Origin: Rhizophagus irregularis
Lineage: Eukaryota; Glomeromycota; Glomeromycetes; Glomerales; Glomeraceae
DNA length: 64,000 nt
Direction: 5' to 3'
Assembly: GCF_026210795.1 (NCBI RefSeq)
Contig: NC_089459.1
Coordinates: forward strand, 1,736,001 to 1,800,000
A program made the translations under genes and the position numbers. Numbering within the stretch: position 1 is the stretch's first letter; each line of letters starts with the position of its first letter. The notes below the pieces were generated by a model. That model ran no database searches. It saw only the letters and a list, made by a program, of their open reading frames with translations, and had not been told where the DNA came from. Of the stretch, positions 1 to 64,000 are shown piece by piece.

Positions 1-2640
1 AAAATTTTGGTAAATTATTCCAAAATATATATTTTTTTTTTCTTAGTTTATTACTTTGACAAAACATCTATTAACAATTTTATTTTTATTCTTTTTAGAC
101 AGTTCTTTTCCTTTGGGTATTTGGACATGTAGGAAATTCGGCAAGTAAATTTTTAATTTTCTGTAAATAATTTTTTTAAAAAATGTCTAACATTTCTTTT
201 TTATAGGTGACAAGTTTTTCAGATATTAGGATTAAAGCTCCGAACAGTTCGGGCTAAACCGGGGAACCGATCCGAAACCAGCTCAAAATTCGGTTCGGTT
301 CGGTTCGGGTATTAGAACCGAAAAACCGGCGGTTCAGTTCGGTTTAATCCGATTTTTTATAAAAATGTGAAAAATCGAATAGCTGGCCATCTAGTGATCG
401 TACAAAGTCGAGCCATATATCATTGGATTCCTCTCGACGAGACGCGTCGAATGGTGGTAAGATCATGTCTCTAGCATCGATAGATCACACGTCAACCCAC
501 GCTAAATGATTTATAAATAATTTGAATTAGCAAGATATCTATCGGTGCTAGAGACATGATCTTAGCACCATTCGACGCGTCTCAGTGAGACGAATCCAAT
601 TAATATAAATTCGTTCGTGTACGACCACTGGATGGCGAATAATATCAAGTTTCGCATTTTTTTAAAATTTTCGAGCGTTAAAAATTAAAAATTCCGATAC
701 ATGAATTTATTCGTCGTCCAATGGTCATACAAATATGTATTAGGACTCATTGGATTCGTCTCGATGAGACGAGTCGAATGGTGGTAAGATCACGTCTCTA
801 GCATCGATAGATAGCATGCTAATGCCATTTTTTTATAAATTATTTAGCGTGAATTAACTTACGATCTATTAATGCTAGAGACATGATCTCACCACCATTC
901 GACTCGTCTCATCGAGACGAATCCAATGAGTCCTAATACATATTTGTACGACCATTGGACGACGAATAAATTCATGTATCGGAATTTTTAATTTTTAACG
1001 CTCGAAAATTTTAAAAAAATGCGAAACTTGATATTATTCGCCATCTAGTAGTCGTACACAAACGAATTTATATTCATTGGATTCGTCTCACTGAGACGCG
1101 TCGAATGACGCTAAGATCATATCTCTAGCACCGATAGATATCTTGCTAATTCAAATTATTTATAAATCATTTAGCGTGGGTTGACGTGTGATCTATCGAT
1201 GCTAGAGACATGATCTTACCACCATTCGACGCGTCTCGTCGAGACGAATCCAATGATATATGGCTCGACTTTATATGACCACTAGATGGCCGGCTATTCG
1301 ATTTTTCGCATTTTTATAAAAATCGGATTAAACCGAACCGAACCACCAGTTTTTCAGTTCGGTTCTTACGGATTTCGGCTCTAATCCGAACCGTCTATAA
1401 TCCGGACCAAACCGACCCGTTCGGAGCTTTAATTAGAATGCATAGAATCATGGAATTTTAGTAGGTATCTCAACAAGCTTTCTTGAATTTTAATTTTAAT
1501 GAAACTTAACTACCGTTTCATTTTTTATTCTTTTTTTAGACAGCCAATTTTTTAAATCTTTGGATGTGTGGATTTTAGTAGGAAGAGCTAGAGAAGAATT
1601 TTAATCTATTTTAGCAAAATGTTTACTAGCGTTTTGTTTTGTTTTCTTTTTTAAAGCTAAAAACAAATTTTAGATAGGTTTTTAGAATCATTTCGAAAAT
1701 TTCTTAAAAAAACTTTTTTAATTTATTTTAATTTTTTTGTAGAAATCTAATCCCAAAATAGATACTAAAATCTAGGTGAGCTTTTGAATTACCTTTGAAA
1801 ACTATTAAAAAAAGTTTTTTAAATATATTAATATTAACTGGATTTTTTTTCTTTTTATAGATATCTGACTTCAAGAATTTAAGTAAGTTTTCATTCAAAA
1901 ATTTTCTTTTGAAAAGATGAAACGTTATTGATATTTCTCCTTTTTCTTTTTTGTAGAACCTTAACCAGCTTTTTGAATAAATTTTGAAGGAATATAAACT
2001 TTGAAATTTTATTTTGTTAAGAAACGTTAACTATATAAATGTTTTGATTTATTCTTTTTTTTGGATTCTTGGATATGTAGATTTTTTATAGGGAATTCCA
2101 AAGAGTTGTTTTTTATTTTTTTTTGAAATGTTTTACTAACTCTTTTTTTTTTAAGCTAACGGGTTTTTGGATGTATAAAATTTTAGTAAGTTATTCCAAA
2201 ATATACATTTCTGGATACGTAAAATTTTGGTAAGTGAATCCAAAATTTTTTTGAATTTGTTTTTTTAGCAAAGCATTTTACTAACATTTTAATTTTTCTT
2301 TATTTTTTTAGGGTTAGGACCAATTTTGAAGCATTGAATCTAATTTTGTAGATGTTCCTGTTCTGACAGATTTCTAGGTGAATTTTTGAAAAAACTTTGA
2401 AAATAATTTAAAGAAAACAAAGGAAAAGTTTTTTTTTTTTAGACGTATACTAACTTTTTTTAATTTCATAAAAACTTCAAAAAAACTGTATACTTTGTAA
2501 GTTTTCATTTTGAAAATATTACATTTTTAAAAAAAGGTATTGTACTAACTTTTTTCTATTTTATAGGAATCCAGTTCCAATTTTGAAGTACTGGCAAGTT
2601 TTCGCTTCAAAATATTAACTTTTTTTATTTTTAGTTCCTA
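1..2640 (+). repeat. Diverged tandem array of exon-like and intron-like blocks (array I)
   Basis: Repeated blocks of about 100 bp, each with a GTAAGT/GTAAAT-like donor, a CTAAC/CTAAT-like branch motif, a T-rich tract and a TAG acceptor. A clear example is the 62-nt intron-like block 145-206, where AAATG (181-185) and CATTT (191-195) flank TCTAA. Exon-like pieces share a 'GGATRTGTA..TTTTAGTAGG' theme, for example near 120, 1562, 2065, 2167 and 2213. Less regular than the array at 9.2-10.5 kb. Interrupted by a foldback element at 234-1430 and continues off the left edge. No coding potential is recognised. Splicing is inferred from motifs only. Confidence 0.6.
234..1430. mobile_element. Foldback element, AAAGCTCCG family, 1197 bp
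   Basis: Nearly the whole element is an inverted repeat: it begins AAAGCTCCGAACAG and ends CGTTCGGAGCTTT, and the arms stay complementary deep into the interior (for example 'GATTCGTCTC..GAGACGAATCC' modules). Flanks TATTAGGATT (224-233) and AATTAGAATG (1431-1440) match at 7 of 10 positions and look like an eroded 9-10 bp target duplication. No ORF. Such target duplications and long terminal repeats suit Mutator-like elements, but family assignment is inference. Inserted into array I. Confidence 0.8.
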
Positions 2641-3609
2641 TTATATTGCTATGTAATTAATTATAGTATTATGTAAAGATTACATGATAATACAATTAAT
2701 AAAAAAACTATTACAAATACATTGTAAAGCTATTATGTAAATAATTACTGAATTAATAAATATTTATTTCAAATCCATTTCAAATGTATTACAAAACAAT
2801 TTCAACATTGTTGAGACGAAATTATAAACCAGATAACATGGTTGTAATGCATAACAAAATGTTCTTGTAAAGCTTTTGTAAGGCATTCAGAAATACTAAA
2901 AATATATATCAAAAAAAATATCATTTTTAGTAAAGAATCTGTATTTGCTAAAGTTTTAAAGATAAAAAATGAATTACTTCATAAAGTTAAATCACATTAT
3001 TTCAATAACCAGTAAACAGAATTTAATTATTTATGATTCAATGAATTCATATTATCAAGATGCATCTAATTACAGTGTTTTTATATCTCTAAATTTGATG
3101 GATCAGATGTTATTCTCAACAGTAAAATGCAAATAATTTATTATTCACTTTTAAAAATTTGACATATACAAATTTCAAAACATTTTCTTCTCTATTGAAC
3201 TTATTAGAAAAATGAAATATGATTCATTAGATTTGTCTTGTTAAGATATATGGTATCTATTATTTTCATGTCTCTAGAATTGATAAATCAAAAGTTATTT
3301 ACATTTTACTATTTTTAGACATTTAGCAATAACTTCTAATCTATTGAACTTACAGATTTGAAAATACTGCGGTTAGATGCATCTCAATTAGACGAATTCA
3401 ATAAATCATAAATCATAAATCATTAAATTCTGATCACTGGACGCTAAAATAACGTGATTTAATAGTCATTTTTTAGAGGTGTCTGTATACTTTTAACAGG
3501 TGAGTGTATATGCTAAAAATGATAAAAAGTTAAAAAAAAAAAGAAAATAAGTCCTGTGATTACCAAACATTGAAGATAGGGCCTTTCTGGCTAAAATGAT
3601 CCATTACTA
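2641..3609. other. AT-rich intergenic sequence
   Basis: No gene seen. Around 3060-3420 are decayed motifs (GATGCATCTAATTA, ATGTCTCTAGAATTGATAAATCA) resembling the inside of the foldback element at 234-1430, so this may be an old relic of the same family. Confidence 0.35.
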
Positions 3610-4085
3610 AATGAAGTCTACCTATGAAGTCAAACGACTTTACAGAAACTTTAAGTTTTCAAGTGATATCATTTCGATATCATTTTGATATTATTTCAAT
3701 ATAGATTTAATATCGATACGATATCAAAATAAAGTATTATCGTTTTGATATCATTTCAATATTAAATCTATATCGAAATGATATCGAAATGATAATAGAA
3801 ATGACATTGAAACAACATCTTTAAGTTTAATTTAAAGATATCATTTCGATATCATTTTAATTATCATTTCGATATCATTTCGATATAGATTTAATATTGA
3901 AATGATATCAAAACGATAATACTTTATTTCGATATCGTATCGATATTAAATCTATATCGAAATAATATCGAAATAATATCGAAATGATACCGTTAAGATA
4001 AACTTAACAATATCGATTCTATATTGATTAAAAATGTTAAGTTTCTGTAAAGGATCATTTGACAGTACATATGTAAGATACTACT
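3610..4085. repeat. Palindromic element rich in GATATCATTTCGATAT
   Basis: The left arm (GTCAAACGACTTTACAGAAACTT..) is the reverse complement of the right arm (..GTTTCTGTAAAGGATCATTTGAC). The inside is a dense alternation of ATTTCGATAT and ATATCGAAAT, so the whole can fold back at several levels. No ORF. No convincing target duplication was found. Confidence 0.6.
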
Positions 4086-4648
4086 GGTATGACGAGTGAT
4101 TTGTAGTTTAATTATATTAGAGTAGTTATTAGGAAATTTTACTTTGTATATATTTTCTTTATTTTTTACTTTAATAAAACTGCAAATGCACTGCGAAAAA
4201 AAACAAAAACAAAAACAAAAACATCTTATTTTATTTTTGTCTTTAGTACTAAACGTTTAGAGAAATTTACCATAAGTGAATAACAGTAAATTTATTTTTT
4301 TATTAGAGTATACATTTTTCAGATCAGTAAAAAGGCTGATTTTACTAAATAAATATTCTTCATATTATATAAATAATATTAAATATAGCTAATAAAAGAA
4401 CTGTTTTTAAAGTTAAGTATAAATTTTTTAACTTCAAATAAATTAACAAAAGTATTTTCTTTTTACAAAAATGAATATTTTTTCATATAAAATTATTAAA
4501 AAAACTGAAAAAATTTTCATGAAAAAATGGACATATATTAAATTTAATATTTAATATAATAATATTTTGATATTATAATTTATAAATTAAAAATTTTTTA
4601 ATTATTTGAAAATAAATCAATTTTTATATTAATTAATTTTATATATTT
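4086..4648. other. AT-rich intergenic sequence
   Basis: No gene or recognisable element; a short (AAAAAC)n run near 4198-4220 and long A/T runs. Confidence 0.3.
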
Positions 4649-5898
4649 AAAGCTCTAATCGGATTGGTCCTAATCTGACAACCCAGACCAAAAATTCGGA
4701 TTGGTCCAGTCTGGGTTGATGCTTCAACCCAGACCAAAATATTTGGTCCAGTCTGATCCGGTTTCAGATTATAAATCTAACCCAGACTGAATTAAACGGG
4801 TTAGGACCAGACCAGACCGATAAATATTTTTGCAATGTTTTATATTAAAACTGTTGCAATTATTTAATTATTAAATAAAAAAATGTTGCATAACGTTTTT
4901 TTTAACATATTATTATAAAAAAATGTTTGCACAACATTTTTTAAATAAATATGAAGAAAAAACATTGCGAACTGTTTTTTCTTAGTATATTTAATTAAAA
5001 AAAATGTTTGCGCAATGTGTTTTTTTAATTAACTTAACGAAAAAATGTTGCATAATGTTTTTTTTAATATATTATTATAAAAAAATGTTTGCACAACGTT
5101 TTTTTAATTAATTTAAAAAAAAAATGTTGCGAAACATTTTTTCTTAGTATATTTAATTAAAAAAACGTTTGCACAATATTTTTTAATTAATTTAACGAAA
5201 AAACGTTGCGTAATGTTTTTTTTAATATATTATTATAAAAAAACGTTTGTGCAACATTTTTTTAATTAATTTAAAGAAAAAATGTTGCGAAACATTTTTT
5301 CTTAGTATATTTAATTAAAAAAACGTTTGTGCAATGTTTTTTTAATTAACTTACCGAAAAAACGTTGCGTAATATTTTTTTTAATATATTATTATAAAAA
5401 AACATTTGCGCAATATTTTTTAATTAATTTAAAGAAAAAATGTTGCGAAACATTTTTTCTTAGTATATTTAATTAAAAAAACGTTTGCGCAACATTTTTT
5501 TAATTAACTTAACAAAAAAACGTTGTGTAATATTTTTTTAATATATTATTATAAAAAAATGTTTGCGCAATATTTTTTTAATTAATTTAAAGAAAAAACG
5601 TTGCAAAACGTTTTTTCTTAGTATATTTAATTAAAAAAACGTTTTCGCAACATTTTTTTAATTAACTTAACGAAAAAATGTTGTGAAACGTTTTTCTAAG
5701 TAATTATAATTAAAAAAACATTTTCGCAACGTTTTTTATTATAGGACCAGACCGGACTAGACCAAAATAACTGGTCTGATTCAGTCTAGTCCCAGATTCT
5801 CCTTTTAATATAAACCGGACTGGACTGAAATGAACTAATTTTTGGTCTGATCCCAGATTACTTTCCAACCCAGACCAATCCGGACCATTTAGAGCTTT
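4649..5898. mobile_element. Foldback element, AAAGCTCTA family, with internal 158-bp tandem repeat
   Basis: Ends are AAAGCTCTAATCGGATTGGT and ATTTAGAGCTTT, with several hundred bases of related 'CCAGACC' inverted repeat behind them. Flanks TTATATATTT (4639-4648) and ATATATATTT (5899-5908) match at 9 of 10 positions. The interior holds about five copies of a 155-161 bp tandem unit, marked by ATATTATTATAAA at about 4908, 5069, 5227, 5386 and 5541, in which AAAACGTTTGCGCAAC-like palindromes recur. Noncoding. Confidence 0.75.
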
Positions 5899-7246
5899 AT
5901 ATATATTTATATAGTATAATAGTAGTATAATATATATAAATAAAAGTATTATTTATTTATTTATTAAACTTATAAATTTTAATAAAAATATTTTAAATAA
6001 ATTTTTTAAAAATTTCTAAATACAATTTATTTGAAATTATTTTTTTAAAATTTATTTTCAAATATAAATTCATTTCATTATAATTAAAAACATTTTTTTT
6101 TATTTAAATTATTCATTAAAAATAATTTTATATAATAAAATAAAATATTTTATAAAAACACTATTAAATATTACTTAATATTACTTTAATATAAAAGTTT
6201 ATTTTTTTCCTTTCAGGTAAGATATATTATATATATAATTTCTTATATAATATTATGTGTAATTTAAGATCTTTAGTTACCTCTTCTTTCCTTAAAATAT
6301 TAGATAATATTTGACAGTATTCTAATAGTATTTTATTTAATTAACAAATATACCTAAAAAATTATATTATATTAAAAAATATTTTTTATAAATATTTAAT
6401 AAATACGTAAACTAATTATTATAAATGAAATATCAATTCTTATAAAGGTAATTAATTTAAAAAAATTAAAAAATATATTTATAATTTCTTTTTATTTAAT
6501 AAAAAAATTTAAGAATTTTTTTAACTATCATTAGAGGTTAATAATCACTAGTAACTGAAATTATAATAATTAACAAAATATAATACCAGTAAAAATTGAT
6601 AATTTTGGCCAATAGTAATAATCACTTTAAAATAAAAAAATAAAACTTAATATTTTTTTTTTAAATTTAGTATTAATTTAACTATTACTTTTTTAATTTT
6701 ATATAAGAAATTATTAATATTAATAAAATTTTTAATATTTATAATCAGAAATTCAGTTATCATATAAACCATTTTTTTATAAAGAATAAAAATTTTTATT
6801 TTTATAAATAATAATTAATAATAACATCAACAACACTTAAATATACTTGAAAAAAACATAAAAAGTACTTTGCAACATTATAGAAGAAAAATTTGTTTTT
6901 TTTTTAAAATAATTTTTAAACGTTTTACTAAGACCAGCATTATAGGTATAAGCTAAATTTTACAAGATTGTTTTGATTCTGAGATACTAAACTATTTGTC
7001 TAAAAACCTCTTTGAAGCTTTAAACTTTAATTGAAAGATATATGAAAACTAAAGCTGCTGATGTAACTAGTTTTATAAACCTTGTATTCATTTTCTTGAA
7101 GTTTTTGACATACTTGAACTTTTTTTAAGTAAAAAACTCAAAATTTTGAAGAAAAAGTCATTTGACTCCAATACATCAACAAAATCCACCAATTAAAAGG
7201 TTACACTTCTGTATTCATCAACTTCAAATATAAAAATTTTAGAAGA
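5899..7246. other. Very AT-rich sequence without genes
   Basis: Long A/T runs and stops in all frames; nothing recognised. Confidence 0.35.
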
Positions 7247-7256
7247 CATCATGTAT

Positions 7257-7499
7257 AAGGTTGCCTGCCTAAACCTCTCCAAAATTTTACAATTAGTTTC
7301 TCCAAGATTTTACTATAGTTTTATTATAGTTTCAGCAAGGTTTTGGCAGTTTCAATACTTATAATAAGTTTTGTCAGGTTTTGCTTTTCTCCAGAGTTTT
7401 GCCAACTTTTTAATAAGACTTTCATATAGTTTCAGCAAAGTTTCACTATTTTGGCATTTCGCCAACTTGCCAAAACCCCCTAGTTTCTTCAGCAACCTT
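7257..7499. mobile_element. Small foldback MITE, AAGGTTGC family
   Basis: Starts AAGGTTGCCTGCC and ends GCAACCTT. The interior is GCCAAAACTT/AGTTTCGGC-like inverted repeat. Flanks CATCATGTAT (7247-7256) and AATCATGCAT (7500-7509) match at 8 of 10 positions, indicating a target duplication of about 9-10 bp. Confidence 0.75.
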
Positions 7500-8131
7500 A
7501 ATCATGCATCAATTACAGAATATGCTTATTGAAACATAAACAAAACTCCTGGATGCTAAAGTTGTGCTATCTATTCTAAAAGAAAAAAACCGCATGATAA
7601 CTTTTGCTGATATTATAAAATGAAAGCCTGATGATGATAATTAGCTAAATTCATTTATTTCTATTAGACATAAATGACTAATGAAAAAATTCTACTTTAA
7701 AAAATCCTATTAGTAAATGTAATAAGTTTAGGAAATCTGATAAAAAGCATAAATTTTAACAACATACACTTAAAAAGATGATTTCAATTACAATAATTGG
7801 ATATGAGCCAATATTTAAGGATAATATTTACAAAATAGTTGTTTATGATATCCCTTTCAAATGGACTCAAATTGAAATACTTAATTACTTTAAGGCTTAG
7901 GGTAATAATGTTTTGACTATGAAGTTGAAGAGGCAAAAGAAATACTTTGCTTTTTTTTAAATTCAGATGTTTATTGAATAAAATAGTATAAAATCACATG
8001 AATATCATATGAATTAACACATTTTTCAAATGATTTTTTTTTAGGGTTTTTTATAGGGTACTATAACCACTGGTCGAAATCAAAACTTTTGACTGTTAAA
8101 AGCTTTTGGCATAATTTTTGCTGATTGGTCT

Positions 8132-8817
8132 AAGGTTGCCTGCTGAAACTAAAAAGGAAATTCCGAAAGGTTTCGGCCAATCAAATCAAATGCCGAAAAT
8201 GCCGAAATTAGGCCGAAACTCGGTCTTAATTTTGGCCAAAATTAAAATTCGGCCGAAATTATGACATTGTGTCACGTGAAGTTACACAGATTTCCAAAAA
8301 AGGAAAATTTGTTTCCCAGTAAAATCGGAGAAATGTGTCGCACAAATATTACACAAAATTCCATAAATTGAAATTTACATGTCGATCATTATTCTGGCCA
8401 GAATTATAGTATTAATGTTGGCCAATAATTTCGGCCAAATTTTGGCTTTTCGGTAAAAGTTTCGGCATTGTATAATTTCGGCAAATTTACTTTTAATTGC
8501 CTAAACTAAGGTTGCTTGCCGAAACCTAGGGGTTTAGGCAAAATGGCGTTTCGCCGAAAAGTGAAATTCTGCCGAAACTATATTAAAGTTATATTAAAAA
8601 ACTGGCGAAACTTTGGAGAAAGGCGAAACTGCCGAAACTTATTATAAATGCCAAAACTGCCGAAACTCTGCCGAAACTATAATAAATCTATAGTAAAATT
8701 TTGACGAAACTAATCGTAGGATTTTGAAGAGGTTTAGACAAGCAACCTTAGCCTAAACTTTCGGTTTTAAAAAAGTTTCAGCCTTGGCCTAAACTATTTG
8801 ATTTCGGCAAGTAACCT
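8132..8817. mobile_element. AAGGTTGC-family element, itself interrupted
   Basis: Begins AAGGTTGCCTGC and ends GGCAAGTAACCTT, flanked by GATTGGTC on both sides (inside 8122-8131 and 8818-8827; 8 of 10 flanking positions identical). Its interior repeats GGCCGAAATT/AATTTCGGCC. A second family member sits at 8508-8749, so this element is the older of the two. Confidence 0.75.
8508..8749. mobile_element. AAGGTTGC-family MITE nested in another copy
   Basis: AAGGTTGCTTGCCG ... AAGCAACCTT, 242 bp, flanked by GCCTAAACT on both sides (9 of 10 positions identical over 8498-8507 and 8750-8759). The interior is a chain of GCCGAAACT motifs and their complements. Confidence 0.85.
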
Positions 8818-8929
8818 TAGATTGGTCATGTGATTCGTCACATTTTTTGACCAATAGCAAAAATCGGTAAAATCAATGAAAAAAAATCGACCAATAACTT
8901 TTTGGTCGATATTTTGTAATTATGTATCA

Positions 8930-9130
8930 CATGCATTACGCGATACTACTATATATTAATTTTATTTAAACTTTTTTTTCTCACTCCCCCCTTTCCACTC
9001 ACTTTACTTTTCCACACACTCCTTCGTTACCCTTTCGTCTTCCACTTTCTACTCACTCTTTCGTCTCCCTTTTCCTCTCACTTTTTCGTCTTTTTCTTTC
9101 CCTTTTCTTTCGTCCATTCCTCTTCCTTCT
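8930..9130 (+). promoter_or_regulatory. Possible promoter and pyrimidine-rich leader of array II
   Basis: ACTATATATTAA near 8949 could act as a TATA box. It is followed by a strongly C/T-biased stretch (about 8970-9125, TTTCCACTCACTTTAC-like) and then the first donor at 9171. The order TATA, pyrimidine tract, multi-intron body looks like a fungal transcription start region. No transcript evidence is available. Confidence 0.3.
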
Positions 9131-9170
9131 TTTTAGGTGTGACGCGCTTTCTTTTAGATACGGTATTTTG

Positions 9171-10467
9171 GTAAGTTTTTAATTTTTTTTATTTCTCTTA
9201 TTTTTGCCTTAATAAACTAATTTCAAATTTTTTTTTTTAGTTATTCGGCTTTTAGACACGTGAGTACTTCGGTAGGAGAGTTAGATTTTTTTAAAAATTT
9301 TATTTAACGAAACGTTTACTAACGTTTTCATTCTTTTTTTTTGTAGGTTCAAGACGCCCTTGAAGTATAATAGATATTAGGATTTAGGGCATGAATTGGT
9401 CGATGGTAAGTTTCGAAGTTGGGTTAATTTCAAAACTTTAAAAGAAATGATTTACTAATCGTTTCTTTCTTCTTTTTGTAGACTTTCACTTTGGGCTGAT
9501 AGATCGGGTAAGTTTCGAAATATTTCAAAACTTTTTGAGATTTTTTTTTATAAAAGAATTGGTTTGCTAACCATTTTTTATTTTTTTTGTAGGTTCTTCT
9601 TCGTACTATTATTGAGAAATAGACGTGTAAGTTTCAATGTGTGTTTCGAAACTTTATTTTTTATTATTATTAAAGAAACGGACTAACCGTTTTCTTTATT
9701 TTTTTTTTTGTAGGTTTCCATTAACGAATTAGGGTAAAGGGGGTAAGTTTCAAATATATTTTGAAACTTTGTGATTTTTTTTTATCGAAGTAATATTAAA
9801 CTAATTGTTTCTTCTTTTTTTTATAGATTTCCCTCTTCAGACTTTATTGAATAGACGGGTAAGTTTCAAATTTTTCGAAACTTCAAGTTTTTATTAAAGA
9901 AATGAATTAACTGTTTCTTTTTTTTATTTGTACTTTGTAGGTTTCCATTAACGAATTGGGGTAAGTTTCGATATTTCGAAACTTTATTTTTTTTTATCGA
10001 AGAAACATTAAACTAATTGTTTCTTCTTTTTTTTGTAGATTTTCCCCTTTGGACTTTTTATTGGATGGGTAAGTTTTAAATTTTTCGAAACTTCATTTTT
10101 TATTATTATTAAAGAAACGAACTAACCGTTTCTTTTTTTTTTGTAGGTTTCCATTATCGATTTGAGGGTAAGTTTTGAATATATTTCAAAACTTTGTGAT
10201 TTTTTTTTATCGAAGAAATATTAAACTAATTGTTTCTTCTTTTTTTTTATAGATTTCCTCTTCGGACTTTATTGGATGGGCAGGTAAGTTTCGAATTTTT
10301 CAAAACTTCAGTTTTTATTATTATTAAAGAAACGAACTTACCGTTTCTTTGCTTTTTTTTGTAGGTTTCCCCTTTGGATTTTATCAGATCGGGTAAATTT
10401 CTTTTGAAACTTCAATTTTTTTATTTAAAAAATAGGTTACTAACCGTTTCCTCCTTTTTTTTTGTAG
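9171..10467 (+). repeat. Tandem microexon/intron-like array II (14 intron-like blocks)
   Basis: Intron-like blocks: 9171-9240, 9260-9346, 9406-9481, 9508-9592, 9627-9713, 9743-9826, 9859-9940, 9961-10038, 10069-10146, 10168-10252, 10284-10364 and 10393-10467, all 70-87 nt, with GTAAGT-like donors, CTAAC/CTAAT motifs, T tracts and TAG acceptors (twelve are listed with exact ends; short related pieces flank them). Exon-like blocks are 19-59 nt and alternate between a GTTTCCATTAACGAATT type and an ATTTCCCTCTTCGGACTTT type, so the higher-order period is about 220 bp. Stops occur and no protein is recognised. A noncoding spliced RNA or a decayed gene built by duplication of an exon-intron unit are both possible. 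Confidence 0.7.
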
Positions 10468-11039
10468 GTTTTCTACAGATTTTTATCAGGTTAGGTGAGG
10501 ATGATGGATGGATGGTGAATGGTGAATGGTGTATATAGATGATAGATAGCTATATATTAATTTAATATGTAATTTTTAATAAAATGAATTAATAAAATTT
10601 AATTAATAAATTATTATAAAATTAAAATCAGTAATCAGTTAAATGTACAAAAATCGTTAATAAATTATTAGGTTTATTAACAATCGTCAATTTGATTTTA
10701 CTGATTTGTTGCCAATTTTACTGATCGATTTGTTAATAAGTGGTAGGCGTTATGGTGCAAATCGTTTATAAAATTAGTTGCCGATTTTTTTGGTACTGAT
10801 CGGCTAAGGTCAGACCAAATTTCGTCCAACATTCAGCAATTTAAAATTTTGCCAAAATGGACTATTCAGACCAGTGAACTACTATAGCTAGATTAAGATA
10901 AAATATTCTACTATCCTAAATTTATTTGTTATAAGGAGGAGTTCTATTGATATTTGAAATAAATAACATAAAGTTCATGAAGTTTTTTATTGTTATTATT
11001 AATACTTTAGTACATGATATTTACGTTATTTACTAGGAA

Positions 11040-11530
11040 ACAGAAATCGTTGTAAGTCCAGAGCAAAAGATTTTGTACAAAAATCCAAATATCTTTAAAA
11101 ATTCAATTTGTACAAAAAATCTGGCGTCTCTAAAAAAAATAAAAAATGAAATGTTAGAAACGTTTCTTTAAAGTTAAACAAATAAGAAAAGCCCTTCTTC
11201 ATAATTTACCTTTAAAAGTTCAGCATATACAAAAAACCTGTGTTCCTAGATAAAAAAAATAAAAATGAAACGTTAAAAATGTTTCTTTAAAGCAAAACAA
11301 ATAAAAAACAACTTACCAGTCAAGAAATCCAGAAACCCTAGAATAAAAGTAAGAAATGAAACGTTAAAAACGTTTCTTTAAAGTTAAACAAATAAAAAAC
11401 CCTCCACTTCCTAATTTACCTTTAAAGTCCAGTATGTACAAGAAATCCAGAAACCCTAGAAAAAGAATAAGAAATAAATCAAAAACATTCCTTTGAAGTC
11501 AATTAAAAAAAATATACTCACTAAACGAAA
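11040..11530 (-). repeat. Short exon/intron-like array on the minus strand
   Basis: On the minus strand, units read acceptor CTAG, exon-like GGTTTCTGGATTTCTTG, donor GTAAAT or GTAAGT, then AAAGAAACGTTTTTAACG and a T tract. About four units are seen. The stem GAAACG / CGTTTC around TTTTAAC matches that of array II. Overall sequence is otherwise diverged from the plus-strand arrays. Confidence 0.5.
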
Positions 11531-12617
11531 CCAAACAAAAAAAGAGATTATCAGGTAATCATGTTTATCATAAACTTATTATGATTATTACACTTGTTTA
11601 TTTTTGAAGTAGCATAAAATTTCAATGACACAATCTGTGCAGATTAATCAAAAATGACGCGTGCAGACAAACAGACATCGCCACGTGATCCAATATATTA
11701 TTAAGGTTCATAAACATATATAGTCCTTCGCTTCGCTCTGGACAATTAATCTAAACTTAACAGTTTTGAGTTAATGGAATGAAAGAATTTGGACTGCTCC
11801 TCTTGAAAATTTGTCAGTACAATAGTTTTTAGCAGCTTGAAATTTGAAGTAACATAAAAAATGTGAAAAATTCTAATTGGTCCTAGTTGTTATTCCTAAA
11901 TCAATAACTATTAGTATTTTATATTCTACTGAAAATCCTGCTTAATCATTGTTTTCTTCTACAGATTGTAAAACTTTCAAGATTATTTAAGATAGAAGGC
12001 ATTCAAAATTGATTATGTATTACCAATCATGGGCAATCTTAAATAATGTCACCAATATAAAGTTCAATTTAAAAGTGTTTGAATGAAATACTTTGCACCC
12101 TTTTTAAATCATCAACTATAAATAGGTCATCAAAAAGAATGGACTATATCACAAGTTGAATCAAAATTCAAAACTATCAGTAATACTAAAAGATTTGAGT
12201 AAACAAATTCAGGAAAGAGAATCCTTTAAATCAAATAATTTGTTAAAGTGATGGGAAAAGATCTGAATAATATTTCTAAACTGATATTATTAGCAAAAAT
12301 TAGAAATTTACTTAATAAAATTGTTAACTAACAGGATAATTGGACAATTCTGATAAGTTATAGGTAGGGTGAATAGAATACTATCAAAGTATTTTCTCAT
12401 TACTCAAATATTTTACTAATTTCCCTTTTTTTTTATTTTATTATTTTACTTTAGCTTTAATTTTGTAACTCTTTTTTTTTCTTTTTTTGTTGTAGGTTTT
12501 ATATTGCAATAACAGTAAGTTTTTAGATATATAGACTAAAAAAAGAGAATTTTTTCTAAGAAAGAACTCCTTTAAGAAGCACTTATTTTCCTAGTTCAAA
12601 ATTTCAACTGACAGTAC
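11531..12617. other. AT-rich spacer with one isolated array-like unit
   Basis: No gene seen. At about 12420-12520 a T-rich tract with TAACT and an acceptor GTTGTAG is followed by an exon-like GTTTTATATTGCAATAACA and a donor GTAAGT, resembling one stranded unit of the nearby arrays. Confidence 0.3.
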
Positions 12618-12627
12618 ACACATAGTT

Positions 12628-13021
12628 AAAGCTCCGAACAGTTCGGGCTAAACCGGGGAACCGATCTGAAACCGGCTCAAAATTCGGTTCAGTTCAGTTC
12701 GGATATTAGAACCGAAAAACAAGCGGTTCGATTCGGTTTAATCTGATTTTTATAAAAATGCGAAAAATCGAATAGCCGGCCATCTAGTGATCGTATAAAG
12801 TCAAACCATATATCATTGGATTCGTCTCGTCGAGACGAATCCAATGATATATGGTTTGACTTTATATGACCACTAGATGGCCGGCTATTCGATTTTTCGC
12901 ATTTTTATAAAAATCAGATTAAACCGAATCGAACCGCCAGTTTTTCAGTTCGGTTCTTACAGATTTCGGCTCTAATCCGAACTGTCTATAATCCAGACCA
13001 AACCGACCCGTTTGGAGCTTT
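12628..13021. mobile_element. Deletion derivative of the AAAGCTCCG foldback element
   Basis: A 394-bp near-perfect palindrome with the same ends as the 1197-bp copy at 234-1430 (AAAGCTCCGAACAG ... GGAGCTTT). The centre is CGTCTCGTCGAGACG. Flanked by an exact 10-bp duplication ACACATAGTT (12618-12627 and 13022-13031), the cleanest evidence in the window for the target-site size of this family. Confidence 0.9.
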
Positions 13022-13144
13022 ACACATAGTTGCTTTGATATAAATGGATAGGTAGTTTGATACTTAATAATATTAATTTTTTTATTTTTAATCATATATT
13101 TTGATGTATTAAAACTTTTGACATTTTAATAAAGTATCTAAATT

Positions 13145-13785
13145 AAAGCTCTAACCGGTCTGGGCCTAATTCAGCAATCTGGACTGAAAATTAGGATTGG
13201 TCCAGTCTGGGTTAATGCTTACAACAGAGGGCCAAAGAAATATTTAGGTCTAGTTTGGTACAGTCCAGGATTATAAATTTAATTCAGGTGAATTAAACGG
13301 GTTAGGATCAGGCCCAGACTGAAAAATTATTCAAAATTATAATGTATAATTCTATAATTCTGGCTCCATAGCGATTTTTCTGATGTGTAGTTTCATTTTA
13401 AGCCTATATTCATTTTGTGTAACATTAATGCATAAAGACGCATAGTTTTCTTATATAGTATATACGTTATACAAAGCGAATATAGGCTTAAATTGAAGCT
13501 ACACATGTCAGGTAGATCGTTACAGAGCCAGAATTATGGAATTAGAATACAGTTATAATTTTGGTAAAAATTTTAATTTTGGTCACGTGATATTATAACA
13601 GCCAATCAGAATTTCAGATTTTTTATTATAGAATCAGACTGGACTGAATTAAATAACTGGTCTGGTCTGGTCTGGTTCTGGATTATCTTTTTAACATAAT
13701 CTGGATTGGACCGAAATGAAGCAATTTTTTAGTTTGGTTTTGAGTTACTTCTCAATCTGAACTAATTTGAACCATTTAGAGCTTT
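13145..13785. mobile_element. AAAGCTCTA-family foldback element, short copy
   Basis: AAAGCTCTAACCGGTCTGG ... CCATTTAGAGCTTT, related to 4649-5898 but without the 158-bp tandem array. Flanks TATCTAAATT (13135-13144) and AATCCAAATA (13786-13795) agree at 7 of 10. An internal palindrome at about 13350-13545 (ATTCTGGCTC .. GAGCCAGAAT) may be a further nested hairpin. Confidence 0.7.
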
Positions 13786-14449
13786 AATCCAAATATGCTT
13801 CAGCTACTAAAAAAAAATTAATATTTACTAGGAAATAGTAACCATTTATATGTTTGAAGCATCATAAATCACATACTCATAAAAATTAAACTATAAATTA
13901 AATGGCATAAAAATTTTTAAAAATATTTTAAATTAAAAAATATTTTTTTTTTTTTTATTTATTTATTATAGATGCGATCTTGTCTTAATATAATTACACT
14001 TACTTACATATACTAAACTTATAATAATAAGAAAAATAAAATATATATAAGAATTAAGCATAATGAAATAAGATTATTTCTCTAAAGAAAAAGTCGACCT
14101 GTTACCTAAATGATTATATCACTATTATTAACAATGATACAACTAAAATTTTTAGATAACTGTCAAAATTTGCCTAAAAATTTGCCCAATGCAACTTTAA
14201 GAAAAGCCCATATTTTTCTTTCTAACCTAAAAACTGACTAGCTACACGTAAATACTGTAAGATGTAGAATGTTTAACTTAAGGAAAATTCTATCTAAAAG
14301 ATAAAAACATACAATTCAAATTATTAGAAGACAAAAGCCAATGGCTCTGTTTCTATTCTATAACTGCTGAACACAACCATGCTATTTCTTATCACATAAC
14401 CTCTTTTTTTCCTCTTGCTTTTATTTCTTTTTAGCAGTTTTAGATTTTG
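13786..14449. other. AT-rich intergenic sequence
   Basis: No gene, RNA gene or element recognised. Confidence 0.3.
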
Positions 14450-15029
14450 TCAATTCATTTCTTCTTTTAATCTACCAGAGATCGATTCTTGACATATCGA
14501 ACCTAATATCTCTGCATATACATTCATCTCATAGTTCATCTACTTCTTGGAGCGTTAACTTACTTTTTATGTAAAGATGTTCTATATGTCTATAATCTTC
14601 ATCTGTTGAAATACGTACAGCTGGCAGCTGTTCTTCTTTAAACCTTCTGATCATAGCAAAGTCATCTTCATCATAAGTATGATTAAGAAAGGACCCAAAC
14701 ATCTCTTATAGAACTCATAACTGACTTTTTGCCAAAAAAAACCCAATTTGCTTTTTTTTTTATTTTCTGTTTTTTGCGATTATCTCAGTATCCAGTGATC
14801 CAATTCATGCGGATTTTTTTTATTTTGTAGAGCTTGATAAGAGCTACAAAACAAAAAATGTTTATACAGATTGGACCACTGGATGCTGAGATAATTGCAA
14901 AAAACTGATTTTTTTTTGTGAAATTTAGGTCAATCTGCAAAAAAGTTGACACTAAGTTGTATATGTAATGTCCAGGGTCCTATTAAGGATAATTTCATCA
15001 TTTAAATCATTAAAGTGTTGTCTATACAT
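14450..15029 (-). pseudogene. Unidentified gene remnant split by a MITE
   Basis: The minus strand shows protein-like coding sequence on both sides of the MITE at 14690-14981. Upstream part: ATG at 15027-15029 to the insertion, ending NDEIILNHTY-like. Downstream part: 14529-14681, containing DEDDFAMIRRFKEEQ and ISTDEDYRHIEHLY. The reading frame is continuous across the insertion if the MITE and one target copy are ignored. A stop at 14529-14531 is bypassed by a shift into a second frame running to a stop at 14450-14452 (YAEILGSICQ..). I do not recognise the family. It may be one exon of a longer gene or a dispersed gene fragment. Confidence 0.5.
14690..14981. mobile_element. AGGACCC-family MITE, 292 bp
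   Basis: AGGACCCAAACATC ... CCAGGGTCCT with a long inverted repeat inside (ATCTCAGTATCCAGTGATCC and its complement around a TTTTGTAG centre). Flanks ATTAAGAA (14682-14689) and ATTAAGGA (14982-14989) match at 7 of 8. The copy at 52792-53087 shares its interior and has a perfect 8-bp duplication. hAT-like by target size (inference). Confidence 0.8.
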
Positions 15030-15340
15030 GAAGTTGAAATTAAAGCCCAAAAGTAGAAATATTTCGACTTGGGAAGGTCAAAAGTTAAAATTAAAGTCGA
15101 AATGGTTGAAATTACATCATAGTCATGTGATTTTTATAATTATAATTAATATAAAAATTTTAAACGTGAATAACTCCATCAATATTGATGCTACAGATAT
15201 GAAATACATAACATTGGAATCTCTCTATGAGCTGAATCCAACTGCATAAAGATCATAAAAATCGAATTACTGGATGCGGAGATCGTTAACTTTGAATTTT
15301 AAAATTATTGTTTACTATAAAAATTATAAGACTATTTAAT

Positions 15341-16718
15341 AGGACCCCGCTTACTTCTAATAAAGGTCTCTGGGCAAAATTTCAGATTTACTAGTAATTT
15401 TACCAACCTTTCTTATCTCATAATTTTACCATATATATATAGTGACCTTTTAAAATTATATTAAATTTTACCTTAGATTTTCAGAGACCTAAATTTTTTT
15501 AAATATTAAATAAACAAAATATTTTATAATCATTACAATAAATTTTAAAAATTTTTTATTTTTACTAAGTTTAATTCTTATTCTTTAAAGATAAATAACT
15601 TTTATTAGTAAAAAAAGTACTTTGAATTACAAAAATACTATAAAAAAAATCTTAAAGACACACATCTTTAACTTTACTTCGAAACTATTATTCACTTACT
15701 TTCTTTAAAAAAATCTAATTAATTTATTTTTAAAAAAAATAAATTTGTAATTGGTATTATTATGAAAAAATGCTCGTACCCCATAAGTATTAATCCAACT
15801 GCTATGAAAATATTTATCTAAATATTTTCGACCTTGCCGAACAACTTTACTTAAGCATGAAAAAGTGATTTCATTTGACCAAAGTGCCCAAATTACGCCC
15901 TATAATCACTGATCGGGAAAATAAAAAAAAATTAAAAGTGCGAAAATTACTCGTATTCCGTAAATATTAAACTGATTCTTATGAAAATTAATATTCAGGT
16001 AGTTTCGATCTCGCCGAACAATATTACTTAAGCTTAAAAAGGTGATTTCATTTGACTAAAATGCCCAAATTACGCTCCGAATTTAATAAACAAAAAACGT
16101 AAATTTTAAGTTAATATTAAAATAAAAAAATGCTCGTATGCAATAAATATTACTCCAACTGCTATAAAAATTCAAATATAAGTAGTTCGACCTTACTAAA
16201 CAACTTTCTTAGATAGTAAAATATGATTTGATTTAACCAAAGTACTGAAATTAAATTCTGAAGTTGCTAATTGCTGTACGAATTTTTATATTTTAAAAGC
16301 TAATTTTTGTAATAATTTTCAAAAAGATAGTGCTAATGCAAATAAAATTAAAAATATAAAATGGTTTTTACAAGTATAAAGAAGAGAATAAATTTTTTAT
16401 TTTGAGAAAAAATTATAAAACGTATATTACCAAATATTGTAATAATTGTTGTACAATATTTCAAATTAGTATATATAAGGTAAATATTAAATTTTATATA
16501 CAATTTTACCTTATTATTTACCGAAACATTTGTAAACTTATATTTGATTTTACCTTATAAAACCGGAAACCTATTTTAACTTTACCTTACATATCCGGAG
16601 ACCTTTATTTGTCATATATATAATTTTACCTTTATCTATTAAGAGACCTAAAATTTTTTTTTAATATAAATTTTACCTTATATTTTCGGAGACCTCTATT
16701 AGAAGTAAGCGGGGTCCT
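15341..16718. mobile_element. AGGACCCC-ended element with about 31-bp inverted ends and internal repeats
   Basis: AGGACCCCGCTTACTTCTAA at the left is the reverse complement of TTAGAAGTAAGCGGGGTCCT at the right, continuing into GGTCTC/GAGACC. The middle carries three imperfect copies of a roughly 180-bp unit, marked by TGCTCGTA..ATTA..CCAACTGCTAT.AAAA at about 15770, 15945 and 16132. The flanks (CTATTTAAT, GGTGTAACT) give no clear duplication. Noncoding. Confidence 0.7.
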
Positions 16719-18456
16719 GGTGTAACTATATAGTAGAATATGGTTATAACAAGAGTAACTATAGAGGAAGTTGGCTGTATATATATTTGTTAAATTTGAT
16801 ATTACTTTAAAGTAAAGTTTTAAACAAATAAATAAATTTCTCAATTTTTTTTTTTATTTTTGACATTTCAGATTTATCATATAAAATTTTGGTATCACAG
16901 CATGATAATTTGCAATTTTTATAGTTTATAAAATTTATTTAATTTTAGCATTTTTATAATAACTTTACCCTGAATTTATATAGTAATTTTCTGCTAGTAT
17001 TTATAGATAAATTGACTTTTAAGTTATATATTTATTTTTTTTAAAAATATATTTGAATTGTGATTTAAGAATTAAGTGAAAAGGATTTCAAAATATAGAT
17101 TGGAATTATAAATTATATAACATAATTTTTGTTTATTAAAAAATCTGGCTAAAATTATTATTGAATTCTAATTCTAATTTAATTTATTATGACCAAATTT
17201 TTTAACTTTAATATAAAATATATATTAAATTAGATAATTTAAAAAAAAATAGATTTTATAATTGAATTGTCTAATTAGAATAAACTTTCTATACCTTATT
17301 AAATAACAGGCTTAAAATTTTTATAATAATAAAAAATTTTTTTTTTTATTCATTTTTATCTGGTTTTAAATTGTATACATTATAAATAAAATAATTAAAG
17401 TTTAATAAAAATTTAAATTTAATTAACTTTTATTTTTTAATATAAATTAATATAATTAATAACTATTTTATATATATTTATTGTTTAAAATGAAGTGAAG
17501 AATAAAGGATACATATAGAATATTAATCACTTATTAGATCATGTAATGAAATTGTAATAAAGTTTATTTATTTGCATATATTATATTACTGAAATTTGTG
17601 CTCACTATATTGATAAGTAAAAAAATATAAATAAATTAAAAATAGATGTTGTAATACAAAATTTTATCACTTTAGATCTATAATAATTTCCATTTTAGTA
17701 TAAAAATAAGTAATGTTATAGTATAATTAAAATAATTAAATTAATTGACTAATTAGTATTTTAGTAAGTAATTAATTTTATAAATCCATATAAACCAAGT
17801 CATAACTTGATTTTACTAATAAAAAAGAGTAAATTTAACCAAATTTGAAAATTACAAAATCAGGTTCTTAATTTTATGTAATTATTTTTTTTTTATTTTG
17901 TAAAACTCATTATTAAAAAAAATGATTTGCTAATTGAACCACTAAATAATAAAATAATTGCAAAATAAATCAGATATAAATTGTATATTAAATATATTAA
18001 ATATTTAGAGTTTTATATTACATATTATGTTATATAAATAAAATTAATATTACTATAAAGTTTTATATAGTTTACATAATTTATAATTTAAATCAATTAT
18101 TAAGAATTTTAGCAATACATTTTTTTTAATATTACAATATTTTACTGTTAATATAATATAAGTTTTTTTGATAATTATATAATACCACATGAAAACTATT
18201 AATAGCTATTATAATTGAATAAGTAGAGAACTTATTTTGCATTCTAGCTAATGTATTTTAAATAATTAAAATTTGTATACTGTACATAATTAAGATCAAT
18301 ATTTATATATTTAATAATATGTATGTTGATATGAAAAGTATAAGATTTATCTGGTTTTTATTAAACAACTTTATCACAATTAACTCATTAGTTCAATAAA
18401 TAGATTTCATACACACAAACCTTGCAATCATTTCAATAATTATGGATTGTCAGAAA
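16719..18456. other. Very AT-rich intergenic sequence
   Basis: About 1.7 kb of A/T runs with no ORF of note; nothing recognised. Marks the border between repeat territory and the gene island. Confidence 0.4.
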
Positions 18457-20453
18457 TCACAACATAACTACGCCTACTTTATCACTTCCCATATCCTTAC
18501 AGCGCCAATTATACATATAGTAATTCAAATATCCATCTCCAGCCCCAAATTTAAGATCCTCAATGAATAATTTATTTTCCAAAAGATCAAGACAATTGAA
18601 AACATCAACATTTTTCTGAGAAATAATAAGAAAATTATTTTAATTCAAAATAGCTCAAATATAAAAAATAAATAACAATAAAATCACATAATACAAACCA
18701 ATTTCGCTAATATCAATGCATCCTTTATCAAACCTTGTAGCCTTCCTTTTATCGCTTTTTCGTCAGCTTCTTTTACGGCGTAATAGAATAAATAAACCGC
18801 ATTTATAGTTTTATGTACTTGGTGGCCAATAACCGAGGAAGGTAAATAATAAAACGAAAAGAAATCGGTCAGTTTCTTTGTTTCAAGGTCCTAATAAATT
18901 AAAAAAAAAATTGTTAAAGCAATCATATATTTACAAAAACGAACTTACAACGAGATCATGATAATATTTACTTCGACTACAAATGACCAAATGACTTTGT
19001 CTCTCGTTAAAATCCAATGTTTGACTTCATCATCAGTCTTAAACACAGGTACAAAATTAAATTTACTCATATATTCATTTAATAATGTTTTAACTTCGGG
19101 AACATCTTCCTCTACCATTGGTCTGAGACCAGGTGTAGATGTTTCAGCCGGTAACTTAAATTTTTTAATGAAACGTGATAATGGCATATTTTGAGGCAAA
19201 CGTGAAAAATTTGTTTCGACCAGTTTTTTGGGATTGAGTGATCTGTGATAATACCTAAAATAAATAAATAAATAAATAAAGTATTTTTGTAAAAATGGGT
19301 AAATAATATATTGAATTATTGCTTACCGAGCCTTGGAAATGGGTTTTGGAAGGACAACTCCAGCTGTATATACCGCCTGAAATATCCCTTGTAAATGAGA
19401 GCGTCGTGTGATTTCTTTAATTAACACGGGTGCTAATCGTTTACTTCGAAGTTTTTTATGGACACACAAAAAATTGATTTCAACAAGATGCTGATGACTT
19501 TCGAGATTAGTGAAGCAAAATAAAGGGTATCAGTATGTTGGTTTTTATGATATAATAGTTAATTTAAATTACTTACGAATCGTAAATTCGAATATCTGCT
19601 GGAATACCACTAACGAATGCAACAAGTTTTTTATTAGAAGAGACACGAACACCTACGTGCCAAGTTTTTAAGTAACCTGGTGGTTGAAGAGCCCTTTACC
19701 ACAAATAAAAAGAGTTGATCAAAAAATGGTTCACACAAGGAAGTGAATTAATGAGCGAGAAATCTTACCATTTTAGAAAATCACCAGAATAGTCAAAGCG
19801 AAACATCGCATCGTCATCTTCGACATAATTATTTGTCAAGAGAGTATAGAGTTCGTTTAGCTAAGATAATCCGACCAACAACACATCTTTAAATAATTAA
19901 AAATAAGTTGGGACATAAACAAAAGCAAAAAGAAATGATTACCTCGTTTTCATTATTCAACTCCAGAGTTACCCACTCAAATTCTTTGGGCAAAGCATAC
20001 GGCTCTTTACGAATTTGATCATATGGAGTATTAGACTCTATCGGTCCATCTTCCTCAATTGTTTCACCTATTCAATTGATCAAAATTAATAATGAACTAT
20101 GAGTGCAACCATTCACGAATATTTCAAAATTTACCGTGCTTTGGAACAGGCTGGGTACTCCAGAACTTATGCGAACTCATATCTTTTTGTTTCTGTGAAT
20201 TACTAGCGCTAGGAGGTGGCTGTATTGCCTCACGAATTGCTAGTTGATTGACCAACATTCTCACTTTTTCTTGTAATTCTAATTGTTTTGCTGCGGTATC
20301 TTCTAAACCCGCTGTTGATCCACTAGCAGAATTTTTGGCAGCTTTCTTTTTAGCTTTTTTCATGTTCTTCTTTTCTTGCTTAGCCCGCATTTTATCAATA
20401 GCACTGCCTTCACCCTCGACGTCCAAAACATTATTATGCTCTTGCTCGTCCAT
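18457..20453 (-). CDS. NMT1: Glycylpeptide N-tetradecanoyltransferase (N-myristoyltransferase)
   Basis: Transfers myristate from myristoyl-CoA to N-terminal glycine of cytosolic proteins. Eight exons on the minus strand: 20453-20135, 20067-19943, 19860-19769, 19693-19577, 19497-19327, 19254-18972, 18890-18699 and 18615-18457, together 486 codons (485 aa), a usual length. A lysine-rich, charged N-terminus (ribosome-binding type) is followed by [49 protein letters not shown] (acetyl-CoA-binding GNAT core), [24 protein letters not shown] and the C-terminus GVVML, whose terminal carboxylate is catalytic in this family. The end of exon 6 was set at VVE to restore the conserved VVED..TDFFSF junction. 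All exon phases agree. Essential in yeasts. Confidence 0.95.
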
Positions 20454-21550
20454 TTTTGAACTTATAAATTTCTGGGCTGGACAGGTTTTGTCAAGGCAAG
20501 GACATCAGAACCTTGAAAAAAAAGCGTCAACGAGAAACTCCGCTATCATATTCTTTTTCTAGAATCACCCATCTTTTTGACCAATGATTGATCATTAATT
20601 ACAGCTTTGATCGGCTTGCATAAATGATTTGTTTCACAAATTAACTCGCAAATTAACGACACGACTAGATTCGTAAACTGTAACGCTGCCGGACCATGAC
20701 ACGTGAACAAACGAGTACGCTTTCTTTATCTCAAGCGTATTTCATACTTTTTTACTATACGAATATTAGTAAGGTCGAATCGTTTATAAAAAAGTTAATT
20801 TTATTATTTTTCTTCTAAACTTTTCTACAACTTGGTATGATTTCACATTAAGATTACATATCATTATATTTAAGATATATCTCAAAGCAATTATAATTAG
20901 CGTAAATAAAATAAGAATTAGATGTATAGTATCTTATATAAATACAAAATCACCTTTACAAATTCACTAATTGTATTTAGAAAAGCCGAACGATTAATCT
21001 GAAATTAATGTATGAAACACTTTGTTAGATGTGAAAATAAATCGAATAAATTTTCTATAAATTAAAAAATACAAATTATAAAAAAACTCGTTTCGATGTA
21101 AGTAATAAATTAGAGATAATGACTGACTATACACAAGTCAAAATGATAATGAAATTATTCATAAAAAAAATATTTATTTTGGATGGTAACATAGTCCAAG
21201 AAAAGAAAGCAAAAAAAAAGAAATAACATAAATAGAATTCTTTTTTTTTTTGAATCATGCATAATGTCCTACTTATTGAACTTAGAATGCAAATCAATCC
21301 TTCTACTAATCTCTCAAAATTGCTCGTTTCCATGATGCTATTGACCATAAATCAACGTGAAAATCATATTGTAAAAAATACAATAATCGAAAAAATTCTC
21401 AAAAAAAAACTTCTCTCTTTTTTACCTAAACGGTTTACATTGCAAGTTTCTAATTCCCTTATCTTAAATAACCCTTTACCTCTAAATGGTTTCTGTTCTG
21501 TTACAAACATATCTCTTGTAAAGTAACGGTTAAAATTTATATAGTCAAGC
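20454..21550. promoter_or_regulatory. NMT upstream region; otherwise empty
   Basis: Upstream of NMT1 and downstream of the FAR1-domain gene. CCAAT at 20581-20585 lies 128 bp before the NMT ATG. An ACACGTG-type E-box lies near 20698. The rest is AT-rich with only short overlapping spurious frames. Confidence 0.4.
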
Positions 21551-22537
21551 TCATTGCTGTGCATTCTGAGAATTCGTTCTCGTACGTTCTTCTTTCTCTT
21601 TTATATAACTTTTTAAGAGCTCTTCCAAAGTATTATCTTGTTGATCAACTGCAATTTGGGTTGCTTTTCTAGCTAATTCCCAAATCCAAAGTTTTGCTGC
21701 GTCATTATCTAATTGCTTTATATCTGTGTCACCTTTAAACTTTTGAACTGCAGTAGCAATATCACGTGCAGGAAGTTGGTGATTTGGATATTTCGCCTTC
21801 AATAATTGTCGCTGGGTCGTGACACCAAGATTTCCGTGAAGGGTGTAAAATTCAATGTCTTCAAGCACGGCTTTTGGCAAATTACGATTCTTAGGTGCTG
21901 CTGCCTCCAGTACACTACGATACCTTGGTGAAACCGTGTGGGCAGTTGATGCATGTGTTGATGGACGAGTTTCTCGCGTTTGTTGATTAAGTACATGATT
22001 ATGCTCGTTTACAAAGGTGGTAACAGTTATATGTGTACTAGTTTTGGGAAAAGAAAGATTGATATGCCACCCACATTCAATACGTTTTGATGTCCTATTA
22101 CGTTGTTCAGATAAGGCCGCCTTTTTCTTTGGCGTGTATCGACCTCCATGTTCACAATCATATGTCCTTTTCCTAACCATTCCCATTTCGTCTCTCTCAA
22201 CACGTTTTTTTCTAACAACAAAACCTTGCTCACGTCCATATATTTCAAGATATTCGTCAACATGTTCCCAAGTTTCAAAGGTTGTACCAACAGTCAAAAC
22301 TACACCTGAACTAGTGGCTCCAACGTCAGTTGAAACAAAGGAACCGTCTCTAAATGCGTTAGGACTTACAGTGAAGCTGGAATCGTGAGAAGGTACCGGA
22401 GACACTGGAACTTCTTGGTGGCTAGATCCGTCTGGCTGAGCAACAATCGCAATTGTTGCTGAACTAAAATCTTTATCGGTTGGCCGCGGAAGAGCCAACA
22501 TATTTACATCTTGTTCTCGACTTTCTTCGTAATTCAT
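21551..22537 (-). CDS. FAR1-domain protein without transposase core
   Basis: Single-exon ORF of 328 aa. Residues about 83-185 form a FAR1/WRKY-GCM1-type zinc domain: FETWEHVDEYLEIYGREQGF, a basic stretch, then C128 (YDCEHGG), C155 (IECGW) and H179/H181 (NEHNH) as probable zinc ligands. A helical tail follows (LPKAVLEDIEFYTLHGNLGV, TQRQLLKAKYPNHQLPARDI), resembling the linker found after FAR1 domains in Mutator-like (MULE) transposases. The DDE transposase domain and SWIM finger are absent and the ORF ends cleanly near a charged coiled tail. It is intact, unlike the transposons around it. It could be a domesticated MULE-derived DNA-binding protein or regulator. Domain assignment is fairly sure; the role is unknown. 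Confidence 0.8.
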   Translation of the reverse strand: MNYEESREQDVNMLALPRPTDKDFSSATIAIVAQPDGSSHQEVPVSPVPSHDSSFTVSPNAFRDGSFVSTDVGATSSGVVLTVGTTFETWEHVDEYLEIYGREQGFVVRKKRVERDEMGMVRKRTYDCEHGGRYTPKKKAALSEQRNRTSKRIECGWHINLSFPKTSTHITVTTFVNEHNHVLNQQTRETRPSTHASTAHTVSPRYRSVLEAAAPKNRNLPKAVLEDIEFYTLHGNLGVTTQRQLLKAKYPNHQLPARDIATAVQKFKGDTDIKQLDNDAAKLWIWELARKATQIAVDQQDNTLEELLKSYIKEKEERTRTNSQNAQQ

Positions 22538-22856
22538 ATTTAATATTTCAAGAGAGAAATTAGATAACCTTTAAAAATAACTTTCAATGGTAGGTTATAA
22601 ACAATGCAGCTAGTTGTTGAACCAATGTGATTGGGTATCATTTGCTATTTATACAGGAGGATGACGAATTGAGGGCATATAATGGGGATTCCGGGAACAA
22701 AAGTCCGAGCCCCAATATCTAAATTTATTATCGCATCACATGGTTGTCTATTTTTATAAAACTCACTGTGATACGTAACACGCCAGTGATATATTAAGGT
22801 CATCTGACTTTGTTGAAATCAATTGATAGTGGCTTGTTATCTCAACTTTTTTTCTT
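22538..22856. promoter_or_regulatory. Divergent promoter, FAR1-domain gene and BRX1
   Basis: 319-bp divergent spacer with CCAAT at 22622-22626 and its inverse ATTGG at 22630-22634, four bases apart, in position to serve both genes (CCAAT-binding HAP/NF-Y complex by known consensus). Confidence 0.5.
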
Positions 22857-24154
22857 ATGGCTACGATATTTAAATTAGCCAAAGCAGTTGCTGATAACAA
22901 AGAGGAGGTTTCTGCTGAAAAGAAATCTACTAAAAATAAGCAAAGAGTCCTAGCTTTGTCTTCGAGAGGAATTAATTACCGGTATAGCTTAAAAAAGTTA
23001 TCATTATCTATTAAACATACATTAATAATTAACTTACTTTGCATAAATTAGTCAGAGACATCTTTTGAATGACTTAGAGGCTCTTTTACCTCATTTTAAA
23101 AAAGGTTTGAGTTAAATTCTCTAAGTTTTACAAGTAGATTCTTTTTAATATTCTTTTTTGGCTAGATTCGAAGCTTGACACAAAATTCAAGCTTGGAGTA
23201 CTTAATGAACTTGCCGAGTTAAATAATTGTAATAACTGTGTTTTTTTTGAGGTACGTAAACGTCAGGATCTTTATATGTGGACAAGTAAGACTCCAAATG
23301 GCCCAAGTATTAAATTTCACGTTCAAAATAGTGAGTTGTTATATTCGACTTTGTAAGATCGAAATGTTTAATAACTTTCATAGAGTAACGTGTTTTCTTT
23401 TAAGTTCACACAATGGATGAACTCAAAATGACAGGGAATTGCCTTAAGGGTTCACGTCATATTTTGTCTTTTGATAAAAATTTCGAGTCAGAACCTCATT
23501 TAATCTTGATTAAAGAAGTTTTCACTCATGTATGTATATTATTATTATATATTATATTAATTTAATTTTTATTAAGCATATTGACATAAATTATTCTTAG
23601 ATTTTTGGAGTTCCAAAGGGCGCCCGTCGTTCAAAACCATTCATTGATCATGTCATATCATTTACTATAGCAGATAATCGAATATGGTTTCGAAACTTTC
23701 AGGTTTCTTGTTTTTTTTTTTGATCAAAGTTCAATTCACAGTAAATTTTGTCAATAATTATCTTTACATTATTAGATTGTTGAGAAAGATCCAACAGATC
23801 CCAATAAAAAGTTCAATGACAAGGACGTTTCTCTCGTAGAGATTGGGCCGAGGTTTGTCCTTAATGTCATTAGAATATTTGAAGGCAGTTTTTGTGGTGC
23901 GACTGTTTATGCAAATCCCGAATTTATAACTCCAAATCAGGTAATTGAGTATTTTCTTAATTACATATTTTGTGTTGAGAAATGGAATTAATACATTACT
24001 TTTTCTTAATTGTTATTAGATTCGACACAGTATTAATATACAGAAAGCTGCTCGATATAACAAGAGGAAGATGGCACAAAGTAAAAGACAATTAAAGATT
24101 GCAAATATAGATATGTCAGAAGATTCAGCGAATGAAAGTAATAAAGAGGATTAA
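22857..24154 (+). CDS. BRX1: Ribosome biogenesis protein BRX1 (Brix domain)
   Basis: Nucleolar factor of 60S subunit assembly. Seven exons: 22857-22981, 23052-23104, 23166-23330, 23405-23529, 23601-23702, 23776-23940 and 24020-24154, 290 codons (289 aa), matching the family. Seen in order: a lysine-rich start, RGINYR/QRHLLNDLEALLPHFKK, LNELAELNNCNNCVFFE, DLYMWTSKTPNGPSIKFHVQ, GSRHILSFDKNF, the Brix core FGVPKGARRSKPFIDHV, IADNRIWFRNFQIVEKD, EIGPRFVLNVIRIFEGSF and a lysine/arginine-rich tail. Every junction was chosen on a GT..AG pair and the conserved frame. Convergent with YAR1, also a ribosome-assembly factor. Confidence 0.95.
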
Positions 24155-24586
24155 AATGTCTCGTCATTTTTTTTTACTAGTTCGATTTCTTTTATTATGT
24201 TGTTTTTGTTTGTAATGAATAGAATTAATTAAATGTTATCTCGAGTACGTAAAGCTCAATAAGAACAATTCATTATTACTTTTAATATTAAATGTTAAGG
24301 GAATGACATCATTAAAGCGTGTCACTTAAAGGGGCTCTATTTGAAGAGAAGGTTCATTCAGTTCATTTAAAGGAACATTGCTTTTGAAGTAGTACTTCAC
24401 TCTATATATAGATATCAATAATAAATAGTGGGATAATACATTGAAGACACCAGTCAAACCTGTTAGTCAAAGAAGCAATTCCAGTTCAATAATATGATAA
24501 TTAGTCGATCACTTGACTGCTTTTGGCTTCAAATTCACAAGAACATACATGAATTCATAAAAAAATGTTTATTATATGTATCTCAT
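24155..24586. other. Shared 3' spacer of BRX1 and YAR1
   Basis: 432-bp convergent spacer with AT-rich 3' UTR-like sequence; no further gene. Confidence 0.4.
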
Positions 24587-25227
24587 TTAATATGTATCTG
24601 CATCATTTTCTGTTGTAGTGGATTCTTCCTCTTTGTCGGGATCCACATTTGCCAATAAAAATTCTATTACTTTTTCATGATTATTCTGTTGAGCTTCAAA
24701 CATTGGGGTTCTTCCCGCCCTATTTTTAATCTTTAAAATAAATAATCCGAACAAATTTAGTATAAATTAAATCAGGATTAAATAAATTATTCATTATACC
24801 TTTGCGTCTGCTCCATTTTTGACTAATAGTTCGACTACTTTTTCGTGACCATTTAAAGCACTCCAATGCAACGGTGTATTCCCTGAATCATTTTGTATGT
24901 TTATAATTTTTTCTAGATATGATCCCAATGTTTGTATTATGAATTCTACGATCTCTATTTAATTGGATTTAAATTAATTAAAAGGTTTCTATGAATATCG
25001 ATAGAACATCAATGATTGTATCTACCTAAATGTCCATTAGCACTTGCCATATGTAAAGCAGTATTTCCTAGGTTGTCCTTTAATTCAAGATGTGTGACAG
25101 GAAATGAGTTTATGATAGTCTTCAACTCTTCTAATTCGCCATAACGTGCACATGCTATAACTTCTTCGATGACCTCTTCTGATAATGTGGAATGTGTCGT
25201 TTGGGTGCTTGTATCAACTACCAGCAT
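24587..25227 (-). CDS. YAR1: Ankyrin-repeat protein, YAR1-like
   Basis: Exons 25227-25026, 24954-24800 and 24730-24587, 167 codons (166 aa). Three to four ankyrin repeats fill the protein: ACARYGELEELKTII, NLGNTALHMASANGHLEIVE, DSGNTPLHWSALNGHEKVVE and RAGRTPMFEAQQNNHEKVIE, then a short acidic tail (DPDKEESTTTE). Order, spacing and the acidic tail match yeast Yar1, the dedicated chaperone of ribosomal protein uS3; a generic ankyrin protein is the alternative. The second exon begins exactly where the ankyrin helix resumes, which fixes the splice. Divergent from VPS55. Confidence 0.8.
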
Positions 25228-25451
25228 ATTAAGTAATTAGTAATTCTAAATGTATTTTTAAATGAGCTACAATAAAAAAGCGATTATCGAAAAATTTATA
25301 TGGCGCAGATTGCAAGATCGGAAATGATCAACTAGCCAAAATGTAATACAGTATATATCACACGAACTCACGAGGACGTACTCTAATATTTTCTAGCAAG
25401 CTTCTTGTCACTAACGATTACCATTTTGTAGTTATTATTATTTTATATAAA
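25228..25451. promoter_or_regulatory. Divergent promoter YAR1 / VPS55
   Basis: 224 bp between two start codons. No CCAAT box seen. Contains AT-rich stretches and CACGAACTCACGAGG near 25361. Confidence 0.35.
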
Positions 25452-26392
25452 ATGGCGGGCGTAAAAAGTATGTTTCTTTATATTGTTTATTTAGCTTATT
25501 TTTTTTTTACAATAAAGCTAACGAACTGTATTTCTCTTCGAATATTATTAGCGTACGTATTGTCGAGTTAAAAAGCTATATTTTATAATTAACGTTATTT
25601 AAACACTTGAATAAATTATTGTTCTTATAAAGCATTATAGCTTTAGCTTTTGTTCTAGCTTGCGGATTCCTACTCGTCATTTTATCTGGAGCATTATATC
25701 AGTATGTCAACTTTGTGTAAGTTTTTTCATACTTAAGAATTCGATAATAAATTATTTTTTTTCAAAATTTATTTAGAAATTGGTGGCCATTGTTTGTCGG
25801 CAAGTAAAATTTTTTCTGTTATGTAAATTCTTTCTACTTAGTATTTTATTACACTTATTAATTATATTTTTTTCTTTTTATTTGATAGTTGCAACATATG
25901 TATTAGCACCTTTACCAAATTTTATATTTTCAAGATGTGGTAGTAATGATGATTACTTAGATTATAATAAGTAAATGTTAAAATATTCTGTTTTTTGTTT
26001 CATGTATGGTATTTTTTACTAATTTATATTTTTTATAAAGTAGTAATGGATATAAAGATTTTGGACGATTCCTAACAGCAATATTAATTGTTACTGGAGT
26101 TTGTGAGTGATAATTATATAACTATCCTGGTGAAATCTATTTGATTGATATTTATAAATTCTTATATTTAATAATAGGCTTACCGATCGTTCTTGCACAT
26201 TCTCATGTAATAACAATTCCGGCAATGATTATGAGTACTGGAGGCGGTGCTTTGGTTTATTCAACGAGTAAGTTACATATTAGATGTAGCTATTTGAAAA
26301 CTTTTTACTAATATACGTTTGTCTTTTAAAAAAAATTTATTGCAGTTATTGCTTACGCTCACTTCTTTTCCAATGAAGGAGATGATTTCTAA
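25452..26392 (+). CDS. VPS55: Endosomal sorting membrane protein VPS55 / LEPROT family
   Basis: Four-helix membrane protein of late endosomes; in yeast it works with Vps68 in sorting to the vacuole. Seven small exons: 25452-25467, 25641-25701, 25777-25799 (23 nt), 25889-25970, 26041-26102, 26178-26267 and 26346-26392, 127 codons (126 aa), typical length. Seen: MAGVKTLAFVLACGFLLVIL, LYQNWWPLFV, VLAPLPNFIFSRC, GRFLTAILIVTGVCLPIVLA, GGALVYSTIIAYAHFFSNEG and a GDDF end. The intron after exon 3 uses a GC donor (GCAAGT, starting 25800), required by the frame and the conserved WWPLFV-VATYVLAP joint. Confidence 0.9.
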
Positions 26393-26729
26393 AAATCTTT
26401 ATATTCTTTAGGAATAGTGTTTATTTATATATATACATTTTTTCTCTTTGTATTTAATAACGGCTAATTGTATTATTATTATATACACAGAATTATTAAT
26501 GAAACATATGAAAGAAAGCTTTTTTCTTTGGAATTTTGTATCCTGTATTTTTTTTATATTTCTTTATGATTGATGTGATTGGTGTCATAGAAGCTTAATA
26601 ACAGATAATATAATCGAATTAATCTCGCATTTTCATGTTGCAAATTTGATTGGCTGATAATTTAATGTTCCACGTGAACGTAAAACTTTAACTGATTATC
26701 GCTGATCGAGAAATTTTATTCTTTAATAA
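26393..26729. promoter_or_regulatory. Promoter of the mitochondrial carrier gene
   Basis: ATTGG at 26649-26653 (inverted CCAAT) is 77 bp before the ATG, within TTGATTGGCTG. CCACGTGA near 26670 is an E-box-like palindrome. The left part is the VPS55 3' UTR. Confidence 0.45.
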
Positions 26730-28047
26730 ATGACAGTACAAGACCTTTCAGAGAAAAAGCAAAACGCAAAAAATGCGGCTTCTGTTGCAGCACCAGCGGC
26801 ATTTGCGAGGTCGCTTATACTACAAGGTCTTGCACTATTTTATAGAACCCCAATAAAAGTAAACATTGAAAACTTCCATTAAATACATTTCTCAATACAT
26901 GAATTATTAATTTATTTTAAATTGTCTCTTAGTTGTTTAGGCCACTTAGAGTTGATTATCTAATAATGGCTCGAGCAATTATGCCACCAACTCATAATGA
27001 CAGGAAATTCTCGTTTCATTCAACAAGCCTTGGCATGTTAACTAATGCAGTCAAACAACATGGTGTATGCATACTAGTCAGTCAAACTCGGCAAATAAAT
27101 TTCTGAAGTACAATTAAAAAAAAAAAATAATCCGACGTTAATTATTTATTTTTTTCTAGTTTATATTTATACCACGCCATGTCTTACCTCCACTGGTAGC
27201 GAATTCAATGATAGGCGCAGTCCTATTTACAACATATATTACAGTTCTTTCACAATTTAGTGGAACTTCTTCTTTTTTTGAATCGGATTATAATCATAGT
27301 TTACATTCACCACCACCATTTTCAATTGTATTTACCTCTGGAGCTATTGCAGGAGCTGCACAATCTCTAGTTGCCGCACCATTAGACTCTTTAAAAGTTA
27401 GATTTGAAGTAAATGATTTATTAGAGGGAAAGCACAAAAGCATGTTCGATTTTGCTAAAACTACTTGGAAAGAATTGGGAGTTGCAAGTATTTATCGTGG
27501 AATTGGCTTAACGTTGGTAAAGGTTTGTGTTAATCAAATTAATTTTATTATTTATGTTTTTATACTTTTTTTGATAATCTTAATTTTTAATTTATTGATT
27601 ATATAGGATTCTTTATCTTGCGGATTGTTTTTTGGAGTTTTTGAATTTGTCAAACAACAATGTTATAATGCATTCATTGAGGGAATGGGCGACTATCGCG
27701 AAACTTCAAAGAAATCTCAGTTGATAGAACCAACTTTTGTATTAGCGGCTGGTGGAATGGCAGCAATATCATATCATTTCGTTGATTATCCTTTAGACAA
27801 AATTAGAAATATATTTCTTATAGAAGAAGCTCAATCTGAATATCAACATGAACAGAAACCACGTTTATATAAAGACACGTGGGAACAATGTAAATTAAGA
27901 ATTAAGAGAAAGGGATTGATTAAATTTTTTTATAGTGATTTTGGTGCTACGGTTATAAGAGCTGTCCCTGCTACTAGTGTTGGTTTCTTGGTTTTTGAAC
28001 TAATGAAAAGGAAATTTGATCGAGAATTATATGATGAAAATACATAA
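26730..28047 (+). CDS. Mitochondrial carrier family protein
   Basis: Exons 26730-26858, 26933-27064, 27160-27522 and 27607-28047, 355 codons (354 aa). Carrier signatures PX[DE]XX[KR] are seen twice: APLDSLKVRFE in the middle and YPLDKIRNIF in the C-terminal part. The repeats also show SGAIAGAAQSLVAAP, a GLTLVKDSLSCGLFFGVFE helix and a closing AVPATSVGFLVFELMKRKF. The first repeat is degenerate, with no clean signature, and the N-terminus is longer than in classic 300-aa carriers. Inner mitochondrial membrane location is expected; the substrate cannot be read from the sequence. No EF-hands. Confidence 0.85.
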
Positions 28048-28362
28048 TCTTAGATTAAAACCATATTAGTTACTAATGAGTGTAATTTAGGTTAATGTTT
28101 TTTATGACAATTTAAAAGAATCCAAGTCTAGGTACACCAAACTTGGGATCAAGCTCCTTTTCGATACTAACAACAAATTTTTCCAAGGCATGCCGCCCTC
28201 TATATAAATAATGGCTCACAGTCTCATAATTAAGAAAATTTCAATTTCACGTGGTTATATTGTTTATATTGTCATTTTTGTATATCATGATAAAAGATTA
28301 TCCTTTATTTGATTTTATTGTTCGAATTCAGCTTTACAATATTGTTTCGAGTAGGAGAAATT
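28048..28362. promoter_or_regulatory. Spacer carrier gene / rhomboid gene
   Basis: 315 bp containing the carrier 3' UTR and the rhomboid promoter; a short inverted repeat CCAAGTC..CAAACTTGGG lies near 28120. No CCAAT box. Confidence 0.3.
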
Positions 28363-29477
28363 ATGTGTTTTCCGCGTTTTCCGTTAAGTTATCGCAGACT
28401 TTCAGGCTTTAACGGCCAGTACTGTTCAACATTCTCTTCAATAAGGAATTATGCGCTAGACACCCGACATTATAATAATAAATTTGTATCTTATAATAAT
28501 TCTTTACTTCAAAAAACGTATCGAAAACGCGTAACTCCCTCAATTTGGAAACCCGTTTTGTTTACATTAATCGCTTCTGGTTCGTCATTCGCTATAGCAA
28601 CAAACATTTCTGCGGAAAAAATAAAGGCTCGTCGTAAAAATATGTATCATTTTTATAATGATAATGATCAAAACGCTGGAGATATAGTGACTTATAGAGA
28701 ACCCTGGGTCAAAGGAATATTTCATCGATTAATTCAAAAGATTGAAGATTCCAAATTTTATAAAAGCTTGCACGGAGATTGGACATATATGACCAAACGA
28801 TGGAACTCATTGAGCGATAGTACGAAAACTACTGCAATTTTGATTGGAATTAACACGATTATCTTTGGAATGTGGCAAATTCATCCTTTACGAGCAGTTA
28901 TGAATAATTATTTTGTTCATAATCCACTTTCTGGGCGGTCATTTACATTGCTAACTTCAATGTTTAGCCATGAGGCTTTCTGGCATTATAGTTTTAATAT
29001 GCTGGCTTTGTATTCTTTTGGGGATTTAGTTTATCGCATTTTTGGGAAAGAGCAATTTCTTGCGTTTTATCTTTCCTCCGGAATGGTTGCATCTTGTATT
29101 AGTCATATTGTTTCCTTAAGTTTCAAACGGTACAATATATTGCCATCTTTAGGAGCTTCTGGGGCTATTTTCGCATGCGTTGCTGCTTGCGCAATTCAAT
29201 ATCCTGATTCTTCTGTATATTTGATATTTTTGCCATTTTTTCCGATTAAGATCAGTTACGCACTTCCTGCTATAATGGCATTTGACTTGTGGGGAATTGT
29301 ATCTGGGATGACAATGTTCGACCATTTTGTAAGTATTTAAATATGAGGCTCGGCAAATATTTATCATTACTTATACATTTTAATTCATAATAGGCACACT
29401 TGGCTGGTACTATGTTTGGTCTAATTTACACAAAATTTGGACAGGAATCATATTGGAAGGCGGTAAAACAAATATAG
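28363..29477 (+). CDS. PCP1: Mitochondrial rhomboid protease (PCP1/PARL type)
   Basis: Intramembrane serine protease of the inner mitochondrial membrane. Two exons, 28363-29328 and 29394-29477, 350 codons (349 aa). The start was taken at the ATG MCFPRFPLSYRR, the first in frame, giving an arginine-rich, acid-poor mitochondrial presequence. Catalytic dyad: S266 in GASGAIFACVA and H324 in FAHLAGTMFG; the second exon carries the histidine. Also seen: LLTSMFSHEAFWHYSFNMLA (helix with the oxyanion-hole histidine/asparagine region) and several hydrophobic segments consistent with the 1+6 helix layout of PARL. The short tail KFGQESYWK ends the protein. Confidence 0.9.
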
Positions 29478-29783
29478 TTAATTCATCTTGGACATTAATA
29501 TCCTATATTAATTTGATGATAGAATTGTTTACAAAACTTATGTATATATCTTATATTAACCAGAAGAGAAACCAATTTAATTACAACATTCAATTCTGTA
29601 TAATAATTCATGATGTTTTCCATATTTAGAATTTATTTCCGAAATCTCTTTTAATTAATAAAAGAAAAATAATTATATAAACTTAAAATATTATAACATC
29701 ATATAACTCTAGCAATAAAATAATTTTTTTTTTTTTGAAATAAATGTTATAAATGGCTACCACTCAACACGATATATGTAGAA
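29478..29783. other. Convergent 3' spacer rhomboid / eL6
   Basis: 306 bp of AT-rich 3' UTR sequence with AATAAA-like motifs (e.g. near 29657, 29714); no gene. Confidence 0.35.
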
Positions 29784-30657
29784 CTAAAAGCTCAAATTGT
29801 GAGGAAATTGGCCTTTACTGAGTGAAAATCTGGCTCGTAAATAATCATAAAGATCTGGGACTTTTTTCAAGCTGGCCACGAGTTGTTTATCAATTTCTTT
29901 TTGATCAGCAATTTTATGCTCCGAAACTACTTTCTTTTGCTAAACATAAAGAAAATCTCTATTTATAAATAATTTGTAGAAAACCTCAAATAATGAATGT
30001 TAAAATTATTCTTACACTTTGGTCTTTAAAGAGTTCTTCTATATCATCGTTTTTCTTAGGTTTCTTTTCTCTCTTGAAATATAAATCGTCAAATTTATCA
30101 ATCTTAATTGAAAATAAACGTAAATTAAAAAATCTTTAAAATAGAGACAATCCTTTAGGTTTAAATCTATGAATTATCCTTACCGTACAAGAACTAACAT
30201 CAACTTTTGTTGAGGTAGCTATAACATAAGCTTGATTGACGCGCTTCAACGGAACACCATTAACTTTGAATGGGCCGGTCACCAATAATAAACCGCTTTT
30301 GAGCTGTTTTAAAAAAACAACGCGTTTTCCACGGAATCGACCAGTCAATAAGATAAGAATTGAACCAGGAGTAATAGAGGTACGAAGTTTCGTTTGCTTG
30401 TTAACTTTTCGTGATTTTTTTGGAAGAGGAACATCTTCTGCTGGATAAAATCGTGGAGCCTTTTCTAATGGGATAACACGTTGACCACCATTGTTATTTC
30501 CGTTAATTTGTACTGTTTTTGTGGTTTCAGCCTTAGTTTCAGGCTTTGGAATAGTAGACTTCTTGCGTCTGTATAAGGCCTTTTTTGCGTAGACTTTACT
30601 ACGAGAATAGCGTGGAATTCCGGGAACAAGAAATCTATTGCGTGGTGCGTGTGCCAT
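29784..30657 (-). CDS. RPL6: 60S ribosomal protein eL6
   Basis: Exons 30657-30184, 30102-30016 and 29939-29784, 239 codons (238 aa). The N-terminus [20 protein letters not shown] is basic. Then [33 protein letters not shown], and the KOW-like SH3 core [49 protein letters not shown]. The last exon gives [20 protein letters not shown] and ends PHNLSF, the counterpart of the conserved PHKLVF. An in-frame ATG lies further upstream only through an apparent 5' UTR intron acceptor. A 5' UTR intron (donor near 30947, acceptor TTTGAAG at about 30666) is probable, common in fungal ribosomal protein genes. Confidence 0.93.
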
Positions 30658-31118
30658 TTTTGCCACTTCAAAAAAAAAACCAGAAATAATTAATACCTTT
30701 TTCACAAAGTGGGTTAGTTGTTATTAATATTATATTAATTAAAAATCTTTGTAAATTACTAAAATAATTCCTAAATTCGATGATTATAATTTTGATGGAA
30801 CAACTTTCACTTAAGACTGTTTTAATTGCTATTTTATTACCCATTCGATTGCATGAATGTTCATAAATATCATTGAAAAAAAAAACAAAACTTAACACTT
30901 CATGAGACTTATAAACAGAATAATAAAAAACTCTTGAAACTCTTACCAAGACAAGCGAAGTCTTAGCGGATGGATCAAAGGAGGAAGAAAACTGTTGATT
31001 AAAAGATTTAAATTTATAACAAAATTTCGTATCACTGAAAACTGTAATTTAATTGGCTAGATCTAAAAATTTTCACTGCGATAAAAAATTTTCAAATCTT
31101 TCTTCGAAAGTCAACAAA
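30658..31118. promoter_or_regulatory. Divergent promoter eL6 / eIF3e, with probable eL6 5' UTR intron
   Basis: 461 bp between the two ATGs. ATTGG (inverted CCAAT) at 31052-31056 is 63 bp before the eIF3e ATG. On the minus strand CTTGTCTTG|GTAAGAG near 30947 and the acceptor TTTGAAG next to the eL6 ATG suggest a roughly 280-nt 5' UTR intron. Two translation genes share this region. Confidence 0.45.
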
Positions 31119-32929
31119 ATGGCAGCAACTTATGACTTGACCCCTAAATTGATCCCGTATTTGGACAGACATCTTGTCTTTCCGTTGTTGGAATTTCTTT
31201 CTATGCACAAGGTTGGACTCATTGTTCAAAAATTTTTAATAAAAATTGTATTTGCAAAGTAATATTTCTATTGCTTTAGATCTATCCGGAGATCGATTTA
31301 CTGAAAGCTAAATATGAATTATTGGCCAAAACTAATATGGTTGATTTTATTTCAATGTTGTATAAAACAATACATGATACTGAAGAAGTTCCAAATGGTA
31401 TTTGTTTATATTATTCATTATACGATAAATTTATTTAAATGCGTAATTTTACTGATCGAAATATAATCGAATTTACAATATGTTAGAATTTTCGACCAAA
31501 AGAGATGAAGTTCTTCAGACACTTGAAAATCTTCAATCAGAGGCTCAAAAGGTTTTAGACATTATAGAGAATCCGGAAGTTATTTCCGCTCTTCGACAAG
31601 ATAAACTTCAGAATCTTAATTTTCTAAAAGAAAAGTACGGAGTAAGTGTCAATACAGTAAAATTAGTTTAATAAATTGTGTTGCTTTCTTTTCATTTTTA
31701 TTATTTGATAGCTTACAGATAAAATGCTTAACACTCTTTATCAATTTGGCCAATTCCAATATAACTGTGGTAACTATGGAGGTGCTTCCGATATGTTGTA
31801 CCATTTCCGTGTATTGGTTAGTAACTTTTATTTTATAGTATTGTTTAGGAAAGAGTTCGAGATTAAACTTAATTTATTATTGTACAGTCGACAGATCATG
31901 AATTAAACGTTTCAGCATTATGGGGAAAGCTAGCATCCGATATTTTGGATTCTAATTGGGACGGTGCTTTAGAAGAAGTACAAAAGCTAAAGGAAACCAT
32001 TGATCAAAAGGTTCTTATCACGTTAACTTCAAAGTATTCTAGTGCTATAAATTTTAATTACCTTCTGTTAATAATAGAATTTTACTTCTCCTTTGCATCA
32101 ACTGCAACAACGCACTTGGTTTATTCATTGGTCGATATTTGTTTTCTTCAATCATCCAAAAGGACGTGATAATATTATCGATGTATTTTTCACTCCCTCG
32201 TATATTAATACTATCCAAACTGCGTGCCCATGGATTCTTCGGTATCTTACAACAGCCGTCGTAACAAACAAGCGTAAAAAAAGTATTTTAAAAGATTTAG
32301 TTAAAATTATTCAACAGGAAAGTTATGAATACAGGGATCCTATAACTGAATTCATCGAAAGCTTATATGTAAAATTTGATTTTGAGGGAGCTCAGCATAA
32401 ATTAAAAGAATGTGAAAAAGTCCTTTCTAATGACTTTTTCTTAGTTGCCACTTTACCAGAATTTGTAGAAAATGCTCGTTATTTAATCTCTGAAACTTAT
32501 TGTCGGATACATTTAAAGATTGATATTAGGTATGATAAATATTATTCATTAATTTATTTGTTAGGTAATCGTTCATCTCCTGATTTCTTAATTTCTAGCG
32601 GGTTGTCACAAACTCTTAATTTGGATCAAGAGGCAGGTGAAAAATGGATTGTTAATTTGATTCGAGACACACGTGTCGATGCAAAGATTGATTTTAAAGA
32701 GGTCTGTTTTAGTTATTTAGTTTAACATAAGAATAAAATAGTTTTTGACTAATATGAATAAAATTCGTTCATATAGAATACTGTTATTATGAATCAAAAT
32801 CATACTTCCATTTATCAACAAGTTATTGAACGTACGAGAGGTTTATCATTCCGTTCTCAAATATTATCATCTACTATTGAAAAACGTGAAGCACATCAAA
32901 GTGCTAGCACTGCAGAAGCTGTGGAATAA
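31119..32929 (+). CDS. INT6: Eukaryotic translation initiation factor 3 subunit E
   Basis: PCI-domain scaffold subunit of eIF3. Eight exons: 31119-31211, 31280-31397, 31487-31641, 31712-31816, 31888-32010, 32078-32529, 32599-32701 and 32777-32929, 434 codons (433 aa, near the metazoan length). Starts [20 protein letters not shown]. Then [17 protein letters not shown]-like helices, [53 protein letters not shown], the PCI winged helix [20 protein letters not shown] and [17 protein letters not shown]. Frame demands the weak donors GTTGGA (after exon 1) and GTTCTT (after exon 5). Subunit e is absent from S. cerevisiae but kept in many other fungi. Confidence 0.93.
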
Positions 32930-33177
32930 AATAATTATTATATAATTTATCTTCAAATTGTAAATTAAATTTATTAAACGATTTTTTTTTTCGGTAATAA
33001 GATTCTTATTGTTATATTTATTCTTATTGTTATATATATTTTGACTAATTTTATACTATAAAGTATGAGCATTTATAGACAAGTTAATAATTAATATTAA
33101 TCAATAAGTGTCTAAAAGAAATATTCAATCAAAAAAAAATATCTTTTTTTTAATACTAATAAATACTTTCATTATTC

Positions 33178-34848
33178 TCATACATCAATAACTCTTGATA
33201 ACTTTTGAACACGATTCAATAAAATATCTCCTTGCTTGATACTTTGTTGATATTGTGCGTTTTTAGCATCCGGTCTATTTGTCTCAACAATTCCATTCAC
33301 TTTATCAATTACACAGTTAAGACGACCGGCGGCTATAAATTTCGACACATCGCTAATAAAAAAGGCTGTTGGTTAACAAATTATCTCTTCAAATATAAAC
33401 ATTCATTTATTATTATTACATACTTGTCAATGAATCCCTCCGAAACACCAAATGAGTTTGCCATACTTTCCATAGTGAGTGAACGATATGACTCCAGAAG
33501 TTGCGCGTATGCAATAATTCTCATTTCACGGACATAATACCTAAGATGTGAGAATAAGTACCTTGAAGTGCGCAAATGATCCAATTCAACATCGGCTTAA
33601 ATAAAATAATTATAATTATAAACTAATTAATGAACAAAAATTCAGAAGCTCTTTTACATTTGAGAAAATTACCAAGTGCTCGGAAAAATTTTGCGTATTC
33701 ACAGTTATAAAGTGAAGTAATATAATCTTCTAAGTGTGGAATTTCGTGTAAGACTTCCAATACCTCTGGTGCATCAATTACCTATAAATTCAGCGAATAA
33801 TTTAATATGAATAAATTACAAGCATAAATAAGTACAGAGAATAATAAGAATTAATTACTTGCCTTCTTCTTCAAATCAACTCGATTTAAAGAAATTGCTC
33901 CAGCTAAAACGGCATATTTAACAAATTCTTTATACTCCATTAATTCAGTAGACATGAACGTTGATAAAGTATCAAGAAATAAATTTGCAGCAGTTTTAAA
34001 ATCACGTATAGATAACCTGTAAATGCCTTCATATACTTTAAGACGATTACGTCGATCCCAATCACCACCTTCTTCAATTAAACTTGAAAGTAAAAGTTGA
34101 ATTAGCGTTAAAGTATTTGAAATAAGACTAATTATCAAAACAAATACCTCTTTGCTCTTTCAATATTACGACTGATCAAATCATTATCATTAAAAAAGAA
34201 TCCGATCCTTACAAAACAAAAAATTATATCTATTCGCGATCCTAATCCTGGTGTCTTATCTAAGGCAATACGATACGCTGCAATAGCTTTTTCCTAAAAT
34301 AAAGTCAATAAAATACATCATTATATAATAATTGGAATCAAAAAAAAAAATTAAAACGTACCTTGTCACCAATTTTCGCGAAGTATTCAGCTTTGGCTAA
34401 TAAAGCATCGCTGATTTCCGTTTCGCCTAAATTTTTTTCGGCATCTTCAAGTTTTTCATCCAATTTCTTTAGTTCTTCATTATTATTCTCTTGGTATTTT
34501 GCATGCAGAGATTTATCAAATGGAATCTTGAGTTCTTCAGTCATTAATTGGTAAAAAGGTGCCATGTCTATAGTTTGAGGATAAAAGAACTTATCAATTG
34601 AACGAGAACTGAAAGAATTAAGGAAAATGAAGTATATTATTATTGAAAACGCGATAAATTTTCTTATCGGGTTGTTTGAAAAATAAATTATTAGTACTTC
34701 GTCAGGAGTACTTACTATTTTCTTCAATACACTTAAATAAATTAGTTCTTGCTTCATCATAAAACTCTGGAGTTTTTGGGTTGTTCAAGATAAACCTGTA
34801 ATTAGCAAGATCTAAATTAGGAATTTTCGGAATAGAGTTTTCAGACAT
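33178..34848 (-). CDS. RPN7: 26S proteasome lid subunit RPN7 (PSMD6)
   Basis: Exons 34848-34716, 34567-34362, 34293-34148, 34082-33863, 33781-33673, 33595-33424 and 33352-33178, 387 codons (386 aa, as in animals). Seen: [13 protein letters not shown] across the first splice (decides an acceptor at 34568), [97 protein letters not shown] and the PCI winged helix [20 protein letters not shown] ending [14 protein letters not shown]. The intron after exon 4 has a GC donor (GCAAGT, reading down from 33862), the only option keeping [15 protein letters not shown]. Convergent with eIF3e, itself a PCI protein of related architecture. Confidence 0.95.
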
Positions 34849-35026
34849 TTTTGTAGTAGAATAAATAAAATATTGAAAGCGAACGATTGATGATTTATCT
34901 GCAAGGTATACGTAATCTACAATTTTCGTAGGTACCGCTGATGAGATCGACCAATCAGCTAACGATCTAGAAAAGAAATTTTCTGATAAAAAATTGTGAT
35001 CTATGTTTTTAAAGAATAAATTCACA
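34849..35026. promoter_or_regulatory. Divergent promoter RPN7 / SETD6-like gene
   Basis: 178 bp with CCAATCAG at 34951-34958, 103 bp before the RPN7 ATG and about 72 bp before the other start. No proteasome-associated GGTGGCAAA element was seen. Confidence 0.5.
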
Positions 35027-37176
35027 ATGAGCCATAACGACAATACATTAAATTTCGAAGAAATTAATAAACAATTTATCCATTGGTTTTGTAGCAATGG
35101 AGGAACGATATCACCAAAAATTTCATTCAAAGATTATTCTTCGGAAAATGCAGGTCGGGGAGTTGTCTCAGTTGACGATATAGAGGTTTTCATTACTTTC
35201 GCTTTTGAATACATTCCGTAACATTATATTTAAACATTAATATTCAATTTCAAAATATGTATAGCCGTTTGAAGTGTTATTTAATATTCCGCATTCTATA
35301 GTTCTTTCAGAAAAAACATCATCACTAAAAGATTTAATATCAAGCAGCGAATTTGAAATGCTTAGTAAAATTAATTCGTGGTTTCCACTCATATTGTGCA
35401 TGATGTATGAAAGCCAAAAAGAAAATTCATTATGGAAGCCTTATTTTGATATTTTACCTCGAGAATTTGATACACCAATGTTTTGGAATGAAGACGATCT
35501 TTCTGAATTAGAAGGAACAGGTGTTATCGGTAAGAAAGATGTATTTAATTGTTTCTTAAGCAATTTAATATAACGTATATAAACTTGATTTTATCATGAT
35601 AGATAAAATTGGAAAAGCTGATGCGGAAAAACAATTCAATGACCATTTTCTACCAATAATCCAGGTAATAAAAGTATCAATTATTAATGAATCATTTCTT
35701 TTTTTAAATTTTATGAAGGAAATAAAGAAATTGTTGATTTGATCGTATATTATGGTTATATATATATTTTTTATAATATAACACAGTATAATCATACTAA
35801 TTTTCTTTCGTATTATTTTAGTCAAATTCTTCAATTTTTGATTCAAATATACATAATCTGGAATTATTTCATTGTATGGGATCTCTTGTAATGGCAAATG
35901 CATTTCAAGATAAAATAAGGAATAAGAACATCGAAGAAAATCAAGATAAAAATGAAGAGGACGAAGAGGATGAAGAGAACGAAGATGAAGAGGATGAGAA
36001 AGAAGAAATTACAATGATGCCAATGGCTGATATGTTGAACCATAAAACTGGGTTTAATAACGTATGTCCGTTATATAAATACTTCTCATCTCCTTTCAAT
36101 TTATATATATATATTTTTATCGTTAGGCTCGATTATTTCGTGATAAAGGATTATTAGAAATGACCGCAATTAAGAAAATTAAGAAGGGCGAACAAATTGT
36201 AATTATATAAAGTTGTATTATATATTAAAAATACGTTTTTCTGATACTATTTTTTCCTCAAGTATAATACTTATGGAGAGTTGTGTTCTGCAGGTAAATC
36301 ATACATTTTGATTTCTTATTCTCACAATAATTTTCATACCCACTTTTTTACTTAAATAGACTTACTGCGCAAGTATGGATTTGTTGATGAGAATAATATG
36401 TATGATATAGTGGAATTAAATGGTCAATTTGTAGTTGATACATTATCAATCGATGAAGATACAAAGAATAAAAAGGTACTTAGTCCTTTATGTAACCGCC
36501 ACGAATTTGTTGTTATTGTCATTACTTACGTAATATAAGATCGAAATGTTATTGGAAGAAGATATTTTAGATGAGTAGGTTCTTTGTCATTTTATGTTTG
36601 ACTTTTATACACAAAATTTTTATTTTACATAACTATACACAATCTTATTCAGTATTTTCGTCTTGGATACTACGTGTGAAATACCACCTGAACTAATTAT
36701 AACAGGTATATATGTACATACTGAAGAAATTATACAGCTCGTTGTGATAAAAAAAATCGTTAAATTTTTTTTTTTAACAATCAAAAAGCCAAAGTAATGA
36801 GAATGGATAAAGCCCAATTTAAGAAGCTTCAAAAATCAGAAAAATTCCCTGAACCTAAAATGAACCTTGATATTAAACAATCATTAATTCAGCTATTTGA
36901 GAAACGATTAGCAATGTATAAGACATCAATCAAGGTGAAAGGATAATATATATTTTATTATCTATTTTGTCTATTGTAGTATTACTAAAGAATAATTTTT
37001 TATAGGATGATGATGAAATTTCGAAATCAAATAATATATCGTTGAGAATAAAATATATTATCGTCATGAGATTGGGAGAAAAACGTATACTACAAAATTT
37101 ATTAAACAATCTTAACGATTGGAACGGAGATGACGAAAGAGAAACAAATAGAAAGAAAAGAAAAATCAAAGATTGA
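35027..37176 (+). CDS. SET-domain protein lysine methyltransferase, SETD6/RKM4-like
   Basis: Eleven exons: 35027-35185, 35265-35529, 35603-35664, 35822-36061, 36127-36198, 36263-36293 (31 nt), 36360-36475, 36540-36574 (35 nt), 36653-36705, 36789-36934 and 37006-37176, 450 codons (449 aa). SET parts: GRGVVSVDDIEPFEVLFNIP at the start, MADMLNHKT and YNTYGELCSADLLRKYGF with the S-adenosylmethionine pocket asparagine-histidine and the late tyrosine. A glutamate/aspartate-rich insert interrupts the domain before MADMLNH. A Rubisco-LSMT-type helical substrate domain follows (LIQLFEKRLAMYKTSIK), then a basic tail RKKRKIKD. Yeast Rkm4 methylates a ribosomal protein and animal SETD6 methylates RelA; the substrate here is unknown. 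ATG 35027 has a better context than ATG 35003. Confidence 0.85.
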
Positions 37177-37454
37177 TTGAGGATATCTACATGAACTGGT
37201 CCTTTGGGTACGCGAAACAAAAAATTTTATAATAAAAATTACTGCGCCGCTTATTTTTATATATGGACATCACATGATCTGCTTTAAATTTTATGCACAA
37301 TGCATGTAACGATAAAAAATGCACACGTGTCATCTCTTATTATTAATTAGAAACATTTAAATAAAAGAAATTAAAAATATTTCTTTTCTTTTTTAATCAA
37401 TAAATAATTAAAAAAAACTAATTTACTTAATATATATTAAATAATTATTAAATG

Positions 37455-38051
37455 TCAAATTTTACCAGCCATCCAACCGCGATTCTTCACAGCTAATTCA
37501 ACAGCACAATGTCCCCAATCAATTCCATGATTATGTTTCTTATCACTTGAACCCAAACCAGCTCTTTCCAATGCTTGATCATCATTTAAACAAGTTAAAA
37601 TACCAAAAACACAAGGAATGCCAGAATCCAATCCAACTCTCATTATACCATTACTAACAGCGTCGGCAATATATTCAAAATGCATCGTAGAACCTTTGAT
37701 TAATACTCCAATACAAATAGCCACATCAAAAGTTTGAGTGTTAACAGGCGGAGGTCCAGTTTGTTCTCCTGCTGGCGTTGATGAAAATAATTCTGCTGCA
37801 TTTGGAGTAGCCTGAAGTCTTGATGCTGCAATAAGACGTTGAGTTGCAAATGGTAACTCATATGATCCTGAGACAGATTGAATGGTAATATTCTCGGATT
37901 TAACCGAATATTCATTGGTCATGGTGTCAATTGCTCCTTTTATTAATGCGTCCACTACTGTAATATTCCAACGTGCATGTACGATTAGAACACGCAATGA
38001 AGAACCATCATATTTTTCGATTGGTGGAGCTACTCCTTTAACAGTTGACAT
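37455..38051 (-). CDS. RIB4: 6,7-dimethyl-8-ribityllumazine synthase
   Basis: Penultimate step of riboflavin synthesis: joins 5-amino-6-ribitylaminouracil with 3,4-dihydroxy-2-butanone 4-phosphate. A single uninterrupted ORF of 198 aa. Seen: RVLIVHARWN (substrate-ring pocket), SVSGSYELPFATQRLI, ICIGVLIKGSTMHFEYIADA with the active-site histidine, GIMRVGLDSGIPCVFGILTC and NDDQALERAG. A proline/threonine-rich loop of about 25 residues between the second and third blocks (TPAGEQTGPPPVNTQ) is of the fungal type. An intronless gene is unusual for this island. CCAAT at 38140-38144 lies 89 bp upstream. Confidence 0.96.
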   Translation of the reverse strand: MSTVKGVAPPIEKYDGSSLRVLIVHARWNITVVDALIKGAIDTMTNEYSVKSENITIQSVSGSYELPFATQRLIAASRLQATPNAAELFSSTPAGEQTGPPPVNTQTFDVAICIGVLIKGSTMHFEYIADAVSNGIMRVGLDSGIPCVFGILTCLNDDQALERAGLGSSDKKHNHGIDWGHCAVELAVKNRGWMAGKI

Positions 38052-40048
38052 GTTTCAATTCTCTCGATAAAATAATGTAAAGAATTTCAAACAAAAAACA
38101 CAATTACGCCTTATTTATTGAGTACTAATGTGGCACCGACCAATATTTGATGATCGAATAATTATGATAATGTCACATGATTATTTATTTATTCCTTAAA
38201 AGAAAAGTTTCCTTTTACTGCTGGACAATAGTGTTTATCACTAAGCCTAATCTGAAATATATAGAAGCCATGTGATTGTACTATGTCGGAGTTTGATATG
38301 CTTACACCTAAATCTTAAACGTGGCCATCTGACATTCTTAGGTTATAACCATTTTCTTAAGTAAAACGTACTACCATATTTTATACCAAATAAAAAGTGC
38401 ACGAAAGATAATTTGATGCATTGCAAACCCTTTAGAAAAAACAAATGAAACATCATTTCTCGATAATATAATTCTCATGACACATTACTTGTTGAACATT
38501 TTTTATTATCATTATTATTATATTTTAGTCATTCGAGTTCGCTAATTGTTTGATTACTTTTTTCTTATATGCATAACAGAAATAAAAGTAGGCAAATTCA
38601 TAAGAAAAGCGACAATTCACGGAGAAATTTAACGTATCCACATTGATTATATAAAATTCATGCAATGATTAAATATATAGTATTTAAATCCTTTGATACA
38701 ATAAGAACAAACGAATCACTTACTTAGAGATGAGAATAAATTCTAGAGAATGAATCAGGGGTAGTTAGAATATTCTCTATTAGAGAAAGCCGTTATTAAC
38801 TAACTATAGAAATAGGCTATAAAATATAAACTCGTGATTTTTAGAAGCTTTTTTATCAAAAATAGAAAGAGCATTTAACGAGAAGGCCGCTTTGGCCTGA
38901 AATTAGAGGATATGTAACTATTTGCCGACTGCCACTTGGTTCATGATCATCTTAGGCCTCTGCTGTTATTGCTGTTATTTATTATTATATAAATATATAT
39001 ATGCAAAATAATAATAAAAGGATATGTAGGGACACCGTTAGGTGCAGGAGATATATAAGATTTCATGGCTGTAAAATGAAAATTTTACGGTAATCATTCT
39101 CCCAAAACGCGAGTACGCGACATCATATTAGGAGATTATTATGGTTGGCATTTTGATTCATATATCTTCTCGGTCCGTTTTTTCCAATAATGCCGAATTT
39201 GGCAGTCTGTATAATCGAATATCATGTTTAGCGGATTTAGGTTACTTTATGGTATAGTATTGCGGACTTGCGGTTATAAAAATGTCCAATAATTTATGCA
39301 AAACTGAGGGGCAATCCATCATTATTATGACATCAATCAGACACAGAGATCTTCAACATGCATGTGGCTTGATTGAGGCGCTGAGGCTTTTTGATACATT
39401 GTGAAACATAATTATCGGGAAGTGCCGAGTGCCGACTCTTTTTATGAAATCTCTAGCCAATATTGCGCCGCATTTACATTCAAATCTAATAATTAAAGAA
39501 AGCATATATAGAAATTTATATAATAAAATAAAATAAATATTTACAAAATTAATTTTTTTTTAGTATCTTTGATATATTCTATATTTGGAAAATTCGTGAA
39601 AACTCCGATAAATATGTACATATATGTACTCATTTTTTCAGGAGTGAGCTCCGATCAAAACAAAAAAGGACACGCGGTCGCGAAAGATCTACAGTGTTTA
39701 TTTAGCACTAATTTTTTTTATTCTTAACATTCTTAACATTCTTAACGAGATAGACATTAATTTAACTAATTTCAAAATTTATTGCACCAAAAATTTCTTG
39801 TCCGCATTTAATTAATATTATTACAATAGATATTATGAGTTTCTAAATTATTATTGTACAAAAAGAAACGATAAAATATAAACAATATAGGAAAGAATGT
39901 TTAAGGATAAGAATAGCCCTTTTTTTCTAAAAAAAAGCATTCTAATTTTCAGCCAACATTTTATGTCCGGATGTTTTCTTAATATATGTATTATATTATC
40001 CCAATAATAATTATTTAAAACTTTGATAAGTGTCAATTTCACCGGAAA
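38052..40048. other. 2 kb gap upstream of RIB4 without recognisable gene
   Basis: The longest empty stretch in the gene island. Holds the RIB4 promoter (CCAAT 38140-38144), a GGCCGCTTTGGCC-like hairpin near 38885, a perfect stem GTAAAAT/ATTTTAC (39071-39077, 39082-39088) closing a GAAA loop, and three tandem ATTCTTAAC-like copies at about 39719-39748. Base composition near 38900-39420 is less AT-rich than the spacer norm. No ORF or tRNA seen; a noncoding RNA is possible. Confidence 0.35.
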
Positions 40049-41176
40049 TTATGATGCAAATTTTTCAGAAAAGAAATCAATGTCATTATAATAATTAGTT
40101 GATAAATACCAAATAATCAATAAAATAATTACTAAAATCGAAAATATCCATGTCCAAAAATCTTTACGGTCTTCGGATGCTACGAATAGACCTGACTTAT
40201 TATTGAATTTTTAAAGGATAAAAGAATAATTGTAAAAGAAACCTAAAAGAAATCATTAAATTTTCACGCGTAAAGGAATGTTTTTACCTTTTCCGTTCTA
40301 TGATTAATATTAATATTATCAAATGAAGTAATGATATTATCATTATTATCAAATGGAGCTAATGAGCATTGTTCAACAACTTCGCGCATAAAAGGTTTTG
40401 TCAATGCTTTCAATGCATCGTCATAAGAAAACTAAAAATTTCATAAATTAATAATTATACTCAAACATCAAGAAAAGAAGTTGAAAAATAACATACCCAT
40501 TGCCTATCTCGCTCATTCATTTCTGGCCATCTTTCTTCCAATTTTTCCACTTCCATCTCAAAGAATCTAAATTCGGCCTTTGGTAACCCTTTATTGGTGA
40601 CAGGATGCTTCCAGATACCAATCGAAAACACTATTCGCCCTATTGCACCAGCTGTCCAAGTTTGAATTTTGTTAACATTGAATTAAAAAAAAAATGAAAT
40701 TTTAAAATTCAAACCTTCTTCATATGTTTCTCGTAATGCTGCTTCTTCCTCTGATTCATCATTTTCCCAGCCGCCTTTAGGCTTTAATATGTGAATTGAT
40801 TAAATATAATAATGTTAATATCAATCGAAATTGCTAAACAAAATGAAGCATAATTACCAGCACCCATCCTTCTTGTTTTCTTCGCGTTATCAGAAGGATT
40901 TTTCCGGTTTTCTTATTAATTGGTACACAACCGGCTACCTGTGGCAAAAAAAAATCAAAAATAAATAAGAGAAACACGAAAAAAGTTATATTTTAAAAAC
41001 AAAAAAAAATAAAATAAAAAATAAAAAAAAATAAATTCAAATATAAAAATCTACAACTATATAGAGGGTAAGTTAAATACTAGATTTAAGTTTAAATTAT
41101 TGCTGACCTTGCGTGTGTAGCCTTTATCGTAAACTTGATTTTCACGTCCTGTTCTAGCTTTCAAACCTTGTAACAT
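40049..41176 (-). CDS. Nudix hydrolase (diphosphoinositol polyphosphate phosphohydrolase type) with C-terminal membrane anchor
   Basis: Exons 41176-41108, 40938-40858, 40781-40715, 40651-40497, 40431-40288 and 40195-40049, 221 codons (220 aa). Starts MLQGLKARTGRENQVYDKGY. Core VAGCVPINKKTGKILLITRR, EGWVLPKGG, then the Nudix box GX5EX7REUXEEXGU at residues 53-75 (GGWENDESEEEAALRETYEE). GWVLPKGGWE is typical of the NUDT3/DDP1/Aps1 group, which splits inositol pyrophosphates and diadenosine polyphosphates. The last exon adds a linker and one strongly hydrophobic helix (residues about 185-203, FWTWIFSILVIILLIIWYL), then a short polar tail. This is a tail-anchor layout not seen in yeast Ddp1. Both halves are joined by conserved-phase splices. 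Confidence 0.88.
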
Positions 41177-41346
41177 TTTGATTAAATTTAAAAGTCACGA
41201 AAGTTTAATTGCTTATTCAATTTTTTTTTATTCTCACTTTTCATATTTATATGTACGTTTTTCTATAATTAAATTAATGTGATGCAAAATATGGAAATAA
41301 AATAAATTTGTGGCACGGTACGGAGGCTGAGTTCTAACTAAAAAAT
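41177..41346. promoter_or_regulatory. Divergent promoter Nudix / LACTB2-like
   Basis: 170 bp spacer, AT-rich; no CCAAT box. Both genes start within it and must share regulatory sequence. Confidence 0.35.
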
Positions 41347-42369
41347 ATGCAGCCGAATCTCGCATTATCCCGGGTTTTAGTTTCTGTGTCTCTCTCTCCA
41401 AATAAAATGACAAGCGTGTTACAAGAAATACCGCATTTTACAAGATTAAGTGAGAGAGTCGTCCGTATTCTCGGTTTAAATCCTGGTCACTTAACTTTGC
41501 AAGGTTTGCTTAATTTAAACCTAAATTTCTTCGGTCGAATTCGGTTAACAATTTTTTCAAGTAATAATTTGAATTTTTGAACAGGAACAAATACATATCT
41601 TATTGGAACTGGCTCAAGTAAAATTTTACTGGATACTGGAGAGGGAAAACCCGAATATATTCATTTATTAATCGATTCACTTAAAAAACTTGGAGAAAAT
41701 GTTATTATCTCCGATATATTGATTTCGCACTGGCATTTTGATCATGTTGGAGGTATCGATAATATTCTACAATATGCAAGTGAAAATAATTTACCTTCAC
41801 CCATAGTGCACAAGAAACTCGATCCTGAACATGATAAATCTCATCATACATTCCAGCAAGTAGAAAATAATCAAATTTTCAAAACCGATGGTGCAACTAT
41901 CCGTTCTATTCTTACTCCTGGTCATTCAGAAGATCATGTAGCTTTCTATTTGGAGGAAGAGAACGCAATTTTCACTGGTGACACTGTTCTAGGGCAAGGT
42001 ACAGCTAAATTTGAAAATCTTGGCGAATACATAAATTCATTACAGAAATTGAAACAATTTTCTCCTGATCGTTTATATCCTGGTCATGGCCCAGTGGTTG
42101 AAAATGGCACAGAAAAATTAGAGGAGTATATTACTCATCGTTTGAAACGAGAAGAAGAAATAATTGAAGTTTTAAAAAAGTCGGAAACTCCGTTAACACC
42201 AGGACAGATTGTAGAAATTATCTATGTTAAATATCCTAAACATTTATGGTCCGCAGCAGAACATGGTATAATACTTCATCTTATTAAATTAGAGAATGAT
42301 GGACTAGTTAAGAATATAGATATTGAAAGTTCAAAAGGGAAATGGACTATTATTAATTCTAAAATTTGA
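41347..42369 (+). CDS. Metallo-beta-lactamase-fold hydrolase, LACTB2-like
   Basis: Exons 41347-41503 and 41585-42369, 314 codons (313 aa). LACTB2 proteins are mitochondrial endoribonucleases in animals. Seen: RLSERVVRILGLNPGHLTLQ, GTNTYLIGTG, ILLDTGEGKPEY, the metal site HWHFDH at residues 101-106, TPGHSEDHVAFYL, FTGDTVLGQG and LYPGHGPVV, followed by the winged-helix C-terminus LTPGQIVEIIYVKYPKHLW. The first 20 residues (before a second ATG at 41407) lack acids and could be a short mitochondrial signal. In several fungi related proteins are annotated in polyketide clusters, but nothing here suggests that. Confidence 0.92.
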
Positions 42370-42981
42370 TTATTTAAGAGACAAATATTAAGGTTATCAT
42401 TGTCATTACTCCTTATTTTAAAACCAATGCGAAAATTGTGAAAATTGTGAACTATCTCTACCTACATAATCTCAGAAAGTTATAACTATAATTTGCAAAG
42501 TTTCGTGTACGAGTTTTAATCGAACTAGAAAATAAAGTTAATTCTTTAAAGAGAAGTAAATTATTTTAAAATAAGTAATCAAAAGATTTTTCTTATAGCA
42601 AATCTTGATCTAGTGAAATTTTATTTTATTAATGAAAGAAAAAATAATTGTTTATATTATATTATAACTATTACAGTAAATGATTTACAGAATAATGGTT
42701 GTTGATATTAATGTTATCATACAATTTCATTATGGTTTAGGTTATCTTTATCATTCATATAATTATGTGAATGAATTTGTCCGTTTTAAGATGATAATCT
42801 GATATATAAGAGCTCAAGTTGTTCTTACTGGAATAACATTTTGAAGACAGCCTCAAAGAGTGAAACAAACATCCTAATATCTTTCTTTATTGACGACATT
42901 AGAAAAATAATCCGATTGTAACTGTAACATCAGCCATTACAATTATATACATGATAAAGTATATAAATCACATATATTTTC
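42370..42981. other. Convergent spacer LACTB2-like / PRP17
   Basis: 612 bp, AT-rich 3' UTR sequence; no gene recognised. Confidence 0.35.
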
Positions 42982-45630
42982 TTAATCCTAAATATAAAAA
43001 AGTAACGGAATTAATTATAAATATATTTTAATAAGCAAAATAAGTAATAATTACTTACCCAGAGCTTAATCAATCCATCCCAACTACAAGTAGCTACCTT
43101 TGAAGTTTCGTGAGGATGCCATTCACATCCAATCACAACATTATCATGCGCCTTGAATTTTCTATTCGTTATAAATAAAATGTTAAATTATTTGTACATA
43201 TTTTCTAAAAACAATACCTAACATTATACACTTACTTGAGCATTTTACATGACTTCCAATCCTATAATATAATAAGAAACATCACGTATTAGTAAATTTT
43301 TTTCTTTAGAAAAAACAAGGCTTAAAAGTAATGACGTAATAATATAAACACACTTACCCAAAACCACATACTTCCTTCTGAATCACCCGACATAATAAAT
43401 CTTCCATCAGGTGAAAAATTGACTTGACAAGCATAACCAGCTATTAGATGGCCAGTAAATCGTTTCTTGCGATGTATACGGAACCTATCCTTGGCACCAT
43501 ATATTACAATTTGGTTATCCAACGATTGACAAGCTAACCATTTTTCTGTAAATTATTAAAAAAAATTAATTAAATGAACTCTGAAGCTTTTTAAAAATTC
43601 CAAATAGTATGAGAAACTTAATTACTGTTAGGGTGCAAAGTCACAGCAGGCATACTATGCATATGAGGTTCTGCAATATATTTAATCACCACAGGGATGT
43701 CAAACTCCCATGCTCTCAACGTCTTGTCATCTGAGGTTGTAACAAAACGTCTGTTTTCATCGACAAAAGTGATAGTATTCACAGCACCTAAATGTTGATC
43801 GTATTCTTGTGTTACCTCACCAGTATTAATATCAAACTAAAACGGTGAATATCAATATAATTATGTAAATAAATAAAAATTTTAAGATCAAATATAAAAT
43901 AAAAAAATTTTTAAAAAACATACTTGCACAATCTTTTTATCCGAGCAACCCGCTAAAAATACGTGTTGTTTATCTTCATCAGGATTGAATTTAACAACAT
44001 AGGGTATTTTTCCTGTGGTAAATGACTTAATACACTGGCCTATAATAAAACAATAATTAAAAACCATTTTACATAAACACTTCTAATGTAAAATATTTTG
44101 AATTTAATCATACCAGTCTCGGTGTCCCACAATTTGATATACTTGTCATAACTAGCAGTCAAGAAACGCCTTCCATCATTCGTGAATGTAATATCTCGAA
44201 CTGCTTTGTTATGTCCTATATAAGTTCTTAAGCATCTACGATCATTATACACATCCCAAATCTATATTCAATCATAAAAATTAATCTTTTTTTTTATTTT
44301 GAATCTACTAATAATATAATTTCTTACCTTTACTTTCGCATCCATACTTGAAGACAGAATTAAATGTGCCGATTTGGGGAAAAATCGAATTGCACTGACA
44401 CCTTTATTGTGGCCAGACCTATAGATAGTTAAATAAAGATGTTAACAAAGATATAATGTTACATATGTACAAGCCAACTGACAAATACCATGTATGAATA
44501 CATCGTTTTGGAATAAAACATTCTTGCGTTCCAGGCTCTCCCAGTAAATTAACGTCCAAATCCATCGGTACATGCATATAAGTTCTTCCTTGGTAATCGT
44601 ATTCCGATTTTCCTAGAAAAAAAATTACGTATGTGTAAATAGCTTATCAAAACAACATGCAACACTTTGAACTAGATGTACCATGAAATATTGTTCTTTC
44701 TTGACCAGTCTCAATTTCCTTTTTAGATTTGGTCTCAGATTCGGTCCTTGTAATTATCGTGCCCTAAATAAATATCGTTCATAAATAAATGCTATGTACA
44801 TCCGATTTATCCGATTATAATATAATTACACATTACCTCTGGCGGTCCAACAGGATTTCCGATATTTTCGCCTTCATAACCAGCCCAAGGACCCATGTAC
44901 TTATCTTCACCTTCTAATACAGCAGAATCACCTTTAGGTAATCTCTGCGGCATATCATCTGGTTTAGGTGTCGGATCATAAATAGTAGCACCATTCATTG
45001 CTACAGCTTTCTCTATGTTGCCAACATACCCTGTTCCTGATTGTGTTATAAGTGAAGGATCTAGCGCGTACCCAAAAGAAGTAAAAGTACGTTGTTGTGT
45101 TTTGAATGCTGCTTCACTAAAAGCTTGTTCTTCAACATGACCAGTTAAAACATTCTTATTCATTACTTTTGTACTATATGGATTAGCTGGTCCGAGTACG
45201 GGTTTCATCATATCATCGTACGGTATATTCACGGAAATTTGAGTGTCGGTAGGTCTTGTTAAAATTGAATTCGAAAGTTTTGGATCCTATATGGTGAAAA
45301 TCAACCATATTCACGTCAATTGATGTGCCCTTATAAATTTATTTTTTTCTTTAGATAAAAAACTGGTAAAGGGAATAAATGGTTAAGCGAGGAAGAAACA
45401 ATGAGAACATTTCGAGTAACCCATGTATGGGAAACGCATCTGTTTACAACAGGTTACTTATTAGATAGAACCCAACAATCACCAACCTCTAGACTGACGT
45501 CAGGGGCCAAATCTATCTTTGAACGTTTTACAATTTGAGAATCTGCATTTTCATGATTGGTTCGTTTGGTTGAGTTCTTTGTGAATTCATCTTCACTACT
45601 AGAACCGTATTCGACGGATAATAGATCCAT
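42982..45630 (-). CDS. PRP17: Pre-mRNA-splicing factor PRP17 (CDC40), WD40 protein
   Basis: Acts at the second step of splicing. Twelve exons: 45630-45487, 45286-44837, 44763-44682, 44612-44489, 44418-44328, 44261-44114, 44039-43924, 43836-43626, 43545-43358, 43261-43236 (26 nt), 43161-43059 and 42987-42982 (6 nt: GAT TAA), 563 codons (562 aa). The N-terminus starts [15 protein letters not shown]. Family marks: [52 protein letters not shown] and [20 protein letters not shown]. Then seven WD repeats ([38 protein letters not shown] and final DGLIKLWD). The final aspartate of the last WD motif is supplied by the six-nucleotide terminal exon. Confidence 0.93.
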
Positions 45631-46089
45631 ATCTAAACTTGGTTTATATTCTGGTTTAGCGAAGTAAATCGAGTAAATCGTCAAATTTGTGCTACAAAAA
45701 AAAAAACGGTTCTCAAATCTCAATACAATAACAATTGCGCCATTCAAATAATACAAATAATGAAAATCATGTGACAAATAAGACTTTATTTGGTTAAATT
45801 TTTTTTTGACGGAGAGGTTAATCCGATACAATTTGAATTTGAAATTTGAAAATATTCTAAATAATTCTAAAATGATTTATGATTTCTCATTTTCCACCAC
45901 AAAAACTATGAAAAGATATATTATTAATATATATTATTAATATTGAAAAAATTTTATGATTTTGTGAGGGGAGAATTATGTCTAAATTTTTTTTTGATTA
46001 AAGAATTTTATATTTTTTTTTTTTTAAAAAAAAGAATTAATAAATGAAATAAATAAAAATAATTGTTCGATATAAAGTCCACCGTTTTA
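45631..46089. other. PRP17 upstream region and spacer
   Basis: 459 bp, AT-rich with long T and A runs; no CCAAT box seen. Confidence 0.3.
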
Positions 46090-46377
46090 TTATGGCATCA
46101 TAAGGATAAATGTAACCAATTTGTCCGTCCAATATTTTCGATCGTATAGAATTTGCTCTGCAGATAGAGCAGACCTTGAAGAAAAACTTGTTGCCATTGT
46201 TTTTGTTATTAAAGATATACCGTTTGCTTTTTTGATTTCTTGTGTCGTTATAGATGAAATCGAAGAGATAGTTGAAGGATTAGAAATAACCTTCTCGGAA
46301 GGTTTATAAGTGTGTTGTTGTTGACGATCAAAAGGTGAGTGAATAAGAGCTGGTTCAAAATCTGCGAGGAATGACAT
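46090..46377 (-). CDS. Small hypothetical protein, 95 aa
   Basis: ORF from ATG 46377 (MSFLADFEPALIHSPFDRQQ) to a stop at 46090-46092. Serine/threonine/isoleucine-rich middle (NPSTISSISSITTQE), then SALSAEQILYDRKYWTDKL and a short hydrophobic end. Its composition is protein-like and the start context is plausible, but I do not recognise a family, and the last residues may instead be intron if a further exon exists toward 45.9 kb. It lies between PRP17 and the YVH1-like gene, divergent from the latter. Confidence 0.5.
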   Translation of the reverse strand: MSFLADFEPALIHSPFDRQQQHTYKPSEKVISNPSTISSISSITTQEIKKANGISLITKTMATSFSSRSALSAEQILYDRKYWTDKLVTFILMMP

Positions 46378-46995
46378 ATTTTGTATCAAAAAATTTTAAC
46401 TGATCAAAAAAGTAGATATTTAATGAAAGATATATTTGATGGAAGAAAGAGAAAAAAAGAGCGTGTATTTATAAATATTTTTAATATTTTTAAAATAAAC
46501 AGGAAAAGAAATAAACGAAAAGTTTCAGGTTACTTGTACTTTTTAATAAAGAAAAAATTTTTAATGTGTAACAATTTGAACCTGCATAATCAAGTTATCT
46601 AACAGGTATGTTATTCTAATATATATTCTGTCTAATTTACCCCCGCTGCCCCCGCCAAATTTTACCCAATCTAGAAAAGTAATCAGTTATTGTCGTTTTA
46701 TTAAGTCTATTAATTCTGCAAATAGCCCCAATTTTTATTCCTGTAAAAAGAAGAATTGCGGACAATACAATAATCGCATTGATTTTCCATAAAAAAAAAA
46801 GTCATTGTGACTAACAAGTAAACAGTAAACAAAGTAAACGTCGGAGTTTTAGAGAATAGAGAGTTTTATTAAAAATTTATTTTGATGTATAAATAAAATG
46901 TTTTCATTTGATTGGTTATTAATCACATGATAAATAAATTTCACAGATGCACCAAAATTTAAAAAAAAACAAATCCCTTCTTTTTATCATTAGCT
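46378..46995. promoter_or_regulatory. Divergent spacer, hypothetical ORF / YVH1-like gene
   Basis: 618 bp; ATTGG (inverted CCAAT) at 46911-46915 lies 81 bp before the YVH1-like ATG. No dual-specificity phosphatase motif (HCX5R) was found in any frame here. Confidence 0.4.
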
Positions 46996-47732
46996 ATGAC
47001 AGACGCTGAAGGTATTTTTTTTTGGCAAGTAATTTTATTTTATAATGAGTATTTGAAAAATAAACTTTTAATTGAATTGTTTTTGTTTTAAGACTTTATA
47101 CCACTTAGTCAAGCACAAATTGAAACTATAGACGCCATAAATGAACCAAAAATTTCTGAACCACGAAAGCTGACTTTATCAGCATTAAAATGTAAAAAAT
47201 GCAGGTTGTTATATATATTCATTTAGTCTAATTTAGTCTAAAGTTTACTTTATTCTTTATTTATATTTATTAATAAAAATTGTAGACAAACGATAGTATC
47301 AACTAAAGATTTCGTTAATCATGATCAAGGAAAAGGGCAAACAGCATTTGCATATAAAAAACGTGACTCATCATTTTCACAAATTGTATGCTCTTCATAT
47401 TTCATTGAACCAATGGATTGGATATTTGACAGAGTACAAGAAGGTGAATTGGAAGGAAAAATAAAATGTCCAACGTGTCAAGTTAAATTAGGCAATTTCA
47501 GTTGGGCTGGTAAGTCCTTTTTAAATTGTTTTATGATCTTTTAAGTATTATTTGGTCAACCTTTAATCCATTAAATCATCAATCCAAGCCAATATTTATT
47601 CTGCTAATTGTTTTAAAAAAAATTTCGGAAATACTCAATCATCTTAATATAGGAATGCAATGTTCTTGTGGTTCATGGATAACACCTTCATTTGCTATTC
47701 ATCGTGAAAAGGTTGATGAAGTTTTAACATGA
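46996..47732 (+). CDS. YVH1/DUSP12-type zinc-binding domain protein lacking the phosphatase domain
   Basis: Exons 46996-47011, 47093-47204, 47286-47509 and 47653-47732, 144 codons (143 aa). Matches the C-terminal zinc domain of Yvh1/DUSP12: C39-X2-C42 (CKKCRQ), a histidine/glutamine stretch (NHDQGKGQTAF), VCSSYFIEPMDWIFDRVQEG, the KIKCPTCQVKLGNFSWAG knuckle, CSCGSWITPSFAIHREKVDE. In full-length Yvh1 this domain follows a dual-specificity phosphatase; here the protein begins with only about 35 residues before it. In yeast the zinc domain alone releases Mrt4 from pre-60S particles and supports growth, so a ribosome-assembly role is the best inference. Confidence 0.85.
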
Positions 47733-48837
47733 AAGAATTTCAGATATTTAATTTCATTTATTTTAGCTTAATTCATTATTATTTACCTAAAAATCTAATT
47801 ATATGAGATCGAAAAAATTAATAATAATAGCGCGAATTAAAGTTCAACGACATGTAATTACTGTTATCATGTACTGTTAGTCTGTTACATACACCATAAT
47901 ACTACGAAAACTCTGTTTTTTTATTAATTTAATATTAATGGTCGTTACCTTCAATGGTGTGATTTAAAACTTAATCAACCATCACAATTGATCGCAAAAT
48001 TTCATCTATCATTTAATTTGATGATCATAAATAAATATCTTGATGTTTAACAATTTAATGATTTTTTTTACTGGGCGTAAATGAATTGATGAGTACCGTA
48101 TTTTTTGATACATGATTTACATTTATGTTTATATCAAAAAAAAACAGTCATGAAGAAAAGCATACATTATTTTTGATGTAAATACTCTAGATATCAAGCT
48201 TATTGATATAAACAGCCATTGTAACAATGCTTGGAATATAATCGGAACAGAAGTCACAGAACTTTTATACAAATGGAAGGATCGAAAAGCAAGACATTAA
48301 GCTCAGATAATCAAATAACCTCAACCAGAATATAAATTTATAGAATTATTTATTTTATTTCTTAAAGGATGGTTATCGGGATCCATCCCAAAAACTATCT
48401 TATGTACAAAAAAAAAGACAAAGAGGATTCTGAAGATGGAAAATCGATATTCATTCCAACGCCAGGACCTCACGATAGAGAGATGTGTGTATAATGATAT
48501 ATATCCCGTGACGTTATGATAGATAAGTACGTGACTGGCGATCTTTTTTATTCTCCTATTCATCACCTCTTGTAACCACGGAGTTAATGAATAAAATTTT
48601 TTATAATGAAAATGCGCAAATTTTCATAGATTATTTATTAATATGCTATATATTTTATTTTGCATTAATTGGATTTCATAAAAAACAATTGATTTTGGAT
48701 TTACTTACTTACCTGCAGATGTAAATACTGTATTGTATATATTAAATAAATATTTATATATTTTTTAATATTATATATTATATTTTACTTTATATTTTTT
48801 AAATAAAAATAAAAATATAGCTGTATACTGCATATAG
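47733..48837. other. AT-rich intergenic sequence after the gene island
   Basis: 1.1 kb with no supported gene. Confidence 0.35.
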
Positions 48838-49085
48838 TACCCCGGTACTATTCAAGAAAGTCCGCTTAGAATGAATAGTACTCGGGTGGGACTATAGGAG
48901 GGGACGGGTACATTGGAAGAGGGGTACTAATCATGTGATAATAGAATTAAAGTAGCTATGATTTTATTACAATTAAATAAATTAAATAAAGTATATGATT
49001 AGTACCGGGTACGTATCTGGGTTCTGGGGTACTATCCAAAATCGAATTTTGATTAGTAATACCCCGGTAGGCCGGTACTATTTGA
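48838..49085. repeat. GTACC-rich inverted-repeat element
   Basis: Repeats of GTACCCCGGTACTATT. GGGGTACTAATCATGTG (left) and its approximate complement TATATGATTAGTACCGGG (right) suggest a small MITE. Ends and target duplication not resolved. Confidence 0.4.
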
Positions 49086-50510
49086 AGAAATGACGATTTA
49101 CTGAAAATTAATTTCTATAAATAACTCGAAAAAAATTTTATTAACAAGCCACATCTCAAATTTTTTTTTTCAGTTGGCTAATTCAACTGAGTAATGATTC
49201 TACATTACGTTCTGAAATTCGGGTATTTTAAAGCAATAATAACAAACCTAATATAATACTACTATATTAATTTATAAAGAGAAATCAAAACATGAGATGG
49301 TAGCAAATTTTCTCACCAATGGATTAGGGAAACTATACGGTATATATTGCAATATATATAAGAAAATTATATTTAATTAAGAATCAGTAAGTAGAATAAG
49401 TAGAATTACATAATTTCTAATTATGTAATTATTAGAATTAATATTAATTATTTACTAATAATCTTATTTTAAATTAAAATTAACAACATTTTAATTTAAA
49501 ATATAAATATAATATATAACTTGTAATTTCACTGTAATGTTTTTAGTCTACTTTTATTAGTCTACTTTCATAGCCTTTTTTATAAAATATTGGATAATAA
49601 TTAATCTATAATAAAATTAATACTTTTTACTCTTTTAGTTTTTTGCAATTATTTTAAATTCTAGTAATTAGATTTAATAAACTTTTTTAAAAAAACTGAT
49701 TTTCAAATTTTCAAATTTAGCTAAATTTGTTCTTTTTTTTTTTTATTAATATTAAATATAGTACAGTAAATTTATAATGTAATTTTAATTAATTTTAGCT
49801 GATATTATAGTCTAATTTTAATTAAAACTTTAAAGAGTAATAATTCTACTTTTAATAATTGGTCTTATACAATTTTAAGTTTATTTAAAAAAAGTCTTTA
49901 AATTTCTCTTTCCAATTATATTAAAATTGTATAAATTAAATATTTAGATACTAAGTTTAATATTTGAATTTTGATTAGGAATTTAATTTAGATTTAATTC
50001 AAATTTTTTTAATTTGTATTTAAATTTAAACTGAATTTGAAATTTGATTTTGATTATTTAATTTAGGTTAATATAATACTTCAAATAATTAATCTAAATA
50101 CTATTTATAACTTTATATAATTTAAGAAAAATCCTACTATTATTTGTAATAAAAATCTAAATATAAAATATAAATAATTATATAAAATATACTAAATAAA
50201 ATAAAAATAATGAAAAAATTGAATTACAATAACTGCATACTGTACCATATTTCTTCTTTAATATACAAAGATCCAACTAGTTATAATAGTTAGATGATGT
50301 TGAAAAAACAATATGGTTATCTACCAATAACTCAAATTGATTGAATTTTTTGCAAAAAAAAAAATGTTCATTTTAACCTTGCTTACATGAATTTTAAAGG
50401 CTTTTAAATACACATGATGTATGCATTTTGGTTTTTAAAAGTTACAAAATCAATAAAATCAATATATTAAGTGTAACCTAAAGGTATTTCTCAAGTAAAA
50501 CTTAAAACAT
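49086..50510. other. Very AT-rich spacer
   Basis: 1.4 kb of A/T-rich sequence with nothing recognised. Confidence 0.35.
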
Positions 50511-51878
50511 AGAGACCAGTTTGTTAGGACCCTGAACAATACTGATACAACTTATATTTGAGGATATATTATTATACTCTGGAATGAATGGTCATCCTAA
50601 GAAGGACCTTATCGCACATGTTACTACACCCATGAGTGATCAGCACCATATAGAATACTGAGATCGGCAGGAGTCGTATAGCACGTTCTGAAACTATCTT
50701 GGGTCAAGACCCAACCCCATGTAGCCTTCCCTACTAACCATTCACTCACTGTAAGGTAGCCTCTAGCCAGTATATTTTTGTTAGAGTTTCCCAACTAATG
50801 GTACAGTCAGTAGTGGCTTTCATGATATCAGGTAACTATCTAGAACTCTTTTATACCACCATCTTAGGTACTAGGTTTCACTCAAAAGCCACTACAGCCT
50901 GCGATTACCTACTACCGATGGTACAGTTATGAACTCCTAGTAGTAGCTGTGATAGGGATCAGAAAAGATTCGATTAAAATCGAAACTATCGAAAATTGAT
51001 AAGAATCGATTTTAAATCGAATCTCGAATAAAAATTGAATCTACTTATTGTGGCGCAGTTTTGTTAATTTGACCGTAAATTATTATTTGTTCATAATAGT
51101 TAATTTTGGCCAAATTCATAATTCTGCCCGCTAATCACGTGATGGAACACAAACTTCCTAAAAAGGAAATTTTATCTCCCAATAAAATTCAAGTTGATAT
51201 CACACAAGGTTGTACAAATTTCCAAAAAAGGAAATTTATTCGTCGATTACTGTAATTTTTTGTAATCACGTAATATGTGTTTAAACACACCTATTATAAA
51301 TAGTATAAAAAAAAATCGGTATTTGTGAAATGATTAATCGTAATTAATCGATTTTAGAATCGATTCTAATAATGGGAATCGATTCCAATCCCTAAGCTGT
51401 GAAGGTTCTCCTACACAGACCATGACTACCAAAACAGAAAACCTCAAGGAATCTCCAGGATCACCTTTTTATAGTGGTTACCATACCACAAGAATCACCA
51501 ACTAGAACGAAAGACGTAGGAAATCAACCCTTTACCTTATCCCAATACCATCAGTTCAGGAATGTACAAGGTTGGTCTAAACCTAACAGAAGGTAAACTA
51601 TTATAAAGACATTGCAACCTAACTTTACCATCTATGGTACCTATCTAGCATGACAAACCTCACGCATTAAAGCTTGCCACACCCTTAGTGGTATATTTCT
51701 TACCAGTGACCACTAAGACAAGACACCACCCCCAAATTATGCAAGCAGTGACCTCAAAGACAGGATTCCAAACCTACCAATGACCTCTTAGGAAACGTGG
51801 AAAGGATATTGAGGCTCTTTATTGAAATATGCGACTGTTACCGTACATACTAATACACCAAGATGCAATCTAATCCAA
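50511..51878. other. Unclassified, more GC-rich element body
   Basis: Composition changes abruptly here (many CCTAC/GGTAC words, e.g. CTACTACCGATGGTACAGTT), unlike the surrounding A/T runs. No open frame of note and no known domain. Probably a decayed transposon of unknown type; it carries a MITE at 50953-51394. Confidence 0.35.
50953..51394. mobile_element. hAT-like MITE, TAGGGAT family, 442 bp
   Basis: Starts TAGGGATCAGAAAAGATTCG and ends GATTCCAATCCCTA. The interior is rich in AATCGATT. Exact 8-bp target duplication AGCTGTGA (50945-50952 and 51395-51402). An 8-bp duplication with TA-GGG ends suits hAT-like nonautonomous elements (inference). Confidence 0.9.
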
Positions 51879-52155
51879 CACTGGTAAAAAGATGATTTAT
51901 CCTACACATATCTTACACATATTGGGTACTCAAAATGTAAAAAATCATACACAAATAATACACATATCATATACATATCAGGTACTAATATATATATCAT
52001 ACATATATCAGATACCTGATAGGTATACTATATATATAAGTATCCGATATGTGTATGATATGTGTATTATTTGTATATGATTTTCTACATTTTGAGTACC
52101 CGATATATGTAAGATATGTGTAGGATATGTGTAGGATAGACCATTTTTTACCAAA
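51879..52155. repeat. Palindromic ATATGTGTA element, CACTGGT end
   Basis: CACTGGTAAAAAGATGATTT at the left is mirrored by CCATTTTTTACC at the right, and the whole 270 bp folds on itself through CACATATC/GATATGTG words with the centre near 52018. Related to 58833-59127. The right terminus is degenerate and no target duplication is clear. Confidence 0.55.
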
Positions 52156-52791
52156 TAAGAACTAATCCCCGTACCTTCACGCTATTAACAGGTAAATTGC
52201 CGTGCAGTACAACTTACATTTAATATTCTAACAGTAATTTTATTAAGATTTATTCGCATATTACAAAAAGAAGTAAAAATTAAAATAAATATCTAACTAA
52301 AAACAAATAGTCGCACAAATTTGTATATATAAAGAAGAAACTAAACTATAAAACCTAAATTTGTATATTCCAACTTTAAACCTAAAAAAGCAAAGTTTCA
52401 GATCAACTACCCATGTCCAATCCATCCTACCCTACAATCCAGTAAGCCAAGACCTTAAATCAGATGAGAACTGTTCAACTCTTCAGAAAATCCGAAAGGT
52501 TATTAAGCCAATTTGTTCCTCGGATTATAGCAGAATGTGTCCAAAAAATTCCAAGAGAGGACCATTTAGAAGCCTGAAGCAGGGAAAGAGACTCATTGGT
52601 CAAGGAGAAATTAACTGGAGAGGTGTCAAAGTGAAAGTTCATATAATCAGAACTCTTAGTCATGCGAAGTAAAGCAGGCGTAATATGCATCACCTTATTC
52701 TTGAGAGATTTCATCTTACATCTAGGTCGCCAAAATTGATGGTAAATTTCACGATAGAGTTTGAAAAAATTTCTTGTAATAATATTGGAAG

Positions 52792-53087
52792 AGGACCCCA
52801 GATATCTAATATAAAGGTCATAATGGACTTTTGGCCAAAAACACCCCTTTTTGCTGAAACTCAAAAAATCGTTTTTTGTAAATATCTCAGCATCCAGTAA
52901 TTCAATTTTAATGAACTTTTTTTTATTTTGTAGCCCTCATTTAGCTCTACAATTTAAAAAAACGTTCATCAAAATTGGACCACTGGATGCCGAGATATTT
53001 ACAAAAAACGATTTTTTGAGCCCTGAAAAATGGGCCAATCTGCCGAAAGTGTGACTTATGACCTGTTTTGGAGATATCCGGGGTCCT
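52792..53087. mobile_element. AGGACCCC-family MITE, 296 bp
   Basis: AGGACCCCAGATATC ... GATATCCGGGGTCCT with a long internal inverted repeat (ATCTCAGCATCCAGTAATTC and complement). Exact 8-bp duplication ATTGGAAG (52784-52791 and 53088-53095). Same family as 14690-14981. Inserted in the LINE. Confidence 0.92.
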
Positions 53088-53308
53088 ATTGGAAGCATCA
53101 TGCCGAGATAAGCCAGAGCTTGAAATAATTAAAGAAGAGAAATCTCACGAAATAAAGCCTCGAAGAAACTAAAGACTAGTAAAGGTTAAATAGTCAGAAT
53201 AATTCTGAAGAAAAAAAAGTTCAAGGAAAGAAAGAGTCTTTAATTGTAAAAGTAGTGCGTCAAAGTTCAAATGGACTTTAGGAGAGGCAGAAGCTTTCTG
53301 GGCTAGAT

Positions 53309-53534
53309 TAGGGATTGGAATCGAAAATCGAATCTTTTCAAGATTTTTCTTATAGACGACCAACCTGACTTTGAATCAGTTTCTAATTTCAGCAAAAATA
53401 ATCAGCACTTGGCCGGCATGAAGAATTACTTTGGAGTCAGGTTAACTTATATGTAAAAAATTGCTGAGAATCGATTCTCAAGAATCGATTTTACTATATT
53501 TTGTCGATTTTCGATTAATCGATTCCAATCCCTA
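53309..53534. mobile_element. hAT-like MITE, TAGGGAT family, 226 bp
   Basis: TAGGGATTGGAATCG ... CGATTCCAATCCCTA with an exact 8-bp duplication GGCTAGAT (53301-53308 and 53535-53542). Short relative of 50953-51394. Inserted in the LINE. Confidence 0.92.
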
Positions 53535-53899
53535 GGCTAGATGAGTTATAAAACATTTCAGGAGTTCTGTTAACTTATTTCAATGTGATAAATAAGCAGA
53601 AGTATTACTATTAGACGGAAGGATATCTGGTGAACAGGTGAAAAAGTGCTTAAGAGTTTCCATAAATATTCCACAATTGAGATAAAATAAATCATCTGCG
53701 TATAAATCTGGGTACTGGAACAGCAGGCGGGACATAAGAGGAAGTTCGTCAAACTATAATTGCAAGCAGAATCTGTAAGAAGTAGAAATACGTGAAACAT
53801 CCAATCGATAATCATAAAGCGTGTCTTTCAAGATGTCAAAGGTTAATTTCTAATCAATGAAGGAGTAAGAGGATTGTAAAGTGGTAAATCTGGATAAGC

Positions 53900-56800
53900 T
53901 CAAAATTTTGAAGAAAACTCGCATATCTGAGAGGTTTGCCAAAAAATGACTGAATCAATAATAAGAGGGATTTCAGTACATAAAGAAGTAACAAGTAGAC
54001 GTTGAAAGGAAAAAGAATCTATCAACAAATTAAAAGGAAGAGAAAGGTCATCATAAGACAAAGGTTCAGCAAGAACCAGACATCGAAAAAGATACAAATC
54101 AGTAGAAACATCTATGATAGTTTGGAAGTTGCAGTCAAGACGTAATTCTTGTATTTGACTATAAATGGCCATCTATAGAATATAATAAGGAAGGTAGACG
54201 CGTTGTTTCAAAGAGGAGCATCAGAAAGTGGAAAATAGGTAATCATAGGCCGTGAAGAATAAAAGGTGATAGAACTCCTTTGAGGTAACATTCGAAGAAC
54301 CCGAAGAATAAATCCCAGTTCAGAGGCTTGTGGTGAAATGGGTCCATTAGACCATGAAAAAATTCCTGAAGTAAAAATAAGAGTATCATCTCGTTGTACC
54401 TATCTGCAAGGTATTTCATTAGAGGATATAGGATTGGATTTAGAGCATTTCGCATGGAGATAAATGTAATGTTCTATGCCAAGACATAGCTTGGGATTAA
54501 TGTCAAAAGAAATAGCGGGTAGTTGATGAGAAACAATTGTACTTTTAGATAAAGAAGGAAAAGAAGAATCCATCAGGAATAACTCAGGAATGCGGACATA
54601 AGAATATCCTAATAAAATTTTAAAAAAGGAACATAATAAAAAAGGAGAAAGAAATAAATTAATATTATTACAAGTAGAATCTATACATGAAGACATATGA
54701 AATAATTGTAAACATCTATAAGAAAGAAGAAAAGTTAAACAAGATCAGTGAAACAATTTAGATCCAACAGATCGCACTTGAAGAGGATTATCCACTATTG
54801 TAAGGAACAACCTTGTCAGGGAGTGATAATAGACCGATTAGAAGAAGAAATAATCCAATGTGAGAAATATACAATTTGAGTGCCATAGACATCAACAGTA
54901 TAAAAAACACATTTAAAGATCATAGAATCAGATTCACCTAATCCAGCAATCCAGTAATACCGATTACGGGCTTTAATATAGGAGTGCTCATCAATAGTAA
55001 CAAGGGCAGAATCTTGTAATTTCAATAAATAAGAAGGATATTGTAAAGGCATAACAGGAGCTGATAAATGGAAACATAAATCGGGTATATTAATAAAATG
55101 AATAAACTGGAAAGGAGTTTTGCCAGTTTTAGACCAAATTCATTCTTTTTAAATCCATCCAAGTATATATAAATTGGTGAAAAGGATCAATAAGTTGCAT
55201 GAGACACCAAAGTGGAGAAAATAACTAAGTAGCTTTTTCAAAATTCGCAAGTTCAGAAGATAAAGTGACTAATAGAACAAAATGAGTAGACATCAAATCC
55301 AGACAAAGGGCAGCAGGAAGCTTAATAGTCAAACTACTCTTATAAAGAATATGTAAAGTCTGAAAAATCCAATTATGATGAATTGACCTTCGACTAGAAT
55401 TCTATTTAGAAAAATCCAAAATTATATCTAAAGAAAAGGGCCATTTCAGAGCTCATTGAAGAGTACGAAAAGTAATAACAATCCAATTGGAGTATATAGA
55501 ACCTGAAGAATAAAGGGAGACCCAAGCCATAAAACGGGAAATAAGTTGTTGACACAAATAAGTATAAGGGTTGGTATCTTCATTAAAAAATTTTGATGAT
55601 AAAGCCAAAGAAGGAAAAATATGGGAAAGAGAAAGCAATTTCTTATGGATCCCATAATATGATCCAATAGTTCGTGTAAGCGTTGCTTCTGGAATATAAG
55701 TGACTTGAGATCGAAAATAAACCTTTGGAAGGATAACAGCAGAATGTAGGTATGCCAATTGTGCAGAGGTTAGTTTCTTAAAACGCAGTGCAAAATAAAT
55801 ATCCTTGATTTGAGAAATCACAAAGGAAAGAGAGCCTTGCAGATTAAACCATATGCTTAAGAAGCGAAAAAAAGATGAAAGCTTCAAGGGATTAATTGGA
55901 GATCCATTGTTTCCATTAAAGACAAAAATTCAGAAGAAAGGAAAAATGTTATCGGGAATTAACTAGACAAAGAGCAAACTAGTTCATATTTGGAAAAATT
56001 TGCAGTGATATTATTAAGAAAATAAAAGTCCCTAGCAATAGATAAAAGATGTTGAAGACCATCCAATGAGGCAAAAATAAGCGTGGAATCGTCCATGTAG
56101 GTGAGTTGAGTAATCGGGATAATAGGATCCAAGTGCTTATTGTTATTTTAAGAAAGGATATCTTTGGGTATATGAGAAGACCAAAGGTATGGGGAGATAG
56201 CAGAGTCAGATAATTCTGTAAGCAATGGGTTAAAATAAATGGTTCATAAAAGAGGAGAAATAACTTCTCCTTGATCAATGCCTATCAGAATGTTATAAGG
56301 TGAAGTGAGACCATAAGGCATGAAAATGCGATTTTTCCTATTGGTAAAAAGACTAATAATAAAATTAGACAAATTTGCAGGAAACCGTAAATGGTTAAAA
56401 ACTAATCGCAACATTCAGAGATCAATGGAGTCAAACGCCTTGGAAATATCTTGACTTAAAATCCAAAGTTCTTGTGAGGACTGGGAGAGTCGATGACTTT
56501 TGATGATACCATCTAAAACATTAATTGGAGTATTCACAGAGGAACCAGGTAAACCAGCAAAATTGTTGCCTTGAAGTACATGGTGCGAGGAAAAGATGCT
56601 GAAAAGTCGATTATTAATAATCTTGACAAGTAATTTCCAAGCTGTTTCCAACAAAGTAATAGGCCGAGTATTTTTCAATAAGGCATCAAATTCGTGGAAT
56701 TTTAGAATGGAAGCAATAGCCAGTCTTCAGGAATATCTGAATAGTCGAGGTAACGATTCATAAGTTTACATAAGAACTGGAGAGAAGTATCTGAAAGCAA

Positions 56801-58680
56801 TTTGAACCATTCATAAGAAATGGAGGAGGGACCAGGAGCTTTGTGTATAGGGGAGGCTGAAATGACTTCACGTAGTTCTAAAATAGAAATATGTGACATT
56901 ACAGAATCATATAAGGATTCATGGAACTGCTCTAACAGAGAATATTGTTTCTGTTATCGCGGGGAAGAAAAGAAAGAAAATCAAATAGAAAAATAGAAGG
57001 ACCAACAATATTTTGGAAATGTGAAATGGCTGCATCTTTGATTTCCTCAGGAGCAACTAAAAGTTTAGGACAATCAGGAGTATCTACAACCAGAACTCGA
57101 TCAAGAACAATACATCACCTTTCTCGATTTAAAGAACTGGAAATAAATTTGCCTTTATTTTCATAGAAATTAATATTTCTTTCTGAAATAGCTGATTTTA
57201 TAGAAGCAATCTTGAATTTGTCAAATTCCAAAGTGTTACTAGTTGAGAGGAACCGCTTTAACTTCCACAAAGATTTTTGAAATTGAATTAAAAATTCAAT
57301 ATAAGAAAAGTTCGAAGACTTGAAAATCACCAGGAGTTGTGAAGAATGTGTAAGACCATTAAGGAGTCCAGAGTGATTAGGAAATAATTCTTTAAAAGCA
57401 GGTTCAAAATTATTGAAAAAATGGGACCACAAAGTAGTCAATCGGGAAATAGATGTCAGTTTTCGCAAGAACATTGTAAAATGGTCTAGACTATGTCTCA
57501 AATGAATAAAAGGTTGCAACTCATGAGGAATAGCCTTAAGTTTCATCAACGAAATTATTTTTTTTGGAAAATAAGAGCGACCAGCAGATAACAAAGCAGA
57601 TTTGAATCAGTGCCAAATTTGATTTAGAGTTAAAACGAAGAGAAAGGAGGACGTATTAGATAATAAAGAAGAAACTTCTTTAATAAAAGCTTCCTTCTGT
57701 TTAGAGATGGCAGAGTAAAAATCAAAACAAGTACGACCACGTTGACGTTGTTTGATATAACTGGATGCATGTTATTTTCTAGTAAGCGTAAAGAAATCAA
57801 AATGAGCTGTAACTAGAAAATTATCAGTAGGAAAAACATTCGTCAAATCTGAAACTGAAGACCAAAGATAAGGAATAGGAAAGGAAGGAGAAATCCAAAT
57901 ATAATCAAGTCAGAACAAAGAACCAAAACTCGTGGATCAAAAAGTAGGAGATAGATGAAGTGAATCACTATCAATTTCACATAAATCATCAAAATGTTGT
58001 TCGTGAAGCATTTTGAATAGAGAGTTCAAAGGGATGATTAGCAGAAATCTGTGTCAAGAAATGTTCATAAACCGCATTAAAATCACCACCAAGAAGAACA
58101 TTGTGATTCAAAAGCCTAGCGGAATGAATCCATGAGATAAGAGTGGAATGGCAATCAGCGATAATTGAGCGATTCGAGTTACTAACGGGAGGAATATAAC
58201 CGCCAATAAGAACCACATTACATTTTCCTGAAAGTTGCAGAGTTAAACCAATTAATCTATCGTTAAAAAACTTCTTTTTAATTACATACATAGCCAAGGA
58301 AGAGTGTAAAATAATGCCAACACTAGAATGACGATTGGCAGTAGAGGAATGTATAAACCAAGAATGAAAATTATAAAAAGTCAAATAAGGGTTACAAATG
58401 TAACGATGAGCAGGAGAACATAAATTGGTTTCTGTTAAAATAATACCATGTAAAACATAGGATATAAGAATGGAAAAAGATTTAACTGTTTAGTTGGGCT
58501 AACTAAGAAACGAACATTAAGAGAGCCTAACCGCAAAATATTAGATGAAGATAAATCAGAAGAATGAACAGAAGAAGAAATATGAAATGGAAAATAAGAA
58601 TTATTATGAAAATTAATATGATCTGAACTATCAGCAGAAAGAAGGTCCTGCTGTACCCTGTTATGAGTGTTGTCACTCAT
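53900..58680 (-). pseudogene. LINE ORF2 remnant: endonuclease and reverse transcriptase
   Basis: Starts near ATG 58680 (MSDNTHNRVQQDLL). Endonuclease traces: RLGSLNVRFL, LIGGYIPPVSNSNRSI and VLLGGDFNAVYEHFL at about 58070-58100. Reverse transcriptase: HKAPGPSSISYEWFK (about 56840), RPITLLETAWKLL, QDISKAFDSIDL ending at a stop near 56412-56414, and the catalytic TYMDDST with YMDD at 56088-56099. A LINE connection region follows (FRFLSIWFNLQGSLSF). Many frameshifts; not functional. The 3' limit of coding is uncertain. Confidence 0.75.
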
Positions 58681-58832
58681 TAAAATAATTGTAAAGGATC
58701 AGGAATTAGTTTCAACCACCCAACTGTTGAGCAGCGGGAATGAAGTGGTGGTATTATTATCAGGCAATGCTGTAGTTACTGGGAAAGGAGATAATCCATC
58801 AAGCCTAGTTAGAATGTTACTTAAGTTGCTAT

Positions 58833-59127
58833 CGCTGGTCGAAAACCAATATATCGGGTAGCAGATATGTATCAGATATGTACCCGATATGTGTAGTATT
58901 AATGCAGAAAATCGGGTACCCGATATGTATAAGATATGTGTAAATATATATATCATATACATATTGGGTACCGATATGTATATGATATGTAAATGATATG
59001 TATATGATATATATATTTACACATATCTTACACATATCGGGTACCCGATTTTCTGCATTAATACTACACATATCGGGTACATATCTGATATATATCTGCT
59101 ACCCGATATATTGGTTTTTGACTAGTG
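58833..59127. mobile_element. Palindromic element CGCTGGTC..GACTAGTG, 295 bp
   Basis: Left CGCTGGTCGAAAACCAATAT and right ATATTGGTTTTTGACTAGTG are complementary. Between them, GGGTACCCGAT and ATATGTGTA words form a near-perfect hairpin centred near 58985. Same style and end motif as 51879-52155 and the CACTGGTC elements. Inserted between the LINE ORFs; flanks show no clear duplication. Confidence 0.65.
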
Positions 59128-59169
59128 ATGAATGGTTTGTTGAGTAGAAGTAATGTTATTCAATTCTTT

Positions 59170-61120
59170 ATTATAATCAAAAGCCTAGGAAAGAATAGGA
59201 TCACGTCTGGGTTGTAAAGTAGTAGTCGAGAGGAGAGGTGCATGTCTAGAGGAAAGGACATTTGCAGCATCATTATGAGAGAAAGATGTATTAGGGAACA
59301 GATGTACTAGCATATTCGGCGAGGATAATTGTTGGTATTCAAACTGGGAAATTGGGCCAGTTTCGTCCCAATTGTTCATTTAATCATGAGAGTCATATCA
59401 TGAATCACGATTTTCCAAAAATGTCTCATAATCTGGCTGTGCATAGAAGTGTCATGTAGGAAGATAGAACTTTCCAGTTCAGCAATTCGGAGTTCATGGC
59501 TTTTAAGCTGAGCAAAAAACCAATCAACTCGTTCATTCAAGGAACGGACGGTTGCAGATAAATCCAAGATTTGTTACCGAAGAGCAGCTATCTCTTCTGG
59601 AGTTATACTTGGGTAAGTTTGGGTAGGTGGAGTGACTAATGGCCTACCTATAGGCTGTGATTGTTGAGTGCGGGAAGATGAAGGACCGGTAGAGAAGGGA
59701 GTATTAGAAAGGTGTCCTTGTCCAGATTGACGAGAATTATTTGACCTGTTCCCAGTATTATGGGCAGAACAGGAGGGACAAGAACAGGAACGCGAGCGTG
59801 AAGAAGAATGACGGAAGAATTGATTCGGATTACGACCTCTTTGAGGGCCAGTTTTAAATCGAGAGTATAATTTGTCTAGCTGTGCAGAGGATTTGTTGGC
59901 AAGGCAGGGAGAACACTAGAATAGCGAGCAGCCTATACGGCCGTATACATGGCAGGTTCTTGACTTGATCAGGTAAATGCCAAGTGAGACCTTGATTCTT
60001 GAATGAGACAGTCAATTTCAAGGCTGAATCGAGAGTTTCTTGTGAGAAAAAATTTATATACACATAGGGCTTGAGTTTGTAAAAAGTGTAGGAAAGCGGG
60101 ATATTGATCGCTTTAGCAGAGACTTGGTTGGCGATATCAGTTAAGTCAGCTTCTTTAATATTTTTTGGAATACCAGCCAGAACTGCTACATATTGTCTTC
60201 GTGCATCACGTTGGGCTTTTGAATATGTAGCTAGACAAATATGTAGGGAGTTATCGAGACAGAGGATCGCCCATATGTCATCAAATTGGCGATTGGATCG
60301 GCAGTGCTAAATTGTACCATGGCAGTATAATAATGATTTTGAAGGGAAAATTTACAATGCACAACAGAACCATAACAGGAGAAAGCTAAGTGGACTTGTG
60401 TTTCAGTAAGGAACAAAGGAATATTGGTAATAAACAAAGATTTGGTATCGACATTTCATTTTGCGTCTGCAGAGGAGTATTGTACAAAGACCAAATCGAG
60501 AAAATCAGCATATGAACCAGAGGTAGAAGAGGTAAGATCAGCCTGTGCAAAAAAGGAGACGAGGATTCTCTTTTTGTCACCAGATCCTTCACAACGAGCA
60601 CGGGAATTATAAGAGGAAAGTTTGGAGAAGGCACGATCGACTTTGTCGCATATAGCACGGTTGGTAGTAAATTTAGATTTGAATGCATCAGGCATGTCAC
60701 ATAAATATGCAGCAGCATGATAATAAGAGGAGGTAGACTGCACTAAAGCCTTTGAAGTATCAGAGGAAGGAGCGCGGGCCAGATTAGAAAAGTTAACAGC
60801 TTTGCGGTATTAGAGGAAGCATGAATAGAGGCGTCAACAGTTTCAACGGGAGTGGTAGTATTGTCGGGAGAAGTGATCACTTGGACTTTATTGATGGGAA
60901 GACCTGAAGGAACACTGGATATAAGGTTGGAGACAGGAGTAACAGGCGAAGTTATATCAACATTCATAGCGTCATCGGAGACAGTACGCGAACATTTGTT
61001 AGGCGCGCCAGCGGTATTATTGGGAGACAGAAGCCAGTCTCCAGAAGGAGATGAGGTATCAGGATGCGGCAGTGATGAAATATCTGGATTAATAACAGAA
61101 GGAGCTGAAGGTGTAGTCAT
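59170..61120 (-). pseudogene. LINE ORF1 remnant with RRM-like domain
   Basis: ATG at 61118-61120 (MTTPSAPSVINPDISSLPHP). A serine/threonine/proline-rich N-terminus, then after a frameshift SSYYHAAAYLCDMPDAFKSK. A further shift leads to an RRM-like fold, LFITNIPLFLTETQVHLAFS .. CYGSVVHCKF, a second similar stretch (KPYVYINFFSQETLDSALKL), an arginine/serine-rich cysteine cluster (SCSCPSCSAH) and a predicted coiled coil (SLNERVDWFFAQLKSHELRI). RRM-bearing ORF1 proteins bind LINE RNA. At least three frame breaks. Confidence 0.6.
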
Positions 61121-61262
61121 AGTAAAAGTTCAGTAAAGAGGAAAGCAACTGGAGAAATATTAGTATATTGAACGAGCACTTAGAAATTTTTGAACGAAAA
61201 TTTCAAAAATAAATTTTGTTAGTAATTTCAAAAATCAGGGAAAGAGTTATGTAAATCCTCTC

Positions 61263-61534
61263 ACAACTTGCATTTGAAATTCTAACAGTGATGATTTTTA
61301 TTAAGATTTATTCGCACATTACAAAAAGAAGTAAAAATTAAAATAAATATTTAACTAAAAACAAATAGTCGCACAAATTTATACATATAGAAAAGAAACT
61401 AAACTTTAAAATCTAAATTTGTATATCCCAACTTTAAACCTACAAAAGCAAAGTTTCAGATTAACTACCCAAGTCCAATCCATCCTACCCTACAATCCAG
61501 TAAGCCAAGACACTAAATCGGACGAGAACTGTTC
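61263..61534 (-). mobile_element. 5'-truncated LINE copy (3' UTR only), 272 bp
   Basis: Nearly identical to the 3' UTR at 52209-52470 and to 61535-61950. Its 3' end (AAGTTGT) meets the 5' end of the 9 kb LINE and its truncated 5' end meets the 3' end of the next copy. Confidence 0.8.
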
Positions 61535-61964
61535 ACAACTTACATTTGAAATTCTAACAGTGAATTTATTAAGATTTATTCGCATATTACAAAAAGAAGT
61601 AAAAATAAAATAAATATCTAACTAAAAACAAATAGCCGCACAAATTTATACATATAGAGAAGAAACTAAACTATAAAACCTAAATTTGTATATCCCAACT
61701 TTAAACCTAAAAAAGCAAAGTTTCAGATCAACTACCCAAGTCCAATCCATCCTACCCTACAATCCAGTAGGCCAAGACACTAAATCGGACGAGGACTGTT
61801 TGACTCTTCAGAAAATCTGAGAGGTTGTTAAGCCAATTTATTCCTCGGATTATAGCAGAATGCGTCCAAAAATACCAAGTGAGGACCATTCTGAAGCCTG
61901 AAGCGGAGAAAAAGACTTGTTGGTCAGGAAAAAGTCACTGGAGAGGTGTCATAATGGAAATTGG
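61535..61964 (-). mobile_element. 5'-truncated LINE copy (3' UTR), about 430 bp
   Basis: Matches 52209-52640 of the long copy up to GGAGAGGTGTCA. Beyond it a CACTGGTC element begins, so the truncation point coincides with or was cut by that insertion. Confidence 0.75.
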
Positions 61965-62830
61965 CACTGGTCGAAATTAAAAAAATTGGACATATGGAAA
62001 ATCGGCCAAAAATCAGACCAAAATTGACTAACATTATAAATCGGCATATCTGATTGATGCCAATCAGACAATTTGATAAAAATTCAGCAAAAAATCATTA
62101 TATTTGATTGACGGCTGATTGATGCTAGTTGAAATCAAAAAAAAAATGGACAAATGGCAAATCAACCTAAAATTTGCCCAATATTCAAATATGCACTTCT
62201 GATTTATGGAAAATTGACAATTCAATAAATATTCAATAAAAATTCAATAAAAATTCAGCAAAAAATCATTATATTTGATTGACGGCTGATTGATGCTGGT
62301 TGAAATTAAAAAAAAAAATGGACAAAATAGCAAATCAACCTAAAATTTGCCCAATATTCAAATATGCACTTCCGATTTATGGAAAATTGACAATTCAATA
62401 AATATTCAATAAAAATTCAATAAAAATTCAGCAAAAAATCATTATATTTGATTGACGGCTGATTGATGCTGGTTGAAATTAAAAAAAAAATGGACAAAAT
62501 AGCAAATCAACCTAAATTTGCCCAATATTCAAATATGTACTTCAGATTTATGGAAAATTGACAATTCAATAAATATTCAATAAAAATTCAATAAAAATTC
62601 AGCAAAAAATCATTATATTTGATTGACGGCTGATTGATATCAAAAAAAAAATCTGACAAATTTGTAAATCAACCTAAAATTTACAATATTCAAATATGTA
62701 CTTCAGATTTATGGAAAATTAACAATTCAATAAAAATTCAATAAAAATTTAGCAAAAAATTATCATATTTGATTAACAGCTTAAAATTTGCCTAATATTG
62801 TCTGATTTATGGCACTTTTATATCAAATTG
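61965..62830. repeat. Tandem 172-bp repeat derived from a CACTGGTC element end
   Basis: Begins CACTGGTCGAAATTAAAAA. GATTGACGGCTGATTGATGC recurs at about 62106, 62277, 62450 and 62621 (spacing 171-173 bp), with a decayed fifth copy near 62770. Each unit contains GCTGGTTGAAATTAAAAAAA, a near copy of the element end. Noncoding. Confidence 0.75.
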
Positions 62831-64000
62831 CACTGGTCAAAATCAAAACTTTTGGGCATGGAAAAATTGTCTCAATTTCAGAAGTTATTCGAATAAACGA
62901 TTTTTCAAAATCAACTTATGATGTACTAAGCCGCAGCCACAGTAAAATTAATCTGGCAATTAGTTGATCTATTACCGAATTTAGACTTTATTTAAACTAA
63001 AGTTTCGAAACTTTATCTTCATCTAACTTCATTCCTAAACAAAACGGTTTTAAACGTTTTGGGATTTTTTTTTAATTTTTTATCGGAAATAATGTTCCAA
63101 TTTTTAACATTTTTATTTTTTATGAAACGTTTTTTAACTTTTCATTTAATATTTTCAATCGGAACATTAGTTAACGTTCTGATTTTATTAATTTTTTTTT
63201 GCAAAAACTATTACTTTAAAAAACGTTTTCTAACATTTTTTTTTTATACTTTTAAATAGGAAATCGGCTCCTACTTGGATACCGAATTCCAAAGGTAAGT
63301 TTCGAAGAATTTCTTTGAAACTTTATAAAAAAAAACGTTTTCTAACATTTTTTTTATACTTTTATATAGGAAATCGTCTCCTACTTGGATACCGAATTCC
63401 AAAGGTAAGTTTTGAAGAATTTCTTTGAAACTTTATAAAAAAAAACGTTTTCTAACATTTTTTTATACTTTTATATAGGAAATCAGCTCCTACTTGGATA
63501 TCGATTTCCAAAGGTAAGTTTCGAAACAAAAGTTTCGAACTTTAAAAAACGTTTTTTAATATTACTAAAAACGTTTTTTTTTACTTTTGTATAGGAAATC
63601 GGCTCCAACGTGGACGCCGATATTCCAGATAAGTTTCGCATTTTCGAAACTTCTTTTGAAAAAAACGTTTAACGTTTTTTTTTTAATATTATTGTAGGAA
63701 TACCGTAAAGTTTCGATTTTTCGAAACTTTTTGACAAAAATTAATAAAAAACGTTTAATTTAACGTTTTTTATTATATTTTATTATTTTTTTTTGCAGGG
63801 AAATCGGCTCCAATATGGATACCAGAATCCCGCAGGTAAAGTTTCGATTTTTTGAAACTTTTTGAAAAAAATTAATAAAAAACGTTTAATATAACGTTTT
63901 TTATTATATTTTATTATTTTTTTTTGCAGGGAAATCGGCTCCAATATGGATACCGGAATCCCACATGCAAAGTTTCGATTTTTCGAAACTTTTTGAAAAA
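62831..64000 (+). mobile_element. CACTGGTC-ended element (left part), carrying array III
   Basis: Starts CACTGGTCAAAATCAAAACT, almost the same as the left end of the 8068-10876 element. The right end lies beyond the window. About 430 bp of AT-rich leader precede the exon/intron-like array. Confidence 0.55.
63260..64000 (+). repeat. Tandem microexon/intron-like array III
   Basis: Exon-like blocks of 35 nt with near-identical sequence (start GAAATCGGCTCC, end TTCCAAAG) at 63260-63294, 63370-63404 and 63479-63513, then variants at 63595-63628, 63799-63835 and 63930 onward. Intron-like blocks 63295-63369, 63405-63478, 63514-63594 and 63836-63929 start GTAAGTTTCGAA or GTAAAGTTTCGA, contain AAACGTTTTCTAACATTT-like motifs, and end TATAG or TGCAG. 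The donor after 63628 is ATAAGT and the last visible one is GCAAAG, both weakened. Continues off the right edge. Confidence 0.7.

Follow-up and report, generated by a model that had tools for sequence, protein, structure and literature searches.

The intron-like blocks at positions 9171-10467 of the 64,000-nt stretch of Rhizophagus irregularis DNA analysed here (the window) make up the inside of a DNA transposon that is of the CACTA type, non-autonomous and tnp2-dependent. The carrier is a transposon of a known kind; its interior of stacked introns was found described nowhere in the literature searched, as far as the available parts of those sources go. Our preferred reading, which we hold to be probable rather than secure, is that the element carries a splice-competent, non-coding array that is kept because splicing benefits the element. 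Between its terminal repeats, the window element appears to be laid out as a promoter-like region, a pyrimidine-rich leader, short non-coding exons, near-consensus introns and a poly(A) signal:

8068-8080, plus strand: 5' terminal inverted repeat CACTGGTCGAAAT, with AAC just outside (copy comparison)
8131-8819, no strand assigned: insertion carried by the window copy, separating the subterminal region from the promoter-like one (the copy alignment jumps from 8130 to 8820)
8950-8959, plus strand: TATA-like box TATATATTAA (sequence reading)
8971-9137, plus strand: pyrimidine-rich leader, likely the transcription start region (sequence reading)
9171-9240, plus strand: intron 1 (scanner, as for all introns below)
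9260-9346, plus strand: intron 2
9406-9481, plus strand: intron 3
9508-9592, plus strand: intron 4
9627-9713, plus strand: intron 5
9743-9826, plus strand: intron 6
9859-9940, plus strand: intron 7, branch motif TTAAC
9961-10038, plus strand: intron 8, with the branch-point palindrome GAAGAAACA..TGTTTCTTC (also sequence reading)
10069-10146, plus strand: intron 9, with the branch-point hairpin AAAGAAACG..CGTTTCTTT (also sequence reading)
10168-10252, plus strand: intron 10
10284-10364, plus strand: intron 11, branch motif CTTAC
10393-10467, plus strand: intron 12
10578-10583, plus strand: AATAAA, candidate poly(A) signal, with a second copy at 10591-10596 (sequence reading)
10865-10876, minus strand: 3' terminal inverted repeat with one mismatch to CACTGGTCGRAA, followed by AAC (copy comparison)

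An earlier note on this DNA had described at least twelve blocks, each with a donor, a CTAAC or CTAAT motif, a T tract and a TAG acceptor. A motif-chaining scanner recovered, at just the places the note had given, 12 consecutive intron-like blocks of 70-87 nt on the plus strand, with TAG as the acceptor in all 12; the branch motif of the description holds except in introns 7 and 11. The spacers of 19-59 nt given in the note were borne out by the 11 inner exons, all within that range. GT donor, branch motif, pyrimidine tract and AG acceptor, ordered and spaced as in U2-type introns, thus occur 12 times, as compared to a mean of 0.24 and a maximum of 2 introns in 100 Markov-1 simulations; its motif weights were chosen manually with the sequence already known, and the scanner is therefore tuned to introns of this type. 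An earlier, cruder scanner had called 11 introns against a null mean of 0.20 and a maximum of 2 (200 simulations).

The same design, noted before at 1-2640, 11040-11530 (minus strand) and 63260-64000, was recovered by the scanner at all three places in weaker form than at 9171-10467:

10-2566, plus strand: second array, six introns (10-98, 145-206, 1461-1539, 1776-1860, 2230-2311 and 2497-2566)
11130-11419, minus strand: third array, three introns (11130-11209, 11246-11316 and 11338-11419)
63295-63594, plus strand: fourth array, three introns called, running beyond the window end

The respective nulls had means of 0.34 (maximum 3; 1-2700, plus strand), 0.14 (maximum 2; 10950-11600, minus strand) and 0.05 (maximum 1; 63100-64000, plus strand). 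Under a stricter rule of at least four clustered introns, only 9171-10467 was called in the window. The second array is split by a foldback-like insertion of ~1.2 kb with nested inverted repeats (about 230-1430), and a comparable insertion, made of GGCATTTTT/AAAATGCC palindromes, lies at about 690-1750 of another locus, L016. Upstream of the fourth array, a CACTGGTCGAAA end was found at 61965-61976. Between the arrays, 21551-42369 holds ordinary genes, with matches to FAR1, mitochondrial carrier, rhomboid, ribosomal L6e, PCI, lumazine synthase and metallo-beta-lactamase-fold proteins (10 ORFs scanned, three without a match).

The transposon context, which the earlier note had only guessed, is established by the inverted ends, the comparison of copies and the ends held in common with tnp2 elements. 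The window element ends in CACTGGTCGAAA and TTCAGACCAGTG and is flanked on both sides by AAC. These ends were found by copy comparison; the imperfect 12-nt repeat was missed by the automatic inverted-end search. Homology among the copies covers 8068-8130 and, after a gap over the 689-nt insertion, 8820-10878. Terminal inverted repeats starting with CACTR were found in the window (8068 and 10876), in L014 and L015, and in family A, and the end motif CACTGGTCGRAAT has 257 matches in the genome, as compared to four for the reversed control. Exact 3-bp target duplications flank the window element (AAC), L014 (TTC) and L015 (ATA). Inspection by eye showed such duplications at both family-A copies as well, and at four of the seven window-family copies with both ends readable (the window, L002, L004 and L008), L001, L007 and L009 lacking an exact one.

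Three elements of 8.3, 8.4 and 9.6 kb (L011-L013), bounded by CACTGGTCGRAAT, contain ORFs that match PF02992 (Transposase_21, tnp2); the 3-bp duplication is present at L011 and absent at L012 and L013. Both 25-nt ends of L014 and L015 (4.6 and 5.0 kb) are identical to those of L012/L013, and these two elements carry intron arrays of their own, divergent in sequence; L014 also has subterminal repeats. With the tnp2 elements, the window element has 18 nt in common at its 5' end (CACTGGTCGAAATCAAAA) and fewer at its 3' end. No stop-to-stop ORF of at least 100 aa was found in 8068-10876, no ORF of at least 120 aa in L014/L015, and no array of at least four introns inside L011-L013. On the opposite strand, L011 has a 278-aa ORF with a tandem lysine/serine/glutamate-rich repeat and no Pfam match at E 0.01. 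The two copies of family A are 98.4% identical, and their homology begins and ends at the CACTG ends; this family was therefore probably mobile recently. Families B and D bear a different inverted end, CATCAGCAAGTTT (by eye), and the arrays are therefore not limited to one transposon type; genome-wide, the array transposons have at least two kinds of ends.

The 8131-8819 insertion is absent from all seven copies aligned across it (L001-L004 and L007-L009). It is flanked on both sides by the 8-nt repeat GATTGGTC (by eye), and is probably a small non-autonomous element with an 8-bp target duplication. It starts with TAAGGTTGCC and finishes with GGCAAGTAACCTTA, which are near-inverted ends. As for the promoter-like region, TATA-like boxes occur upstream of 4 of 36 arrays (null 0.6) and pyrimidine runs of at least 20 in 14 of the 36 upstream regions (null 2.4). 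A universal promoter motif was rejected, as TATTAAAAG was present in five of these regions and the TATA-like box in the four just given. AAUAAA is the main poly(A) signal of R. irregularis, used at 56.7% of sites (PMC10234402, in part).

The arrays are abundant. In the genome used for the counts (146.7 Mb, 32 contigs), a stacked-junction pattern (acceptor, 18-48 nt, donor) gave 942 matches, as compared to 5 for the reversed control, and a single-intron pattern gave 620, as compared to 11. All chromosome-1 matches to the single-intron pattern outside the known copy L006 were fetched. Arrays of at least four introns were present at 13 of the resulting 16 loci, on the one chromosome sampled, and absent at L020, L032 and L034; the CACTGG end motif lay within the fetched stretch at four (L020, L021, L027 and L029). 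The junction matches cluster (33 on C1 and 17 on C2), which extrapolates to ~506 loci. The junction pattern recovers 95 of the 235 exons of the fetched arrays, and the derived total of more than 2,000 array exons is rough, because the fetched loci were partly selected by similar patterns. Directly downstream of the double array at L016 (4889-7225, minus strand), ORFs match a MULE transposase (PF10551) and, weakly, a zinc knuckle.

The blocks are related by sequence, and the proposal that they had grown by duplication of an exon+intron unit agrees with our comparisons. In the window array, exon similarity correlates with the similarity of the downstream and upstream introns (r=0.65 and 0.72, respectively, p=0.002 each). 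The upstream correlation was found in all 10 arrays of at least eight introns (r=0.37-0.72, p<=0.038), and the downstream correlation in seven of them (p<0.05). Furthermore, L005 and L006 contain three and two extra units of ~107-114 nt, respectively. Repeats of at least 3 nt at the intron edges were found in only 7 and 5 of 272 cases; a match of 2 nt is frequent there, as GT, with which the intron begins, is also a frequent start of the next exon (171 of 272). Given the co-duplication of exons and introns and the rarity of edge repeats, duplication of units is the main way in which the arrays grow, rather than the insertion of one intron after another. The stacking of introners, with mobile introns inserted successively into a non-coding element, could draw on the frequent GT start of the exons and on the inverted-repeat symmetry of fungal introner-like elements (PMC8469720, in part). 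However, such stacking is very improbable, as adjacent exons and introns were duplicated together and repeats at the edges are rare. Nor are the blocks introners in the strict sense, as had been anticipated: they are stacked at 13 of the 16 chromosome-1 loci, among which none, L020, L032 and L034 included, was established as a single intron dispersed in an unrelated gene, and neither similar introns between unrelated exons nor target duplications at the edges were seen, with co-duplication in 10 of 10 arrays.

The exons of the window element do not encode a protein. Splicing in silico between assumed ends at 8975 and 10600 gives a product of 658 nt with no stop-free frame longer than 78 aa, the longest lying in the 5' leader; the spliced product is non-coding. 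Among seven window-family copies, exons change more than introns (0.114 and 0.071, respectively), with 235 exon changes against 160 expected after adjustment for base and CpG content (z=6.3); with 13 copies, the same adjusted excess reaches z=9.5. Multiples of three are not favoured among the inner exon lengths (49, 58 and 66 of 173). In 19 of 24 arrays of at least five introns, the spliced exons are no more open than shuffles. The other five (the first array of L016, L017, L022, L029 minus and L031 minus) have longer frames than shuffled exons (p<=0.04), and the non-coding status is therefore not proven for every array. In translations read by eye (L029 minus, L022 and L031 minus), no frame is open through the whole array, with a 122-aa frame crossing most of L029 minus.

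These five arrays would suit a captured and decayed multi-intron host protein gene (Pack-type), which would leave small exons with canonical introns, the exons being non-functional and the introns passively duplicated relics. We regard this as unlikely, although less so than the other alternatives considered here. The excess of exon change in the window family and the exon lengths argue against it, and the architecture is common to several mutually dissimilar exon families. Relic introns should moreover drift from the consensus, and the array hairpins described below are unlike those of 17 host introns.

By comparison, the splice signals seem to have been preserved in the aligned copies, modestly better than the remainder of the intron. 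Among 138 non-redundant array introns, the donor is GTAAGT in 101 and the acceptor TAG in 132, motifs for which the finder selects. In host TCP1-gene introns, the corresponding numbers are 1 and 8 of 17, a comparison with one gene family whose models were made by frame and may in part be wrong. The earlier note had asked whether splice motifs are more conserved than the rest of the unit among copies; run in part, this test did not refute the idea, and the effect was modest. After base and CpG adjustment, the donor, branch and acceptor motifs taken together changed 54 times in 7 copies, where 72 changes were expected, and 128 times in 13 copies (expected 166), and the counts for the T tract are 31 (expected 48) and 85 (expected 108), respectively; each single signal class stays within a z of 2.5. 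A stronger though indirect sign of maintenance is that mutually dissimilar families keep the order and spacing of the signals. Among copies, intronic CpG sites have a rate of change 2-3 times that of the remaining C/G positions, which hints at methylation at times and hence that the elements are not fully hidden from silencing. The observed/expected CpG ratio is 1.86 in the arrays, 1.02 in the window and 0.84 at the TCP1 loci, though CpG sites change fastest between copies.

In addition to these signals, palindromic hairpins lie at the donor and the branch point, a feature that is new here and is not enriched in the 17 TCP1 introns. Of the 138 array introns, 62% have a stem of at least 6 bp across the branch point and 64% one across the donor, as compared to 11% of shuffles in each case; for the TCP1 introns, the values are 18% (shuffles 20%) and 6% (shuffles 14%), respectively. 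When longer stems with few mismatches were counted, a hairpin was present in 128 of 220 distinct branch regions, as compared to 3 of 272 shuffled ones, and in 66 of 264 donor regions (a raw count with no shuffled counterpart). In some families, the start of the intron is base-paired to the end of the exon, which places the donor in a loop; 20 different arm pairs of this kind reach at least 7 bp, and such stems of at least 8 bp occur in 13%, against 0.1%. Together with 25 nt of exon, the introns form more stable folds than shuffled sequences do (-20.1 and -13.3 kcal/mol, respectively, p=5e-21). Mean exposure is unchanged for the donor (0.36 vs 0.35) and the branch A (0.45 vs 0.46), and the branch pentamer (0.58 vs 0.49, p=6e-4) and the acceptor (0.82 vs 0.77, p=2e-3) are slightly more open. 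Thus, a role of the hairpins as a device exposing the donor or branch A is unsupported on average and depends on the family, with a more open donor in L014, L015 and L029 minus, and a less open one in L029 plus and L031. In L047 (family B, C2:2371500-2377500), ~1.1 kb of AATCGGAACGTTGGCTAACGTTCCGATT-type palindromes, spaced by ~60 nt and without donors, lies between the first donor and the array and could be one giant hairpin-filled intron; shorter runs of this type precede the 63295 array and the L022 array.

The strong over-representation of palindromes is also what would be expected of a satellite acting at the DNA level, in which the palindrome and T tract are primary, whether as a binding site for a transposon-encoded protein or as a hairpin prone to slippage, and the splice motifs are carried along with them. 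The donor-free palindrome runs of family B and the CpG ratio of the arrays relative to the window (1.86 against 1.02) fit such a satellite. So does the weakness of the G.U excess: if a structure acts in RNA, G.U pairs are expected to exceed A.C mismatches, and imperfect stems gave 22 against 15 (p=0.16) and 8 against 4 (p=0.19). However, the ordered donor, branch motif, T tract and TAG with their tight lengths lie far beyond chance, the splice motifs and T tract change somewhat less than expected, and the palindromes are located precisely at donor and branch point; the satellite is therefore unlikely, to nearly the same degree as the captured gene. The stable folding of the introns could, on the other hand, mean that the excised introns are themselves the product, as in an intron-hosted array of small RNAs, either of the snoRNA host-gene style, which tandem non-coding exon+intron units with structured introns resemble, or made of hairpin small RNAs. 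This we consider quite improbable, as no Rfam family was matched at the gathering threshold in the three loci scanned (the window, L014 and L016), and the stems, at about 8-12 bp, are shorter than expected of Dicer substrates.

Returning to the preferred reading of a non-autonomous element with a splice-competent array, we propose that RNA polymerase II would transcribe the element from the TATA/pyrimidine-rich region (TATA-like box at 8950), that the 12 introns would be removed one by one to leave a non-coding RNA of roughly 0.6 kb, and that polyadenylation would occur near 10578. The array units are probably spliced in vivo. Movement would rely on a tnp2 transposase supplied in trans, and the array would gain or lose exon+intron units by duplication and spread as the transposon moves. 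The splice signals and hairpins would persist even between strongly diverged sequences because the element gains from a transcript that is spliced efficiently, which would either resemble a host gene to RNA surveillance or keep the locus transcribed and open to the transposase. Escape from silencing or enhanced expression is suggested tentatively as this gain; since stalled splicing is known to feed RNA silencing in Cryptococcus, we favour an advantage for a transcript that is handled as a regular one.

Most work on introns treats them either as passengers of genes or as mobile elements inserted singly. In this fungus, stacked introns that interrupt no protein make up a large part of many transposon copies, which suggests that certain transposons may exploit the splicing machinery and not a gene. 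Taken to its full extent, this would be a class of genomic parasite that lives by being spliced, with non-coding intron arrays spread over a number of transposon families within a single fungus (some 500 loci and perhaps more than 2,000 introns), splice-competence selected on the element, hairpins holding the donor and branch point, and spliceosome engagement protecting from RNA-based silencing or driving transcription; we put this forward as a speculative possibility. If the arrays are spliced, they would offer a natural experiment on splicing as a self mark that protects a transcript from RNA silencing, in a fungus with 40 AGO-like gene copies (PMC11075540, in part), and a reservoir of exon+intron units able to enter genes, with a bearing on the origin of introns. 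Since each array resembles a many-exon gene, the arrays could also mislead gene annotation.

Tandem non-coding exon+intron units are known from snoRNA host genes such as SNHG14/SNORD116; the arrays described here share this organization, but are mobile and occupy hundreds of loci. No description of stacked intron arrays was found among the matches listed in the largely open-access papers searched on introners, CACTA transposons, and R. irregularis or Glomeromycotina introns and noncoding/small RNA, or in the available parts of PMC8647823, PMC11075540, PMC10234402, PMC4457414, PMC8469720 and PMC9860276. The SP7-like effector genes of R. irregularis likewise combine repeats and introns in one gene, and code for secreted proteins with repeats, the first of which is preceded by a conserved intron (PMC11333574, in part); an effector gene of this type was rejected for the array, as the spliced window RNA, with its longest frame of 78 aa, encodes no protein. 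Introners and fungal introner-like elements are, like the array introns, multi-copy, sequence-related spliceosomal introns, and introners have been linked to non-autonomous transposable elements (PMC9860276, in part). However, introners are single introns dispersed in genes, whereas the introns of the arrays are stacked and multiplied as exon+intron units, with non-coding exons, within a larger transposable element. Also close are the non-autonomous CACTA/EnSpm elements (CMC; Plavaka-like), with which the array elements share the CACTG.. inverted ends, the 3-bp duplications in most copies checked and the ends in common with tnp2 (PF02992) elements. They differ from these in that their interior is neither an internal deletion nor a recognisable captured gene, but a stack of intron units.
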